Shown here: one piece after another, positions 1-64,000 of the stretch
Numbering within the stretch: the stretch's first letter is position 1
How the letters are laid out: each line of letters begins with the position of its first letter
Assembly: GCF_036227205.1 (NCBI RefSeq)
Contig: NZ_CP109442.1
Coordinates: 9,486,001-9,550,000 of the forward strand
Length of the DNA: 64,000 nt
From: Amycolatopsis sp. NBC_01480
Lineage (GTDB): Bacteria; Actinomycetota; Actinomycetes; Mycobacteriales; Pseudonocardiaceae
Direction of reading: 5' to 3'
Notes under the pieces: generated by a model
Told to the model about the DNA's origin: nothing
Seen by the model: the letters and a program-made list of their open reading frames with translations, nothing else
Databases searched by the model: none
Position numbers and translations under genes: made by a program

Positions 1-475
1 CGAACGGCTCGCGCTTGGCCGGCTGGCCGGTGAGCGTCAGGGCGCCCATCGTGCGGCCGTGGAACGCGCCCTCGGCGGCCACCACCTTGCCGCGGCCGGT
101 GAGCCGGCTGATCTTCAGCGCGGCCTCGTTGGCCTCGGCGCCGGAGTTGACGAACAGCACCTTGCCCTGCCCGGTCAGCCCCGCGACGTCCAGCAGCGCC
201 TCGGCCAGCTCGACCGCGACCGGGTTCACGTACAGGTTCGAGGTGTGGCCCAGCGTCGCGATCTGCTCGCTGACGGCGCGGACCACGTCCGGGTGCGCGT
301 GGCCGAGCGCGTTGACGGCGATGCCGCCGACGAGGTCGACGTACTCGCCGCCGTCGGCGTCCCACACCTTCGCGCCCTCGCCGCGGACCAGCGTGAGGCT
401 GGGGGTGCCGTAGTTGTCCATCACGGCCGACTGCCAGTGCTGCCGGCCGTCCACATTGGACGTCAGAGTGGTCAC
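1..475 (-). CDS. argD: Acetylornithine aminotransferase, N-terminal part (runs off the window)
   Basis: PLP-dependent transaminase converting N-acetylglutamate semialdehyde to N-acetylornithine in cytosolic arginine synthesis. The first 158 codons or so are present and read through the left edge. Class-III aminotransferase motifs are visible: [12 protein letters not shown] (cofactor phosphate region) and [10 protein letters not shown]. The PLP lysine lies beyond the window. The start is GTG at 475, which overlaps the argB stop in the tetranucleotide GTGA, so translation is probably coupled. It is the fourth gene of the argCJBD operon. Family and position are secure; completeness of the gene cannot be judged. 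Confidence 0.95.
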
Positions 476-1388
476 GGGAGCTCCGTTTCGGGAAGGACCA
501 TGGTGCCGATGCCGCGGGAGGTGAACACCTCGAGCAGCACGGAATGGGCGAGCCTGCCGTCGATCACGTGGGCGCCGCGCACGCCGCCGCGGACCGCGCG
601 GACGCAAGCCTCCATCTTCGGGATCATGCCGCTGGCCAGGCCCGGCAGCAGCTTCTCCAGCCGGTCGACGCCGATGCGGTCGATCAGCGAGGAGCGGTCG
701 GGCCAGTTGGCATAAAGGCCTTCGACGTCGGTGAGCACCACGAGCTTCTCGGCGTCCAGCGCGGCGGCCAGCGCGCCGGCCGCGGTGTCGGCGTTGACGT
801 TGTGCACCACGCCGTCGATGTCGGGGGCCACAGTGGACACCACCGGGATGCGCCCGGCGTTGACGATGTCGAGGACCGCGTCCGGGTTCACCGCCGCCAC
901 CTCGCCGACCAGGCCGATGTCGACCTGCTCACCGTCCACGGTGGCCTGCTTGCGCTCGGCGGTGAACAGCCGCGCGTCCTCGCCGGAGATGCCGACGGCG
1001 TACGGCCCGTGCGCGTTGATCAGCCCGACCAGCTCCCGGCTGACCTGGCCGACCAGCACCATCCGCACGATGTCCATGGTCTCCGGCGTGGTCACGCGCA
1101 GGCCGCCCTTGAACTCGCCCTCGACGCCGAGCCGGCTGAGCATCGCGGTGATCTGCGGGCCGCCGCCGTGCACCACCACCGGGTGCAGGCCGGCCAGCCG
1201 CAGGAACACCATGTCCTGCGCGAACGCGGCCTTGAGCCGGTCGTCGATCATGGCGTTGCCGCCGTACTTGACGACCACGGTGGCGCCGTGGAACCGCTGC
1301 AGCCACGGCATCGCCTCGATCAGCACCCCGGCCTTCTCGGCCGCCGTGGACAGCCGGTCGTCCGCCGAAACCAGCGAATCGGGGCCGG

Positions 1389-1392
<4 letters not shown>
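472..1392 (-). CDS. argB: Acetylglutamate kinase
   Basis: Phosphorylates N-acetylglutamate, the second and usually arginine-inhibited step of ornithine synthesis. The 306-residue product has the amino-acid-kinase fold signatures VVKYGGNAM near residue 40 and VVHGGGPQI near residue 75, plus the C-terminal [12 protein letters not shown] segment. The ATG at 1392 overlaps the argJ stop as ATGA, and its own stop overlaps the argD start. The open frame continues upstream, but the extension lies inside argJ and has no homology value. Length is normal for the family. Confidence 0.97.
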
Positions 1393-4077
<2,685 letters not shown>

Positions 4078-4111
4078 CCCCGGATGCCCGCACTCGAGCG
4101 GGCATCCGGGG
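4078..4111 (-). terminator. Strong hairpin after the 4117-4605 gene
   Basis: A perfect 13-bp stem, CCCCGGATGCCCG against CGGGCATCCGGGG, with an 8-nt loop begins 6 bp beyond the stop codon at 4117. There is no clear T-run, as is common for actinobacterial terminators. Confidence 0.7.
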
Positions 4112-4116
4112 CGGAC

Positions 4117-4605
4117 TCAGAACTCGTCACCTCCCGGTTCCTCGCGGAGGCTGGGCGGCATCGGCAGGTGGTTGCCGGGCTTTTCCGGGTCACAGCCGAC
4201 CCGGGGCAGGCGGGCGCGGATGCCGCCGGGGGTGCGCTCGAAGTCGCGGGCCAGGTCGGCGACCGGGTCGCCCGCCAGCCAGCGGCGTTCCAGCTCCGCG
4301 TCCATCTCCTCGGTCCACGGGCTGCCCTGCTGGGCGGGCCGTTGCCCGGTTCTTCGGCGGCCGCCGCCACCACCTCCGCCGGAGAAGGCCAGGAGGCTCC
4401 CGCCGAGCAGTTCGGCCACGGCGGGCACCGCGGCGGAGTCGAGTTCGAGCCGGCCTTCCGCGACGAGTTCGCCGTCAGGCCCCTCGCCACCCACGGTGAC
4501 GACGACGCGTTGCTGTTCCGCCGCGCCCGTGCGGGCGACGACGGTGATCTGGTACTGGACGTTTCCTGCCCGGACCTCGGTCCGGTGCTCTTCGATGATC
4601 GTCAT
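4117..4605 (-). CDS. Uncharacterised protein with SANT/Myb-like helical domain
   Basis: A 162-residue protein of unknown role. The N-terminal half is predicted beta-rich (about residues 1-70). It is followed by a run of seven glycines and an Arg-rich linker (about 78-90). The C-terminal WTEEMDAELERRW...DFERTPGGIRARL resembles the small SANT/helix-turn-helix modules of actinobacterial proteins that tell cells how to bind DNA or recruit helicases. The start ATG 4605 is the first plausible one; an upstream GTG would only add a short poor extension. It is monocistronic, with its own terminator. DNA binding is an inference from the domain. Confidence 0.6.
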   Translation of the reverse strand: MTIIEEHRTEVRAGNVQYQITVVARTGAAEQQRVVVTVGGEGPDGELVAEGRLELDSAAVPAVAELLGGSLLAFSGGGGGGGRRRTGQRPAQQGSPWTEEMDAELERRWLAGDPVADLARDFERTPGGIRARLPRVGCDPEKPGNHLPMPPSLREEPGGDEF

Positions 4606-4628
4606 GCCGGGGACGGTAGCGCCGACCC

Positions 4629-4683
4629 CCGACAATTTTTGCTCACGGGGTGTGGGCGGGTGGCTGCGCTCCGAAATTGTCGG
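4629..4683. repeat. Spaced 10-bp inverted repeat
   Basis: CCGACAATTT (4629-4638) is mirrored exactly by AAATTGTCGG (4674-4683), 35 bp apart and just upstream of the gene starting at 4605. The AT-rich arms stand out in this GC-rich DNA. The layout suits a looped regulator site or paired operator half-sites; no regulator can be assigned. Confidence 0.5.
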
Positions 4684-4744
4684 ACCCTAGCCGTACCGTC
4701 TCCACCGACCACGAACAGCGACCGAGGAGGCTCGGTGAGTGAGG

Positions 4745-4788
4745 GAAAAAGAACGGTGCCCCGATCTGGCGAACCAGACCGGGGCACC
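4745..4788 (-). terminator. Rho-independent terminator of the 4801-6393 gene
   Basis: On the minus strand a long stem (GGTGCCCCG paired with CGGGGCACC, then one mismatch and TCTGG/CCAGA) closes on a 4-nt loop and is followed by GTTCTTTTTCCC. This is a classic intrinsic terminator with a U-run, 13 bp past the stop. Confidence 0.85.
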
Positions 4789-4800
4789 GGGGAGAACGGC

Positions 4801-6393
4801 TCAGAAGTGCAGCAGCCGCGCGAGCGCGTCCTGCTTGATCCGCGCTCCTGGCTGGGTGTCGGCCTTCGGCTGGCCGCCAGCCGCTCCGGCCGGAACCGGC
4901 GGCGGCACCGGCTGGCACTGCGCGTCGGAATGGTTGCCTGCCGTGCGCTTCGGCAGGTTGCCGGTCGCGAGGTAGTCGGCGACCTTGTCGTCCACACACG
5001 CGACACCGGACAGCGAGCCGGCGTGCGTGGTGCCGCCGGGCGCGCTGATCAGGCTCGACTTCGGGAACAGCTTCCGCACCTCGAGGCTGCCCTCGTAGGG
5101 CGTCGCCGCATCGAGTTCCTCGCTGATCAACAGGGCGCCGTCGACCTTGCTGCCGTCGACGCGCACGGGCTTGCCCGACTTCGCCGGCCAGTTCACGCAC
5201 GGGGCGTTGAACCAGGCGTTGCCCCAGGTCTCGAACGGGGCGCGGAAGTAGGTCGTCCAGTTGTCGAGGCGCCAGCGGTTCCAGTTCGTCGGCCACTGCA
5301 CGTCGGAGCACTGCACAGCGCTGTACACCGCATAGCCGTTGTCGTCGCCCGGCGGGTTCGAGTCGTCGTAGAGCGCCTTCAGCGTCTGCCAGTCACCGCG
5401 GTGGACCCAGCCGTCGAACGCCTTGGCCATGTCCTCCCAGCCGAACACGTAGTAGCCGGCCTGCAGGAAGACGTCGGTCCACTCGTCCCCGCCGATCACC
5501 CCGCCCGCGGGCGTGCGGTCGAGCTTCTTCTGCTGGTCGTACCAGAGCTTTTCCACCGCCGTGGCGGTCTTGCCGAGGTGATAGATGCTGTCGTACTTCG
5601 CGAGCCAGCCGAAGTAGATCTTGATGTTGCGGTCGAAGGCCACGTCCTGGTCCAGGTTGGCCTGGTACCAGACGTTGCGCGGGTCGACGTTGCCGTCGAG
5701 CACCATGCGGCGCACGTTCCCCGGGAACAGCGTGCTGTACACCTGCCCGAGGTAGGTGCCGTAGGAGAAGCCGTAGTAGTTGATCTGCTTCTCCCCCAGC
5801 GCCTTGCGCAGGCTGTCCATGTCCTGCGCGACGTCGGTGGTCTTGATGTGGTCGAGAATGGCGCCGTTCTTGGCGCACGCCTTGGCGTAGCCCTGGGCCT
5901 TGTCGAGCCAGGCCCGCTCGATCTGCGGCGTCTTGGGCACGTACGGCGTGCGGTCGTAGCCGAAGTAGTTCCCGTCGCAGGTCACGGCCGGCTTGCTGGA
6001 GCCGACGCCGCGCGGGTCGAACCCGATCCAGTCGTAGCTGTCGCCGGCGTGGTTCGGCACCGACTGCCCGAGCCGCGAGAGGCCGAGGCCGGAGCCGCCG
6101 GGACCGCCGGGGTTCACGAGCATGATGCCCTGGTACTGGGCGGCCTTGTGCTTGATGCGGGAGACGGCCACCTGGACCTTGTCGCCCGCGGGCTTCGCGT
6201 AGTCCATCGGGACCACGAGGAAGCCGCACTGGGCGCCGGCGTTCTTGAGGCTCGCCGAAGTGCACTCTCCCCAGTTGATCGGCGCCGGCGTGAAGTCCGG
6301 TGTCCTGGCCGGTGCCGCTGTGGCGGCGGGAGCTGCGGCCAGCGCGCCGACCGCGACAGCCGCGGCGGCGAACACGGCAACGATTTTCTTCAC
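4801..6393 (-). CDS. Secreted alpha/beta hydrolase of the tripeptidyl aminopeptidase family
   Basis: A 530-residue exported serine hydrolase of the Streptomyces Tap/SlpD type, which remove tripeptides from the N-termini of extracellular peptides. It starts with a Sec signal peptide (MKKIVAVF then an Ala-rich core, AxA cleavage near residue 27). The oxyanion motif NPGGPGGSG is near residue 95 and the nucleophile elbow GFSYG has Ser210. The TAP-type C-terminal domain supplies Asp in EELDAATPYEGS and His in GGTTHAG. GTG 6393 is preceded by AAGGAA at good spacing; longer upstream frames lack this and would bury the signal peptide. Substrate specificity is inferred from the family. Confidence 0.88.
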   Translation of the reverse strand: MKKIVAVFAAAAVAVGALAAAPAATAAPARTPDFTPAPINWGECTSASLKNAGAQCGFLVVPMDYAKPAGDKVQVAVSRIKHKAAQYQGIMLVNPGGPGGSGLGLSRLGQSVPNHAGDSYDWIGFDPRGVGSSKPAVTCDGNYFGYDRTPYVPKTPQIERAWLDKAQGYAKACAKNGAILDHIKTTDVAQDMDSLRKALGEKQINYYGFSYGTYLGQVYSTLFPGNVRRMVLDGNVDPRNVWYQANLDQDVAFDRNIKIYFGWLAKYDSIYHLGKTATAVEKLWYDQQKKLDRTPAGGVIGGDEWTDVFLQAGYYVFGWEDMAKAFDGWVHRGDWQTLKALYDDSNPPGDDNGYAVYSAVQCSDVQWPTNWNRWRLDNWTTYFRAPFETWGNAWFNAPCVNWPAKSGKPVRVDGSKVDGALLISEELDAATPYEGSLEVRKLFPKSSLISAPGGTTHAGSLSGVACVDDKVADYLATGNLPKRTAGNHSDAQCQPVPPPVPAGAAGGQPKADTQPGARIKQDALARLLHF

Positions 6394-6523
6394 AGAGTTC
6401 CTTTTCGTCCGCGGGCAACCCGAATTCGTCGAAACTACCGACAACCCGCAACAATCTCCTCGCACGACACGAGTTGCGCCATCCACCTTTCGTCGGTATT
6501 TGGCACTACGGAGGTGACCCCGA

Positions 6524-7213
6524 ATGGGCGCGGACACCGCGTTGATCTCGGCCGTCCGAACAGGGCTCGCCGACCTGGCGGATCCGGTGCGGGCACCGGC
6601 CATGCAGGCGTACATGAAGTCGGCGATGCCGTTTCGCGGAGTGCCCAAACCGCAGCGGAGCGTGCTGATGAAAGGCGTGCTGTCCGCTCACCCATTGCCC
6701 GATCGGGTGACATTCACGGCGACCGTGCGGCGACTCTGGCACGATGCCGAATTCCGCGAGGAAAGGTATGCGGCAATCGATCTTTCCGGTCACCGCGCCT
6801 ACCGGGGCTGGCAGGATCCGGGCCTGCTCGGGCTGTACGAGGAGATGATCGTCGGCGGGGCCTGGTGGGACTACGTGGACGAGCTCGCGATCCGCCGGGT
6901 CGGCCCCATCCTGCGCGGTGACCGGGCCGCGGTCACCCCGCGCCTGCTGGGCTGGGCCACCGACCCGGATCGCTGGCGGCGGCGCACGGCCGTGATCTGC
7001 CAGGTGAGTGCGAAGGAGGACACCGATCGGGTGCTGCTCACCGCCGCCGTCGAGGCCAATATCGGCGATCCGGACTTCTTCCTGCGCAAGGGCATCGGCT
7101 GGGCCCTGCGCGACTACGCCAGGACGGCGCCGGACTGGGTCCGCACGTTCGTCACCGACCACCCGGACCTGTCCGGACTGTCCACACGGGAGGCACTGAA
7201 GCACCTGTCCTGA
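6524..7213 (+). CDS. DNA alkylation repair protein, AlkD-like
   Basis: A 229-residue HEAT-like-repeat protein of the AlkC/AlkD family, whose members excise positively charged 3- and 7-alkyl purines without base flipping. Family landmarks include FRGVPKPQR, WWDYVDELA (the conserved Trp/Asp region), WRRRTAVICQV and the C-terminal FFLRKGIGWALRDYARTAP. ATG 6524 follows GGAGGTGA. It is transcribed divergently from the peptidase gene, with about 130 bp between them. Glycosylase activity is inferred from family membership. Confidence 0.9.
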   Translation: MGADTALISAVRTGLADLADPVRAPAMQAYMKSAMPFRGVPKPQRSVLMKGVLSAHPLPDRVTFTATVRRLWHDAEFREERYAAIDLSGHRAYRGWQDPGLLGLYEEMIVGGAWWDYVDELAIRRVGPILRGDRAAVTPRLLGWATDPDRWRRRTAVICQVSAKEDTDRVLLTAAVEANIGDPDFFLRKGIGWALRDYARTAPDWVRTFVTDHPDLSGLSTREALKHLS

Positions 7214-7620
7214 GTGGTCCGCGAACGAGTGAAGCACGGGAGGGAATCTGGACACAGGCAGACGCGGCGGGACAGCCGCAGTTCGCGAGCACCGCGAGCA
7301 TCACGGACACCGCCGGGGAACGGCAAGTGCCGGGAACGCAGCTGAGCCGCGGTGAGCGCCGTGGACACGGCCGAGGCGCGGCAAGTCGCGCGAGTGCGGC
7401 AAGAACCGAGGGTGCGGCGAGACCCGCCGACGTGGGAAGAGCCGAGGAAGGCGCGGCAAGAGCCGCCGACGCGACGGGGAGGCCGCCGGCCAACCGGGCA
7501 GAACCGCAGGCGTCAGCGCACTCCGCGTACAGAAGCCTTCGCCACAGCCGTAAGCAGCGCGAGCGGCCCCGAAGCGATGAGCGCGTCGCCGGGCAAGCGA
7601 GAGCGCCGAGGCCTGAAACG
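7214..7620. repeat. Purine-biased degenerate tandem repeat after the AlkD-like gene
   Basis: No gene supported. The plus strand is purine-rich, and between about 7370 and 7480 it shows an 18-bp quasi-period built on GCGGCAAG..CCGAG. Several open frames cross it, but they are compositionally biased translations of the repeat (such as runs of LAAPS-like hexads on the minus strand) with no ribosome sites. A similar but longer block lies on the other side of pheST. Confidence 0.55.
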
Positions 7621-7621
7621 G

Positions 7622-7665
7622 CCGTGGGCCGGGAACCTGCCAAGGGCAGGGCTCCCAGCCCACGG
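7622..7665 (-). terminator. Probable pheST terminator
   Basis: A long imperfect stem (CCGTGGGC pairing GCCCACGG, then GGGA/TCCC and CCTGCC/GGCAGG) around a 3-nt loop lies about 50 bp beyond the pheT stop. No T-run is visible. Its position and length make it the best terminator candidate for the operon. Confidence 0.6.
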
Positions 7666-7716
7666 AAGGCCGGACCAGGGTGGCAAGCGCCGCCCCCCGG
7701 CGAGGGGCGGACCGGC

Positions 7717-10280
7717 TCAGGCGCGCAGGGTGGCGCCGAAGCGCTCGCCCGCCGCGGCGAGCGCGGCGTCGCGGGCCTTGGTTGCCTCGTCGACGGTCAG
7801 CGTGCGGTCCGGGGCCCGGAAGCGGAGCTTGTAGGCCAGGGAGCGCTTGCCTTCGCCGACCTGCTCGCCGGCGTAGACGTCGAAGAGGGTGATCTCCTCG
7901 AGCAGCTCGCCGGCGCCGGTGCGCAGGACGTCGGCGAGGTCGGCCGACGGGACGTCCGTGGCGGCGACCAGGGCGACGTCGAGGAGCACCGGCGGGTAGG
8001 CCGACACCCTCGGGGCCGGACGCGAGTCCGGGAGCGGGATCGCGTCCAGGTCCAGTTCCATCGCGACCGTCCGGGGCGGCAGGCCGAGGGCCTCGACGAC
8101 CTTCGGGTGCAGCTCGCCGGCGTGGCCGACCGGCCAGTCGCCCACGCGCAGCTGGGCGCAGCGGCCCGGGTGCCACGGCAGGAGGTCGGCGGACTGCACC
8201 TTCAGCTCGACGCCGGCGGCCTCGGCCACCACGCGCGCGGCCTGCACGGCGTCAGCCCAGCCGGCCGGTTCGCCCTCGCCCCACCAGCCGGCACGACGGC
8301 GGCGGCCGGTGAGCACCGCGGCGACGTGCACGGGCTGGGCGGGCACCGCGGCTTCCAGGACCGCGAGCTGCTCGTCGGTCGGGCGGTGCTCGACGCCGAG
8401 GTCCGGGACCTTGAGCTGGTTCGGCTTCGGCAGCACGACCTGGCCGATGTGGAACAGCGACACGTCCTTCATGCCGCGGGAAACGTTGCGCTGCAACGTG
8501 TCCAGCAGACCGGGCAGGAGCGTGGTGGACATCCGGTCGTGGTCGGCCTCGAGCGGGTTGCGCACGCGCACGGTGTTGCGGCGGACGTCGTCGGCGGGCA
8601 GGCCGAAGTCGTCCCACACCGAGTCCGACACGAACGGGAAGGGCAGCACCTCGACGTACCCGTCCTCGGCCAGCGCGCGGGCCACGCTCCGGCGGCGGCG
8701 CTGCGAGTCGGTGAGGCCGCGGCCGGCGGGTGCGGCGGGAAGCTGCGACGGGATGCTCTCGTAGCCCTCGAGCCGCAGCACCTCCTCGACCAGATCGGCG
8801 GGCTGCACCAGGTCGCCGCGCCAGGTCGGCGGGGTGGCCGTGACGAGGGAGATGCCCTCGTCGCTGGTGCTGACCGTGACTCGGCAGCCGATCTGGCCGA
8901 GGCGCCGCACGGTGACCCCGCGCTCGTAGCGCACGCCGGCCATCTGGTCGGGCAGGTTGATCGGCATGGTGACCGGCGGGTTCGGCGCGACGCCGCCCTC
9001 GTCGGTGCGGCCGGGCTGGATCGCGGCGTCGCCGTACTGGCGCAGCAGGCGCGCGGCCAGCTCCACCGCGGCCGCGCACAGCGCCGGGTCGGTGAACCGC
9101 TCGAACCGCTTGGCCGCCTCGGAGAACAGCTTGTGGCGACGGGCCGTGCGGCTGATCGACGCGGGGTCCCAGTGCGCCGCCTCGAGCAGCACGTCGGTGC
9201 TCTCCGCGGTGATCTCCGTGCTGGCGCCGCCCATGGTGCCGGCCAGCGAGATCACGCCGCTGTCGTCGGCGATCACGATGTCGTCGGCGTCGAGCTTGCG
9301 CTCGGCGTCGTCCAAAGTGGTCAGCTTCTCGCCCGGCTTGGCGCGGCGCACCACCAGGTCGCCCTGGATCGCCGACGTCGCGAAGGCGTGCAGCGGGTGG
9401 CCGAGCTCGAGCATCACGTAGTTGGTGACGTCCACGGCCAGCGAGATCGACCGGATCCCGGCCAGCATCAGGCGCCGCCGCATCCACCACGGCGTGGGCG
9501 CCGTCGCGTCGAGGCCCTTCACCCGGCGCAGCACGAACCGCGGACAGCCCTCAGGGTCCTCGACCCGGACCGGCCACGCGTCGCCCTCGGCCACGGGGAT
9601 CTCGAGCGAGGCCGGGTCGCCGAACGGGACGTCGAGCGCGTTGGACAGCTCGCGCGCCAGGCCGCGGATCGACAACGCGTAACCGCGGTCGGGGGTCGGC
9701 GTGACCTCGATGACGGTGTCGGCCAGGCCGAGCAGTTCCTTGGCGTCGTCACCCGGGCTCGCGGTGCCCGAGGGCAGCACGAGGATGCCGGTGTGGTCGT
9801 CGCCGAGGCCCAGCTCCTGGGCGGAGCAGATCATGCCGTCGCTGACGCGGCCGTAGGTCTTGCGCGCGGCGATCGCGAAGTCGCCCGGCAGCACCGCGCC
9901 GGGCAGCGCGACGACAACCAGGTCGCCCTCGGCGAAGTTGCGGGCGCCGCAGACGATGCCGCGGGTCCGGATGCCGTGGGGGCCCTCGTCCTCGAACGGG
10001 GCGTCGTCGTCCTCGTCATCATCCTCGTCCGCGGGCACAGTGTCCTCTTCGGACGCTTCCTCGCCGACCTCGACGCGGCAGAAGCGGACCGGCTTCTTGA
10101 AACCCGTCAGCTCCTCGATCTCGGCCACGCGGCCGACCACGAGGGGACCGGTCACGGGGCCGAGCTCGCTCAGCTCGTCGACCTCGATCCCGATCCGCAC
10201 GAACGCGTCGGCCAGGTCCTGGGGCGTGACCTCGGCACCCACGTCGAGGTGCTCGGTCAGCCAGCTCACCGGGACTCGCA

Positions 10281-10281
<1 letters not shown>
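7717..10281 (-). CDS. pheT: Phenylalanyl-tRNA synthetase beta subunit
   Basis: Beta subunit of the heterotetrameric enzyme that charges tRNA-Phe; 854 residues. In order it has an N-terminal B1 region (RVPVSWLTEHLD), an EMAP-II-like tRNA-binding domain with VCGARNFAEGD, the B3/B4 editing module, B5, the catalytic-like core (DRMSTTLLPGLLDTL) and the C-terminal anticodon-binding domain ending FGATLRA. GTG 10281 has GGAGG upstream and shares one base with the pheS stop (TAGTG). Residues of about 75-100 form an acidic insert with runs of Asp/Glu inside the tRNA-binding domain. Confidence 0.97.
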
Positions 10282-12584
<2,303 letters not shown>

Positions 12585-12585
12585 G

Positions 12586-13398
12586 TCAGCGGCGAGTGGC
12601 CATCGCGGCGGTGTACACGCAGACGGCGGCCGCGGTGGCCAGGTTGAGGCTTTCGGCCTTGCCGTACAAGGGGATCTTCACCGCGGTGTCGACGGTGGCG
12701 AGCACCGCGACAGGGAGGCCGTGGGCCTCGTTGCCGAAGATCCACGCCGTGGGGGCGTCGAAGGTGAGCGTTTCCAGCGAGGTTTCCGCGTAGCCGTGGG
12801 CGGCCAGGGTGCGCAGACCGGCGGTCTTCAGAGCTGCCAGCGCTGCCGGAACGTCGCGGGTGCGGGCGATCGGGACGTGGAAGGTGCTGCCGGCGGCGGC
12901 GCGGACGCTCTTGCCGTTGTGCGGGTCTACCGTGTCGCCCGCCAGGATCACGGCGTCGGCGCCCGCGGCGTCGGCCACGCGGATCACCGTTCCTGCGTTA
13001 CCAGGCTCTGCGACGTCCACCAGGACGACCACGAGGCGGGCGCCGGGCAGGACTGTCTCCAGTGGACGGTCGACCACCGAGCACACCGCGACTATGCCTT
13101 GCGGGGTCACGGTTTCCGAGAGGCCGTCGGCCGCGCGGTCGGTGATCGGGGAGATCCGGACGCCTGCGTCGGCGGCTGTGGCGGCCAGCGCGGGGTGGGT
13201 TGCGGCGGCGCGGTCGGTCACGAACAGCTCGTGCACCGTCCCGTATTCCAGCGCGGCCTCGACCGCGTTGGCGCCCTCGGCCAGGAAACGGCCGGTCTTG
13301 TCACGCTCGGCGCGGCGGGTCAGCTTGCGCGCAGCAACGACCCGGGGGGTCCGTTCGGTGAACGGCTCCGCCCCGGGTCGCTGGAAACTGCCGGTCAG
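12586..13398 (-). CDS. tsnR: SpoU/TrmH-family RNA 2'-O-methyltransferase (TsnR type)
   Basis: SAM-dependent ribose methyltransferase, 270 residues, of the SPOUT superfamily. It has an N-terminal substrate-binding domain ([14 protein letters not shown]...) and the knotted catalytic domain with [33 protein letters not shown] and [18 protein letters not shown]. The first in-frame start-like codon after the rplT stop is CTG at 13398, overlapping that stop as CTGA. No ATG, GTG or TTG occurs before the conserved region, so I propose the CTG start. It is last in infC-rpmI-rplT-tsnR. The RNA target is unknown. Confidence 0.88.
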
Positions 13399-13772
13399 GC
13401 CGACTTCGCTTCGCCGGTGTTGACGTTCGCCTTGGCGAGCTCGGCGAGCGCGGTGAAGGCGGTGGCGTCGTTGACCGCGAGGTCCGCGAGGATCTTGCGG
13501 TCGACCTCGACACCCGCGGCCTTGAGGCCCTGGATGAACCGGTTGTAGGTCACGCCGTTGGCACGAGCGGCCGCGTTGATGCGGGTGATCCACAGCTGGC
13601 GGAAGTCACCCTTGCGCGCACGGCGGTCGCGGTAGGCGTAGTTGAGCGAGTGAAGCGTCTGCTCCTTGGCCTTGCGGTACAGCCGCGAACGCTGGCCGCG
13701 GTAGCCGCTGGCCAGTTCGAGAGTTGCGCGACGCTTCTTCTGGGCGTTGACCGCCCGCTTGACGCGTGCCAC
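13395..13772 (-). CDS. rplT: 50S ribosomal protein L20
   Basis: 125-residue 23S-rRNA-binding protein needed early in large-subunit assembly. The canonical start [15 protein letters not shown] and the internal [15 protein letters not shown] are present. GTG 13772 is preceded by an AGGATGG-like ribosome site. The C-terminal tail ([10 protein letters not shown]) is slightly longer than in many bacteria. The stop overlaps the proposed CTG start of tsnR. Confidence 0.98.
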
Positions 13773-13841
13773 TGGTCCATCCTGTCGGTTTCGGGGGGCG
13801 CGTCCACGCCCCGGGGTGATTGGTACGGGTAAGGCGGAGAG

Positions 13842-14036
13842 TCAGATCCCGAGCAGGCGCTTGACCCGGCCGGCCTCGGTCTTGGCGAGCTCCGTGGTGC
13901 CCTCGAGACGGCGGGTGAGGCGGTTGGACTTCTTCTCCATCAGGTGGCGGCGGCCGGCCTTCTGGCGGCGCAGCTTGCCCGTGCCCGTCACGCGGATCCG
14001 CTTGGACGTACCCTTGTGCGTCTTCATCTTCGGCAT
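13842..14036 (-). CDS. rpmI: 50S ribosomal protein L35
   Basis: 64-residue basic ribosomal protein. The sequence [21 protein letters not shown] and the [20 protein letters not shown] end are diagnostic. ATG 14036 has AGAGGACAAAC upstream; the further-upstream in-frame ATG at 14063 gives a non-conserved extension. Second gene of the infC operon, 69 bp before rplT. Confidence 0.97.
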
Positions 14037-14115
14037 GGTTTGTCCTCTTCCGTGCGGCGGCACACCGGGTGCACCGGTGTGCCGCTGAGGTGTGCTGGTC
14101 GGCGCTGGAGGCGGG

Positions 14116-14667
14116 TTACGCCTCGGGAGCCTCGGCCTTGACGGCCTTCGGCTTCACGTTCTTGTGCGGGGCCAGCACCATGATCATGTTGCGACCGTCC
14201 TGCTTGGGCGACGATTCCACGAAGCCCAGCTCGGTCACGTCGTCGGCGAGCTTCTGCAGCAGCCGGAAACCGAGCTCCGGCCGGGACTGCTCACGCCCAC
14301 GGAACATGATCGTGACCTTGACCTTGTTGCCGGCCGCCAGGAACCGCGACACGTGACCCTTCTTGGTCTCGTAGTCGTGCTGGTCGATCTTCGGCCGCAG
14401 CTTCTGTTCCTTGATGACGGTCAGCTGCTGGTTGCGGCGGGACTCGCGGGCCTTCTGCGCGCTCTCGTACTTGAACTTGCCGAAGTCCATGAGCTTGCAT
14501 ACCGGCGGGCGTGCCTGCGGAGCGACCTCGACGAGGTCGAGGTCGTTCTCCTGGGCCAGCCGCAGCGCATCCTCGATCCGGACGATGCCGACCTGTTCGC
14601 CGTTGGGCCCGACGAGTCGGACCTCCGGCACCCGGATACGTTCGTTGATGCGTGTCTCGGAGCTGAT
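14116..14667 (-). CDS. infC: Translation initiation factor IF-3 with an AUC start
   Basis: IF-3 keeps 30S subunits free and checks start codons. I begin the 183-residue product at ATC 14667 (reading [18 protein letters not shown]), because AAGGAGG lies 4 nt upstream of it and homologues begin here. The in-frame ATG at 14718 lies before that ribosome site, has none of its own and adds a non-conserved leader. Both IF-3 domains are present, joined by the Lys/Arg-rich linker near [15 protein letters not shown] Lys/Ala-rich tail closes it. An AUU/AUC-type start allows self-control by IF-3 itself, as established in E. coli. Confidence 0.95.
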
Positions 14668-14726
14668 GGGGCCTCCTTGGTCCGAGTGACTACTTCTCGT
14701 TTTCGACCTGGTGCCCACATGAATCA

Positions 14727-14761
14727 GGCCCCGCCACCGGTGTTCACCGGTTCACGGGGCC
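14727..14761 (-). promoter_or_regulatory. infC leader hairpin
   Basis: GGCCCCG and CGGGGCC enclose ACCGGTG/CACCGGT around a 2-nt loop, forming a long stem-loop in the 5' leader about 60 nt before the infC AUC codon. It lacks a T-run, so it is more likely an RNA control or stability element than a simple terminator. Its role is inferred from position only. Confidence 0.45.
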
Positions 14762-14949
14762 CGCTCTGTCTCCGATCGCGCCCGGCCATACTGACCGAAC
14801 GCTTCGCCGAAACAAGGAAAGCCGGAAGGCATTCACCGCTTCGACGAGACCGGACCCGGACACCTGAGGCGGTGACGCGGGTGGGAGCGGGGCTCCACTT
14901 GCCGCCCCCGATCGCTCAGGGGCTGGTCGCTCGTGGAAGGGTACCAGAC

Positions 14950-15309
14950 GTGTCAGATCAACCTTCGCCACCGCCCCCCTATTCCCCGGACGTCCGCGAC
15001 CTGGAGGACATCCCGAGCGTCGAGGTGATCAGCCGCGCGGCCGTGATGCTGCTGTCCGCGGGCGCCGAGCGCCTCGGCCTGGCCGACGCCGACCCGGCCA
15101 CCTCACCCCACCGCGACCTGGACGAGGCCCGCCGGCTGATCACCGCGCTGGCCGGCCTGATCACCGCCTCGGCGGAGTACCTCGGCCTGCACGCCGGCCC
15201 GCTGCGCGACGGGCTCCAGTCGCTGCAGAAGGCGTTCCGCGAGGCCTCCGTCGTGCCCGACCCGCCGGGCCAGGGCCCGGGCGAGAAGTACACCGGCCCA
15301 GTCTACTGA
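14950..15309 (+). CDS. DUF1844 domain protein
   Basis: A 119-residue soluble, mostly helical protein of unknown function. The core IPSVEVISRAAVMLLSAGAERLGL...DLDEARRLITALAGLITASAEYLG and the ending PPGQGPGEKYTGP are characteristic of the actinobacterial DUF1844 family. GTG 14950 has a GGAAGGG-like site upstream. It is divergent from infC, an arrangement found widely in actinobacteria, which supports a conserved but unknown role linked to that locus. Confidence 0.85.
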   Translation: MSDQPSPPPPYSPDVRDLEDIPSVEVISRAAVMLLSAGAERLGLADADPATSPHRDLDEARRLITALAGLITASAEYLGLHAGPLRDGLQSLQKAFREASVVPDPPGQGPGEKYTGPVY

Positions 15310-15322
15310 GCGTCCCTTTCGC

Positions 15323-15353
15323 AGGGCCCGTCCGCACGAAGCGGACGGGCCCT
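15323..15353 (+). terminator. Hairpin terminator after the DUF1844 gene
   Basis: Perfect 13-bp stem AGGGCCCGTCCGC / GCGGACGGGCCCT with a 5-nt loop, 13 bp beyond the stop. Only weak T content follows. Confidence 0.8.
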
Positions 15354-15409
15354 CGGCGTTTCCGGAGGCAGGCCGAAAGCGCGGAGTCCCTTGCGGCCGA
15401 CTCCCACTG

Positions 15410-15429
15410 ACATCTAAAATGTTAGATGT
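15410..15429. promoter_or_regulatory. Probable GntR-family autoregulatory operator
   Basis: ACATCTAA and TTAGATGT form a perfect 8-bp palindrome with a 4-bp centre that overlaps the first codons of the GntR gene. The AT-rich palindrome in GC-rich DNA is the expected form for a GntR dimer site, so the regulator probably represses itself and the translationally coupled acdS gene. Confidence 0.65.
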
Positions 15430-16075
15430 GAGTCCGCTTCCGAAAGTCAACCGGCCACTCCTGCGCGACGAGGCGTACGAGCGGATCCGGCACGCGATCA
15501 TCAACGGCACCCTGCCGGCCGGCACTTCACTCAGTGACGTCTTCCTCGCCCGGGAACTCGGGCTTTCGCGGGCGCCCGTGCGGCAGGCGCTGCTCCGGCT
15601 GGCCGAGGACGGGCTCGTCGACTCGAAGCCGCAGAGTTACACGCGGGTCGCGGAGTTCGTCGACGACGACGTTCGCGACGCGGTGCAGCTGGTGCGCGCG
15701 TTGCACGAGTTCGCCGTGCGGCAGGCGCTCCCCCGGCTCGGTCCCGCGCACGTCGCCGAGATGCGGGCGGCCAACGAGCGGTTCGCCGCGGCCGTCGGGA
15801 GCGGTGACGTCGCGGCCGCGATGACGGCCGACGACGAGCTGCACGACGTGCCCGTCCGCGTGTGCGGCAACCGCGCCATGGCAACGACGCTCGGCCGCTA
15901 CACCCCGCTGCTGCGGCGGCTCGAACACGCCCGCTTCAGCTCACTGCCCGCGCACCGCTCGGTGCAACGGCACACCGAGCTGATCGACGCCATCGCGGAC
16001 GGCGACGCCGAACGGGCCGCCGCCGTCACCTCGACCATCTGGTCCGACCTCGAGAACCTCCTGGAGACGCCATGA
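15419..16075 (+). CDS. GntR-family (FCD-type) transcriptional regulator
   Basis: A 218-residue regulator. The winged helix covers about residues 15-75 ([16 protein letters not shown]..., [21 protein letters not shown]). An FCD ligand domain follows, with Asp/His metal-site candidates in [11 protein letters not shown] and the HR..H of [14 protein letters not shown]. The start is either ATG 15419, inside the palindrome, or GTG 15428; neither has a ribosome site, so a leaderless transcript is possible. Its stop overlaps acdS as ATGA, so it probably senses an amino-acid-related ligand and controls that gene. Confidence 0.88.
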
Positions 16076-17070
16076 CGCTCGCCGACTTCCCGCGCTTCCC
16101 GCTGCTGATCGGCCCGTCGCCGGTGCACCGGCTCGACCGGCTGACCGAGCACCTCGGCGGCGCGGCCGTGTGGGCCAAGCGGGAGGACCTCAACTCCGGC
16201 CTCGCTTACGGCGGAAACAAGACCCGCAAGCTCGAGTACCTCGTGGCGGACGCGCTGGCCCAGGGCGCGGACACGCTCGTCTCGATCGGCGGCGTGCAGT
16301 CGAACCACACCCGCCAGGTCGCGGCCGCGGCGGCGCGCGCCGGGCTGAAAGCCGTGCTGGTGCAGGAAAGCTGGGTGGACTGGCACGACCCGCTGCATGA
16401 CAAAGTCGGCAACATCCAGCTCTCGCGCATCCTCGGCGCGGACGTGCGGCTCGTCGACGCGGGCTTCGGCATCGGCTTCAAGGAGAGCTGGGAACGGGTC
16501 GTCGCCGAGATCGAGGCCGACGGCGGGAAGCCGTACGCGATCCCGGCCGGCGCCTCGGACCACCGGCTCGGCGGGCTCGGCTTCGCGAACTGGGTGCTGG
16601 AACTCGAGCAGCAGGAACGCGAGCTGGGCGTTTTCTTCGACACCATCGTGGTCTGCTCGGTGACCGGCAGCACGCAGGCAGGCATGGTGGCGGGCGTGGC
16701 GCTGAGCGGACAGCCGCGCAAGGTGCTCGGGATCGACGCCTCGGCCAAGCCCGGCGAGACCCGCGACCAGATCACCCGGATCGCCAAGGCGACGGCCGAT
16801 CTCGTCGGCGCGCCCGGCATCGACGAGGTGCTGCTGGACGAGCGGTACCACGCCGGCGTCTACGGCGTCCCGGACGAGTCCACTTTGGACGCGATCCGCA
16901 CCGCCGCGCGGCTGGAGGGCATGATCACCGACCCGGTGTACGAGGGCAAGTCCATGGCCGGGCTGATCGACCTGGTGCGCAGCGGCGAAATCCCGAGCGG
17001 GTCCAACGTGCTCTACGCCCACCTCGGCGGCCAGCCCGCGATCAACGCGTACACCAGCGTGCTGGGCTGA
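16072..17070 (+). CDS. acdS: 1-aminocyclopropane-1-carboxylate deaminase
   Basis: PLP enzyme opening ACC, the plant ethylene precursor, to 2-oxobutyrate and ammonia. The 332-residue product has the PLP lysine K50 in [12 protein letters not shown]. Glu291 (VYEGKS) and Leu318 (YAHLGG) match the positions that separate true ACC deaminases from D-cysteine desulfhydrases. ATG 16072 overlaps the GntR stop by 4 bp. The gene suits a soil or plant-associated lifestyle. The enzyme class is well supported; substrate use would need an assay. Confidence 0.9.
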
Positions 17071-17074
17071 CGAA

Positions 17075-17107
17075 GGTGCCGGGGCCCGTTGAAAAGGCCC
17101 CGGCACC
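17075..17107. terminator. Bidirectional terminator between acdS and ridA-like gene
   Basis: GGTGCCGGGGCC and GGCCCCGGCACC form a 12-bp stem with a 9-nt loop in the 45-bp gap between two convergent genes, so it can serve both strands. Confidence 0.8.
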
Positions 17108-17115
17108 GCCAGGTG

Positions 17116-17502
17116 TCAGTCGAGGACGGCGAGCACGTCGATCTCCACCAGGAGACCGGCGGGCAGGCCGACGTACACCGTCGTGCGGGCCGCGTGCGGG
17201 GCCTCGCCGATCAGCTCGTTGTAGACCTCGTTGAACGGGCCGAAGTGGCTCGTGTCGGTGAGGTACACCCGCACCATGACGGCGTCGTCGAGGCTCGAGC
17301 CGCCCTCCGCGAGCACGGTCCGCAGGTTCTTGAACACCTGCCGGGTCTGCCCGGCGATGTCGTCGCCCACGATGGCGCCGGTGGCCGCGTCGAAGGCGAC
17401 CATCCCGGCGACCTGGAGGATGTTGCCCTTGCGGACGGCCTGCGAGAACTTCGCCGGCGGCTTCGGCGCGTTCTCGGTGGTGATCGCCGTCTTGCCCATC
17501 AT
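17116..17502 (-). CDS. RidA (YjgF/YER057c/UK114) family enamine/imine deaminase
   Basis: A 128-residue trimer-forming enzyme that hydrolyses reactive 2-aminoacrylate and related imines released by PLP dehydratases. The conserved arginine is in MVRVYLTDTSHFGPFNEVYNE, and the C-terminal LPAGLLVEIDVLAV strand is typical. ATG 17502 overlaps the IclR stop (ATGA) and has GAAAGGGG upstream. It is last in a kinase-IclR-RidA operon. The PLP D-serine-deaminase-like enzyme encoded divergently would generate just the enamine that RidA clears. Confidence 0.9.
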   Translation of the reverse strand: MMGKTAITTENAPKPPAKFSQAVRKGNILQVAGMVAFDAATGAIVGDDIAGQTRQVFKNLRTVLAEGGSSLDDAVMVRVYLTDTSHFGPFNEVYNELIGEAPHAARTTVYVGLPAGLLVEIDVLAVLD

Positions 17503-18257
17503 TGCCCCTTTCCGTTCTCCGTCCATCCACTGTGGACGGAAGCTTCCTTCGTGGCCGCCAGCAGCTCCGGCACGAGCGCGAGCAGGCCCTCGTAGTCGAG
17601 CAGCACCTTCGGCACGGACATCGACGCGGCGGCGAGCACCTCTCCCCCGCCGCCGCGGATCGGCGCGGCGACGCAGTGGATGAAGTCCTCGTGCTCGGCG
17701 TTGTCCACTGCGTACCCGCGCGCGGCGACCTTGTCCAGCTCGGCCAGGTACGCCTCGGGTGAGCTGATCGTGTTCGGCGTCAGCACCACGTAGTCGATGC
17801 CGCGCGCGAGTGCCTCACGCCGTTCGCGCGGCATCGCCGAGACGAGCACCTTGCCCACCGCCGTGCAGTGCAGCGGCGCGCGCTTGCCGATCCGCGAGTA
17901 CATCCGGACCGAGTGCCGGCCCTCGTACTTGTCGATGTAGACGACCTCGCCGTCCTCGTAGGTCGCCAGGTGCACGGTGTGGCCGGTGCGCTCGTTCAGC
18001 GCGGCGAGCGCCTCGGCCGAGCTGCGCCGGACGTCGCGGTCCTCCAGCGCCTGGCTCGCCAGGTCGAACAACGCGCTGCCGAGCCGGTAGTACCGGGTCC
18101 CCTCGCGGCGGACGAAGTGGTGCGACTCAAGAGTGCGCAACAATCGCAGCACGGTCGTCTTGTGCACGCCGACCTCTTCGGCCAGCTGGTCCAGCGTCTT
18201 CGCCCCCTGCGCGAGCCCGGCCAGCAGCGTCAACGCGCGGTCCAAGCTCTGGCTCAT
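17499..18257 (-). CDS. IclR-family transcriptional regulator
   Basis: A 252-residue regulator with an N-terminal winged helix (QLAEEVGVHKTTVLRLLRTLESHHFVRR, about 23-53). The C-terminal IclR effector domain (RTGHTVHLATYEDGEVVYIDK..., APLHCTAVGKVLVSAM, AAPIRGGGGEVLAAASMS) is complete. It lies 34 bp after the kinase gene and overlaps RidA. It likely controls the divergent D-amino-acid operon through the palindromes at 19345-19371. The inducer is unknown; an N-acyl-D-amino acid, D-amino acid or keto acid would fit. Confidence 0.9.
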   Translation of the reverse strand: MSQSLDRALTLLAGLAQGAKTLDQLAEEVGVHKTTVLRLLRTLESHHFVRREGTRYYRLGSALFDLASQALEDRDVRRSSAEALAALNERTGHTVHLATYEDGEVVYIDKYEGRHSVRMYSRIGKRAPLHCTAVGKVLVSAMPRERREALARGIDYVVLTPNTISSPEAYLAELDKVAARGYAVDNAEHEDFIHCVAAPIRGGGGEVLAAASMSVPKVLLDYEGLLALVPELLAATKEASVHSGWTENGKGQ

Positions 18258-18291
18258 GCCGTCTCCGCAGCGAAAAACACCTCGAGGTGAC

Positions 18292-19272
18292 TCACGCGAG
18301 CACCAGTCCTTCCGCGGTCAGCCGCGCCGCGGCCCATTCCTCGGAGCCGGCGCGCAGCAGTGATTCCACCACGTCCGGGGCCAGCGGCGTGCCGACGTCG
18401 TCGTGGGTCAGCAGGGTGGCGGCGGCCTGGAGGTGGCCGCGGCGCAGGCGGGTCGCCGGGTCGGCGCCGCGGAGGGTGGCGGCCAGGAAGCCGGCGGCGA
18501 AGGCGTCTCCGGCGCCGACCGGCTCGACCACATCCACGCTCAACGCGGGCGCGAACAACGGTGGCGCGTCGCCCTCGACCAGCGTCGCGCCGTGTTCGCC
18601 GTGCTTGACGACCAGCGTGCGCACCGCGGGCAGCAGTTCGCGCAACCGGCCGGGATCACCGGTCCCCCACACCCGCGCGGCCTCGTCGTCGCCGGTCAGC
18701 ACGAGGTCGGCCCGGGCGGCCAGGTCCGCGAGCACCGAGACGTCGTGATCGGCCCACAGCACCGGGCGGTGATTGACGTCGAAGGACACCAGCAGGTCGC
18801 CGCGCGGCGCGTCGAGCAGGGCGCGCACGAGCGCCAGACAGCTGTCCGAAAGGGCGGGCGTGATCCCGGACAGGTGCAGTACGCGGACGCCGCGCAGGTC
18901 CAGCCGGGACAGCAGGCCCGGCCCCATCCCGGACGCCGCGGAGCCCGCGCGGTAGTAGCGCACCGGGCTGCCCTGGGCGCCGCTTTCCTTGATGTACAAG
19001 CCGGTCGGGCGCACCGGGTCGACCGCGACGCCGCTGACGTCGACCCCGGCGGCGGCGATCTCGCGGACCAGCGCGCGGCCGAACGGGTCGTCGCCGACCG
19101 CGCTGACCCAGCCGCTGCGCACGCCGAGCGCGGGCAGGTGGCAGGCCACATTGGACTCCGCGCCGCCGATCGTGCGCACCCAGCTGCGAACCTCCTCCGG
19201 CGGACCGGGCTCGGCCGGCACGAACAGGGCCATCGACTCGCCGATGCAGAGCACCTCGGGCGCGCTGGTCAC
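18292..19272 (-). CDS. PfkB-family carbohydrate kinase (2-keto-3-deoxygluconate kinase-like)
   Basis: A 326-residue ribokinase-fold kinase. It has the N-terminal GGAESNVACHLPALG motif and the C-terminal signature VEPVGAGDAFAAGFLAATL, whose Asp is the catalytic base. Best resemblance is to KDG-type sugar kinases. The start is GTG 19272. First gene of the minus-strand operon, divergent from the D-amino-acid genes. A sugar-acid kinase next to a GntP permease could point to acidic sugars, or the kinase may act on a sugar released with the D-amino acid. The substrate is not determined. Confidence 0.82.
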   Translation of the reverse strand: MTSAPEVLCIGESMALFVPAEPGPPEEVRSWVRTIGGAESNVACHLPALGVRSGWVSAVGDDPFGRALVREIAAAGVDVSGVAVDPVRPTGLYIKESGAQGSPVRYYRAGSAASGMGPGLLSRLDLRGVRVLHLSGITPALSDSCLALVRALLDAPRGDLLVSFDVNHRPVLWADHDVSVLADLAARADLVLTGDDEAARVWGTGDPGRLRELLPAVRTLVVKHGEHGATLVEGDAPPLFAPALSVDVVEPVGAGDAFAAGFLAATLRGADPATRLRRGHLQAAATLLTHDDVGTPLAPDVVESLLRAGSEEWAAARLTAEGLVLA

Positions 19273-19298
19273 TGAATGTCTCCCCGTTCTTCACCCCG

Positions 19299-19371
19299 TT
19301 GACCGTTAGCGACCCGGATGCTACACCTATGTCGCGCATTCTGCGCAACGTTCGTTGCAACATACGCAACC
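19299..19371 (+). promoter_or_regulatory. Promoter and IclR-type operators of the D-amino-acid operon
   Basis: TTGACC (19299-19304) and TACACC (19322-19327) are exactly 17 bp apart. Just downstream are GCAACGTTCGTTGC (19345-19358), a perfect 6+2+6 palindrome, and an overlapping GTTGC-N7-GCAAC (19355-19371). Such sites between the transcript start and the gene could let a dimeric IclR protein block elongation or initiation. Because the -10 lies downstream of ATG 19299, that ATG cannot be the translation start. Confidence 0.65.
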
Positions 19372-19385
19372 GAGGTCGACCACCC

Positions 19386-20690
19386 ATGGACAGTTCCGAG
19401 AACGCCGCATTGACCGCCGCCGTCCGCGCCGGCCGCCAGGAACGGATCGACTGGCGGTTCCGGTCGATCGCGCCCGCGCTCGCCGGGCTGACCCTCGACG
19501 AGGCCGCGGCCCGTCGCGCGAACCTGTTCGACGACGGCTTCTTCGGCCCCTTCGTGGTGCTCGACGGGGCCGCGCTGGAGCACAACCTGACGACGATGGC
19601 CGCCTGGTGCGCCACCCGCGGGATCGCGCTCGCGCCGCACGGCAAGACCACGATGGCGCCGCAGCTGTTCGCCCGCCAGCTCGCGCACGGCGCGTGGGGC
19701 CTCACCGCCGCGAACGCCGGGCACCTGCGGGTCTACCGCGCGTTCGGCGTGCGGCGGATCATGCTGGCCAACCAGCTGGTCGACCCGTCCGCGCTGCGCT
19801 GGCTGGCCGGCGAGCTGGCCGCGGACCCGGGCTTCGAGTTCGCCTGCTGGGTCGACTCGGTCCGCAGCGTCGACCTGATGACCGACGCACTGGCCGGCTC
19901 GCCGCGTCCGGTCGACGTGCTGGTGGAGCTGGGCGCGGACGGTGGCCGCACCGGCGTCCGCGACACCGCGACCGCGCTCGCCATCGCCGAGGCGGTCGCG
20001 AACAGCCCGGTGTTGCGGCTGCGCGGCACCGGCGGTTACGAGGGCTCGCTCTCGCACGGCACCGACGAAGCGGCGCTGACGAAGATCAGCTCCTATGTGG
20101 ACGATCTGCGTGAGCTGACGATCTCGCTGGCGGGCAACGGACTGCTCGCCGAGGGCCAAGTGCTCGTGACCGGCGGCGGCAGCGCGTACTTCGACCGCGT
20201 GGCCGACGAGCTGACCAAGCCCTGGCCGAACGGCCTCGACGTGCTGCCGATCCTGCGCAGCGGCGCGTACGTCACCCACGACGACGGCTTCTACCGCGAG
20301 ATCTCCCCGCTCGGCGAGCACCCGCGGATCGCCGGGGTCGAGGGCTTCCGCCCCGCGCTGCACGGGTGGGCGCAGGCGACGTCGAAGCCGTCGGACACCC
20401 TGGCCCTGCTCACCGCAGGCAAGCGCGACCTGCCGTTCGACGAGGGGATGCCGGAGCCGCAGCTGGTGCGCCACAACGGCATCGTCACCGAGCTGACCGG
20501 GCACACCGTGCCGAAGATGAACGACCAGCACACGTTCCTCACGCTGCCGCCCGGCTCGCCGGTCGACGTCGGCGACTGGGTGCGGCTGGGCCTCTCGCAC
20601 CCGTGCACGACGTTCGACAAGTGGCCGCTGGTCCCGGTGGTGGACGCCGACGGCGAGACCGTCACCGACTTCGTCCGGACGTGGTTCTGA
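19386..20690 (+). CDS. D-serine deaminase-like PLP enzyme (fold type III)
   Basis: A 434-residue protein of the alanine-racemase-N / D-serine-dehydratase-like family. The PLP lysine is in APHGKTTMAPQLF. The metal-site motif SHPCTTFDKW near the C terminus is that of the eukaryotic-type D-serine dehydratase and D-threonine aldolase clan. ATG 19386 is downstream of a good promoter; an upstream in-frame ATG at 19299 lies in the -35. Probable job: removing the amino group from D-amino acids freed by the next gene's product. Exact substrate and deaminase versus aldolase activity are open. Confidence 0.82.
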   Translation: MDSSENAALTAAVRAGRQERIDWRFRSIAPALAGLTLDEAAARRANLFDDGFFGPFVVLDGAALEHNLTTMAAWCATRGIALAPHGKTTMAPQLFARQLAHGAWGLTAANAGHLRVYRAFGVRRIMLANQLVDPSALRWLAGELAADPGFEFACWVDSVRSVDLMTDALAGSPRPVDVLVELGADGGRTGVRDTATALAIAEAVANSPVLRLRGTGGYEGSLSHGTDEAALTKISSYVDDLRELTISLAGNGLLAEGQVLVTGGGSAYFDRVADELTKPWPNGLDVLPILRSGAYVTHDDGFYREISPLGEHPRIAGVEGFRPALHGWAQATSKPSDTLALLTAGKRDLPFDEGMPEPQLVRHNGIVTELTGHTVPKMNDQHTFLTLPPGSPVDVGDWVRLGLSHPCTTFDKWPLVPVVDADGETVTDFVRTWF

Positions 20691-22285
20691 TGGACCTGGT
20701 GATCCGCGGGGCCCAGGTCGCCGACGGCACCGGGTCCGAGCTCGCCCGCCACGACGTCGGGATCACCGACGGCCGGATCGCCGGCGTCGCCGAGCCCGGA
20801 TCGCTGACCGGACACCGGATCCTGGACGCCGGCGGGCTCGTGCTCGCGCCGGGCTTCATCGACATGCACTCGCACTCCGACCTCCAGCTGCTCGCGAAGC
20901 CGGACCATCTCGCGAAGGTCTCCCAGGGCGTCACCACCGAGGTGCTCGGCCAGGACGGGCTGTCCTACGCGCCGGTCGACGACACCGTGCTCGAAGCCCT
21001 GCGCCAGCAGCTCTCCGGCTGGAACGACGACCCGGCCGGCTTCGACTGGAACTGGCGCTCGGTCGGCGAGTACCTGGACCGGCTCGACGCGGGCGTCGCG
21101 GTGAACGCCGCCTACCTCGTGCCGCAGGGCACCGTGCGGATGCTCGCGCTGGGCTGGGAGGACCGGCCCGCGACCGACGCGGAAATGGCGCGGATGAAGG
21201 AACTCGTGGCGACCGGGCTGCGCGAAGGCGCCTTCGGGATGTCGTCCGGCCTCACGTACACGCCCGGGATGTACGCCGACACGGCCGAACTCGTCGAGCT
21301 GTGTCAGGTGGTCGGCGAGCACGGCGGCTACTACAGCCCGCACCACCGCAGCTACGGCAAGGGCGCGCTGGAGGCGTTCGCGGAGATGGTCGACGTCTCA
21401 CGCCGCTCGGGCTGCCCGCTGCACCTCGCGCACGCCACGATGAACTTCTCCGTCAACAAGGGCAAGGCGCCGGACCTGCTGCGGCTGCTGGACAACGCCC
21501 TCGACGACGGCTGCGACATCACCCTCGACACCTACCCGTACCTGCCCGGCGCCACCTACCTCTCGGCCCTGCTGCCGAGCTGGGCCACCGAGGGCGGGCT
21601 GGACGCGACGCTGGCCCGGCTGTCCGATGTGGACACCCGGGAGCGGATCCGCGCCGAGATCGAGGAGTCCGGTTCGGACGGTGCGCACGGCGTGCCGATC
21701 GACTGGGACGCCATCGAAATCAACGGCGTCCGCAACGCCGGCAACGCCGCGCTGGTCGGCCACAGCGTCGCCGCGTCCGCGCGGGCCGCCGGCCGCCCGC
21801 CGTCGGAGCTGTACTTCGACACCCTGCTCGACGAGCGCCTCGGCACCTCCTGCCTGATGCACGTGGGGCACGAGGAGAACGTGCAGGCGATCATGCGGCA
21901 CCGCACGCACACCGGCGGCTCCGACGGGCTGCTGGTCGGCGACCGGCCGCACCCGCGCTCCTGGGGCACGTTCCCCCGCTACCTGGCCCGCTACGTCCGT
22001 GACCTGGGCGTGCTCGGGCTGGCCGACTGCGTCGCGCACCTCACCGGGCGCGCGGCACGGCGGCTGCGGCTCGCCGACCGGGGGCTCGTGCGCCCCGGGT
22101 ACGCGGCCGACCTGGTGCTCTTCGACCCCGCCACGGTCGCCGACACCGCCACGTTCGACGCCCCGAGGCAGCCCGCCGAAGGGATCCCCCATGTCTTCGT
22201 GAACGGCGTCGCCGCGATCGAGGACGGCCACCCCACCGGCGCTCTGGCCGGCCGTTCTCTTCGTCACCCCGGGAGGGGCCGATGA
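20690..22285 (+). CDS. N-acyl-D-amino-acid deacylase (D-aminoacylase family)
   Basis: A 531-residue amidohydrolase-superfamily enzyme releasing D-amino acids from N-acyl derivatives. It has the first metal motif DMHSHSD near residue 65, then HHRSYG, HLAHATMN and the catalytic-Asp motif TGGSDGLLVG in D-aminoacylase order. The C-terminal RLADRGLVRPGYAADLVLFDP is the usual closing beta-sandwich segment. ATG 20690 shares one base with the preceding stop (TGATG), and its own stop overlaps the permease. These are signs of tight coupling in a single catabolic operon. Confidence 0.9.
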   Translation: MDLVIRGAQVADGTGSELARHDVGITDGRIAGVAEPGSLTGHRILDAGGLVLAPGFIDMHSHSDLQLLAKPDHLAKVSQGVTTEVLGQDGLSYAPVDDTVLEALRQQLSGWNDDPAGFDWNWRSVGEYLDRLDAGVAVNAAYLVPQGTVRMLALGWEDRPATDAEMARMKELVATGLREGAFGMSSGLTYTPGMYADTAELVELCQVVGEHGGYYSPHHRSYGKGALEAFAEMVDVSRRSGCPLHLAHATMNFSVNKGKAPDLLRLLDNALDDGCDITLDTYPYLPGATYLSALLPSWATEGGLDATLARLSDVDTRERIRAEIEESGSDGAHGVPIDWDAIEINGVRNAGNAALVGHSVAASARAAGRPPSELYFDTLLDERLGTSCLMHVGHEENVQAIMRHRTHTGGSDGLLVGDRPHPRSWGTFPRYLARYVRDLGVLGLADCVAHLTGRAARRLRLADRGLVRPGYAADLVLFDPATVADTATFDAPRQPAEGIPHVFVNGVAAIEDGHPTGALAGRSLRHPGRGR

Positions 22286-23673
22286 TCCACTGGCTGCACA
22301 CCACCACGGGCGGGCTGCTCACGCTCGCCGCCGTCTCGATCGCCGTCCTGCTCGTCCTGATCATCAAGGTGAAGGTCGAGCCGTTCATCGCGCTGATCGT
22401 GGTCGGCCTGCTCACCGCGCTGGCCGCCGGGCTGCCCGTGGGCACCCTGGTCGGCACGGCGCAGAAGACCTCGGACTCCTTGCTGGAGAAGGGGTTCGGC
22501 AGCATCCTCGGGCACATCACCGCGATCATCGGCCTGGGCACGCTGCTCGGCTCGATCCTGGAGAAATCCGGCGGCGCCAAGGTGCTGACCGCGGCGTTGC
22601 TGCGTTCGTTCGGCGAGAAGCGCGCCCCGCTGGCGATGGGCCTGTCCGGCCTGATCTTCGGCATCCCGGTGTTCTTCGACATCGGCATCTTCGTGCTGGC
22701 GCCACTGGTCTACGCCGCGGCGAAGCAGGGCGGCCGCTCGATCGTGCTGTACGCCATGCCGCTGCTGGCCGGACTGTCGATCACGCACGCGTTCATCCCG
22801 CCACACCCCGGCCCGGTCGCGGCCGCCGGGCTGCTGCACGTGGACCTCGGCTGGCTGATCCTGATGGGCGCGATCTGCGGCATCCCGGCCTGGTTCATCG
22901 GCGGCATCCTGTACTCGACCTGGATCGGCAAGCGGGTGAACGTGCCGCTGGCCGAGGAGTTCGCCAAGCTGGCCGGTGAAGCCGAGGACGAAACCGAGAA
23001 CCCGCCTTCGCTCGGACTGGTCAGCGGCATCATCGCGATCCCGCTCGTGCTGATCCTCGCGGGCACGTTCGGGAGCATCCTGCTGCCCAAGAACTCCAGC
23101 GCCGCCGGGGTCGCGGCCTTCCTGGGCACCCCGGCGATCGCGCTGACGATCGCCACCCTGCTGGCGTCCTGGCTGCTGGGCCACCGCCGCGGGATGACCG
23201 GCGCCCAGCTGGGCGAGCTTTCGGCCGCGGCGCTGCGGCCGGTCGCGATGATCCTGCTGGTGGTCGGCGCGGGCTCGTTCTTCGGGGCCGTGCTGTCCGC
23301 GACCGGCATCGGCCAGGCGGTTGCCGGCTCGCTGGGCGATGCCGGGCTGCCGGTGATCCTGGCGGCATACGTGATCAGCTGCGGCATGCGCATCGCGCAG
23401 GGCTCGGCGACCGTCGCGATCGTGACCACCAGCGGCATCGTCGCGCCGACGGTGATGCAGCTGCACTACTCGCAGGCGCAGCTGGCACTGGTCGTCGTCG
23501 CGATCTCGGCCGGCTCGATCATCGCCTCGCACGTGAACGACGGCGGGTTCTGGATCGTGTCCCGCTACTTCGGACTGACCGTGCCGAACACGCTGAAAAC
23601 CTGGACCGCGCTGGAAACAGTCCTTTCCGTCAGCGGTTTCGCCGTGGCAGCATTGGCCATGCTAGTGGTCTGA
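22282..23673 (+). CDS. GntP-family permease
   Basis: A 463-residue integral membrane protein with about 12-14 hydrophobic segments, of the gluconate:H+ symporter family. This family also contains the D-serine transporter DsdX. Conserved stretches include FGIPVFFDIGIFVLAPLVYA, PPHPGPVAAA and CGMRIAQGSATVA. ATG 22282 overlaps the deacylase stop and has GGAGGGG upstream. In this context I favour import of D-serine-like or N-acyl-D-amino acids over gluconate, but the sugar-acid kinase next door keeps that alternative alive. Confidence 0.9.
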   Translation: MIHWLHTTTGGLLTLAAVSIAVLLVLIIKVKVEPFIALIVVGLLTALAAGLPVGTLVGTAQKTSDSLLEKGFGSILGHITAIIGLGTLLGSILEKSGGAKVLTAALLRSFGEKRAPLAMGLSGLIFGIPVFFDIGIFVLAPLVYAAAKQGGRSIVLYAMPLLAGLSITHAFIPPHPGPVAAAGLLHVDLGWLILMGAICGIPAWFIGGILYSTWIGKRVNVPLAEEFAKLAGEAEDETENPPSLGLVSGIIAIPLVLILAGTFGSILLPKNSSAAGVAAFLGTPAIALTIATLLASWLLGHRRGMTGAQLGELSAAALRPVAMILLVVGAGSFFGAVLSATGIGQAVAGSLGDAGLPVILAAYVISCGMRIAQGSATVAIVTTSGIVAPTVMQLHYSQAQLALVVVAISAGSIIASHVNDGGFWIVSRYFGLTVPNTLKTWTALETVLSVSGFAVAALAMLVV

Positions 23674-23710
23674 ACCACATCCGGTCCCCTCACTGTTGGG
23701 AGATACCACG

Positions 23711-24853
23711 ATGTCAGGACTTTCCCGCCGCACCTTCCTCGGCGCGGCCGGCGCCGCGGGCCTGGGCACCGTTCTCGGCGCCCAGCTCGCGAACGCCACG
23801 CCGCGGGTGTGCCGTCCCTCCGCCGGCACCACCGCGTACGTCGGCAGCTACACCAGCACCCCGCCCGCGGGGCACGGCCTCGACGTGGTCAGCCGCGCGG
23901 GCTCCGAGCCCGCGCTCACGCCTGTCCGCACCGTCACCGGCGTGCCGGATGCGTCGTGGTTCGACCGCAGCCGCGACGGCCGGTTCCTGTACGCCACCAA
24001 CGAAGGCGACCCGGACGGGGCGGTCTCGGCGCTGGACATCAGCAACGTGACCGACCCGAAGCTGCTGGGCAGCACGCCGTCGAAGGGCAGCGCGCCGACC
24101 CACCTTTCCGTGCACTCCAGCCAGAAGTACGTGCTGGCGGCCAACTACGGCTCGGGCAGCGTGGTCGTGCTGCCGATCGAGGACGGCGGCAGGCTGGGCG
24201 CGGCGACGGACCTGCAGCAGCACGTCGGCCCCGAGCGCGACCCGCACGCGCACCAGGTGGTCAACGACCCCACCGGCCAGTGGGTGCTCTCGGTCGACCT
24301 GGGCGCGGACTCGGTGTACGTCTACACCCTGGACGTCGGCACCGGGAAACTCGCGCTGCACCAACAGGTCACGCTCCCCTCGGGCGCCGGGCCGCGGCAC
24401 CTCGCGTTTCACCCGAACGGCCGGTTCGCCTACCTCGCGCAGGAACTGCGGCCGGAGATCACCGTGCTGAGCTGGGACGCGGCGGCGGGCAAGCTGACGC
24501 CGATCGCGGTCGTCCCGGCGGTGCCCGCGGGCAGCACCGGCGACCTCTTCCCCGGCGAGATGGCGGTGTCGAAGAACGGGAAATTCGCCTACGCCACCGT
24601 GCGCGGGCCGAACACGATCGCCACGTTCACCGTCTCCGCCGACGGCTCGGCGATCACGCTGGCGTCCAGTGTGGACACCGGCGGCAACTGGCCGCGGCAC
24701 CTCGCGCTTTCCCCGGACGAAGCCTGGTTCTACGTCTCGAACCAGCGCTCCGGCACCGTCACCTGGCTGCCGCGCGACGCCTCGACCGGCCTGCCCGGGG
24801 CGGTCGCGGGGTCGCTCGCCGTTCCGTCGGTCAATTCCGTCTTCTTCGCCTGA
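23711..24853 (+). CDS. Tat-exported lactonase-family beta-propeller protein
   Basis: A 380-residue seven-bladed propeller of the cycloisomerase-2/6-phosphogluconolactonase-like family. It starts with a twin-arginine signal (LSRRTFLGAAGAAGLG) ending near Ala-Asn-Ala-Thr around residue 30. Blade motifs recur: GPRHLAFHPNGRFAYLAQE, PGEMAVSKNGKFAYATVRG and WPRHLALSPDEAWFYVSNQ. ATG 23711 follows TTGGGAG; a TTG at 23696 overlaps that site and is less likely. It lies 37 bp after the permease and may be the last gene of the operon. Lactone hydrolysis is family-level inference. Confidence 0.82.
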   Translation: MSGLSRRTFLGAAGAAGLGTVLGAQLANATPRVCRPSAGTTAYVGSYTSTPPAGHGLDVVSRAGSEPALTPVRTVTGVPDASWFDRSRDGRFLYATNEGDPDGAVSALDISNVTDPKLLGSTPSKGSAPTHLSVHSSQKYVLAANYGSGSVVVLPIEDGGRLGAATDLQQHVGPERDPHAHQVVNDPTGQWVLSVDLGADSVYVYTLDVGTGKLALHQQVTLPSGAGPRHLAFHPNGRFAYLAQELRPEITVLSWDAAAGKLTPIAVVPAVPAGSTGDLFPGEMAVSKNGKFAYATVRGPNTIATFTVSADGSAITLASSVDTGGNWPRHLALSPDEAWFYVSNQRSGTVTWLPRDASTGLPGAVAGSLAVPSVNSVFFA

Positions 24854-24856
24854 ACT

Positions 24857-24904
24857 GCTCGTGAGTGTTTATGCCGGTTCTAACCGGCATAAACACTCAC
24901 GAGC
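24857..24904. repeat. Interspersed palindrome, copy 1 (also a bidirectional-type terminator)
   Basis: Perfect 23-bp arms (GCTCGTGAGTGTTTATGCCGG... and its complement) with a 2-nt centre, starting 3 bp after the lactonase stop. Two other copies occur at 29421 and 57395 with matched substitutions in the two arms. Here it would separate the lactonase from the ABC transporter genes. Confidence 0.85.
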
Positions 24905-24926
24905 CCTTCCCACCTGGAGCCCATCC

Positions 24927-26210
24927 ATGAGACTGCGCCGCACGTTCACCGCCGTCGCCGCGCTGGCCCTGCTGGCCGGCTGCGCGCCCACCCAGTCCGC
25001 CCCCGCCGCGTCCGGCGGCGACGAACAGACCGGCACGCTGCGGGTCTGGCTGTTCGACGAAGCCAGCCGCGCGCCCAAGGAAGCCGCGGTGAAGGACGCC
25101 ATCGCCGAGTTCAAGGCCGCGCACGCCGGGGTGGACGTGGACGTGCAGTGGGTGCCGGTCGAGGGCCGCGCCGACAAGTTCTCCGGCGCCTTCAACGACC
25201 CGTCGAACGCCCCGGACGTCGCCGAGTTCGGCAACACCGACGTGGCCAGCTACGCCCAGACCGGTGCGCTGTCCGACCTCACCGGCGACATCTCGTCGTG
25301 GAGCGAGGGCAAGGACCTGCTGCCAACCGTGCTGGACACCGCCAAGGCGAACGGCAAGACCTACGGGCTGCCCTGGTACACCGGCATCCGCGCGCTCTAC
25401 TACCGCACCGACGTGTTCACCGAGCTGGGCCTCAAGCCGCCGGCCACGCTCGCCGAGCTGACCGAGGACGCGCGCAAGATCCGCGCGGCCAAGCCCGATC
25501 TGTACGGCATCTCCGTCGGCGGCAAGTACACCTACGCGATGCTGCCCTACATCTGGGCCAACGGCGGCGAGATCGCCAAGCAGGACAACGGGAAGTGGAC
25601 GTCCACTGTGGAGGCCGATCCGGCCAAGGCGGGCATCACGCAGTACGCCGGCCTGCTGAAGGACGACATCTGCCCGCCCTCGGCGTGCGCGAACCTCACC
25701 GGCACGCAGAGCGTGACGGCGTTCGCCGGCGGCAAGGCCGGCATGACCATCGGCGGCGACTTCAACCGCAAGGCCGTGGAACAGGGCGCGGTGAAGGGCA
25801 AGTACGCCGTGGTCCCGCTGCCCGGCACCACTCCGGGCTCGGTCGCGCCCGCGTTCGCCGGCGGCAACCTGCTCGGCGTGTTCGGCGCCAGCAAGCGCCA
25901 CGGGCTCGCCGTGCAGTTCGCCGAGCTGCTGGCCGGGGCGAAGTACCAGGAGAAGATGTACAACGCCATGGGCAATCTGCCCACCCTCGGCAGCGTGCAG
26001 GAGAAGCTGGCCGCGAGCGACCCGTCGCTGAAGCCCTTCGTGGACAGCCTGAAGGCGGGCACCAAGTTCGTGCCGAGCACTCCCGCGTGGTCGAAGATCG
26101 ACAGCCAGAACGTGCTGCCCACGGCCGTGCAGCAGATCGCGACCGGCGGCAAGGACCCGGCGGGCGCGCTCGCCGACGCCGCGGCCGCGATGAACAAGAA
26201 CTTCGGCTAG
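24927..26210 (+). CDS. ABC transporter sugar-binding lipoprotein
   Basis: A 427-residue family-1 extracellular solute-binding protein. The lipobox is LLAGC at about residues 17-21 after MRLRRTFTAVAALA. Typical carbohydrate-binding stretches are PDVAEFGNTDVASY, GLPWYTGIRALYYRTD and GGNLLGVF. ATG 24927 has CTGGAGC upstream. It heads an operon of two permeases and a GH20 hexosaminidase, so N-acetylglucosamine oligosaccharides are likely ligands. No ATP-binding subunit is encoded here; a shared MsiK-type ATPase elsewhere is expected. Confidence 0.9.
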   Translation: MRLRRTFTAVAALALLAGCAPTQSAPAASGGDEQTGTLRVWLFDEASRAPKEAAVKDAIAEFKAAHAGVDVDVQWVPVEGRADKFSGAFNDPSNAPDVAEFGNTDVASYAQTGALSDLTGDISSWSEGKDLLPTVLDTAKANGKTYGLPWYTGIRALYYRTDVFTELGLKPPATLAELTEDARKIRAAKPDLYGISVGGKYTYAMLPYIWANGGEIAKQDNGKWTSTVEADPAKAGITQYAGLLKDDICPPSACANLTGTQSVTAFAGGKAGMTIGGDFNRKAVEQGAVKGKYAVVPLPGTTPGSVAPAFAGGNLLGVFGASKRHGLAVQFAELLAGAKYQEKMYNAMGNLPTLGSVQEKLAASDPSLKPFVDSLKAGTKFVPSTPAWSKIDSQNVLPTAVQQIATGGKDPAGALADAAAAMNKNFG

Positions 26211-26215
26211 CCGCC

Positions 26216-27172
26216 GTGGTCACGCAGCAACTGCCCGTCGCCGTCCCGGCCCCGCCCGCGCCCCGCCGGCCGCGGCGGCGCCGGGACGGCCGGGCGGCCG
26301 TGCTCTACCTGCTGCCGGCGGGGATCCTGCTCGCCGCGCTGCTGGTGTACCCGATCTACCAGCTGGTGCTGATCTCGTTCTACGACTACGGGCAGCCCCA
26401 GGCCGCGGGCGCGGCGCCGCTGGTGTTCCTCGGCTTCGACAACTACGCGGCCCTGCTGTCCGACGTGCAGTTCTGGACCGTGCTCGGCAAGACGGTCGGG
26501 TTCGCGGCCGCCTGTGTCATCGGCAGCCTGGTGGCCGGGACGGGGCTGGCGGTGCTGGCCAGCCGGGTGCGCGCGGTGCCGCGGACGCTGCTGTTCCTGG
26601 CCGCGCTCGGCGCGTGGTCGACGCCCGCGATCGCCGGCTCGTACGTCTGGCTGTTCCTCTTCGACACCGATTTCGGGCTGGTCAACGAGGTGCTCTCGGG
26701 CGTCGGCTTCACCGGGATGGCGCACCATTCCTGGACGTTCGGCACCTTCGGCGCGTTCGGGCTGGTGGCCGCCGAGGTGATCTGGTGCTCGTTCCCGTTC
26801 GTGCTGGTCACGATGTACGCCGGGATCAAGGCGATCCCGGAGGAGGTGCTGGAGGCCGCTTCGCTCGACGGCGCCTCGCTGTGGCGCTCCACCTGGACGG
26901 TCGTGCTGCCGATGGTGCGGCCGCTGCTGATGATCGCGACCATCCAGTCGATCATCTGGGACTTCAAGGTGTTCACCCAGATCTACGTGATGACCAACGG
27001 CGGCGGCGTCGCGGGGCGCAACCTCGTGCTGAACGTCTACGCCTACCAGCAGGCCTTCGCCGGGCAGGAATACGGCCTCGGCTCGGCGATCGGAGTCGTG
27101 ATGACGGTGCTGCTGCTGTCCATCACCGGGCTGTACGTCCGGTCCCAGCGCCGGAGCGAAGCATGGCTGTGA
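26216..27172 (+). CDS. ABC sugar transporter permease, MalF type
   Basis: A 318-residue inner-membrane permease with a Pro/Arg-rich cytoplasmic N-terminus and about six transmembrane segments starting at LYLLPAGILLAALLVYPIYQ. The EAA loop is EEVLEAASLDGASLWRSTW, the docking site for the ATPase. GTG 26216 is the first start after the lipoprotein stop (5 bp gap). It overlaps the next permease by 10 bp. Confidence 0.92.
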   Translation: MVTQQLPVAVPAPPAPRRPRRRRDGRAAVLYLLPAGILLAALLVYPIYQLVLISFYDYGQPQAAGAAPLVFLGFDNYAALLSDVQFWTVLGKTVGFAAACVIGSLVAGTGLAVLASRVRAVPRTLLFLAALGAWSTPAIAGSYVWLFLFDTDFGLVNEVLSGVGFTGMAHHSWTFGTFGAFGLVAAEVIWCSFPFVLVTMYAGIKAIPEEVLEAASLDGASLWRSTWTVVLPMVRPLLMIATIQSIIWDFKVFTQIYVMTNGGGVAGRNLVLNVYAYQQAFAGQEYGLGSAIGVVMTVLLLSITGLYVRSQRRSEAWL

Positions 27173-28029
27173 CGACCGCGCGGCGCGTTCGCCGCCCCGG
27201 GCGGCTGGTGGCCGAGATCATCACGGTGGTGGTGGCCGGGCTGGTGGCGTTCCCGCTGTACTGGATGGTGCTCTCGGCGTTCAAGCCGGCCGGGGAGATC
27301 CAGACCGCGAACCCCAAGCCGTGGACGCTGGCGCCTTCGCTGGACAGCTTCGAGCGGGTGCTGACGGTGTCCGGCTTCAGCCGGTTCTTCCTCAACAGCC
27401 TGGTGGTCGCGCTGGCCGTGGTGGTGCTGTCGCTGCTGTTCTCGTTCCTCTCGGCGGTGGCGCTCACCCGGTTCCGCTTCCGCGGCCGGACGGTGCTGCT
27501 GGTGATGATCCTGGTGGCGCAGATGGTGCCGGTGGAGGCGCTGACCATCCCGCTGTTCTTCCTGATGCGCTCGATCGGCGCGGTGGCGCCGGAGTTCGGG
27601 CTCAACGAGCTGGGCTCGCTGGTGCTGGTGCACCTGGCCTTCAGCCTGCCGTTCGCGATCTGGATGCTGCGCGGGTTCGTCGCGGCGGTGCCGGTGGAAC
27701 TGGAGGAAGCGGCGAAGCTGGACGGCGCGTCACGGATGCGCTTCACCTGGCAGATCCTGTTCCCGCTGGTCGCGCCCGGGCTGGTCGCGGTGAGCGTGCT
27801 CGCGTTCATCCACGCGTGGAACGACTTCCTGTTCGCCAAGACGTTCATCATCTCCAAGACCGAGAACCAGACGCTGCCGCAGGCGATCCTGGTGTTCTTC
27901 AAACCGGAGGACACCGACTGGGGCGCGGTGATGGCGTCGTCCACCCTGATGACCATCCCGGTCCTGGTGTTCTTCGTGCTGGTGCAACGCCGGCTCGTGT
28001 CCGGGATGTCCGGCGCGGTGAAAGGCTGA
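27163..28029 (+). CDS. ABC sugar transporter permease, MalG type
   Basis: A 288-residue permease with six transmembrane segments. The EAA loop is VELEEAAKLDGASRMRFTW, and the end (VFFVLVQRRLVSGMSGAVKG) is typical for MalG-type carbohydrate permeases. ATG 27163 lies inside the end of the MalF-type gene. It forms the membrane channel with that protein for the 24927 lipoprotein. Confidence 0.93.
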   Translation: MAVTTARRVRRPGRLVAEIITVVVAGLVAFPLYWMVLSAFKPAGEIQTANPKPWTLAPSLDSFERVLTVSGFSRFFLNSLVVALAVVVLSLLFSFLSAVALTRFRFRGRTVLLVMILVAQMVPVEALTIPLFFLMRSIGAVAPEFGLNELGSLVLVHLAFSLPFAIWMLRGFVAAVPVELEEAAKLDGASRMRFTWQILFPLVAPGLVAVSVLAFIHAWNDFLFAKTFIISKTENQTLPQAILVFFKPEDTDWGAVMASSTLMTIPVLVFFVLVQRRLVSGMSGAVKG

Positions 28030-28031
28030 TC

Positions 28032-29420
28032 ATGCCCGGATTCGACACCCTGCTCCCCCGCCCGGTCTCGGTTTCCGCCGCGCCGGGCAGCTGCCCGTGG
28101 CCGGCGCCGGTCTCAGTGCGGACCGCGCCGGAACTGCCCGCGGAGGGCTACCGGCTGGAGATCACGCCGGACGGCGTCACGCTGTTCGCCGCCGACGCCG
28201 CGGGCGAGGTGTACGGCCGCCAGACGCTGCGGCAGCTCGCCGGGCCGGACGCGTTCCGCGCCGCTTCCATCCACAGTGGACTGACGCTGCCCTGCGGGGT
28301 GGTGGAGGACCACCCGCGGCACGGCTGGCGCGGCTGCCTGCTCGACGTCGCCCGGCACTTCCGGACCAAGGCCGAGGTACTGCGGTTCGTCGACCTGCTG
28401 GCCGCGCACAAGCTGAACGTGCTGAACCTGCACCTCACCGACGACCAGGGCTGGCGGATCGAGGTGCCGCGCTACCCGAGGCTGACGTCCGTCGGCGGCT
28501 GGCGGAGCTCGTCGATGGTCGGCCGGCACGACGGCCCCGAGCGCGACGGCCGTCCGCACGGTGGCTTCTACACCACCGAGGACATGCTCGAGATCGTCGC
28601 GTACGCCGCTTCCCGCGCCGTGACGGTGGTGCCGGAGATCGACGTGCCCGGCCACGCCCGCGCCGCCATCGCCGCGTACCCGAAGCTGGGACCGGACCCG
28701 GACGCCGACTGGGCGGTGTGGACCTCCTGGGGCATCAGCACTTCGCTGCTCGACCCGTCGGAGTCCACAGTGGACTTCTTCCGCACCGTGTTCGACCACG
28801 TGCTGGACGTTTTCCCGTCGCCGGTGATCGCCCTGGGCGGGGACGAGGTGCCGGGCGCGACCGAGGAGCACAGCCGGTTCGTCCGCGAGATCGCCGCGCA
28901 CCTGGTGTCGCGCGGGCGGCAGCCGATGGGCTGGGACGAGGTGCTGGAGATCGAGGGCCTGCCGTCGATGCTGATCGGCGCGTGGCAGTCCGACGCCGCC
29001 GGGGAGCGCGCCGCGGCACTGGGCCACGACGTGGTGCTGTGCTCGGAGGAGCACCTGTACCTCGACCACCGCCAGTCGGATCACCCGGACGAACCGATCC
29101 CGGTCGGCTACCTGCACACGCTGGAGGACGTCTACGGCTACGAGCCGACGCTGGCCGGCCCCCAGCTGCGCGGCGTGCAGGCCCAGGTCTGGACCGAGCA
29201 CCTCGACTCGGTGCGGCGGGTGGACTACGCGGCTTTCCCACGCCTGTCCGCCTTCGCGGAAGTGGCGTGGAGCCCGGCGGGACGCGACTTCGCCGAGTTC
29301 CTGCCCCGCTTGCGCGACCACCACTTCCCGCGGCTGGACGCGCTCGGCGTCGAGTACCGGCCGCTGGACGGGCCGCATCCTTGGCAGACCCGTCCGGACG
29401 CGCCGGGACGGCCGCGCTGA
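28032..29420 (+). CDS. Beta-N-acetylhexosaminidase, GH20
   Basis: A 462-residue glycoside hydrolase releasing terminal N-acetylhexosamines. It has a small GH20b N-terminal domain (about 1-95) and then the TIM barrel with HLTDDQGWRIE, VPEIDVPGHARA and the catalytic Asp-Glu pair in LGGDEVPG. The substrate Trp region is MGWDEVLE. There is no signal peptide, so it should act in the cytosol on chitobiose-like sugars imported by the upstream ABC system. ATG 28032 lies 2 bp after the permease stop. No DasR-like site was found nearby. Confidence 0.9.
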   Translation: MPGFDTLLPRPVSVSAAPGSCPWPAPVSVRTAPELPAEGYRLEITPDGVTLFAADAAGEVYGRQTLRQLAGPDAFRAASIHSGLTLPCGVVEDHPRHGWRGCLLDVARHFRTKAEVLRFVDLLAAHKLNVLNLHLTDDQGWRIEVPRYPRLTSVGGWRSSSMVGRHDGPERDGRPHGGFYTTEDMLEIVAYAASRAVTVVPEIDVPGHARAAIAAYPKLGPDPDADWAVWTSWGISTSLLDPSESTVDFFRTVFDHVLDVFPSPVIALGGDEVPGATEEHSRFVREIAAHLVSRGRQPMGWDEVLEIEGLPSMLIGAWQSDAAGERAAALGHDVVLCSEEHLYLDHRQSDHPDEPIPVGYLHTLEDVYGYEPTLAGPQLRGVQAQVWTEHLDSVRRVDYAAFPRLSAFAEVAWSPAGRDFAEFLPRLRDHHFPRLDALGVEYRPLDGPHPWQTRPDAPGRPR

Positions 29421-29466
29421 CTCGTGAGCGTTCAGGCCGGTTCTAACCGTCCTGAACACTCACGAG
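29421..29466. repeat. Interspersed palindrome, copy 2
   Basis: 22-bp arms beginning CTCGTGAGCGTTCAGGCCGG, with two mismatches between arms, immediately after the GH20 stop. Its right arm overlaps the end of the convergent response-regulator gene: the final Ser codon and TGA stop of that gene come from the element's CTCGTGA motif. It probably terminates both convergent genes. Confidence 0.82.
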
Positions 29467-30134
29467 CTGGTGGACTTCAGCCGGTACCAGACCTCGGGCC
29501 GCCCCACCTGCCCGTACCGCGGCTCGCGCTGGGCCAAACCGTTGTCCGCCAGGTATTCGAGGTAACGCCGGGCCGTCACGCGGGACGCGCCGATCGCGCT
29601 CGCCGCAGCGCCGGCGGAGAGGCCTTCCCCGGCCCCGGCCAGTGCCTCGGTGATCGCCTCCAGCGTCTGGGCGCTCATCCCCTTCGGCAGCGGCGGGTGC
29701 TCGGTGGTGCGCAACGACGCGAGCGCCCGGTCGATCTCGGCCTGGCCGCCGGCCTCACCCGAGGCTTGCCGGAACTCCGCGTACCGCTCCAGTTTTTCCC
29801 GCAGTGAAGCGAAAGTGAACGGCTTCAGCAGGTACTGCACCACCCCGACGGACACCGCCGCCTTCACCAGCGCCAGGTCGCGCGCCGAGGTCACCGCGAT
29901 CACGTCGATGGGCAGCCCGGCCGCGCGCAGGGAGCGGCAGACCGCGAGCCCGTGCGTGTCGGGCAGGTAGAAGTCGAGCAGCACCAGGTCGACCGGCTCG
30001 CGCTCGCAGAACCGCAGCGCGTCGCCGCCGGAGTGCACCACACCGGCGACGGCGAACCCCGGCAGCCGCTCCACGTAGACCCGGTGCGCCTCGGCGGCCA
30101 CCGGCTCGTCCTCCACCACCAGCACGCGGATCAC
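29460..30134 (-). CDS. CitB/DcuR-type response regulator
   Basis: A 224-residue regulator. The receiver domain covers about 1-120, with acidic VVEDEPVAA, phospho-Asp in LVLLDFYLPD (Asp54 region) and the Lys in LLKPFT. The C-terminal helix-turn-helix (about 165-205, ASAIGASRVTARRYLEYLADNGL) is of the CitB type. GTG 30134 overlaps the sensor-kinase stop (GTGA). It likely activates the divergent dicarboxylate carrier gene. The last residues are supplied by the palindromic element at 29421. Confidence 0.9.
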   Translation of the reverse strand: MIRVLVVEDEPVAAEAHRVYVERLPGFAVAGVVHSGGDALRFCEREPVDLVLLDFYLPDTHGLAVCRSLRAAGLPIDVIAVTSARDLALVKAAVSVGVVQYLLKPFTFASLREKLERYAEFRQASGEAGGQAEIDRALASLRTTEHPPLPKGMSAQTLEAITEALAGAGEGLSAGAAASAIGASRVTARRYLEYLADNGLAQREPRYGQVGRPEVWYRLKSTSS

Positions 30135-31756
30135 CGGGGCGCCTCCTGTTTCGGCAGCCGGACGGTGAACACCGCGCCGCCGTCCCGGCCGACGTCGACA
30201 CTGCCGCCGTACCGCCGCACGGCCTGGCCGACCAGCGCCAGCCCGAGCCCGTGGCCCTCGGCCGCCTTGGTCGACCAGCCTCGGCGGAACATGTCCCCCA
30301 CAGCCTCCTCCGGCACGCCCGGACCGTTGTCGGCGACCCGCAGGAACAAACCGCCGTCCTCCGACCGCGCGGTGACGACCACGGCGGGCCGCCCGCCCGC
30401 GCCGCGCACGGCCGCGTCGATCCCGTTGTCGACCAGGTTTCCCAGGATGGTCACCAGGTCCCGGCCGGCGATCGCCAGGTCCTCCTCGATCACCGTGTCC
30501 GGCGTGATGGTGAACTCGACCCCGCGTTCACTCGCCTCCGCCGCCTTGCCCAGCAGCAGCGCGGCGAGCACGGGCTCGGCGATCGAGCCCACCACCCGGT
30601 CGGTCAATTCCTGGGCCAGCGCCAGCTCCGCCGTGGCGAACTCGACCGCGTCCTCCGGCCGGCCGATCTCGACCAGCGAAACGACGGTGTGCAGCCGGTT
30701 CGCCGCCTCGTGCGCCTGCGAACGCAGCGCTTCCGCGAGGCTGCGCGCCGTGGTCAGCTCGCCGGTCAGGGTCTGCAACTCGGTGTGGTCGCGCAGCAGC
30801 ACGACGGTGCCCTGCGCCCGCCCACCCGAACGCACCACCGTCGTGCTGACCACGAGCACCCGGGAATCGGTGACGTGCAGCTGTTCGGCCCGTGCCGGTT
30901 CGACCGGCGTCGGCCCGGTTTCGGTGGCGGTGAACGCGGCCGCCAGCTCCGGCGGCAGGCCCAGCTCGTCCAGCGGGAGGCCGACCGGGTCGGCGTGGAA
31001 GCCGAGCAGCGTGCGGGCGCCGTCGTTGCACAGCCCGACGCGCCCGTCGCGATCGACGAGCAGCACGCCCTCGCGGACCGAGTGCAGCACGGCTTCGTGG
31101 TACTCGAACAGGTTGCTCAGCTCGCCGGGCGCGATGCCGCGGGTCTGGCGGCGCAGCCGCGCGCTCACCAGCCAGCCGCCGCACGCGCCGACCAGCAGCA
31201 CCGCCGCCGCGACGCCGACCAGCGGCCAGACCCGGTCCTGCAGCTCCGCGGAAATCGCCGCGATGGTGATGCCCACGGCCACCAGCGCGACCACCCGGTG
31301 CTGCGCGTCGAACACCGGCACCACCGCGCGGACCGACGGGCCGAGCGAGCCGGTGTAGGTCTCGCTGACCACGCCGCCGCGCTGCGCGGCCTCGATGTGG
31401 CCGAGGAACGGCTGCCCGATCAACGCCGGATTCGGGTGTGTGTAACGGATGCCGGCCGGGGACATGATCGTCACGAAGTCCACGCCGGTGTCGGCCAGCA
31501 CGCGCACCGCGAACGGCTGGAGCGTCGCGCTCGGGTCCGGTGTGGACACCGCCCGGGCGATGTCGGGGGCGTCGGCGATCGCACGCGCCACCGAAAGCGA
31601 CTGCTGGCCCGCCCGGTCGTTCGTGGTGCGGCGGGAGTCGAAGTAGGCGATCGTGATCCCGCCGGCGACGAGCACGAGGATCACGGCCAGCTGCAGGACC
31701 AGCAGCTGACGGGCGAGACTCCACCGGCTCGACCGGGTCCGTGACGTCGTAGGCAC
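30131..31756 (-). CDS. CitA/DcuS-type sensor histidine kinase
   Basis: A 541-residue membrane kinase. A transmembrane helix (about 17-38) leads to an extracytoplasmic PAS-like citrate/dicarboxylate sensor domain and a second transmembrane helix (about 180-205). A cytoplasmic PAS follows (EGVLLVDRDGRVGLCNDGARTLLG). Next come the SpoOB-like phospho-acceptor helix with His in RSQAHEAANRLHTVVSLVE and the HATPase domain (NLVDNGIDAAV, DNGPGVP, GHGLGLALV). GTG 31756 is the start. It pairs with the downstream regulator and probably senses C4- or tri-carboxylates. Confidence 0.9.
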   Translation of the reverse strand: MPTTSRTRSSRWSLARQLLVLQLAVILVLVAGGITIAYFDSRRTTNDRAGQQSLSVARAIADAPDIARAVSTPDPSATLQPFAVRVLADTGVDFVTIMSPAGIRYTHPNPALIGQPFLGHIEAAQRGGVVSETYTGSLGPSVRAVVPVFDAQHRVVALVAVGITIAAISAELQDRVWPLVGVAAAVLLVGACGGWLVSARLRRQTRGIAPGELSNLFEYHEAVLHSVREGVLLVDRDGRVGLCNDGARTLLGFHADPVGLPLDELGLPPELAAAFTATETGPTPVEPARAEQLHVTDSRVLVVSTTVVRSGGRAQGTVVLLRDHTELQTLTGELTTARSLAEALRSQAHEAANRLHTVVSLVEIGRPEDAVEFATAELALAQELTDRVVGSIAEPVLAALLLGKAAEASERGVEFTITPDTVIEEDLAIAGRDLVTILGNLVDNGIDAAVRGAGGRPAVVVTARSEDGGLFLRVADNGPGVPEEAVGDMFRRGWSTKAAEGHGLGLALVGQAVRRYGGSVDVGRDGGAVFTVRLPKQEAPR

Positions 31757-31911
31757 CGGCCCATATCAGCACACCCGGCCCGGCGCGGGGGTACCCGGTG
31801 TCCGAACCGGACCGGAGCGATCACGCGAACTCAATGAACACAACGGTGACGCTGGTCATATCCGCGCCGCATAGTGACCGACGTTCCACCCCCCTCGAGC
31901 TGGAGGCAACG

Positions 31912-33273
31912 GTGCCTACACCACCGACCCCCGACGCGTCCGCGCCGAAGCGCGACAAGACGCGTTACCTGTACCTGGCCGTGATCGTCGCCGTGGTCCT
32001 CGGCGTCGCCGTCGGGCTGCTGGCCCCGGGCGTCGGCAAGCAGCTGGCCCCGCTGGGCACCGGCTTCGTCAACCTGATCAAGATGATGATCTCGCCGATC
32101 ATCTTCTGCACCATCGTGCTCGGCATCGGCTCGGTCGCGAAGGCGGCGAAGGTCGGCAAGGTCGGCATCACCGCGCTGGTCTACTTCATCGTGATGTCGA
32201 CGTTCGCGCTCGCCATCGGCCTGGTCGTGGGCAACCTGCTGCACCCGGGCGCCGGGCTGCACCTCAACCCCGCCGACGTGTCCAAGGTGCACGACCAGGC
32301 CAAGGGCGCCGAGAGCGGCGTCGACTTCGTGCTCGGCGTCATCCCGACCAGCTTCGTCTCGGCGTTCACCGAGGGCCAGGTCCTGCAGACGCTGCTGATC
32401 GCGCTGCTGACCGGGTTCGCGCTGCAGAAGCTCGGCCCCCGCGGCGAGCCGATCCTGCGCGGGATCGAGCACGTCCAGCGGCTGGTGTTCCGCATCCTGT
32501 CGATGATCATGTGGGCGGCGCCGGTCGGCGCGTTCGGCGCGATCGCCGCGGTGGTCGGCGCCACCGGCTGGGGCGCGCTGCGCAGCCTGCTGGTGATCAT
32601 GCTCGGCTTCTACCTGACCTGCCTGGTGTTCGTGTTCGGCGTGCTCGGCACGGTGCTGTGGCTCGGCGCGCGGGTGAACATCTTCAAGCTGCTCAAGTAC
32701 CTGGGCCGCGAGTTCCTGCTGATCCTTTCGACGTCCTCTTCGGAGTCCGCGCTGCCGCGGCTGATCGCGAAGATGGAGCACCTCGGGGTCAGCAAGCCGG
32801 TCGTCGGCATCACGGTGCCCACCGGCTACTCGTTCAACCTCGACGGCACGGCGATCTACCTGACCATGGCGACGCTGTTCATCGCCACGGCGCAGGACGA
32901 GCCGCTGGCGCTGGGCGAGCAGATCACCTTGCTGCTGTTCATGATCCTGGCGTCGAAGGGCGCGGCCGGCGTCAGCGGCGCCGGCATCGCCACCCTCGCC
33001 AGCGGCCTGCAGTCGCACCGGCCGGAGCTGGTCGACGGCGTCGGCTTCATCCTCGGCATCGACCGGTTCATGTCCGAGGCCCGCGCGCTGACGAACTTCG
33101 CCGGCAACGCCGTCGCGACCGTCCTCATCGGATCGTGGATGAAGGAGTTCGACCGCGGCAAGTCGGAGCAGGTGTTCGCGGGCAACGCCCCGTTCGACGA
33201 GGCGACCCTGCTCGACGAGAAGCCCCCGGCCGCCGCCGAGCCGAGGCCCGAGCCGGTGGCCGCGGGCAGCTGA
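31912..33273 (+). CDS. dctA: DctA-like dicarboxylate:cation symporter
   Basis: A 453-residue carrier of the DAACS (SLC1-like) family with eight transmembrane segments and hairpin loops. Diagnostic motifs are STSSSESALPRL (HP1 serine motif), PTGYSFNLDGTAIY and the GIDRFMSEARALTNFAGNAVA substrate-binding helix. GTG 31912 has GGAGG 5 nt upstream; earlier ATGs give a non-conserved extension. It is divergent from the CitA/DcuS-type pair, so C4-dicarboxylate uptake under its control is likely. The symbol is family-level. Confidence 0.9.
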   Translation: MPTPPTPDASAPKRDKTRYLYLAVIVAVVLGVAVGLLAPGVGKQLAPLGTGFVNLIKMMISPIIFCTIVLGIGSVAKAAKVGKVGITALVYFIVMSTFALAIGLVVGNLLHPGAGLHLNPADVSKVHDQAKGAESGVDFVLGVIPTSFVSAFTEGQVLQTLLIALLTGFALQKLGPRGEPILRGIEHVQRLVFRILSMIMWAAPVGAFGAIAAVVGATGWGALRSLLVIMLGFYLTCLVFVFGVLGTVLWLGARVNIFKLLKYLGREFLLILSTSSSESALPRLIAKMEHLGVSKPVVGITVPTGYSFNLDGTAIYLTMATLFIATAQDEPLALGEQITLLLFMILASKGAAGVSGAGIATLASGLQSHRPELVDGVGFILGIDRFMSEARALTNFAGNAVATVLIGSWMKEFDRGKSEQVFAGNAPFDEATLLDEKPPAAAEPRPEPVAAGS

Positions 33274-33320
33274 CCCGTTCCGCGTCCGCCTGAGCTGGCC
33301 TCGGCGAGCGCGAAACGCCA

Positions 33321-33369
33321 GTGTGCCGTGTTCCGTGAGCGTCCCCCGTGCTCACGGAACACGGCACAC
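33321..33369. terminator. Bidirectional hairpin between dctA-like gene and hxlR-like gene
   Basis: Perfect 19-bp arms (GTGTGCCGTGTTCCGTGAG and complement) around an 11-nt loop, lying between two convergent genes. It is a different sequence from the interspersed palindromes, though also built on a long perfect arm pair. Confidence 0.85.
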
Positions 33370-33371
33370 CT

Positions 33372-33788
33372 TCATTTCTGCGCCGGTTCGCAGCCGGCGT
33401 GCCCGTCGTAGGCCACGCGCGCGACGGCGATCGCCTCGCGGTGCCGCCCGGCCCAGTCGACCAGGCCGGCCAGGCTGTCGTAGAGCTCGCGCGCCATCGG
33501 CGTCGCCTCGTACTCCACGCGCGGCGGCACGGTCGGGTAGACGGTGCGCACCAGCAGCCCGTCGCGCTCCAGATTCCGCAGCGTCAGTGTGAGCATGCGC
33601 CGGCTGATGCTGGGCATCGAACGCTCAAGCTCGGTGAACCGGGCCGGGCCGCGGGTCGCCTCCAGCAGGATGCCGATCGCCCACTTGCCGCTGATCCGGT
33701 TGATCACCTCGAGCACCGTGCACGCCGCGAGTTTCTCCGGGTCCGTGGCGCCGGCCTGGTCGGTCACAGCGATGTTCCCCTGGGACAT
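33372..33788 (-). CDS. HxlR-family transcriptional regulator
   Basis: A 138-residue winged-helix regulator with the family pattern of an N-terminal cysteine (LAACTVLEVINRISGKW), FTELERSMPSISRRMLTLTLRNLERDGLL recognition helix and RVEYEATPMAREL. The cysteine could be redox-sensing, as in some HxlR/HypR proteins. ATG 33788 follows GGAGG. It is divergent from an MFS efflux gene, with about 110 bp between, a usual regulator-target pair. Confidence 0.92.
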   Translation of the reverse strand: MSQGNIAVTDQAGATDPEKLAACTVLEVINRISGKWAIGILLEATRGPARFTELERSMPSISRRMLTLTLRNLERDGLLVRTVYPTVPPRVEYEATPMARELYDSLAGLVDWAGRHREAIAVARVAYDGHAGCEPAQK

Positions 33789-33901
33789 GAAAGTGCCTCC
33801 TTACGCGCGCTCCGATGGTCACACATGATGGTCGCTGTAACAAGAGATTCCCTGAGCACCACCTGGGGAAACTCTTCGACGACCGTTCTGGAGGGACCGA
33901 A

Positions 33902-35341
33902 ATGCCGGAAGTCGCCCGTTCCCGGGCCGTGGCGCTGGGAGTGCTCTGCGCCGCCTCGATGATGGTGGTGCTCGACAGCAGCATCGTCGCGGTGGCCCTG
34001 CCCTCGATCCAGGCCGAGCTGGGCTTCTCCGCCGCGGGGCTGGCCTGGGTGGTGAACGCCTACCTGGTCGCGTTCGGCGGGCTGCTCCTGCTGTCCGGCC
34101 GGCTGGGCGACCTGGTGGGCCGCCGCCGGGTGTTCCTCGCCGGGCTGGCGCTGTTCACCGTGTCTTCGCTGGCCGCCGGGCTCGCCACGAACGCCGGGGT
34201 GCTCGTCGCCGCGCGGTTCGCGCAAGGCGTCGGCGGCGCGCTCGCTTCGGCGGTGGTGCTGGGCATGATCGTGACGATGTACCCGCCGGGCCCGGGCCGG
34301 GCCCGCGCGATCGGGGTGTACAGCTTCACGCAGGCGGGCGGCGCGTCGATCGGGCTCATCGCCGGCGGCGCGCTCACCCAGGCGCTGAACTGGCACTGGA
34401 CGTTCTACGTCAACCTGCCCATCGGCGTCGCGGCGCTGGTGCTCACGCTGCTCGTGGTCGAGGCGGATCGCGGGACCGGGCTGCGCTCGGGCATCGACAC
34501 GCTCGGCGCGGTGCTCGTCACGGGCGGCGTGATGCTGCTGGTGTTCGGCATCGCCGGGGCCGGCGACCACGGCTGGACGGCCGGGACGGTGCTGCCGCTC
34601 GCCGCCGCCGTGGTGCTGCTGGCCGGGTTCGTGCTGCGCCAGGCCCGCGCACGCACGCCCCTGCTTCCGTTGCGGCTGCTGCGGGTCCGCGCGGTGGCGG
34701 GCGCGAACCTGACCATGGTGCTGATGGTGGCCGGGTTCCTCGGCTTCCAGTTCGTCACCGCGCTGTACCTGCAGAAGGTGCTGGGCCTCGACGCGCTGAG
34801 CACCGGCATCGCGTTCCTGCCGACGCCGGTGGTGATCGCGCTGTGCTCGCTCTGGCTGTCCGACCGGCTCAGCGCGCGGTTCTCCCCGCGGGCGGTGCTG
34901 GTGGCCGGGCTGGTGGTGGTGATCGTCGCGTTCGGGCTGCTGACCCAGGCGCCGGCTTCGGGCAGCTACTTCGTGCACGTGCTCCCTTCGCTGGTGCTGA
35001 TGGGCGCCGGCGCGGGCACGGCGATCCCGGCGCTGATCGGGCTCGCGATGTCGGCCGCCTCGCCCACCGACTCCGGCGTCACGTCGGGCTTGATCAGCAC
35101 CACCCAGCAGGTCGGCGGGGCCATCGGTACTGCTGTGCTGGCCACCGTCGCGGCTTCGCGCACGGCCGGGCTGGCGGACGTCGGGGCGCGGGAAGCACTG
35201 GCGTCGGGGTATCGGCTCGCGTACGGGTTCAGCGCCGGGTTCGTGGTGCTCGCCGCCGTGGTCGCGGCGGCGGTGCTGGCCCGCCGTCCCCGTGCGGCGC
35301 AGGAGTCGCCGGAGCTGTGCGTGGCGGGTCAGGCGAGGTAG
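33902..35341 (+). CDS. MFS drug:H+ antiporter, DHA2 (14-TM) family
   Basis: A 479-residue exporter with 14 predicted transmembrane helices. Motif LDSSIVAVALPSIQ in helix 1 and loop GRLGDLVGRRR are those of multidrug exporters such as EmrB/QacA. ATG 33902 follows GGAGGGACCGA. It is probably controlled by the divergent HxlR-type regulator. Its end overlaps the convergent SRPBCC gene by 13 bp. The substrate is unknown. Confidence 0.92.
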   Translation: MPEVARSRAVALGVLCAASMMVVLDSSIVAVALPSIQAELGFSAAGLAWVVNAYLVAFGGLLLLSGRLGDLVGRRRVFLAGLALFTVSSLAAGLATNAGVLVAARFAQGVGGALASAVVLGMIVTMYPPGPGRARAIGVYSFTQAGGASIGLIAGGALTQALNWHWTFYVNLPIGVAALVLTLLVVEADRGTGLRSGIDTLGAVLVTGGVMLLVFGIAGAGDHGWTAGTVLPLAAAVVLLAGFVLRQARARTPLLPLRLLRVRAVAGANLTMVLMVAGFLGFQFVTALYLQKVLGLDALSTGIAFLPTPVVIALCSLWLSDRLSARFSPRAVLVAGLVVVIVAFGLLTQAPASGSYFVHVLPSLVLMGAGAGTAIPALIGLAMSAASPTDSGVTSGLISTTQQVGGAIGTAVLATVAASRTAGLADVGAREALASGYRLAYGFSAGFVVLAAVVAAAVLARRPRAAQESPELCVAGQAR

Positions 35342-35769
35342 GCGGCCAGGCCGCGGTGGCCCCGGCGCATCATCCACGCGTGGTTCGCGCGGAAGAACGG
35401 CCGGGCCACCACGTCCAGCTTGCGCAGCAACGGTTTCCGGGCCCGCACCTGCTGCGTGATGACCAGCCGGGTGCCCTCGCCGACCGGCTGGAGGTCACCG
35501 GCGAGGAAGCCTTCGAGGTCGCCGGTCAGCCGTACGCGGACCTGGCCGGCGCCCGGGTCCTGCTGCTCCCGGTGCATGCCGATGACGAGCCGGTACGGCA
35601 GCCGCGAGCGGCAGACCAGCTCCGCGGTGTCGCCGTCGACCTGCCGCACCGACCGGACGTCCGCCCACCAGCGCGGGTAGGACTCGAGGTCGACCACGGC
35701 GTCGAAAACGCGGGACGCGGGCACGGCCGGGAGCCACCAGGTGCTCCGGAACCGGTACTCCGCGCCCAC
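35329..35769 (-). CDS. SRPBCC (START-like/polyketide cyclase) protein
   Basis: A 146-residue hydrophobic-ligand-binding-fold protein. Visible landmarks are AVVDLESYPRWWADV, typical of the SRPBCC N-terminal helix-strand, and a C-terminal amphipathic helix (LLRKLDVVARPFFRANHAWMMRRG). GTG 35769 lies 14 bp after the anti-sigma gene and may be the third gene of its operon. The ligand and role are unknown. It converges on and slightly overlaps the MFS gene. Confidence 0.75.
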   Translation of the reverse strand: MGAEYRFRSTWWLPAVPASRVFDAVVDLESYPRWWADVRSVRQVDGDTAELVCRSRLPYRLVIGMHREQQDPGAGQVRVRLTGDLEGFLAGDLQPVGEGTRLVITQQVRARKPLLRKLDVVARPFFRANHAWMMRRGHRGLAAYLA

Positions 35770-35783
35770 CGTCCCGCTCCCGC

Positions 35784-36473
35784 TCAGACCTGGGCCGAGA
35801 CCAGGTCGCGGCCGTCGAGGGTGACGATGCCGACCGAGCCGACGTCCGCGGGCGCCACGACCGCCGAACCGTCGAAGCCCGGTGACGTCGCCTTCCCGGA
35901 CACCTGCCAGCTGCCGGCCACCCACTTCTGGCCGTTCTTGGAGGTGATCACGAGCTGGCACTTCTCGCCCGCGGGAATGCCTTTGAACGCCACGTGCACC
36001 TTCACCCAGCCCGCCGCCGGGATCACGGACGCCGTCAGGCTCGCGCCGGTGGCGGGGTTCGTCGCGGACAGCTCGCGGGTCCCCGGCACCGGGGCCTGCG
36101 CCACCGGCGACGACGCCGGCGCGGTCTGACGGCCGATCGCCACCCCGCCGCCGAGCACGACCACCGCGATCACCGCGGCCGCCGCGAGGGTGAGCCCCCG
36201 GCGCGGCCCTTTCCGCCGTACGGCCGGTGCTTCGACGCGGATCTGGCGCAACGTGCGCTGCAGCAGCAGGTCGCCGGCATCGGGCGGCCCGTCGAGAAAA
36301 GCCTCCGGCGGCACCAGGTCGAGGGCTTCGCGCAGCGCCCCGAACTCCTGCAGCTCGCCGCGGCACTGCTCGCACGTCGCCAGGTGCCGTTCGAACTCGG
36401 TGGTGTCGCCCGGGTCGAGCGCGCCGAGGACGTAGGCGCCGAGCTGCGTGTGCTCCTGTTCCACCGCGCTCAT
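35784..36473 (-). CDS. Membrane anti-sigma factor (RskA-like)
   Basis: A 229-residue protein with the zinc-binding anti-sigma motif HLATCEQC (H-x3-C-x2-C, residues about 30-37), a single transmembrane helix (about 92-114, GLTLAAAAVIAVVVLGGG) and an extracytoplasmic RskA domain (anti-sigma-K type). It would hold the sigma factor at the membrane until proteolysis or a redox signal. ATG 36473 overlaps the sigma stop (ATGA). Confidence 0.9.
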   Translation of the reverse strand: MSAVEQEHTQLGAYVLGALDPGDTTEFERHLATCEQCRGELQEFGALREALDLVPPEAFLDGPPDAGDLLLQRTLRQIRVEAPAVRRKGPRRGLTLAAAAVIAVVVLGGGVAIGRQTAPASSPVAQAPVPGTRELSATNPATGASLTASVIPAAGWVKVHVAFKGIPAGEKCQLVITSKNGQKWVAGSWQVSGKATSPGFDGSAVVAPADVGSVGIVTLDGRDLVSAQV

Positions 36474-37021
36474 GCCACTACCTCCGTTCCGGCACTCGCC
36501 ATGGCCGCGCGCAACGCCCGCAGCGCGTAGTACGTCCGGGACTTGACCGTCCCGGGAGCGATCCCCAGCAGTTCGGCCGCCTCCGCGACCGACCTCCCGC
36601 GATAGTAGATCGCCACCAGCACATCGCGGTGCTCCGGCGTCAGCTCTTCGAGCGCGTCCAGCACCGCCATCGAGTCGACGACCCGCTGCGCGTGGTCCCG
36701 CTGCACCGGCGGCACCGCCAGCCCCTCCGGCTGCTCAGCCACCTCCTGCGGCCGCGACGCCCGGGCCCGCGCCCTGTCCGTGATCAGGTTGCGAGCCACG
36801 GTAAGGAGCCACCCCCGCACCGACCCACGGCCGTCGACGGTGAGGTCGCCGGCATGCTTCCAGGCCCGGATCAGCGTCTCCTGCACCACATCCTCGGCGG
36901 CCGCGGGATCGCCGGTGAGGCGGGTCGCGTAGGCCAGCAGGCTGCGGCCGTGCTCGGTGTAGAGCCGCTCGACCAGCTCCTCGGCGGCGGCTCGCCGGGC
37001 CCGGCCTCGTCCGATCGCCAC
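36470..37021 (-). CDS. ECF RNA polymerase sigma factor
   Basis: A 183-residue sigma-70-family (ECF) factor. Region 2 spans EELVERLYTEHGRSLLAYATRLTG to DVVQETLIRAWKH. Region 4 is VLDALEELTPEHRDVLVAIYYRGRSVAEAAELLGIAPGTVK, with its recognition helix. I start at GTG 37021. A longer in-frame product from GTG 37279 would add a basic tail with Arg at every fifth position, encoded by a degenerate 15-bp repeat, which looks like repeat-borne sequence rather than a domain. It pairs with the overlapping anti-sigma gene. Confidence 0.85.
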   Translation of the reverse strand: MAIGRGRARRAAAEELVERLYTEHGRSLLAYATRLTGDPAAAEDVVQETLIRAWKHAGDLTVDGRGSVRGWLLTVARNLITDRARARASRPQEVAEQPEGLAVPPVQRDHAQRVVDSMAVLDALEELTPEHRDVLVAIYYRGRSVAEAAELLGIAPGTVKSRTYYALRALRAAMASAGTEVVA

Positions 37022-37462
37022 TCTTGAGCTGCCGGCGGTTTCCCGAGTTGCCGGGGGCAGTGGTGTGGCCTGGGTCCGCTCGGTTCGCGCCTCTGCAGTT
37101 CGGGTCGTCGAACCTCGGGCTGCACCGGTTCGGACCATCGCTGCCCGAACAGCTTGGGCGCGGACCACCGCGCCCCGGACCACCGCGTTTCGGACCGCAG
37201 TGCCCCGGACCGCTGCGTCCTGAGCCGTCGCGGCCCCGGCCACGAAGTCCTGTCGTCCCAGTGCCACCGCCGTGTTCACCCGGGAGCCGCCCCCTTTCGA
37301 TGTTCCGTGCCGGTGCGGATCCCCGGCACCTTCCACACGGATGCCGACGCCGAACGGTTCACCGGCGTGCTCCCGGTCACCGGAACGTGCCTTGTCGCTC
37401 ACGGGGCGCGGTTCCTAAGCTGGCCCGGCACCGCCGCCGCCCGCACGTTCCGGAGGCCTGCC
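37022..37462. repeat. Sigma-upstream region with degenerate 15-bp tandem repeat
   Basis: Between about 37080 and 37235 the plus strand carries near copies of CGGACCACCGCGCCC every 15 bp (clearest at 37161, 37176, 37191, 37206 and 37221). Read on the minus strand it is in frame with the sigma gene and encodes pentads of xVRxx type. The remainder up to 37462 should hold the divergent promoters of the sigma gene and the FN3 gene. I could not place them with confidence. Confidence 0.6.
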
Positions 37463-38341
37463 GTGCCCGAGAAGTCCCGCCGCCCGTTGGGCAGCCTGCA
37501 CGCGCGGACCGCGCTGTTCCCGAAGGTCGGCATACGTGGGCTGGCCGCGCCATTCAAACGAACTGGTCTGGTTGCGCGGACCAAGAGGCTCGCGCTCACC
37601 ACCCTGCTCGCGTCGGCAGCTTCGGTCGCGACAGCCTGCTCGTCCCCTGCACCGACGGCCACCCCACCGATCGCTCAGCCCCCGGCCCTCACCGCGACCC
37701 TGACCTCGCCGACGAACATCGTCCTGCACTGGCCCGCAGCAGGTCCCGGCATCGCCGGCCACCTGCTCGAATACGCCAACGCCCCGGACGGCCCGTGGAC
37801 CGCACTGCAGTTCCTTCCCCCGGACCAGACCAGCTACACCCACCCCGACCTGATCCCGGAAACGCCGTTCTACTACCGCGTCCGGCCGTTCTCCGGCCCG
37901 GTGTCAGCGGCAGTCAAGGTCGGCTCCACTGCCGCGAGCCCCAGCCAGCCCGCTGCACCTGATCAGCCCGCCGCACCCAGCCGAGCAGCCGCATCCGGCG
38001 ACACCACCGCAAGCAGCAGCACCGCACCCCGCCAACCCTCCGCCGCAAGCGCGCCCAGCCCCGGCGACGCCGCCGCCCCCACTGACCTGCGCGCGACCCC
38101 GGGCGAGGACACCAGCGTCGTATTCACCTGGACCGATCACACCACCAACGAAGCCGGCTTCCTGCTGGAACTCCGCAAGCCCGGCGAGACCGGCTTCACC
38201 CCCGTCGAGGTGACCGACCCGAACACCACGACCTGCGCCCTGTCCCTGCTGCCCGGCGAACAAGGCTCGGACTTCCGGGTCCGCGCCCTCTCCTACGGTC
38301 CGCTGTCCCCCGTCGTGCACCGCACCACCGGCAAGGACTGA
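37463..38341 (+). CDS. Exported two-domain fibronectin type III protein
   Basis: A 292-residue protein with a charged N-terminus and a hydrophobic stretch (KRLALTTLLASAASVATACSS, about residues 36-56) that could be a signal or weak lipobox with Cys. Two FN3 domains follow: about 65-140 (HLLEYANAPDGPWTAL...FYYRVRPFSG) and about 205-285 (FLLELRKPGETGFTPVEV...FRVRALSYG). A Pro/Ala/Ser-rich linker of about 60 residues separates them. GTG 37463 has CGGAGG upstream. It is divergent from the ECF sigma gene and could be a sigma target. A binding role is inferred; no enzyme domain is present. Confidence 0.75.
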   Translation: MPEKSRRPLGSLHARTALFPKVGIRGLAAPFKRTGLVARTKRLALTTLLASAASVATACSSPAPTATPPIAQPPALTATLTSPTNIVLHWPAAGPGIAGHLLEYANAPDGPWTALQFLPPDQTSYTHPDLIPETPFYYRVRPFSGPVSAAVKVGSTAASPSQPAAPDQPAAPSRAAASGDTTASSSTAPRQPSAASAPSPGDAAAPTDLRATPGEDTSVVFTWTDHTTNEAGFLLELRKPGETGFTPVEVTDPNTTTCALSLLPGEQGSDFRVRALSYGPLSPVVHRTTGKD

Positions 38342-38375
38342 CCGGCCCGCCACTGAAGCTGACACGCCAACGCAT

Positions 38376-38407
38376 TCGGCGGCGGCTCTCGCGGGAGCCG
38401 CCGCCGA
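38376..38407. terminator. Bidirectional hairpin between FN3 gene and uvrA
   Basis: TCGGCGGCGGCTC and GAGCCGCCGCCGA form a 13-bp stem with a 6-nt loop between the convergent FN3 and uvrA genes. Confidence 0.75.
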
Positions 38408-38462
38408 GTACGTCAGGCCGAGACAGCGTCAAGCCAGGTTCAGCGTGAAGCGGGTTACAGTG

Positions 38463-41324
<2,862 letters not shown>

Positions 41325-41330
41325 GCCCAC

Positions 41331-41805
41331 GTCCCTTCAGTTCATTCTCAGCTGCGGAGGCCGGCCCGGTGGAAGTCCTGCACGAGCGGCCGCGCCCATG
41401 CTAGGACGGACCACCGACAAAAACGGGCTCCACGGCCTTGACCTGCGGTTTTCCGGCTTCCCGGCGGTCGCCGGGCCGGGACGCCGAGGTCCGGTCCGGC
41501 AGCGGCCCGGTTCCTGGTGCACCAGCTGGAGACCATACGAGACCCCGCCGGACCCGGTGACCGCCGGGGCGACCCATGGGAGGCACGGAAACCGGGCCCC
41601 GCGGATCACCAGGACGGCCGGCGCACAGGAAATTCAAGTCCGATCCCAGGATACCGATCGCGACGAGCAACCGCCGGTATGAGGAGCAGCACCCGGACGA
41701 GTCCCAGCACCACACGATCGGTGCGACTTGACAGCCGTAGCGGCACCGCCAGTGGCGGTCACGCGGGTGGAAGCGACGGCGCCACCCCGGCTACCGTGTG
41801 CTCTT
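41331..41805. other. Divergent intergenic region between uvrA and the MBL gene
   Basis: About 475 bp without a supported gene. It should carry both promoters. TACCGT at 41792-41797 lies 8 bp before the GTG of the MBL gene and may be its -10, implying a near-leaderless message. I looked for an SOS box of the actinobacterial CGAAC-N4-GTTCG type and did not find one. Confidence 0.4.
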
Positions 41806-42483
41806 GTGAACATCGTCGACTCTTACACCGGGCACGTCGAACCGGGCGGCGACGCCGCGCGACGCACGCTGGATGCGCTGACCATCACGAAGCTTTCGGT
41901 CGGGCCGATGGACAACAACGCGTACCTGCTCGTCTGCCGCGCCGAGAACGAGGCCCTGCTCATCGACGCGGCGAGCGACCCGGAGCGCATCTCGGACCTG
42001 ATCGGGCACGGCCCGGAGCGCCCGGCGCTGCGCACCGTCGTGACGACCCACCAGCACCCGGACCACTGGCAGGCCCTGGGCGCGGTGGCGGGCGCGAACG
42101 GCGCGAACACCGCGGCGCACCCCCTGGACGCCGAGCCGCTGCCGATCCCCCCGGACTTCCTGGTGGAACACGGCGACGCGCTGAAGGTGGGCCAGGTCAC
42201 CCTGGAGGTGATCCACCTGCGCGGCCACACCCCTGGCTCGATCGCCCTCCTCTACCGCGACCCGACCGGCCACGCGCACCTCTTCACGGGCGACTCGCTC
42301 TTCCCGGGCGGCATCGGGCGGACCACCTCACCTGAGGACTTCACGTCCCTGCTTGACGACGTGTCGTCGCGCATCTTCGACGAGCTGCCGGACGACACTT
42401 GGTTCTATCCGGGCCACGGGGACGACTCGACGCTTGGGGCGGAACGTCCGAAGCTGGCTGAATGGCGCGGACGCGGCTGGTGA
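41806..42483 (+). CDS. Metallo-beta-lactamase-fold hydrolase (glyoxalase II-like)
   Basis: A 225-residue hydrolase with the binuclear metal motif THQHPDHW (HxHxDH), then LRGHTPGS, FTGDSLFPGGIGR and the final GHGDDSTLG. GTG 41806 (VNIVDSYTGH) is preferred to an upstream ATG that adds a poor extension. It is divergent from uvrA, a neighbourhood conserved in mycobacteria. Thioester hydrolysis is a family-level guess; the physiological substrate is unknown. Confidence 0.88.
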   Translation: MNIVDSYTGHVEPGGDAARRTLDALTITKLSVGPMDNNAYLLVCRAENEALLIDAASDPERISDLIGHGPERPALRTVVTTHQHPDHWQALGAVAGANGANTAAHPLDAEPLPIPPDFLVEHGDALKVGQVTLEVIHLRGHTPGSIALLYRDPTGHAHLFTGDSLFPGGIGRTTSPEDFTSLLDDVSSRIFDELPDDTWFYPGHGDDSTLGAERPKLAEWRGRGW

Positions 42484-42616
42484 GCAACTACTCCGAGCAA
42501 TGCCTATGTCACCCATAGGCTGACTGCTGCCACCTGCTCAGAGGACAGCTTATGGCTCGAAAGTCCCCGACACTGGGAATTTCGAGCCATATCGCCGTCC
42601 TTGAGGAGGCAGGCGA

Positions 42617-43681
42617 ATGCACCCTGGCCGCCCGCTGGTGGCAGTCAAATGCAAAAGCGGTGAGCTCAATGCCCTCCGCCAGCTCAGCTCCGCGGACGAC
42701 GCGCAGGCAGACGTGATCGTCGAGCTGCTCGATTCCGTGAAGCCCAGCGGTAAACTGCTGCCCGCACTCGTCCAGGCCGCGGTCAACGTCGCGCAATTCA
42801 ACCGGACCTTGTGGCTGGACACGACTTGGCTCACCGCCGGCAGCCCGCTGGCACAGCAACGGGGCGGGGTTTTCGAGTACCTCGACGACATCATCGAATC
42901 CGCCATGGTGCAGAGCCTGGGGCTCCTCGCCGTCGATCGGGCCGGCTTGGTCCCGGTCATCTCGGTCGACGCCTCGAACGACGAACTACGGCGGGTCCGG
43001 CTGCTGATCGAGCACAAAGACCGCGATATCGCCATCCGGATCCGCCGCCCGGCACCGAGGCTCGCCGAGCGGATCCGATCGATCATGCGGTTGACCGGCA
43101 CCGAGCCCGGACGCGTCCATGCCGTGATCGACACCGGATTCGTCGAAACCGTACGAGCCCATCAGGTGGCTTCGATAGCGGAAGCCGCTACGACGACGTC
43201 AGATCTGCTGGGTCCCGGGGCGACCAAGCTTCTGGCCGGATCGATCCCACGCGAACGGAAGACCTACGCGACAATCCTGCTTGACCGTCCAGAGGTCACG
43301 CTGTGGAACGAGGTACGCAACGGCTGCTCCGGCGACATCGGTTACGGCGATTACGGTGTGACGCACCCAGAGCCTCCCGCAGCCGGGGGCAACGCCCGAA
43401 GCCCTTTCCCCTACCTCTGTTACACGGTGCCTCGAAGGACCGTGATACTGCGCCGGAAACAGAAGAAAGGCGATGTGGCGGCCGAATTGTTCGCCGATCT
43501 GGCCGAGGAACTGGTCGAGCGAGACGACTTCGCCGGTCCCGGCTATTCATGGGGCGATCGCGAGTTGACGCAGTGCCGGCCGACCGGCAGCAAGGTCGCC
43601 GGGGCGGTACCCCGATGGATCGCCATGGCCACCTCGCACCACCTCCAGCACGTGTCACACCGGCCTGCGGACGATCTCTGA
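42617..43681 (+). CDS. Beta-family protein (T4 'beta protein' domain-like)
   Basis: A 354-residue protein whose opening PLVAVKCKSGELNALRQLS and overall beta/alpha layout resemble the 'beta family protein' group named after a bacteriophage T4 protein. Members are scattered through accessory and defence regions and lack a firmly known activity. Conserved-looking stretches include EYLDDIIESAMVQSLG, VIDTGFVETV and SPFPYLCYTVPRR. ATG 42617 has GAGGAGG 7 nt upstream. GC content looks slightly lower than its neighbours. It converges on the ATPase operon with only 62 bp between. The family call is moderate. Confidence 0.6.
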   Translation: MHPGRPLVAVKCKSGELNALRQLSSADDAQADVIVELLDSVKPSGKLLPALVQAAVNVAQFNRTLWLDTTWLTAGSPLAQQRGGVFEYLDDIIESAMVQSLGLLAVDRAGLVPVISVDASNDELRRVRLLIEHKDRDIAIRIRRPAPRLAERIRSIMRLTGTEPGRVHAVIDTGFVETVRAHQVASIAEAATTTSDLLGPGATKLLAGSIPRERKTYATILLDRPEVTLWNEVRNGCSGDIGYGDYGVTHPEPPAAGGNARSPFPYLCYTVPRRTVILRRKQKKGDVAAELFADLAEELVERDDFAGPGYSWGDRELTQCRPTGSKVAGAVPRWIAMATSHHLQHVSHRPADDL

Positions 43682-43743
43682 CTTTCGTCTGCGGCACCGC
43701 CTTCCCGCCACCGGACGTCGTTCGCCGGCTCCGGCCGACAGCC

Positions 43744-46700
43744 TCACCGCCGGGCGCGGTCGACCACCTCGTCTCCGGTCAGGGTCGTGGCCGGGTGGTG
43801 GCTGAGGCAGAAGGGCGGGCGCACCTTCTGGAACCGGATGTTGTCGCTCGTCACGTAGAAGGTGCCGGGTGGGAGGGTGGCCAGGTCGGTCAGGTCGCGG
43901 CCCTTGTTGCGGGCCAGTTCCCGCGCCGCGTCGATGTGGGCGGCGGTGTTCTGGCGGCCGAAGAACTGCGTGGTCGCGTTGCCGGAGATGCGGCTGTGCA
44001 CGGCTTTCGGCGCCTGTGTCGCGAGGATCATGCCCAGCCCGTACTTCCGGGCCTGCGACGCGAGCCGGATGCTGCTGTCCGTGCTGGCCGCGTGGCTCGT
44101 CGACGGGGCCAGGTCCTGCGCCTCGTCCATCACCAGCAGGCCGCCGAGCGGGCGGTCCCGCGCCGGGTTCTTCTTGATCCAGGCGAACAGTTCCAGCTGC
44201 AGCCGGTTGACGAAGCTCTGCTGCTCCTCCCGGTCCGGGATGCCGTCGAAGTTCACCACCGACACCCGCGCGTGCCGGCCCTCGGACGGGATCAGCAGCG
44301 AACCCGGCTCGACCGGGTTCGCCGACCGGCGCAGCGCCGGGTCGTTGATCTGCGCGGTACGCAGGTTCTCGGCGAGGTCCGCCGCGATGGTGCCGGCGTT
44401 GGCCAGGCCGCTCACGCTGTCCGGGAGGTCCGTGAGCACGTCGATCAGCCCGTCGAGACTCCGGCCGCCGGTGCCGGCGTAGTACTGCAACGCCTGCCGG
44501 AGCACCGCCCGGCCCCGGTCCGCCTTCGCCGTCTTCCCGCCCACCCGCGCGCTCGACGCCAGTGACGCGACCGCGGCGTTGACAGCGAACTCCAGCTCGT
44601 CAAGATCGTCCAGCACGGCCGCGAAGTCCGGCAGTGGCGGGAAGCTCAACGGCCGGCCGTTCTGCTTTCCCGGCGTCCACACGACAACCTCGGTGCCACG
44701 GAGGTACTCGGCGGCCTTCTCGCGGTCCCCCTCGCCCCACCTCGCCGGCGGCGACGGCCACGGGTCGCCGAGGCGCGCGAGGTCGTTGTTGAGGTCCAGC
44801 ACGATCGAGGAAACGCCCTGCAGCGCGCATTCCTCGACCAGCCGGCGGATGAGCACGGTCTTCCCCGAACCCGAGCCGGCGAAGATCATCACGTGCTTGC
44901 GCAGGGTTTCGAGCGGGACGCCGACCGTCGACCCGTCCGCGGCCAGCCGGCCGACCGGCACCGTGGGGACGCCGGTAGGCATCGCGGAAGAACCGGGCTC
45001 GTCGACGACCGGCGCGGCAGGTTCGACTGCCCGCGCAACAGGCTCGGCAACAGGCTCGGCGGGCACACCTCCGGGGAGGTCCGGCAAGACCGCGGACAGC
45101 AACTCGCTCCCGGACGCGGGCCGGCGCGCGCCGAGCCAGTCGAAGAAACCAGGCCGCTGCTCCTCCGACATGACCTGCAACGCCGAGAAGACCCGGAGGT
45201 CCTGCTCGGTGATCGGCACCGAAAGCCCACCGGCCACGGTCATCTTCTTGAGGTGCTCCTGCGTGGCCGCGCCCCGCGCCCACGGGATGTTGCGGATCAG
45301 CACGAGATGGCGTCCGCCGCCGTCGTGCACCCCGGACGCGGTGATGGCGTTCTTCAGCCGGCTCACCGCGTTGCGGCCGTCGTTGCTCGACGCCGCGCGG
45401 AAGGACCACCGTTCTTCGGTCTCGTCCTCGTCGACGGTCCACCGGAGCCGGGCGTGCAGCGAGGGCCGCCGTCCCGCGGGCGGCGGGTCGACGGTCCACT
45501 CGCCTTCCGAGCCACGCTCCCTGACCCACGCGGCCAGGGCGGCGCGAAGCAGCGGGGGCACCGCCTCGTCCTCCCGGTCCGGGTCGAGCGGGCCGCGCAC
45601 GTCGGCGGCGGCCTTCAGCTCTTCGAACCGGGCGTCGAACGGCGCGAGGTCCGCCGTGGACGGCAAAGGCAGCTCGCCCGAGACCACGCCGTCGAACGGC
45701 AGCACCTCCAGCGCGGACTCGTCGAACGTCACCAGCTCGCGGATCTCCCCGCTCTGCAGGCACGCCTCGGCGTGGCGGGAGATCCGGTTCAGCACCTCGC
45801 GCGGGGTCAGCGTGCTGATCCCGGCGAACGCCGACTCAGCCACCGGCCAGGTCTGGTGCGAGGGGGCGAACGAGATCCGCTCGTAGGTCCGCTGGAGCCA
45901 GGACGCGACGAGCTCGCGGCCGATCCCGTCGTCCTGGAGCCGGTTGAGCACCGACGACGCGGTGAACCGGTCCCGCACCGACGCGACCGCCTTGTTCCTG
46001 ATCAGATCCCAGGTCTGGGGCAGGCAGGCGACGACCGTGAGCGTCCGCCGGGTCTCCTCGCGCAGCAGCATCAGGCCGTCGGCGACCTCTTCGATCTTCG
46101 TCTCGGTTTCCTCGTCGTCCTGCGCCGAGCCGATCTGGGTGGTCCGCTTCCGGGACTGCGCGACGAAGGTGTCGATCTGGTCCACGGCGATCACGCTCGG
46201 GCCGGTCAGCGCCAGCAGCTTGGACACGTCGCCGACGACCTCCCGCGGCGACGGCGCAGCGGCCCGGAACCCCCACGTCCGCCGGTCCTCGGGGTCGAGG
46301 TCCTCGGCCGAGTGCAGCCGGTCCTCCCCGATGGTGTTCAGCCGCGAGGCGTCGGCCGCCAGCAGGACCAGCGCGCGGGCGACGTCCTGGCAGTCGAACG
46401 CGACCCGCCGGTCGTACCGCTTCAGCGCGGCGATGAACTGGTCCAGCTCACGCGGGGTCAGCTCCGTCTCGCCCCGCACCGCCGCCGCGAGCGGCGGCGG
46501 CACCTTCGCCAGTGCGCAGATCCGTTGGAGGAACACACCAAGCTGGTTCTGTCCGTTCCGGCCGTCCTCCATCAGCCCGTGCAGGATCGCGTCGGCGATG
46601 TCCGCCCAGAACCCGCTGACGTCGCCCAGGTTGCTGAGGAAGAAGTAGCCCTCGGCGCGCAGCTGCTGGCGGAACCAGCCGAGCAGGTGTGTCTTGCCCG

Positions 46701-46905
46701 CCCCTTGCCGTCCGTTCAGCACCACGCCGATCGGGCTCGGCCCCTGGCTGTCGGCCGCGGCCCGCAGTCCTTTGGCGAGCATGCCTTGCGCCTCGGCGTT
46801 CAGGGACCGGACGTGGACCGGCTGCGTCGTCCACACGTGCTCCTGGGTCAGCGCGGAATCGGCGCGCAGCGCTTCCAGCGCTTCCCTCGGCCCGGCGCTC
46901 ATCAC
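43744..46905 (-). CDS. Dual P-loop ATPase with C-terminal HerA/FtsK-like domain (candidate defence ATPase)
   Basis: A 1053-residue protein with two NTPase modules. The first is AAA/STAND-like: Walker A GRQGAGKT at 65-72, Walker B SVIAVDQID near 237-245, and then VVACLPQTWDLI. The second is HerA/FtsK-like: Walker A GSGSGKT at 677-683, LVMDEAQDLAP, and an ILATQAPKAVHSRI stretch typical of HerA-type DNA pumps. A linker rich in Pro/Val/Glu (about 610-650) separates them. The start is GTG 46905 or ATG 46902, both overlapping the previous stop. It is the last gene of a four-gene operon. DNA translocation or remodelling is inferred. Confidence 0.75.
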   Translation of the reverse strand: MMSAGPREALEALRADSALTQEHVWTTQPVHVRSLNAEAQGMLAKGLRAAADSQGPSPIGVVLNGRQGAGKTHLLGWFRQQLRAEGYFFLSNLGDVSGFWADIADAILHGLMEDGRNGQNQLGVFLQRICALAKVPPPLAAAVRGETELTPRELDQFIAALKRYDRRVAFDCQDVARALVLLAADASRLNTIGEDRLHSAEDLDPEDRRTWGFRAAAPSPREVVGDVSKLLALTGPSVIAVDQIDTFVAQSRKRTTQIGSAQDDEETETKIEEVADGLMLLREETRRTLTVVACLPQTWDLIRNKAVASVRDRFTASSVLNRLQDDGIGRELVASWLQRTYERISFAPSHQTWPVAESAFAGISTLTPREVLNRISRHAEACLQSGEIRELVTFDESALEVLPFDGVVSGELPLPSTADLAPFDARFEELKAAADVRGPLDPDREDEAVPPLLRAALAAWVRERGSEGEWTVDPPPAGRRPSLHARLRWTVDEDETEERWSFRAASSNDGRNAVSRLKNAITASGVHDGGGRHLVLIRNIPWARGAATQEHLKKMTVAGGLSVPITEQDLRVFSALQVMSEEQRPGFFDWLGARRPASGSELLSAVLPDLPGGVPAEPVAEPVARAVEPAAPVVDEPGSSAMPTGVPTVPVGRLAADGSTVGVPLETLRKHVMIFAGSGSGKTVLIRRLVEECALQGVSSIVLDLNNDLARLGDPWPSPPARWGEGDREKAAEYLRGTEVVVWTPGKQNGRPLSFPPLPDFAAVLDDLDELEFAVNAAVASLASSARVGGKTAKADRGRAVLRQALQYYAGTGGRSLDGLIDVLTDLPDSVSGLANAGTIAADLAENLRTAQINDPALRRSANPVEPGSLLIPSEGRHARVSVVNFDGIPDREEQQSFVNRLQLELFAWIKKNPARDRPLGGLLVMDEAQDLAPSTSHAASTDSSIRLASQARKYGLGMILATQAPKAVHSRISGNATTQFFGRQNTAAHIDAARELARNKGRDLTDLATLPPGTFYVTSDNIRFQKVRPPFCLSHHPATTLTGDEVVDRARR

Positions 46906-47543
46906 TCCGCCATCGAGAGGAGGTGGTTGTCCTCACCGCCGATCCGGACCGCGGCCGCGCGGTCCTCGGCCGTGAGCGTCTTCTGGTTCGCCTCCGGGAT
47001 GAGCGTCCCCCCTTTGCCGTCCAGGTCCTTGAGCACCTGGTCCACCTCGTGCCTGGGCAGGCCGTCGAGCTGCCGGCGCAAGTCGGTGAGGCTCACCCAG
47101 TCCTCGGGCTCGGCGGCCAGGTCGGCATAGGCCCGGCGCACCCGGTCCACAATGGACGCTTCGGCGTCTTCCTCGGCCAGCTCGGGCACCTCGGCGGTGA
47201 ACAGCTGGTCGATGGTGAGCCGGTTGGCCGACAGGTACCGGTCCAGCGCCGCGGTCATCCGGTGGACGACCCGGTCCAGCGGGGCCGGCCGGCCGCCCGG
47301 GGTCGCGGTGAACTCGGCCCGGCACCAGGTCCAGCCACGCTCGGTGAGCGCGTGCTCGTAGGTCCGGCCCGATTTCTCGCTGGTGACCAGTTTCTCCGCC
47401 TTGAGCACGCGGCGGTCCTCGCCGACGATGCGCAGTCCGCAACACTCGTCCAGCTCCGGGTTGGAGATCACCCGGGCCTCGGCCATCAGCGCGTACAGCA
47501 GAGTGCGCTGGAGGCTGCTCAGCTTCGGCTTGTCCTGCGGCAT
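46902..47543 (-). CDS. Predicted winged-helix protein of the ATPase operon
   Basis: A 213-residue soluble protein with no family I can name. The N-terminal SLQRTLLYALMAEARVISNPELDE...RRVLKAEKLVTSEKSGRTYEHALTERGW (about 8-70) has the helix-helix-wing pattern of winged-helix DNA binders. A second helical part (about 150-190, LTDLRRQLDGLPRHEVDQVLKDLD) looks like another small winged helix. ATG 47543 shares one base with the preceding stop (TAATG), and its own stop overlaps the ATPase start, so stoichiometric co-translation with the ATPase is likely. Confidence 0.6.
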   Translation of the reverse strand: MPQDKPKLSSLQRTLLYALMAEARVISNPELDECCGLRIVGEDRRVLKAEKLVTSEKSGRTYEHALTERGWTWCRAEFTATPGGRPAPLDRVVHRMTAALDRYLSANRLTIDQLFTAEVPELAEEDAEASIVDRVRRAYADLAAEPEDWVSLTDLRRQLDGLPRHEVDQVLKDLDGKGGTLIPEANQKTLTAEDRAAAVRIGGEDNHLLSMAE

Positions 47544-48637
47544 TAAGACGCTCCTCGTGAGTCGATGTCGAGCACGGTGAAGCCGGTGGGATCGGTGACG
47601 TGCAGCTCGGTTCGCCGGCTGTGGAGGATCACCGCTCCCCGGACCTGGACCCGGCGCTGCTCGTAGTGCGCGACGATGGCGGACTCGTAGGTCCGGCGGT
47701 CGGGCAGCCGGACGTGCAGCTTCCGGCGCGCGGTGCCGGCCAGCGGGGTGTCCGCGCTGACGTCGATCGCCCAGTGGTCGCGATCCAGACGCGGGATGAG
47801 CCCGGTGACGGTGACGACGGCGGGCACCTCGGGCAGGGACACCACGCCGTCGTCGAGGGTTTCGAGCAGCCGGAGACGGGTGGCGGTGGCCCGCAGCCGG
47901 TCGCCGGCGCCCGGTTCGAAGCGGTAGACAGCGGGCGGCAGGTCTGCCGGCAGGGTGCGCGACCAGCCGAAGCCGATTTCGAACGAGCGTTCCTCGGACT
48001 CGTCGGACAGGGCGCCCAGCACGTCGCAGAGATCCGCGGAAAGCGGCGCCCCGCCCGGGTCGGCTTTCGGTTCCGCGGCCGGGTCGCTGAGCACGGAGAC
48101 CGCGCCGTGCAACCGCTGGGTCACCAGGCGGCCCAGCGGCATCCCGGAGCCGTCGGACTCCCCGAGCGGTACCCGGACCGGCACGATGTAACTGCCGGGC
48201 CGGCCCGTGCCGACCTGGATCCCGGCCATGAACCGGTCGACCGCCGCGGACCCCTCGCCACCGGACGACGGGTCCCCGAGGACGGCGTTCGACACCGCCC
48301 GGAACGCCCCGCCGATGCGTGCGACGGCCGAGAGCGCGTGCCGCAGCGTGGTGAATCCGGACAACGGCGTCAGGAACCGGAACCGCTGCGTGTCGGCCGG
48401 GGACGAGCCGATGTCCTGGGCGATTTCGCCCGGCGCCCGGTCCTCGACCGCGGCCAGAACGTCGAGGATCTCGCGCACGCGCAGGTCACCGTCGCCCATG
48501 CCGTCGCGGGCGGGGACGAGGACGTCGGCGCCGTCGCGCGTCCAGATCGACGCGCCGCGCCACTGGAGCGGGCGGAGTTGCCAGCCGGTTCCGCGCAGGT
48601 AGTCGGCGATGGCCGAGACGCCGAGGGCGGCCGTCAT
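47543..48637 (-). CDS. Unrecognised 364-residue protein of the ATPase operon
   Basis: No known domain is evident. It is soluble and mixed alpha/beta, with no signal or membrane segment. The N-terminal part (GVSAIADYLRGTGWQLRP..., about 5-60) is followed by a helical region, and the C-terminal 120 residues look beta-rich (VVTVTGLIPRLDRDHWAIDVS...RRVQVRGAVILHSRRTELHV), somewhat like an OB or SH3-type barrel. ATG 48637 overlaps the DUF4365 stop (ATGA). It is probably a specificity or scaffold subunit of the cassette, which is inference from position. Confidence 0.5.
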   Translation of the reverse strand: MTAALGVSAIADYLRGTGWQLRPLQWRGASIWTRDGADVLVPARDGMGDGDLRVREILDVLAAVEDRAPGEIAQDIGSSPADTQRFRFLTPLSGFTTLRHALSAVARIGGAFRAVSNAVLGDPSSGGEGSAAVDRFMAGIQVGTGRPGSYIVPVRVPLGESDGSGMPLGRLVTQRLHGAVSVLSDPAAEPKADPGGAPLSADLCDVLGALSDESEERSFEIGFGWSRTLPADLPPAVYRFEPGAGDRLRATATRLRLLETLDDGVVSLPEVPAVVTVTGLIPRLDRDHWAIDVSADTPLAGTARRKLHVRLPDRRTYESAIVAHYEQRRVQVRGAVILHSRRTELHVTDPTGFTVLDIDSRGAS

Positions 48638-49158
48638 GCGACGCTCCCGTCCTGCGGCTGCACCGAGCAGACCAGCGCGCGCAGGCTGCGGACGGTCAGC
48701 ACGTTCGCGACCGGCACCCGCACGGAGCGGTGGCGCTCGGGGCTGGGCTCGCCGACGGGGGCCTCGTCGCGGCCCGACCAGTAGTAGGCCAGGTGCCGGA
48801 AGAGCATTCCGTCCGTGCGGAATTCAGCGTACTCGCCGATTTCCGGTGGAACCCTGACCAGCACCAGATACCGCGGGATGGTGAAGTCGTCACCGGCGAT
48901 GCGGTTGAATTGCACCTCTGTGATTCCGGTGAAGTCCCATTCCGCTGCGGATGGCGCTTCGCGCGGGTCCGGCCACGCCCGAATCTGCACTTCGATACCC
49001 GGCGAAGCGACGCCGTTCACGCGGCCGGGGAAACGAATGCCGAGGTCGATTCCGTCCCGCTCGAGACTGTACGCGCGCACGAGCAAGCCAGCCGCGGAGG
49101 CAAGCGTGCGGACGTAATCCTCGCCGAAATTACCGTGGCGACCCAAGGCTTCCAGCAC
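48634..49158 (-). CDS. DUF4365-like predicted nuclease of the ATPase operon
   Basis: A 174-residue protein matching the DUF4365 pattern: GRHGNFGEDYVRTLASAAGLLVRA, then a DGIDLGIRF acidic position, SPGIEVQIRAW (the place of the E-x-K/Q active-site strand of PD-(D/E)xK folds), and FNRIAGDDFTIPRYLVLVRVP. I use GTG 49158 because GGGGGAGG precedes it; an ATG at 49182 would place that site inside the gene. It is first in the four-gene operon. Nuclease activity is inferred from the fold; the usual Lys/Gln of the motif appears as Gln-Ile-Arg here. Confidence 0.65.
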   Translation of the reverse strand: MLEALGRHGNFGEDYVRTLASAAGLLVRAYSLERDGIDLGIRFPGRVNGVASPGIEVQIRAWPDPREAPSAAEWDFTGITEVQFNRIAGDDFTIPRYLVLVRVPPEIGEYAEFRTDGMLFRHLAYYWSGRDEAPVGEPSPERHRSVRVPVANVLTVRSLRALVCSVQPQDGSVA

Positions 49159-49473
49159 ACAACCTCCCCCGGCTGTGATCATGAAGAGCGGCGGAGGAGA
49201 GCTTACGCGGCAGCTTATTCGCTGTCAGCGGAGGAAACCCGGATGGACCACCGGCGGCAACGATCGAGAAACGAAACCATTCGACGAACCAGGCCCCGAT
49301 GACGGGTACTGATTCCCGGACAAAAACGCGACAGAAACCGGAAAAGCGCAGGTCCGCCGGGTAACGTCGGCACCGCACGCGACCCGGCGGAATGATCGAC
49401 TCCACCGTCCCGCCGATAAACGACAGGAATTGTCCGGTCCGAGCACGGCCCAGCGCTGGCACAATCGGCGGAT
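49159..49473. other. AT-richer intergenic gap upstream of the ATPase operon
   Basis: About 315 bp with noticeably lower GC than the surroundings and no supported gene. It should contain the promoter of the DUF4365-ATPase operon on the minus strand. No palindrome or canonical promoter could be assigned confidently. Confidence 0.4.
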
Positions 49474-50259
49474 TCAGCCTCGTTCGTACGGGACCTTCTC
49501 CCCCGCTTCCACCGCCAGCGGCAGGCGGTTGCCCTCGGGCGGGAGCGGGCAGGTGGCGAAGTCCGTGAAGGCGCAGGGCAGGTTGACGGCGCGGTTGAAG
49601 TCCAGCGTCACCGTGCCGTCGGCGGACGGGGCGGCGACCGGGAGCGAGCGGTTGGCCGCGTACGTCGTGACGCCGCTGGTGGCGTCGGTGAAGAGGATGC
49701 TGAGGCCGCCGTTCTTGCCGTTGAACGCGGTGAGCGTGTGCTCCTCGCCGCCGAGTTCGAAGCGAACCCGGCCGGGCGCGGTGTAGACGTGGCTGAGCCC
49801 TTCGACGACCGCGCCGACGGTCGTGGGCCGCGGCGAGTCGAACGGCTCGAACCGCGCCTTCACGGCCCAGGCCGGGTCCGGCTCGTAGGACGGGACGCCG
49901 TGGAACGCTTGGAGTACCGGCGCTTTCGGGTCGTGCACCCGGATCAGGTACCCGGACCGGCGCGCGATCTCGATCTCGAGGTCACCGGCCGTCACCCGGG
50001 TCCCGGCACCGCTGTTGACCAGCTCGAACCGGCGCACGGCAGTGATCGGCTCGCCGTCGTGGACGAGTTCGCCACCGTCCGGGTCGACGTACGCGGCGTC
50101 CGCGTCCTGCCACCAGCGGCCAGGCAGCCCGGGGTACTCGCGCGGGGTGTCCTCCAGCCAGTCGAGCGAAACGAGCGCCAGCCACCCGTACGGATCGGCG
50201 AGGTCGGTTTCGCGCCGGGTCTTCCAGTCCTGCCACTCGCGGGCGAAGTCCACGGTCAT
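49474..50259 (-). CDS. DUF1684 domain protein
   Basis: A 261-residue protein of the widespread DUF1684 family. The N-terminal FAREWQDWKTRRETDLADPYGWLALVSLDWL and the C-terminal TVTLDFNRAVNLPCAFTDFATCPLPPEGNRLPL are diagnostic. No signal peptide is present. ATG 50259 has AAGGGG upstream. Function is unknown; the compact beta fold and conserved Cys/Asn residues near the end do not settle an activity. It marks the return to ordinary gene content after the defence-like cassette. Confidence 0.85.
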   Translation of the reverse strand: MTVDFAREWQDWKTRRETDLADPYGWLALVSLDWLEDTPREYPGLPGRWWQDADAAYVDPDGGELVHDGEPITAVRRFELVNSGAGTRVTAGDLEIEIARRSGYLIRVHDPKAPVLQAFHGVPSYEPDPAWAVKARFEPFDSPRPTTVGAVVEGLSHVYTAPGRVRFELGGEEHTLTAFNGKNGGLSILFTDATSGVTTYAANRSLPVAAPSADGTVTLDFNRAVNLPCAFTDFATCPLPPEGNRLPLAVEAGEKVPYERG

Positions 50260-50401
50260 CACGTGCCCCTTTCGTCGGCGCCGGTGCTGTGAGGGGGAAC
50301 GTCCGGGCGGGCGAGGCATTCCCGGTCCCAGCATGCGGGCACGCTGCGCGTAACGGACCGCGCCAGGCGGGCGACTACCTGGCGCTACCAGGAGGTCGAC
50401 A

Positions 50402-51232
50402 ATGTGGTCGCTGTTCACCAAGAAGGCTCCTCCGACGGTCGCGCTGACCCCGCCTCCACCGAACGCGCCGGATTACCTGCCGTTGCCAGACGACGGACGG
50501 TTCCCGGTCGCCGGGGAATCGCACTACCAGCCGGCCCTGTTCGCGGCCGCGCGTGGCCGGGTCGCGGGGCAGGAGTTCGACGAGCACCTCCCCGTGACGG
50601 CGGCGCTCACACCCGAGCCCGAAAACGAATGGGACCACCACGCCGTGCGCGTCGACGTCTTGATCGACGGGAAGCCGTTCAGAGTCGGCTACCTGCCACG
50701 GGAACTCGCCGCCGAGTACCAGCCCTCGCTGCTCGCGCTGGGGGAACGCGGTTTCGTGGGCACCTGCGCCGCGCGGATCACCGGTGGCGGCGAGCGGTTC
50801 TATGGCATCTACCTGCACGTCTCCCGGCCGCGTGACCTGCGGGTCGCGCTCGGGTTAGCGGAACCGTTCGTCGCCCGTCGGACGGAGGGAGCGGTGCTGC
50901 TGCACAACGACTGGTCGTGCACGGTGACCCAAGAGCACGCGCACCAGGACGTGCTGGCGCGCTACGCACCGGCTCCCGGGGGCGAACCGCGGGCCGTGAT
51001 CGCGTCGCTTTGCTTCTGTCTCATCGGAAGCGGGAAGTACCGCGGGCAGGAGGCGATCGAGGTCCGGCTGGACGGGGCGCGGGTCGGCGAGCTGACGCAC
51101 GCCATGTCCCAGCGGTACGGCGACCGGGTGCGGGCGCTGACCGGCCAGGGGCTCGCGGTCACCTGTGAAGCGTTCACGATCAGGACCGCGAGAGGCGTCG
51201 AGGTCGGATTGCGGATGCCGCCGGGCCGGTGA
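50402..51232 (+). CDS. HIRAN-domain protein with two HIRAN-like halves
   Basis: A 276-residue protein. Residues about 35-130 form a HIRAN-like domain (VAGESHYQPAL...LTPEPENEWDHHAVRVDV...VGYLPRELAAEYQPSL), a fold linked to recognition of DNA ends or damage. Residues about 170-270 repeat the layout more weakly (CTVTQEHAHQDVLARYAP...QEAIEVRLDGARVGELTHAMSQRYG). There is no attached helicase or nuclease. ATG 50402 follows AGGAGGTCGACA. Role unknown; DNA binding is an inference. Confidence 0.72.
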   Translation: MWSLFTKKAPPTVALTPPPPNAPDYLPLPDDGRFPVAGESHYQPALFAAARGRVAGQEFDEHLPVTAALTPEPENEWDHHAVRVDVLIDGKPFRVGYLPRELAAEYQPSLLALGERGFVGTCAARITGGGERFYGIYLHVSRPRDLRVALGLAEPFVARRTEGAVLLHNDWSCTVTQEHAHQDVLARYAPAPGGEPRAVIASLCFCLIGSGKYRGQEAIEVRLDGARVGELTHAMSQRYGDRVRALTGQGLAVTCEAFTIRTARGVEVGLRMPPGR

Positions 51233-51292
51233 ACCGATCGCGCGCGGCCGAGCCTCCGCGAGCTCCGGCGGCCGGATCGGTAGGGTCGCCGC

Positions 51293-51772
51293 GTGGCGGA
51301 GGACAACGAACAGGCTGTGGAGATCTACACCGACGGCGCCTGCAGCGGCAATCCCGGCCCCGGCGGCTGGGGCGCGTACCTGCGGTACGGCCGGCACGAG
51401 CGCGAGCTCTACGGCGGCGAGACCACGGTGACCACCAACAACCGCATGGAGCTGATGGCGCCGATCCGCGCGCTGGAGAGCCTCAAGCGCCCGTCGGTGG
51501 TGCGGATTTACACCGACAGCACCTACGTGCGCAACGGCATCACGCAATGGGTCGCCCGCTGGAAGAAGAACGGCTGGCAGACCCAGGCCAAGCAGCCCGT
51601 GAAGAACGCCGACCTCTGGCAGCGCCTCGAGTCCGCGGGCGAACGGCACCAGGTCGAGTGGCTGTGGGTCAAGGGACACGCGGGCCTGCCGGAGAACGAG
51701 AAGGCGGACCAGCTCGCCGTGCGCGGCGCGAAAGAAGCCGCCGAATCCGGGGTACGGCGCGCACGGGCGTGA
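51293..51772 (+). CDS. rnhA: Ribonuclease HI
   Basis: A 159-residue endonuclease cutting the RNA strand of RNA:DNA hybrids. The metal-binding acidic residues are seen in [36 protein letters not shown] and the final NEKADQLA. The basic loop [16 protein letters not shown] is present. GTG 51293 is the start. The gene's last 30-odd bases begin a degenerate tandem duplication that continues past the stop. Confidence 0.95.
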
Positions 51773-51915
51773 TCTTGGCCGGACCCGCCTGACCTCAGTC
51801 GCCGAGTCCGGGGGGTATGGCGCCCGAGCGAGATCGTGGCTGGACCAGCGCGACCTGCGCCGCTGGGCGCGAGTCCGCCGCGCCTGGGGCCTGATCCTGG
51901 CCAGACATGCCGAGG
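51740..51915. repeat. Degenerate tandem copies of the rnhA 3' end
   Basis: The segment starting GCCGAATCCGGGG at 51740 recurs at 51801 (GCCGAGTCCGGGG) and more loosely near 51868 (GCGAGTCCGCCGCG), each followed by a version of GATC-TGGC-GGAC. The spacing is about 61-68 bp. The rest of the gap to 52175 holds no supported gene; it should contain the promoter of the YchJ-like gene. Confidence 0.6.
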
Positions 51916-52175
51916 CACACCACTACCGCCGGGCAGACGGAGGGAGTGCGGGACGTGCAGGACGAGCGCTCTGGCGCGGGGCACCGACCTTGAGCGTTGG
52001 CGCCGAGCCAAGGAGGAACCCGGGCCTGCACGGCCAAAGCGTCCGGCTCGTACGTCACGTTCGCGTTCTGGCGCGGGTAACTTCACGGCGCTCGGGAGAT
52101 GGCGAAGGACATCGGTCCCGTGCGGTTCGCCACCTGGGTCGCCCGGGCAAAGGAGCTGGCGACACAATCGGTCCG

Positions 52176-52550
52176 GTGAGTACCTCCTGCCCCTGCGGCC
52201 TCGGCGAGCCGTATGACCTGTGCTGCGGCCGGCTCCATGACGGAAGCCGGTCCGCGCCGACTGCCGAGTTGCTGATGCGTTCGCGGTACTGCGCGTTCGC
52301 CGTCGGGGATTCGGCGTATCTGCTCGAAACCTGGCACTCGACTACCCGGCCGAAGCGACTGCGGTTGGACGGCGATCGGGTGTGGACCGGGCTGGAGATC
52401 ATCGGGCGCACAGGTGGCGGGCTGCTGCAGAACGAGGGCACGGTCGAGTTCCGGGCGCACTACCGGCTCGACGGCCGGTCCGACGCGCAGCACGAGAACA
52501 GCCGCTTCGTCCGCGAAGCAAGTCGCTGGTTTTACCTCGACGCGCTCTGA
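52176..52550 (+). CDS. YchJ-like (UPF0225) SEC-C protein
   Basis: A 124-residue protein with the N-terminal SEC-C zinc motif CPCGLGEPYDLCCGRLH and the NTF2-like UPF0225 body (AELLMRSRYCAFAVGDSAYLLETWH, VEFRAHYRLDG, SRFVREASRWFYLDA). The GTG 52176 start lacks a strong ribosome site nearby; an AAAGGAG lies about 25 nt upstream, so the message may be leaderless. Function unknown. Confidence 0.85.
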   Translation: MSTSCPCGLGEPYDLCCGRLHDGSRSAPTAELLMRSRYCAFAVGDSAYLLETWHSTTRPKRLRLDGDRVWTGLEIIGRTGGGLLQNEGTVEFRAHYRLDGRSDAQHENSRFVREASRWFYLDAL

Positions 52551-52572
52551 AAGCGTGCTAAACAAGGCGCCG

Positions 52573-53820
52573 ATGGGGAAACTGACCCGCCGCGCCCGGG
52601 CCAAGGCGGACTACCTGACCTTCGTCGGCTCCGGTGAGTGGCCGGTTGCCGTGTCCGCGATCGGCGTTGTCCTCGGCGTCGTGACGGTTTTGCCCAGCGC
52701 GTTCGGCGTGGTGCTTTCGATCGTCGCGCTGGCGCTGGGGATCGTGACGCTCGTGCGTGACGTCCGCCTGCTGCGGCGGCGCTGGGCCGGTTACGAGTTC
52801 ACCGCCATCGCCGCGCCGTTCCCGACGGCCGAGCTGCCACCGCCGCCCGCATATCCGGGCGCGGAGTACCTCGCTGTGCCGGCCCGGGGCACCGCGCTGC
52901 TCAGCACCGCCATCGACACGGCGCTGAGCGAGGAAACCTTCGGCATCACCGTCGCCGAGGAGCCGTACCGGCTGCCGCCGAAGCTCAAGGCCACCGCACC
53001 GCACGTCCTCCCGCTGCGCGCCCGCGGGCGGCTGCTGTTCAACGGCCCGATCGTCGGCATGCGCGGCGAACCACTGCCCGTCACGGGCGCGCGCCCGGCA
53101 CCGATCGTGCTGCACCGCGCCCGGTTCTTCGACGCCGTCTGCTCGAATGAACTCGCCTCGCTGCGGATCACCAGCACAGCGACCGGTGCGGAATACGACC
53201 TGCGCCGCGAAGAACTGGCGGACTCCGCCGGCGCGCTGCGGACGCTCGCCGGCAGTTCGCTCGCCGACCTCGTCGGCGTCTCGACGATCGCGTTCACCAC
53301 CGACGGCAAGCTCGTCGCCGTCCGGCAGTCGGCGCGGAACTCGGTGAGCGGGCTTCTGCTCGCGCCCTCGGGCAGCGGCTCGCTGGAGCCGCGCGACCTG
53401 CGCACGGCCGAGGGTGGCGAGCGGCGGCTCCTGCACACCGCCGTCGCCGCGGGCATGGAACGCGAGCTCCGCGAGGAGTCCGGCGTATCCGCGGACGAGA
53501 TCACTTCGACTCGCCTCACCGGCTTCGCGCGGTGGATGGAACGCGGCGCCAAGCCGGAATTCTTCGGCGTCACCACATTGTCGGTCGACAGCTCCACACT
53601 GGCCGAGCGCCGTCCGCGCGGAGCGGAACGCCTGTACAGCGCAGGCGTGACGATGCTGAACGTCGACCTCGCCGAGATCGGCCACGCACTCTCGTCCGGT
53701 ACGGCGCTCCCGGACGCCCTCCCCGCACGGCTGCGCGACGACGGCTCACTTCCGTTGCTGCTCTGCCTCCGCGCCGCGGCGCTCGCGCAAGTCAGGCAGT
53801 CAGACGAAAAGACCCGTTAA
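52573..53820 (+). CDS. Membrane-anchored Nudix-like protein
   Basis: A 415-residue protein. Two adjacent transmembrane helices (about 24-62) are followed by a long soluble part. Near residue 295-312 the stretch GMERELREESGVSADEI contains the REUXEEXGU half of a Nudix box, but the upstream Gly-x5-Glu half is degenerate, so hydrolase activity is uncertain. ATG 52573 is used; an in-frame GTG 52558 just upstream is possible. It lies 22 bp after the YchJ-like gene and may share its transcript. Confidence 0.65.
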   Translation: MGKLTRRARAKADYLTFVGSGEWPVAVSAIGVVLGVVTVLPSAFGVVLSIVALALGIVTLVRDVRLLRRRWAGYEFTAIAAPFPTAELPPPPAYPGAEYLAVPARGTALLSTAIDTALSEETFGITVAEEPYRLPPKLKATAPHVLPLRARGRLLFNGPIVGMRGEPLPVTGARPAPIVLHRARFFDAVCSNELASLRITSTATGAEYDLRREELADSAGALRTLAGSSLADLVGVSTIAFTTDGKLVAVRQSARNSVSGLLLAPSGSGSLEPRDLRTAEGGERRLLHTAVAAGMERELREESGVSADEITSTRLTGFARWMERGAKPEFFGVTTLSVDSSTLAERRPRGAERLYSAGVTMLNVDLAEIGHALSSGTALPDALPARLRDDGSLPLLLCLRAAALAQVRQSDEKTR

Positions 53821-53961
53821 GGCGCCCCGCCGTCACGATCACGCGCCGAGGTAGTCATCGCCGCGAGCGGCCACCAGGCCGCCAGGCCAGCAGCGCCCAC
53901 CGCCGCAGCACCTCCGGCGGACCGGTCGAGGCAATCGACAGCCGATTCGATCACCGTCCCA

Positions 53962-55383
53962 TCAAGCCCCCTCCCACAACAGCCGCTGCTCCCGGTCCGG
54001 GTCCGGGACGGTCCGGGTGACGTCGTCGAACAGGCGGGTCATCCGGTGCCCCGGCTCGTACTGGGGCCAGCCGGGGTCGCCGGTGGTGACGAAGGCGTGC
54101 CAGGCCTCGAACATCTCGGTCGCGACCCCTTGCAGGCGGGCGGGGTCCGGCTTCTTCGCGGCGAACAAGAAACGCCAGTTCCGGTTGGCCACGTCGTCGA
54201 ACATCAGCAGCAGGTCGAGCCCGTGGGGAGCGCCGAGGCCGCGGCCGCGCGGGGCGATCCGCCAGTCCAGCCGGTACATCCAGGCCGCGCCGCCCGCCGC
54301 GTGCTGGGTCTCGGCCAGGCGGATCGCGGGCAGCCACCAATCGCCCGCGGTCAGGGCGCGGTTGCGGAGCTGATCCTCCGGCCAGTCCGGTAGCAACGAG
54401 CGGTACGCCGCGGTCATCTTCTCGATCGCGGCGGCGTCGAGCATCGTGGAGCCCGAGCCGAGCAGGTTCGCGCCGCCGCTTTGCAGCCAGGAGAACAGGT
54501 CCTGCTCGTCGGCCGTGATGCCGGTCAGCACCCGGACGTCCCGCGCCGCGCCCCCGGCGACCGCTTCCCCCGGCCGCTCCGGCACCAACGAGCCGTCGAC
54601 CACCACGCGATAGGTCACCAACGTGCCCGACGCGGCCGCAACCCGTTGCTGCGCCTCAAGAATCCGCTTCACCGGCAACGTTGCGAGCGCCTCGGCCGGC
54701 ACGTCCAGATCCGCCAGCACGGCCGAAGCCACCGCGGCGCCCTCGTCCGGCGTGTGCACCACGGACCCGACGCCGGTGCCGCTCTGCACGATCGCCTGCC
54801 GGAACAGCCCGCGGGCGGCGGGCACGGCGAGCAGCGTGCCGACGGTCCGGCCGCCGTTCGACTGCCCGGCGAGCGTGACCCGCGCCGGATCGCCGCCGAA
54901 CGCCTCGACGTTGTCCCGCACCCACTCCAGCGCCAGCACCTGGTCGCGCAGCGACAGATTCCCGTCGGACACCCCCGGCAGGTGCAGCATGCCGAGCACG
55001 CCCAGCCGGTACGCCAAGGTCACCACCACGACCCCGCGCCGCGCGTACGCCGACGGGCCGAACTGGTGCGGCGAGCCCATTACCCCGCCCCCGCCGTGGA
55101 TCCACACCAGCACCGGGTACGGCCCGGGCGCGTCCGGCGCGTACACGTTCAGGTACAAACAGTCCTCGTCGCCGGTGAAACCGCGCCCGGTGAGCTCGGG
55201 CTGCGGTGCCACCGCGGCGAACCTCGTGGCGTCGCGAACACCCGCCCAGGGCGGCGCCGGGCGAGGCGCGCGAAAGCGCAGCCCGCCCACCGGTGGCTCG
55301 GCGTACGGCACACCGAGCCACACCGCGGTCCCCTCGTGGGTCTCCCCTTGCACGGCCCCGCCGCGCACCTCGACTGTCTTCAC
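53962..55383 (-). CDS. Type-B carboxylesterase
   Basis: A 473-residue serine esterase of the carboxylesterase/para-nitrobenzyl esterase family. It has GVPYAEPPVGGLRFR, EDCLYLNVYAP, the oxyanion segment VWIHGGGGVMGS, and the nucleophile elbow as GQSNGG rather than the usual GESAGG. No signal peptide is present. GTG 55383 is the start; longer frames upstream overlap the divergent antiporter and are not conserved. Substrate unknown. Confidence 0.9.
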   Translation of the reverse strand: MKTVEVRGGAVQGETHEGTAVWLGVPYAEPPVGGLRFRAPRPAPPWAGVRDATRFAAVAPQPELTGRGFTGDEDCLYLNVYAPDAPGPYPVLVWIHGGGGVMGSPHQFGPSAYARRGVVVVTLAYRLGVLGMLHLPGVSDGNLSLRDQVLALEWVRDNVEAFGGDPARVTLAGQSNGGRTVGTLLAVPAARGLFRQAIVQSGTGVGSVVHTPDEGAAVASAVLADLDVPAEALATLPVKRILEAQQRVAAASGTLVTYRVVVDGSLVPERPGEAVAGGAARDVRVLTGITADEQDLFSWLQSGGANLLGSGSTMLDAAAIEKMTAAYRSLLPDWPEDQLRNRALTAGDWWLPAIRLAETQHAAGGAAWMYRLDWRIAPRGRGLGAPHGLDLLLMFDDVANRNWRFLFAAKKPDPARLQGVATEMFEAWHAFVTTGDPGWPQYEPGHRMTRLFDDVTRTVPDPDREQRLLWEGA

Positions 55384-55453
55384 GCGGGCCAGCCTAACGA
55401 TCACCACCGACAATTCCGGGGCTCCCGTGAGCGCGACCTCGGGGTCCCGGGTG

Positions 55454-57343
55454 ATGATTACCCCCGTGGAGTTCGCGGCAGGGTTGGTAGGGCTGGTCGT
55501 GACGGTCCTCCTCGTCACGGCGATCGCGCGGCGGCTGGACTGGTCGGCGCCCCTGTGCCTGGTGGCTGTGGGGGTCGCCGCGTCGTACGTGCCGGGGGTG
55601 CCGGAGTTCCAGCTCGACCCCGAGGTGGTGCTGCTCGGGCTGCTGCCACCGCTGCTGTATTCGGCCTCCATCCAGACCTCGCTGATCGCGTTCCGCAAGC
55701 TGCGCGGGCCGATCGCGCTGCTGTCGGTGGGACTGGTCGTGTTCACCACGTTCGGCGTCGGGCTGGTCGCCTGGGCGGTGGTGCCCGGGCTGCCGCTGGC
55801 GGCCGGCATCGCGCTGGGCGCGATCGTGGCGCCGCCGGACGCGGTGGCCGCGAGCGTCGTCGCCCGCCGGGTCGGCATGCCGCGCAAGCTGGTGCGGCTG
55901 CTGGAGGGCGAGAGCCTGTTCAACGACGCGGCCGCGCTGGTCGCCCTGCGCACGGCCATCGCCGCGATCGCGGGCTCGGTCACGCTGTGGCAGGTCGGCC
56001 TCGACTTCCTGCTCGCAGCCGTCGGCGGTGCCGTGGTGGGCGGCGTGATCGGCGTGCTGGCCTCCTGGGTGCGGGCGCGGATGGACGACCCGGTCAGCGA
56101 CACCGCGCTCTCGTTCGCCGTGCCCTTCGTCGCCTACCTGGCGGCGGAGGCGGCGCACGGCTCGGGGGTGCTGGCGGTGGTCGTCGCCGGGCTGATCCTG
56201 GGCCACCGGTCGCCGCGGATCCTGTCCGGCTCGTCGCGGCTGGCCAGCCGGCTCAACTGGCAGACGGTGCAGTTCCTGCTGGAGAACATAGTCTTCCTGC
56301 TGATCGGCCTGCAGCTGCGCCGGATCCTCGCCGAAGTGGCGAAGAGCGGGCTGTCGTTCGCGGAGCTGGTGGGCATCTGCGCCGCGGTACTCGGCGCGAC
56401 GATGGTGACGCGGATGCTGTGGATGATCGGCATCGGCCTGTCCAAACGGCTGAGCCACCGGCTGCACTCCATGCGGGCGAAGATCTGGCCGTGGCGCTAC
56501 TCCGCGGTGATCGCGTGGGCCGGGATGCGCGGGGTGGTGACGCTCGCCGCCGCGTTCGTCCTGCCCGCCGACACCCCGCAGCGCGCGGTCCTGGTGCTGG
56601 CGGCGTTCGTGGTGGTGGCCGGGACCCTCGTGGTGCAGGGCATGTCGCTCCCCCTGCTGATCCGGCGGCTGCGGCTGCCCCGTCCGGACCCGGCGGAGGA
56701 CGCGCTGCAGGAGGCGGCCGTGCTCAACGACATGACCCGCGTGGCGTTGGCCCGGCTGGAGGAGCTGCGCACGCCCGACGACCCGCCCGAGGTGATCCAG
56801 CGGCTCCAGGACCGGCTGCAGTACCGCGCCGACTCGGCCTGGGAGCAGCTCGGCCGGCAGGGCACGCTCGCCGAGACGCCCAGCGACGCCTACCGCCGGT
56901 TGCGCGTGCAGCTGCTGGAGGTGGAGCGTGAGCAGTTCCTGAGCGCCCGCGACAACGGGACCGCCGACGACGACGTGTTGCGGCGGGTACTGGCCCGGCT
57001 CGACATCGAGGAATCGATGCTCGACCGCGATGAGGAGGAACCGCTGGTGGACGAACGTGAGCTGAGCACCCCGGCCGCCACCGCCGGCTCGTGCAAGCAC
57101 CTTTCGCACGAGTGGAAGCCGGTCGAGCCGAGTTCGGCCGACAGCTGCGCGGCGTGCATCGCGGAGGGCACCACCTGGGTGCACCTGCGGATGTGCGTCA
57201 AATGCGGCAACGTCGCCTGCTGCGACTCCTCGCCGCGCAAGCACGCGACCCAGCACTTCCACGACAGCAGGCACCCGGTGATGCGCAGCTACGAGCCTGG
57301 CGAGAGCTGGCGGTGGTGCTTCGTGGACCTGCAGCTCGGCTGA
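55454..57343 (+). CDS. CPA1 Na+/H+ antiporter fused to a UBP-type zinc finger
   Basis: A 629-residue protein. Residues about 1-420 form a CPA1 antiporter with about 12 membrane segments, PPDAVAASVVARRVGMP and the ion-site motif GESLFNDAAALV. A cytoplasmic linker follows. The last 80 residues are a zf-UBP-like domain with ordered Cys/His ligands (CKHL, CAAC, CVKCGNVACC, HATQHFHDSRHPV). ATG 55454 is used; GTG 55451 or 55466 are possible. Proton or sodium exchange is family-level; what a ubiquitin-peptide-type finger binds in a bacterium is unknown. Confidence 0.88.
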   Translation: MITPVEFAAGLVGLVVTVLLVTAIARRLDWSAPLCLVAVGVAASYVPGVPEFQLDPEVVLLGLLPPLLYSASIQTSLIAFRKLRGPIALLSVGLVVFTTFGVGLVAWAVVPGLPLAAGIALGAIVAPPDAVAASVVARRVGMPRKLVRLLEGESLFNDAAALVALRTAIAAIAGSVTLWQVGLDFLLAAVGGAVVGGVIGVLASWVRARMDDPVSDTALSFAVPFVAYLAAEAAHGSGVLAVVVAGLILGHRSPRILSGSSRLASRLNWQTVQFLLENIVFLLIGLQLRRILAEVAKSGLSFAELVGICAAVLGATMVTRMLWMIGIGLSKRLSHRLHSMRAKIWPWRYSAVIAWAGMRGVVTLAAAFVLPADTPQRAVLVLAAFVVVAGTLVVQGMSLPLLIRRLRLPRPDPAEDALQEAAVLNDMTRVALARLEELRTPDDPPEVIQRLQDRLQYRADSAWEQLGRQGTLAETPSDAYRRLRVQLLEVEREQFLSARDNGTADDDVLRRVLARLDIEESMLDRDEEEPLVDERELSTPAATAGSCKHLSHEWKPVEPSSADSCAACIAEGTTWVHLRMCVKCGNVACCDSSPRKHATQHFHDSRHPVMRSYEPGESWRWCFVDLQLG

Positions 57344-57394
57344 CGCCGGATCGGCACAGCCAGGGCTGCACCACGCAACGTTGGGCACCCGAAG

Positions 57395-57442
57395 GCTCGT
57401 GAGTGTCTATGACGGTTAGAACCGTCATAGACACTCACGAGC
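57395..57442. repeat. Interspersed palindrome, copy 3
   Basis: Perfect 23-bp arms starting GCTCGTGAGTGTCTATGACGG with a 2-nt centre, about 50 bp after the antiporter stop. Changes relative to copies 1 and 2 occur in both arms and keep pairing. It probably terminates the antiporter gene. Confidence 0.85.
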
Positions 57443-57471
57443 TCTTGGGCCACAGCATTAGGGTCGGGGCC

Positions 57472-58158
57472 ATGAGCACGCCCGAGCAGGAAGTCGAATA
57501 CCGCCAGTTCCGGTTCCGCCCCTCGGCCGGGGCCACCGAGATTTTCCTGGTGCGCCACGGGGAATCGATGCCGGCGCGGGCCGACGCGCCGTTCGACCTC
57601 GTCGACGGCCAGGCCGATCCCGACCTCGCGCCCGAGGGCCGGGAGCACGCCACCCGCGTGGGCGCCCGCCTGGCGGGCGAACGGATCGACGCGCTGTACG
57701 TGACCACGCTGCGCCGCACCGTGCAGACGGCGGCGCCGCTGGCGGAGAAGCTCGGCCTGACCCCGTCGGTCGAGCCGGACCTGCGCGAGATCCACCTCGG
57801 CGACTGGGAAAACGGCCTCTTCCGCCGCCACACCACCGACGGCCACCCCATCGTCGACCGGCTGTGGGCCGAGCAGCGCTGGGACGTCATCCCGGGCGCG
57901 GAGTCCGACGAGGCGTTCGGCGCGCGGGTTCGCGCGGGGCTGCTGCGGATCGCCACGGCGAACCCGGACCGGCGCGTCGCGGTCTTCACCCACGGCGGCG
58001 TGATCGGCGAGGTGTTCGCGCAGGCGAGCCGCGCGGTCGACCGGTTCACCTTCCTGAACGCGGACAACGGGTCGATCTCGCACCTGGTGATCGAAGGCGA
58101 CCGGTGGATCGTGCGGCGCTTCAACGACACCGCGCACCTGGAAGCCCCGCTGGGCTAA
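57472..58158 (+). CDS. Histidine phosphatase family protein
   Basis: A 228-residue phosphoglycerate-mutase-like phosphatase. The phospho-acceptor is in FLVRHGES near residue 26, the second His in AVFTHGGVIGEV, and supporting Arg residues in TTLRRTVQTA. ATG 57472 follows GGTCGGGGCC. It ends 4 bp inside the convergent permease gene. The substrate (phosphosugar or other) is not determined. Confidence 0.9.
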   Translation: MSTPEQEVEYRQFRFRPSAGATEIFLVRHGESMPARADAPFDLVDGQADPDLAPEGREHATRVGARLAGERIDALYVTTLRRTVQTAAPLAEKLGLTPSVEPDLREIHLGDWENGLFRRHTTDGHPIVDRLWAEQRWDVIPGAESDEAFGARVRAGLLRIATANPDRRVAVFTHGGVIGEVFAQASRAVDRFTFLNADNGSISHLVIEGDRWIVRRFNDTAHLEAPLG

Positions 58159-58934
58159 CGGCGGGCGAACCACCGCTTCTTGGCCGGCCGCTCGTCGCGG
58201 AGGATCCGCCCGGCCGCGACGAGCTGGACGGTCGCCAGCACGGCCACCGCCTCCGCGGCGAGCAGCCCGAGCAGCACCAGCACCTGCGTGGTGCCCGCCT
58301 GCAACGGGCTCGCGCCGCCCAGCAGAACGCCGACGTACGCGCCGGGGAGGGTGACCAGGCCGACGGTGCGCGTCTGGTCCAGCGCGGGGATCAGCGCCTG
58401 CCCGGCGGACGGGCGGCAGATCTCCAGCGCGGCCGCCCGTGGCAGGAAACCCAGTGCCAGCGCGGCTTCGTACTCGCCGTGCCGCAGCTTGAGCTCGTCG
58501 AGGGCGCGCCGGGCGGCCTGGGAGGTCGCGGTCATCGTCCCGCCGATCACGATGCCCGCGACCGGCACGACGGCGATCGGCTGCGGCGGGACGACGCCGG
58601 AGCCCAGCACCAGCGCGAGCACCGGCACCACGCCGGACGCGATCGCGGCCGCCACCCACGGCAGCGCCGGGAGCGGCACACCGATCCGCCTCGCCGAGGT
58701 GACGACCGCGATCGAATACATCAGCAGGATGAACAGCCCGGTGAGCCAGCCCGAGCGCAGGATCACCGTGATCACCAGCGAGACGAGCGCGAGCTGCGCG
58801 ACGGCCCGGACCGCGGCGATCAGCACCGCCCGCCCCTGCCCCAGCTCGCCGAAGCGGACTACGGCGGCCCCGGCCAGTGCGAGCACGGCCAGCACCACCA
58901 GCAGTGCGGGCCCGAATCCGATCGCGGCGTTCAC
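58155..58934 (-). CDS. FetB/UPF0014-family membrane permease
   Basis: A 259-residue polytopic membrane protein with about 6-7 transmembrane segments. The family pattern is clear: AVRAVAQLALVSLVITVIL, PVAGIVIGGTMTATS, ALIPALDQTRTVGLVTLPGAYVGVLLGGASPLQAGTTQ. E. coli FetB, the namesake, exports iron with the ATPase FetA; no ATPase gene is adjacent here. GTG 58934 is the start; upstream frame text lies in the tandem repeat. Confidence 0.88.
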   Translation of the reverse strand: MNAAIGFGPALLVVLAVLALAGAAVVRFGELGQGRAVLIAAVRAVAQLALVSLVITVILRSGWLTGLFILLMYSIAVVTSARRIGVPLPALPWVAAAIASGVVPVLALVLGSGVVPPQPIAVVPVAGIVIGGTMTATSQAARRALDELKLRHGEYEAALALGFLPRAAALEICRPSAGQALIPALDQTRTVGLVTLPGAYVGVLLGGASPLQAGTTQVLVLLGLLAAEAVAVLATVQLVAAGRILRDERPAKKRWFARR

Positions 58935-58950
58935 CCCGGTGATCCTGCCC

Positions 58951-59278
58951 GAGCCGGACGGATCGCGGCGTTCAGGCCCCAGCCAGTCCGGGGTGACGCG
59001 GTGCAGCTGAACTGGCGGACTGCTCTCGAACCGGGCAGGCCCGCGCCGTTCACACCCCGACGGCACGACGCGAGCCCAGCTCACGCGGTACAGCTGAGCC
59101 GGCGGCCCACCCCCGAGCCGGACGGATCGCGGCGTTCAGGCCCCGGTCAGTCCGGGGTGACGCGGTGCAGCTGAGCTGGCGGACTGCTCTCGAACCGGGC
59201 GCGCCCGCGCCCGTTCACACCCCCGCGGCACAGCGCGAACCCAGCTCACGCGGTACAGCTGAGCTGGCGACCCTCCCC
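58951..59278. repeat. Two tandem copies of a 164-165-bp unit reaching into the MmpS-like gene
   Basis: The sequence starting GAGCCGGACGGATCGCGGCG at 58951 is repeated from 59115 at about 90 percent identity by eye. The second copy contains the last codons and stop of the MmpS-like gene (CGCGTGA on the minus strand), and the first copy carries a decayed version of the same end. Each unit seems to contain two related halves, since GCGGTGCAGCTGA and GCGGTACAGCTGA alternate. Confidence 0.8.
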
Positions 59279-59743
59279 CGAAACGGACTTCTCGGCGACG
59301 AGCACCCCGTCCACGACGATGCGGCAGGTCAGCTCGCCCGGGCCGGCGTTCTGGGCGGCCAGGCTGGAGAACTGGGCCTGGCCGGCCGGGCCGGTGCGGG
59401 TGGCGGTGAACGACCAGGGCGTGGTGACCGCGGCCAGCTGCTCGAGGTCCGCGCCGGTGGCGACGTAGGTGAGGTAACGGGCGCCCCCGGCCGGGCCGAG
59501 GAGCTGGTAGACGACGGTGTGCGTGGCCACCTGGACCACCGGCTCGGCCTTCGCGATGCCGACGACCGGGGTGGCCGGGCCCTGGTCGGCCGCGGGCACG
59601 GCCTTCGGCATGACGTACGAGGCCACGGCGAACGCCACCGCGATCACGCCGATCACGACCACGACACTCCCGGACGGCCGGAACCGGCTGGGGCCGGAAC
59701 GGCCCGGCGCGGACTCCGGCGGGGTCGCGGTGGGAACACTCAT
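59246..59743 (-). CDS. MmpS-family membrane protein
   Basis: A 165-residue single-pass protein. A Pro/Ser-rich cytoplasmic N-terminus leads to a transmembrane helix (about 24-44, SVVVVIGVIAVAFAVASYV). An extracytoplasmic beta domain with the MmpS ending (ELTCRIVVDGVLVAEKSVSGEGRQLSC) follows. MmpS proteins assist MmpL exporters; no mmpL is adjacent here. ATG 59743 is the start; the upstream extension is not conserved. Its 3' end has been duplicated downstream. Confidence 0.8.
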   Translation of the reverse strand: MSVPTATPPESAPGRSGPSRFRPSGSVVVVIGVIAVAFAVASYVMPKAVPAADQGPATPVVGIAKAEPVVQVATHTVVYQLLGPAGGARYLTYVATGADLEQLAAVTTPWSFTATRTGPAGQAQFSSLAAQNAGPGELTCRIVVDGVLVAEKSVSGEGRQLSCTA

Positions 59744-59936
59744 GGAGAGGTCTTCTCTCGTTCGAGCGCACTTCCATCGAGTACGACGTCTACTTCTCGT
59801 CCGGACGTCACGCGGTGTTAGCCAAGCCGGGAAAGTTACCGGAACTTCACCCTTTCGGGTGTCTCCGTGAGTCACAGACCTGCGGTCCACCACCCACGAT
59901 GCCGATAACAGTGTCGTGATACCCGGTCACGGAGCG

Positions 59937-60335
59937 TCAGTCGACGAGGCCCGCGTCGGCGAGCATCCGCAGGACGCGCTGGCCGGCGGGCGGGCACGCG
60001 GCCGCGTCGGCGGCGGCCAGCCACGCCGCTTCGGCGATCTCCGCCGACGGCGCCGGATCGCCCGCGTGGTCGGCCGTGTAGCAGGTCATGCGGACGCGGC
60101 GGCCGTCGGCGAACCCGTCGGCCTCCTCGTCGAGCAGCGCGAAAAAGCGGAAGGTCAGCGGGTCCAGCTCCACGCCCAGCTCTTCGCGGATCTCGCGGCA
60201 CAGACCGGCGACGTCGCCCTCGCCCGGCTCGCGCTTGCCGCCGGGCAGGTAGAACTTCGCCTTGCCGCTGGTGCGGACCGACAGCAGCCGCCGGTCGCGG
60301 ACGTGCACCCAGGCCAGGGCGTCGATCGGGGTCAT
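59937..60335 (-). CDS. Nudix hydrolase
   Basis: A 132-residue pyrophosphohydrolase. The full Nudix box GKREPGEGDVAGLCREIREELGV matches the G-x5-E-x7-REUXEEXGU consensus exactly. ATG 60335 is used, with ATG 60344 as an alternative. It is divergent from an AraC-type regulator with a 28-bp gap. Substrate unknown; small Nudix enzymes of this kind often clean oxidised nucleotides or ADP-ribose. Confidence 0.92.
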   Translation of the reverse strand: MTPIDALAWVHVRDRRLLSVRTSGKAKFYLPGGKREPGEGDVAGLCREIREELGVELDPLTFRFFALLDEEADGFADGRRVRMTCYTADHAGDPAPSAEIAEAAWLAAADAAACPPAGQRVLRMLADAGLVD

Positions 60336-60363
60336 GGCTCGCATTCTGTCGTACCCACCGGGG

Positions 60364-61041
60364 ATGATCTCAAGTGTGTATTCCGAAAGCCCGCCGCCGG
60401 AACCGGTGCGCCACGCCGTCCGCTGCCTGTGGCGCTCGGCCCCGCGCGGTCCGCGGCGCATCGTCCCGGACGGCTGCCTGGACCTGGTCGCGGGCGACGG
60501 CGAGGTGTTCGTGGCGGGGCCGGACACCGGGCCCTGGTCCTCGGCCACCACCCCCGGCGTGGTGCTGCACGGCCTGCGCTTCCGGCCCGGTGCGGCGGCC
60601 GGCGTGCTGGGGGTGGCGGCGGACGAGCTGCGCGACACCCGCGTCCCGCTGGCCGCGCTGTGGGGCCATGAGGGCGCGGTGCTGGCCGAGCGGGTGCTGG
60701 ACGGCACGCTGTCCCTCGCGGAAGTGGTGCGGCAACGTCTCGCGGAGCCCGACCCGGCCGTCACGGCGGTGGTCGCGCACCTGGAGCGCGGCCCGTCCCG
60801 GGTCGGTGCGCTCCCGGCATCGCTGGGCGAAAGGCAGCTGCGACGCCGGTTCACCATCGCCGTCGGCTACGGCCCGGCCACCTATCTGCGGGTCACCCGG
60901 CTCCAGCGCGCGATCGCCGCCGCCCCACGCGTCACGCGTCTCGCAGAGCTGGCGGCCACCGCGGGATACGCCGACCAGGCGCACCTCGCGCGCGACTGCC
61001 GCGCCCTCACCGGCTTGACGCCGAGCGCCTATTTCTCCTGA
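60364..61041 (+). CDS. AraC-family transcriptional regulator
   Basis: A 225-residue regulator with a DUF6597-like N-terminal domain (APRGPRRIVPDGCLDLV..., GLRFRPGAAAGVLG) and a C-terminal AraC helix-turn-helix pair (RVTRLAELAATAGYADQAHLARDCRALTGLTPSAYF). ATG 60364 (or GTG 60376) starts it, without a strong ribosome site. Its end overlaps the convergent kinase gene by 13 bp. Target unknown, possibly the divergent Nudix gene. Confidence 0.88.
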   Translation: MISSVYSESPPPEPVRHAVRCLWRSAPRGPRRIVPDGCLDLVAGDGEVFVAGPDTGPWSSATTPGVVLHGLRFRPGAAAGVLGVAADELRDTRVPLAALWGHEGAVLAERVLDGTLSLAEVVRQRLAEPDPAVTAVVAHLERGPSRVGALPASLGERQLRRRFTIAVGYGPATYLRVTRLQRAIAAAPRVTRLAELAATAGYADQAHLARDCRALTGLTPSAYFS

Positions 61042-62513
61042 CGTTGTTGCGCCGCAAGGAAATGCTGCAGCTCCACCGTCGCCGGGTGCAGGGCGCGGTA
61101 GCGGGCGTAGAACTCGTCGTAGACGTCCGCGCGCGCCGGATCCGGCTCGACGACGGCGGCGACCGGGTTCCACGCCTCGACGTCCGGCTCCAGCCCCACC
61201 GCGAAGGCGGCCAGCAATGCGTCGCCGAACGCCGCGCCGATCGTCTCGGCCGGCACGTGCTGGGCGGACCGGGTCACGTCGCTGACGATCTGCGTCCACA
61301 CGCGGCCCTGCGTCCCGCCGCCGACCGCGACCAGCCGCCGTCCCGCCGCCTCGCCCATCGCCTCCAGGTTGTGCCGCACGCCGTACGCGGTCCCCTCCAG
61401 CGCCGCGCGGTACAGCTCGGCGCGGCCGTGCGACGTCGTCAGGCCGGCCACCACGCCACGTGCGTCCGGGTCCGGCACCGGCGTCCGCTCCCCCGCGAAG
61501 TACGGCAACATCAGCAGCCCGCGGCTCCCGGCCGGCACCGCGCCGGCCTCGGCGACCAGGTCGGCGAACTCGCCGCCGACCAGTTCGCGCAGCCAGTCCG
61601 TGATCGCGCCGGACGTCGCCATCCCGGCGGCCAGCGAGAACGTGCCGGGGAACGCGCCGCGGGTCGCCCACAGCCCGGGCACCGGGCGGGGCCGGGCCGC
61701 GGTCTGGATCAGGAACATGGTGGTGCCGTACATGATCATCGTGTCGCCGGGCGCGCGCACACCGGCGCTGGCCGCCTCGGCCCAGGCGTCGACGGTCCCG
61801 GCGGTGACCGGCAGTCCGGCCGGGAGCCCGGTCGCGGCCGCCGCCTCGGCCGTCACGGTGCCGGCTACCTCGGTCGGCCACAGGAGCCGCGGCAGCGTGA
61901 CGCCGGGCGCGACGAGCCCCGCCCAATCCTCGGCCCACTCCCCGGCGCGGAGGTCGTACATCGGGTCGCACTGGCTGGCCGAATGGTGGTCCAGCACGTA
62001 CTCGCCGGTCAGCCGCAGCACCAGGTACGAGCTGGCCATGAGGAACAGCTCGGCCTGCGCGGCGACGTCCGGCTCGTGCCGGGACAGCCAGCGCCACTTG
62101 GGCCCGACGGCCTGGCTGGACAGCGCGCTGCCCGAACGCTCCACAATGGACTGCTCGCCCAGCTCCGCGGTCAGCTCGGCGATCTCGGCGCTCGCGCGCG
62201 TGTCGACGCCGTACAGGATCGCGGGGCGCAACGGGCGGCCGCTCGCGTCCGCGGGCAGCAGCACCGGGCCGATGCCGCTCACGGCCAGGCCCGCCAGCGG
62301 CCGGTCGCCCGCCGCCGCGGCCAGCTCGCGGCACAGCGCGACGAAGTCGCCCCACCACACCGCTTCCGCGTCGTGCTCGAACCAGCCGGGGTGCGGACGG
62401 GAGGTGGTGTGCGCACGGCCGGCGCGCGCAAGTATGGTCCCGTCCGCAGCGACCAGGACGCCTTTGGAGCTGGACGTGCCGATGTCGATACCGAGCAGCA
62501 GGCCCGGATCCAC
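61029..62513 (-). CDS. xylB: FGGY-family carbohydrate kinase, xylulokinase-like
   Basis: A 494-residue kinase. ATPase-core motifs are LLGIDIGTSSSKGVLV at the N terminus, GTVDAWAEAASAGV and MIMYGTTMFLI mid-protein, and VAVGGGTQGRVWTQIVSDV near residue 400. Best resemblance is to xylulokinases, but no xylose isomerase is adjacent, so another ketose is possible. GTG 62513 has AGGGAG upstream. It is divergent from a LacI regulator, with a LacI-type operator in the intergenic gap. Confidence 0.85.
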   Translation of the reverse strand: MDPGLLLGIDIGTSSSKGVLVAADGTILARAGRAHTTSRPHPGWFEHDAEAVWWGDFVALCRELAAAAGDRPLAGLAVSGIGPVLLPADASGRPLRPAILYGVDTRASAEIAELTAELGEQSIVERSGSALSSQAVGPKWRWLSRHEPDVAAQAELFLMASSYLVLRLTGEYVLDHHSASQCDPMYDLRAGEWAEDWAGLVAPGVTLPRLLWPTEVAGTVTAEAAAATGLPAGLPVTAGTVDAWAEAASAGVRAPGDTMIMYGTTMFLIQTAARPRPVPGLWATRGAFPGTFSLAAGMATSGAITDWLRELVGGEFADLVAEAGAVPAGSRGLLMLPYFAGERTPVPDPDARGVVAGLTTSHGRAELYRAALEGTAYGVRHNLEAMGEAAGRRLVAVGGGTQGRVWTQIVSDVTRSAQHVPAETIGAAFGDALLAAFAVGLEPDVEAWNPVAAVVEPDPARADVYDEFYARYRALHPATVELQHFLAAQQRQEK

Positions 62514-62536
62514 CGCGACTCCCTGGGTAAGGTTAC

Positions 62537-62550
62537 GGTAAACGATTACC
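62537..62550. promoter_or_regulatory. Probable LacI-family operator
   Basis: GGTAAACGATTACC, a CG-centred quasi-palindrome with exact 5-bp outer arms, lies between the divergent kinase and LacI genes. A 12-of-14 match recurs at 63751, downstream of lacI. The form is typical of LacI/PurR-type operators. Confidence 0.7.
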
Positions 62551-62619
62551 CGGGACGCTATTCTCGACCCGGCAGGGTGTCAAGGTAGGCGGGGACAAGC
62601 CAGGGACGAGGAGGTCGTG

Positions 62620-63597
62620 GTGGCCACCATCAGCGACGTCGCCGCGCGGGCCGGGGTCTCCACGGCGACCGTGTCGAGGGCGCTGAACGGGAAGTCCACT
62701 GTGGACCCCGAACTGGCCGCCCGGGTGCTGCTGGCCGCCGAGGAGCTCGGCTACCACCCGAACGGCCTGGCCAGGAACCTGCGCCGGCAGGAGACCGCGG
62801 TGCTCGCGCTGATCATCTCCGACGTGGAGAACCCGTTCTTCACGGCGATCGCGCGCGGGGTGGAGGACCTCGCGCAGGTGTCGGGGTACTCGGTGGTGCT
62901 GTGCAATTCCGACGAGAACGAGGACAAGGAGCGCCGCTACATCGACGTGGCGCTGCAGGAGCGGGTCGCGGGCGTGGTGCTTTCGCCGACCGGCCGCTCC
63001 ACCAACGTCGAGCACCTGCGCCGCCAGGGCACGCCGGTGGTGGCCGTCGACCGCCCGCTGAACGGGCCCGACGGCGACCAGGTCCTGGTCGACACCCGCC
63101 GCGCCGCGCGCGAAGCGACCCAGCACCTGATCGCGGGCGGCTACCACCGGATCGGCTGCCTGAGCGGCCCCGCGGGCGTGCGCACCGCCGACGACCGGCT
63201 CGACGGCTTCCGCGACGCCGTCGGCGAGGACACCAAGCTGTTCCGCCGCACCGAGTACCGCGCGGAGGGCGCCCGGCTGGCCGCGCTGGAGCTGCTGGAC
63301 CTGCCCGAGCCGCCGGACGCGCTGCTGGTCGCCAACAGCACCATGACCATCGGCGTCCTGCAGGCGCTCACCGGACGCGACCTGCGGCCCGGCCGCGACG
63401 TCGGCATCGTGTCCTTCGACGACGCCCCCTGGACCACGCTCATCGACCCGCCGCTGACGGTCGTCGCGCAGCCCGCGTACGACATCGGCCGCGTCGCCGC
63501 GCAGCTGCTGCTGGCCCGGATCGCCGACGGCACCCGCGTGCCCACCACGACCACGCTGGAAGCCCGGCTGATCGAACGGCAGAGTTCCCGCCGCTGA
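62620..63597 (+). CDS. LacI-family transcriptional regulator
   Basis: A 325-residue repressor. The N-terminal DNA-binding domain is VATISDVAARAGVSTATVSRALNGKSTVDPELAARVLLAAEELGYHPNGLARNLR, with the hinge helix. A periplasmic-binding-like effector domain follows (ALIISDVENPFFTAIARGVED..., GYHRIGCLSG, VGIVSFDDAPWTTLI). GTG 62620 has GAGGAGG at 5-nt spacing; GTG 62617 is too close. It likely represses the divergent xylulokinase-like gene and itself. Confidence 0.93.
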   Translation: MATISDVAARAGVSTATVSRALNGKSTVDPELAARVLLAAEELGYHPNGLARNLRRQETAVLALIISDVENPFFTAIARGVEDLAQVSGYSVVLCNSDENEDKERRYIDVALQERVAGVVLSPTGRSTNVEHLRRQGTPVVAVDRPLNGPDGDQVLVDTRRAAREATQHLIAGGYHRIGCLSGPAGVRTADDRLDGFRDAVGEDTKLFRRTEYRAEGARLAALELLDLPEPPDALLVANSTMTIGVLQALTGRDLRPGRDVGIVSFDDAPWTTLIDPPLTVVAQPAYDIGRVAAQLLLARIADGTRVPTTTTLEARLIERQSSRR

Positions 63598-63644
63598 ATC
63601 GCGGCCGGGCGACGACTCGGAGGCACCGGCCGCACGGGCGAACG

Positions 63645-63686
63645 ACGTGCCTGGTGGGCCGGCATGGCGCCGGCCCCCAGGCACGT
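63645..63686 (+). terminator. Terminator after the LacI gene
   Basis: ACGTGCCTGG and CCAGGCACGT, extended by GGGCCGGC/GCCGGCCC with one bulged T and a 5-nt loop, form a very long stem 48 bp after the lacI-type stop. The bases after it are CCCACCCCCTTG. Confidence 0.8.
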
Positions 63687-63750
63687 CCCACCCCCTTGAC
63701 CCCCCAGCGCCGGTGCCCCGAAGGACACCGGAGCCGCAGCACCCCGAGGC

Positions 63751-63764
63751 GGAAATCGATTACC
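63751..63764. promoter_or_regulatory. Second LacI-type operator-like site
   Basis: GGAAATCGATTACC differs from the 62537 site at two positions. It lies in the gap before the gene starting at 63963. It might extend LacI control to that gene, or be chance; its half-match arms are weaker. Confidence 0.45.
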
Positions 63765-63962
63765 AACGGAACGTAAAGGCGCCACGTCGGGGTGTCAAGC
63801 ACGCGAAAGCCTGGACAAGCGGGCCACGTCCTGGGCACACTGTCCCCCAATCGCCTACGCATCGTGTTTGATGCTGTGCACTCCGTGTCGATCTCTGGTG
63901 AATTCACCCACAGATCCGGTGAGAAACCGCACGAACCCGCACACGCGAGCTAGTCTGGGCGC

Positions 63963-64000
63963 ATGTCACCCGCGCTGGAGAACGTCCTCGCCAAAGCCGG
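63963..64000 (+). CDS. Start of an unidentified gene (runs off the window)
   Basis: ATG 63963 opens a frame of 12 complete codons to the window edge (MSPALENVLAKA). TAGTCT at 63951-63956 lies 7 bp before the ATG and would place the transcript start at the initiation codon, so the message is probably leaderless. Too short to assign a family. The preceding 270 bp contain only the LacI-type site and no other gene I can support. Confidence 0.5.
   Translation, partial: MSPALENVLAKA

Follow-up and report, generated by a model that had tools for sequence, protein, structure and literature searches.

A predicted DUF4365 nuclease pair on a two-gene HerA motor core: a probable immune cassette with exchangeable weapons from a soil actinobacterium

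Introduction

The combination of AAA, HerA, REase and wHTH components has already been predicted as a 'HerA/FtsK capture' class, comprising an Orc/Cdc6 AAA+ protein, an inactive REase, an active REase and a wHTH (Rakesh, Aravind, Krishnan 2024; available text of PMC10853773). According to the same text, TIR fused to related Orc/Cdc6 proteins occurs in other neighbourhoods. A further point of reference is SPARDA, a short Argonaute system with a DUF4365 nuclease, for which the DREN catalytic residues, including D41, are described in the available text of PMC12205087. Also close is PDC-M02, a phage-defence candidate of PADLOC-DB for which we found no published test in the open-licence PMC literature.

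Here we describe a minus-strand cassette of four genes, A-B-C-D, at positions 43744-49158 of the window, the 64,000-nucleotide stretch of DNA that was analysed, from a soil actinobacterium. Judged from its sequence, the cassette is probably a swap-the-weapon immune system, with a nuclease pair mounted on a two-gene DNA-motor core. An earlier note had called it uncatalogued-looking, which is not supported because A and B match PDC-M02 and the capture logic had been predicted in PMC10853773.

Results

All four frames are open, and successive ORFs overlap by 4 bp (A/B), 1 bp (B/C) and 4 bp (C/D), in line with the 1-4 bp given in the earlier note. Chance ORFs were excluded for A, B, C and D because many homologues of each keep the same order.

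48634..49158, minus strand: gene A, 174 aa, predicted DUF4365 (PD-(D/E)xK) nuclease; PADLOC PDC-M02A
47543..48637, minus strand: gene B, 364 aa, matching PADLOC PDC-M02B; predicted to bind nucleic acid as the partner of A
46902..47543, minus strand: gene C, 213 aa, constant partner of D
43744..46905, minus strand: gene D, 1053 aa, AAA NTPase, middle domain and HerA motor

Gene A starts at a GTG preceded by a purine-rich box (GGGGGAGG), giving 174 residues, while a longer ATG ORF of 182 aa begins at 49182. Scans of the longer ORF identified A as DUF4365 (Pfam 9.6e-8, residues 19-171 of that ORF) and as PADLOC PDC-M02A (8.2e-54); a single-sequence search with A gave no match. The active site was located by motif.

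49045..49047, minus strand: Asp38 of A; by motif it corresponds to the catalytic D41 in the DREN domain of SPARDA
48979..48987, minus strand: Gln58-Ile59-Arg60 of A, the family QxK motif with Lys replaced by Arg

The column of Asp38 holds Asp in all 40 distinct rows that cover it (44 rows in total). At the Lys position of QxK, 38 of the 44 distinct rows have Lys, two have Arg (the window and L032), one has Gly (L033) and three are uncovered. The catalytic residues looked for in the DUF4365 domain are thus partly retained: the catalytic D and the Q are kept, and the Lys is replaced, giving D-Q-R in the window against D-Q-K in the family. We predict that A is a DREN-type PD-(D/E)xK nuclease whose motif is only partly intact in the window's copy.

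B, previously regarded as an unrecognised partner, matches PADLOC PDC-M02B at 2.8e-83. It had no Pfam match, and a profile search against solved structures returned nothing better than E 0.5. The AF2 model (pLDDT 85.7) was assigned as follows.

47549..47833, minus strand: residues 269-363 of B, OB fold, SSB/RPA/PriB-like
48449..48625, minus strand: residues 5-63 of B, alpha-beta3-alpha unit, perhaps HicA/dsRBD-like

B also gave a BFVD match to DUF6575 (E 3.6e-6, TM 0.32), from which we claim no kinship; a DUF6575 protein belongs to the anti-phage systems of PMC9519451, according to its available text. Among viral contigs there were 29 pattern matches for B, none of them a relative.

At 91 of the 92 distinct D loci sampled, C is the gene immediately 5' of D. 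The 'winged helix' assigned to it earlier is not borne out by Pfam, which gave no match above cut-off in the window and none in 43 of 43 family members, and PADLOC gave no match either; we infer that C is probably a winged-helix DNA binder. An EF-hand reading, raised by calmodulins from 7.5e-5 upwards in a profile search against solved structures, was dismissed as chance because the scores were low and lay over a helix-rich stretch.

D matches the HerA central domain DUF87 (1.6e-9) and AAA_22 (7.1e-9) in Pfam. Together with DUF4365 in A, these domains support the earlier reading of the set as a nuclease, a HerA motor and a second NTPase. The AF2 model of D has pLDDT 83.4 and pTM 0.49, and the protein divides into three parts.

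45706..46905, minus strand: residues 1-400 of D, AAA (AAA_22/AAA_16) NTPase; Walker A 65-72, Walker B D242, invariant R313
45088..45645, minus strand: residues 421-606 of D, alpha-beta3-alpha-beta order like the restriction-endonuclease fold, without an ExK motif
43771..44991, minus strand: residues 639-1045 of D, HerA/FtsK motor; Walker A 676-683, Walker B D927-E928

Both P-loops are intact and conserved. The motor fold resembles HerA of the HerA-NurA, SIR2/HerA and HerA-DUF complexes. The proposed likeness in architecture to known HerA defence systems is supported. This motor took up the fold-match list of D; the other half is AAA_22/AAA_16 with its intact P-loop. The PADLOC models matched by D were HerA, mad8, DndH and PtuA, none labelled PDC-M02, and the closest to the motor was mad8 (1.7e-21). 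Judging by the modelled order of its elements, the middle domain is possibly an inactive REase; hhalign profile comparisons of it with A, B, C, the N-terminal part of D, the DUF559 family, ParA and TIR found nothing.

Partners of the C-D core were surveyed at 92 distinct D loci, and a tree was built of the 92 D proteins. A recognised partner gene accompanied C-D at 78 of the 92. The commonest was a ParA-like protein (43 loci, with a TIR protein also present at 41 of them), followed by A-B at 16, a nuclease of the DUF559 type at 12, an AIPR/AbiU-like gene on the 3' side of D at four and a protein of 695-731 aa at three. At the remaining 14 loci no partner was recognised; the contig end truncates at least one of these (L178). 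ParA-like/TIR or DUF559 proteins stand in for A-B on this C-D core. Partner type tracks clade on the D tree, which rules out free shuffling; the five named types show five changes, against a minimum of four, and we therefore conclude that partner swaps have been few.

Of 45 distinct B loci, 43 have A next to B. B occurs without C-D in 12 of the 45, with A beside it in 10 of those 12, and one such pair in Chromatiaceae lies between type I restriction genes. Across 33 A-B-C-D loci, the C-D junction overlaps by 4 bp in 27 and the A-B junction by 4 bp in 19, whereas the B-C junction has a 1 or 4 bp overlap in just two (median +32). A four-protein complex had been deduced from the overlaps in the window; the separate occurrence of B without C-D and of C-D without A-B, and the contrast between the B-C and C-D junctions, leave that deduction unsupported.

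The expectation that the four genes would co-occur across genomes was supported, as the complete A-B-C-D order was found at 33 loci in 27 different surroundings, and the cassette therefore moves as a unit. Within the family, 61 of 200 genomes carried D, and within the class 46 of 394; both counts include the window's genome. The cassette was described earlier as lying between conserved genes; the flanks are indeed conserved, but they enclose a variable slot, which makes the cassette accessory. None of the 19 readable congeneric genomes, out of 20 fetched, had it in this slot, and two of them had no gene there at all. Ten cargo proteins from the slot in other genomes were scanned with PADLOC and Pfam, and two were defence-like, both in L145 (a GajB-like UvrD helicase and an Mrr-domain DNA methylase). 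Because the other eight had no PADLOC match, the slot is not supported as a defence hotspot.

A spirochaete plasmid carries the A-B pair beside defence-type genes (DUF262 genes, HicA and Abi), and A-B are, by weak matches, genes 1-2 of a prophage. Plasmid matches to B were limited to Entomospira, in two records from the same organism (coverage 59%, identity 25%). D had no match at 1e-10 in 50,697 phage records, and three records in a plasmid collection, one of them 11.85 Mb and chromosome-like and one carrying ribosomal-protein genes. Across six genomes taken as Streptomyces, A-B pairs adjoin thrS in 6 of 6 loci, a fixed place that is more like that of a vertically kept gene.

Discussion

The account we favour, and hold to be reasonably probable, is that the cassette is a mobile two-module system of immunity against invaders, most likely phages or plasmids, in which HerA/AAA 'capture' of invading DNA triggers a PD-(D/E)xK nuclease. 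In its favour count the protein families, the HerA-like motor fold, the D and Q kept in A, the OB fold of B, the different partners on one core, the overlaps within each module, the many contexts of the full order, the patchy occurrence, the lack of the cassette at this site in congeneric genomes, and A-B on a plasmid and, by weak matches, in a prophage. C-D would supply the sensing and motor functions: D would assemble as a HerA-type ring around the invading DNA and be triggered through the AAA NTPase at its N terminus, and C would serve as a DNA-binding adaptor. A-B would be the weapon, A being the nuclease and B holding or positioning it. On meeting foreign DNA, such as ends or replication or transfer intermediates, an ATP-driven change in D would cluster or feed the A-B pair, and A would cut DNA so that the invader is restricted or the cell killed. 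The defence role, the complex, the trigger, the cutting and protection from phage are all predicted steps.

Several observations count against the immune reading: the Lys-to-Arg change in the window's A, the fixed place of A-B beside thrS, the lack of D matches in the phage records and of relatives of B among viral contigs, the 14 D loci with no recognised partner, and the eight cargo proteins of the slot with no PADLOC match. Another is that modules A-B and C-D can live apart. This separation is what one would expect of two independent defence systems in tandem, with A-B (PDC-M02) complete alone and C-D a fellow traveller, and the loose B-C junction fits such an arrangement too. We nevertheless regard this as unlikely, as the A-B-C-D order is fixed across so many contexts and the frequency of a recognised partner at D loci suggests that the core needs one. 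A further alternative is a housekeeping machine of the HerA-NurA type, devoted to chromosomal DNA repair (end resection) or segregation rather than immunity. We rank it low, as very improbable, because D is patchily present and its partners are exchanged: TIR and ParA-like proteins replace A-B at 41 of 92 D loci, and the site is empty or otherwise filled in relatives.

It is also conceivable that the window's own cassette is decaying or its nuclease non-catalytic, the Lys-to-Arg change in QxK reflecting relaxed selection. The rarity of Arg or Gly at that position and the lower GC3 of A (0.82 versus 0.92-0.94 for B, C and D) point in this direction. The four open frames and both intact P-loops of D point the other way, and Arg for Lys is a mild change; for the SPARDA nuclease, the available text of PMC12205087 reports that D41A and Q60A abolished activity and K62A merely impaired it. 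On balance we find decay doubtful.

Beyond the nuclease-armed capture system that we favour for the window, the chances seem to us evenly balanced that C-D is the shared chassis of an unnamed immune class, found mainly in actinobacteria, with clade-specific weapons and one trigger at the HerA ring. The weapons would be DUF4365 with the OB protein, TIR with the ParA-like protein, DUF559, the AIPR/AbiU-like protein and the 695-731 aa protein. Should one core really fire effectors of unrelated kinds, its trigger would have to reside in C-D and act regardless of the effector, and comparing the nuclease-armed with the TIR-armed form would offer a clean test of what HerA-type defence motors sense. 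The orphan candidate PDC-M02 would also gain a partner in C-D, and DUF4365, DUF559 and TIR effectors would be joined around one motor.

Comparison with known systems

Identity with several described systems was rejected. The cassette has no SIR2 or DUF4297 match, and has an extra AAA half, C and B, unlike SIR2-HerA and DUF4297-HerA; NCBIfam anti-phage HerA models scored D far below cut-off (22 against 800 bits and 19.7 against 850 bits). SPARDA shares with A a DUF4365 domain with active-site D and Q, but A has an OB-fold partner and no room for APAZ, and no Argonaute domain (Pfam) was found in the eight proteins of 41728-51232 and no Argonaute model (PADLOC) in five of them. MADS and BREX-related capture systems share the mad8-type HerA likeness of the D motor, but PglZ, a BrxC-like ATPase and DUF4007 had no match in the eight (Pfam) or five (PADLOC) proteins scanned. 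For DndFGH/DptFGH, the likeness is a weak partial one, a 72-residue DndH stretch in D (E 0.0039, PADLOC), with no DndF or DndG match among the five proteins scanned.

The adjacent A and B match the A and B models of PDC-M02, whereas C has no PADLOC match and none of those of D is labelled PDC-M02. As for HerA/FtsK capture systems, DUF4365, DUF559 and AIPR are absent from the main text of PMC10853773, whose available text makes no mention of TIR/ParA beside a HerA core. Searches of open-licence PMC articles, preprints excluded, listed no account of DUF4365 with HerA, HerA with DUF559 or KGGVGR/TIR with HerA, 'HerA' being confined to the reference list in PMC7159879 and PMC8195603. D has the HerA/FtsK motor of these capture systems and fuses AAA to HerA, and PMC10853773, in its available text, allows various arrangements. 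The cassette has in common with them an AAA NTPase, a putative REase-like middle domain, a HerA motor and a separate predicted nuclease in one operon, and differs in that its nuclease is a DUF4365 protein with an OB partner.

Results

An ORF scan placed the four genes, transcribed in the order A, B, C, D, as a compact cassette.

43744-49158, minus strand: four-gene cassette A-D (174, 364, 213 and 1053 aa)

Overlaps between successive genes measured 4, 1 and 4 bp, in agreement with the 1-4 bp overlaps on the minus strand described in the earlier note, and the preferred start of A is a GTG at 49158 preceded by a strong purine box. Pfam identified A as a DUF4365 protein and D as an N-terminal AAA domain joined to a C-terminal HerA domain, whereas neither B nor C gave an acceptable match. 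Full-length D is single copy in the 10.1 Mb host genome. The cassette looked uncatalogued to the earlier note, a description that must be withdrawn in part: A and B are already held in PADLOC-DB as PDC-M02A (8.2e-54) and PDC-M02B (2.8e-83). C matched none of the PADLOC models, and the top models for D were mad8 (1.7e-21, residues 649-1022) and HerA models. PDC sets are described in a paper using PADLOC as unpublished candidates of Payne et al. 2021 (PMC11811056), and the term PDC-M02 was not found in papers of the open-licence PMC literature.

Homologs of D were sought in 200 genomes of the family (threshold 1e-40) and 394 of the class (threshold 1e-30), with matches in 61 and 46 genomes, respectively, the window's genome counted in each. 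All 68 family places besides that of the window, 20 of the 45 other class genomes and three plasmid-collection records were taken in, and the D set comprises 92 distinct proteins with a minimum length of 780 aa. At 91 of these loci C is the gene immediately 5′ of D, the exception being a second D (1447 aa) in one genome.

Partners of the C-D core at 92 distinct D loci (domain calls taken from representatives)
Partner; loci; remarks
ParA-like; 43; TIR protein within five genes 5′ at 41, SEFIR protein there at the remaining 2
A-B; 16; includes L089, with A and no B called
DUF559; 12; domain present in 6/6 scanned members
AIPR/AbiU-like gene 3′ of D; 4; AIPR 4e-40 and AbiU 3.5e-115 in one scanned member
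Protein of 695-731 aa; 3; one of these is a contig-end fragment
None recognised; 14; at least one (L178) cut by a contig end

The TIR partner was called with TIR_2 (3.6e-12, representative). Because the ParA-type P-loop reads KGGVGRS in 42 of the 43 ParA-like partners and KGGVGRT in one, the second Walker lysine is Arg in every one of them. A TIR catalytic-Glu pattern is matched by 31 of the 43 proteins in the TIR cluster; a fragment and a 326-aa protein are among the 12 that miss it. TIR-ParA-C-D loci (L040-L079 and similar) often carry a SEFIR/TIR protein 5′ or, 3′ of D, a TIR-like protein together with an HTH gene and an NB-ARC/TPR activator (clusters of 17, 25, 23 and 39 genes, all loci together), and may form a wider signalling island. 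One genome (L088 4773-7675) has two MutS domain V proteins 5′ of C-D, possibly another partner type. In L086 (298-6110), C-D is preceded 5′ by a pPIWI_RE protein (PprPIWI 3e-81) and a 1071-aa NTPase-like protein and followed 3′ by an AIPR gene. A DUF559-C-D island in Tsukamurella (L158) lies between rplN and rpsQ and breaks up the order in which ribosomal-protein genes usually stand, and gene lengths suggest the same place for the island in L166 and L178.

A quick tree, built with a short search, was drawn for the 92 D proteins; its deepest forks are open and long branches occur on some rows. ParA loci required two changes on this tree, A-B loci five (three forced by starred branches) and DUF559 loci nine (six forced). 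For the five named partner types alone, five changes are enough versus a possible minimum of four, so replacement of the C-D partners did take place, though seldom. The A-B loci are placed in two regions of this tree, whose deepest forks are open.

One B-alignment scan of named bacterial genomes gave 31 loci. The PADLOC B model matched 9 of 296 phylum genomes, two over the C-terminal part only; the one inspected of these two (L137) is a DNA polymerase III alpha that contains an OB domain. A lies directly 5′ of B for 43 of 45 distinct B proteins (the exceptions being one contig end and one locus without a called A), and the full A-B-C-D order occurs at 33 of the 45 loci, counts that come mostly from B-based searches and do not measure how common each form is. 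Grouped by flanking genes (at least two shared gene families at ≥45% identity, up to three genes each side), these 33 loci form 27 groups, among which short contigs may seem distinct, their flanks being few. Co-occurrence in other genomes, which the earlier note proposed to survey, is borne out, and the spread of surroundings shows the cassette moving as one block. C-D overlap by 4 bp at 27 of the 33 loci and A-B at 19; B-C overlap by 1 or 4 bp at just two (median gap 32), one being the window. The 4-bp C-D overlap is found at 39 of 40 TIR-ParA loci.

The 12 B loci without C-D comprise six in Chromatiaceae, one with A-B between type I restriction genes (L128), and six adjoining thrS (L131-L136, A not called in L136; thrS from Pfam in one, homologues in five), which we take to be in Streptomyces genomes. 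So constant a location, next to thrS, is unusual among defence candidates. Entomospira culicis plasmid p28 carries an A-B pair whose neighbours are DUF262 genes, HicA and an Abi protein. In a mycobacterial prophage, represented by two records that look identical, the first two genes weakly match A (6e-4) and B (8e-3).

The chromosomal site of the cassette contains the following genes.

41806-42483: metallo-hydrolase gene, one flank
42617-43681, plus strand: Beta_protein family gene (Pfam 1.2e-47; PADLOC PD-Lambda-2_C 5e-25)
49474-50262: DUF1684 gene, other flank (match in 64/80 genomes of the genus, own included)

Among 20 other congeneric genomes, hand-chosen and mostly near, 19 were readable from DUF1684 to the metallo-hydrolase, and the cassette was found between them in none of the 19. 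Two have a gene-free gap there (L138, 93 bp; L155, 141 bp) and the remainder hold other genes. Among the loci seen, A-B-C-D occupies this spot only in the window and in L032, of the same genus. The Beta_protein gene, convergent with D at 62 bp and low in GC3 (0.79), is an extra of the window, missing from the site in L032. In another congeneric genome the slot is occupied by a GajB-like UvrD helicase together with an Mrr-domain DNA methylase (L145 1377-5438).

Discussion

Because TIR/ParA-like and DUF559 proteins stand in the place of A-B, the comparison suggests a sensing role for C-D and an attacking role for the partner. In DUF4297-HerA, motor binding is described as activating both enzymes and promoting nuclease dimers (PMC11291478), and in SPARDA, DREN as being activated by filament formation and tetramers (PMC12205087). 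By analogy, an economical guess is that D bound to foreign DNA would order A-B, with B touching nucleic acid.

Rakesh, Aravind and Krishnan (2024; PMC10853773) predicted operons of an Orc/Cdc6 AAA+ protein, inactive and active REases, HerA/FtsK and a wHTH protein, gave them a proposed role in the interception of invading DNA, and mentioned, for other neighbourhoods, fusions of TIR to related Orc/Cdc6 proteins; a 2026 BREX paper extends the idea (PMC12839542). DUF4365, DUF559 and AIPR are absent from the main text of PMC10853773. In the open-licence PMC literature we found no description of an AAA-HerA fusion together with the A-B pair, nor of TIR/ParA, DUF559 or A-B on one core. The cassette is alike in logic to the HerA/FtsK-Orc/Cdc6 class and is a candidate member of it. 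The capture logic was already predicted for that class; what appears to be new is the AAA-HerA fusion with A-B and the alternative partners on one core.
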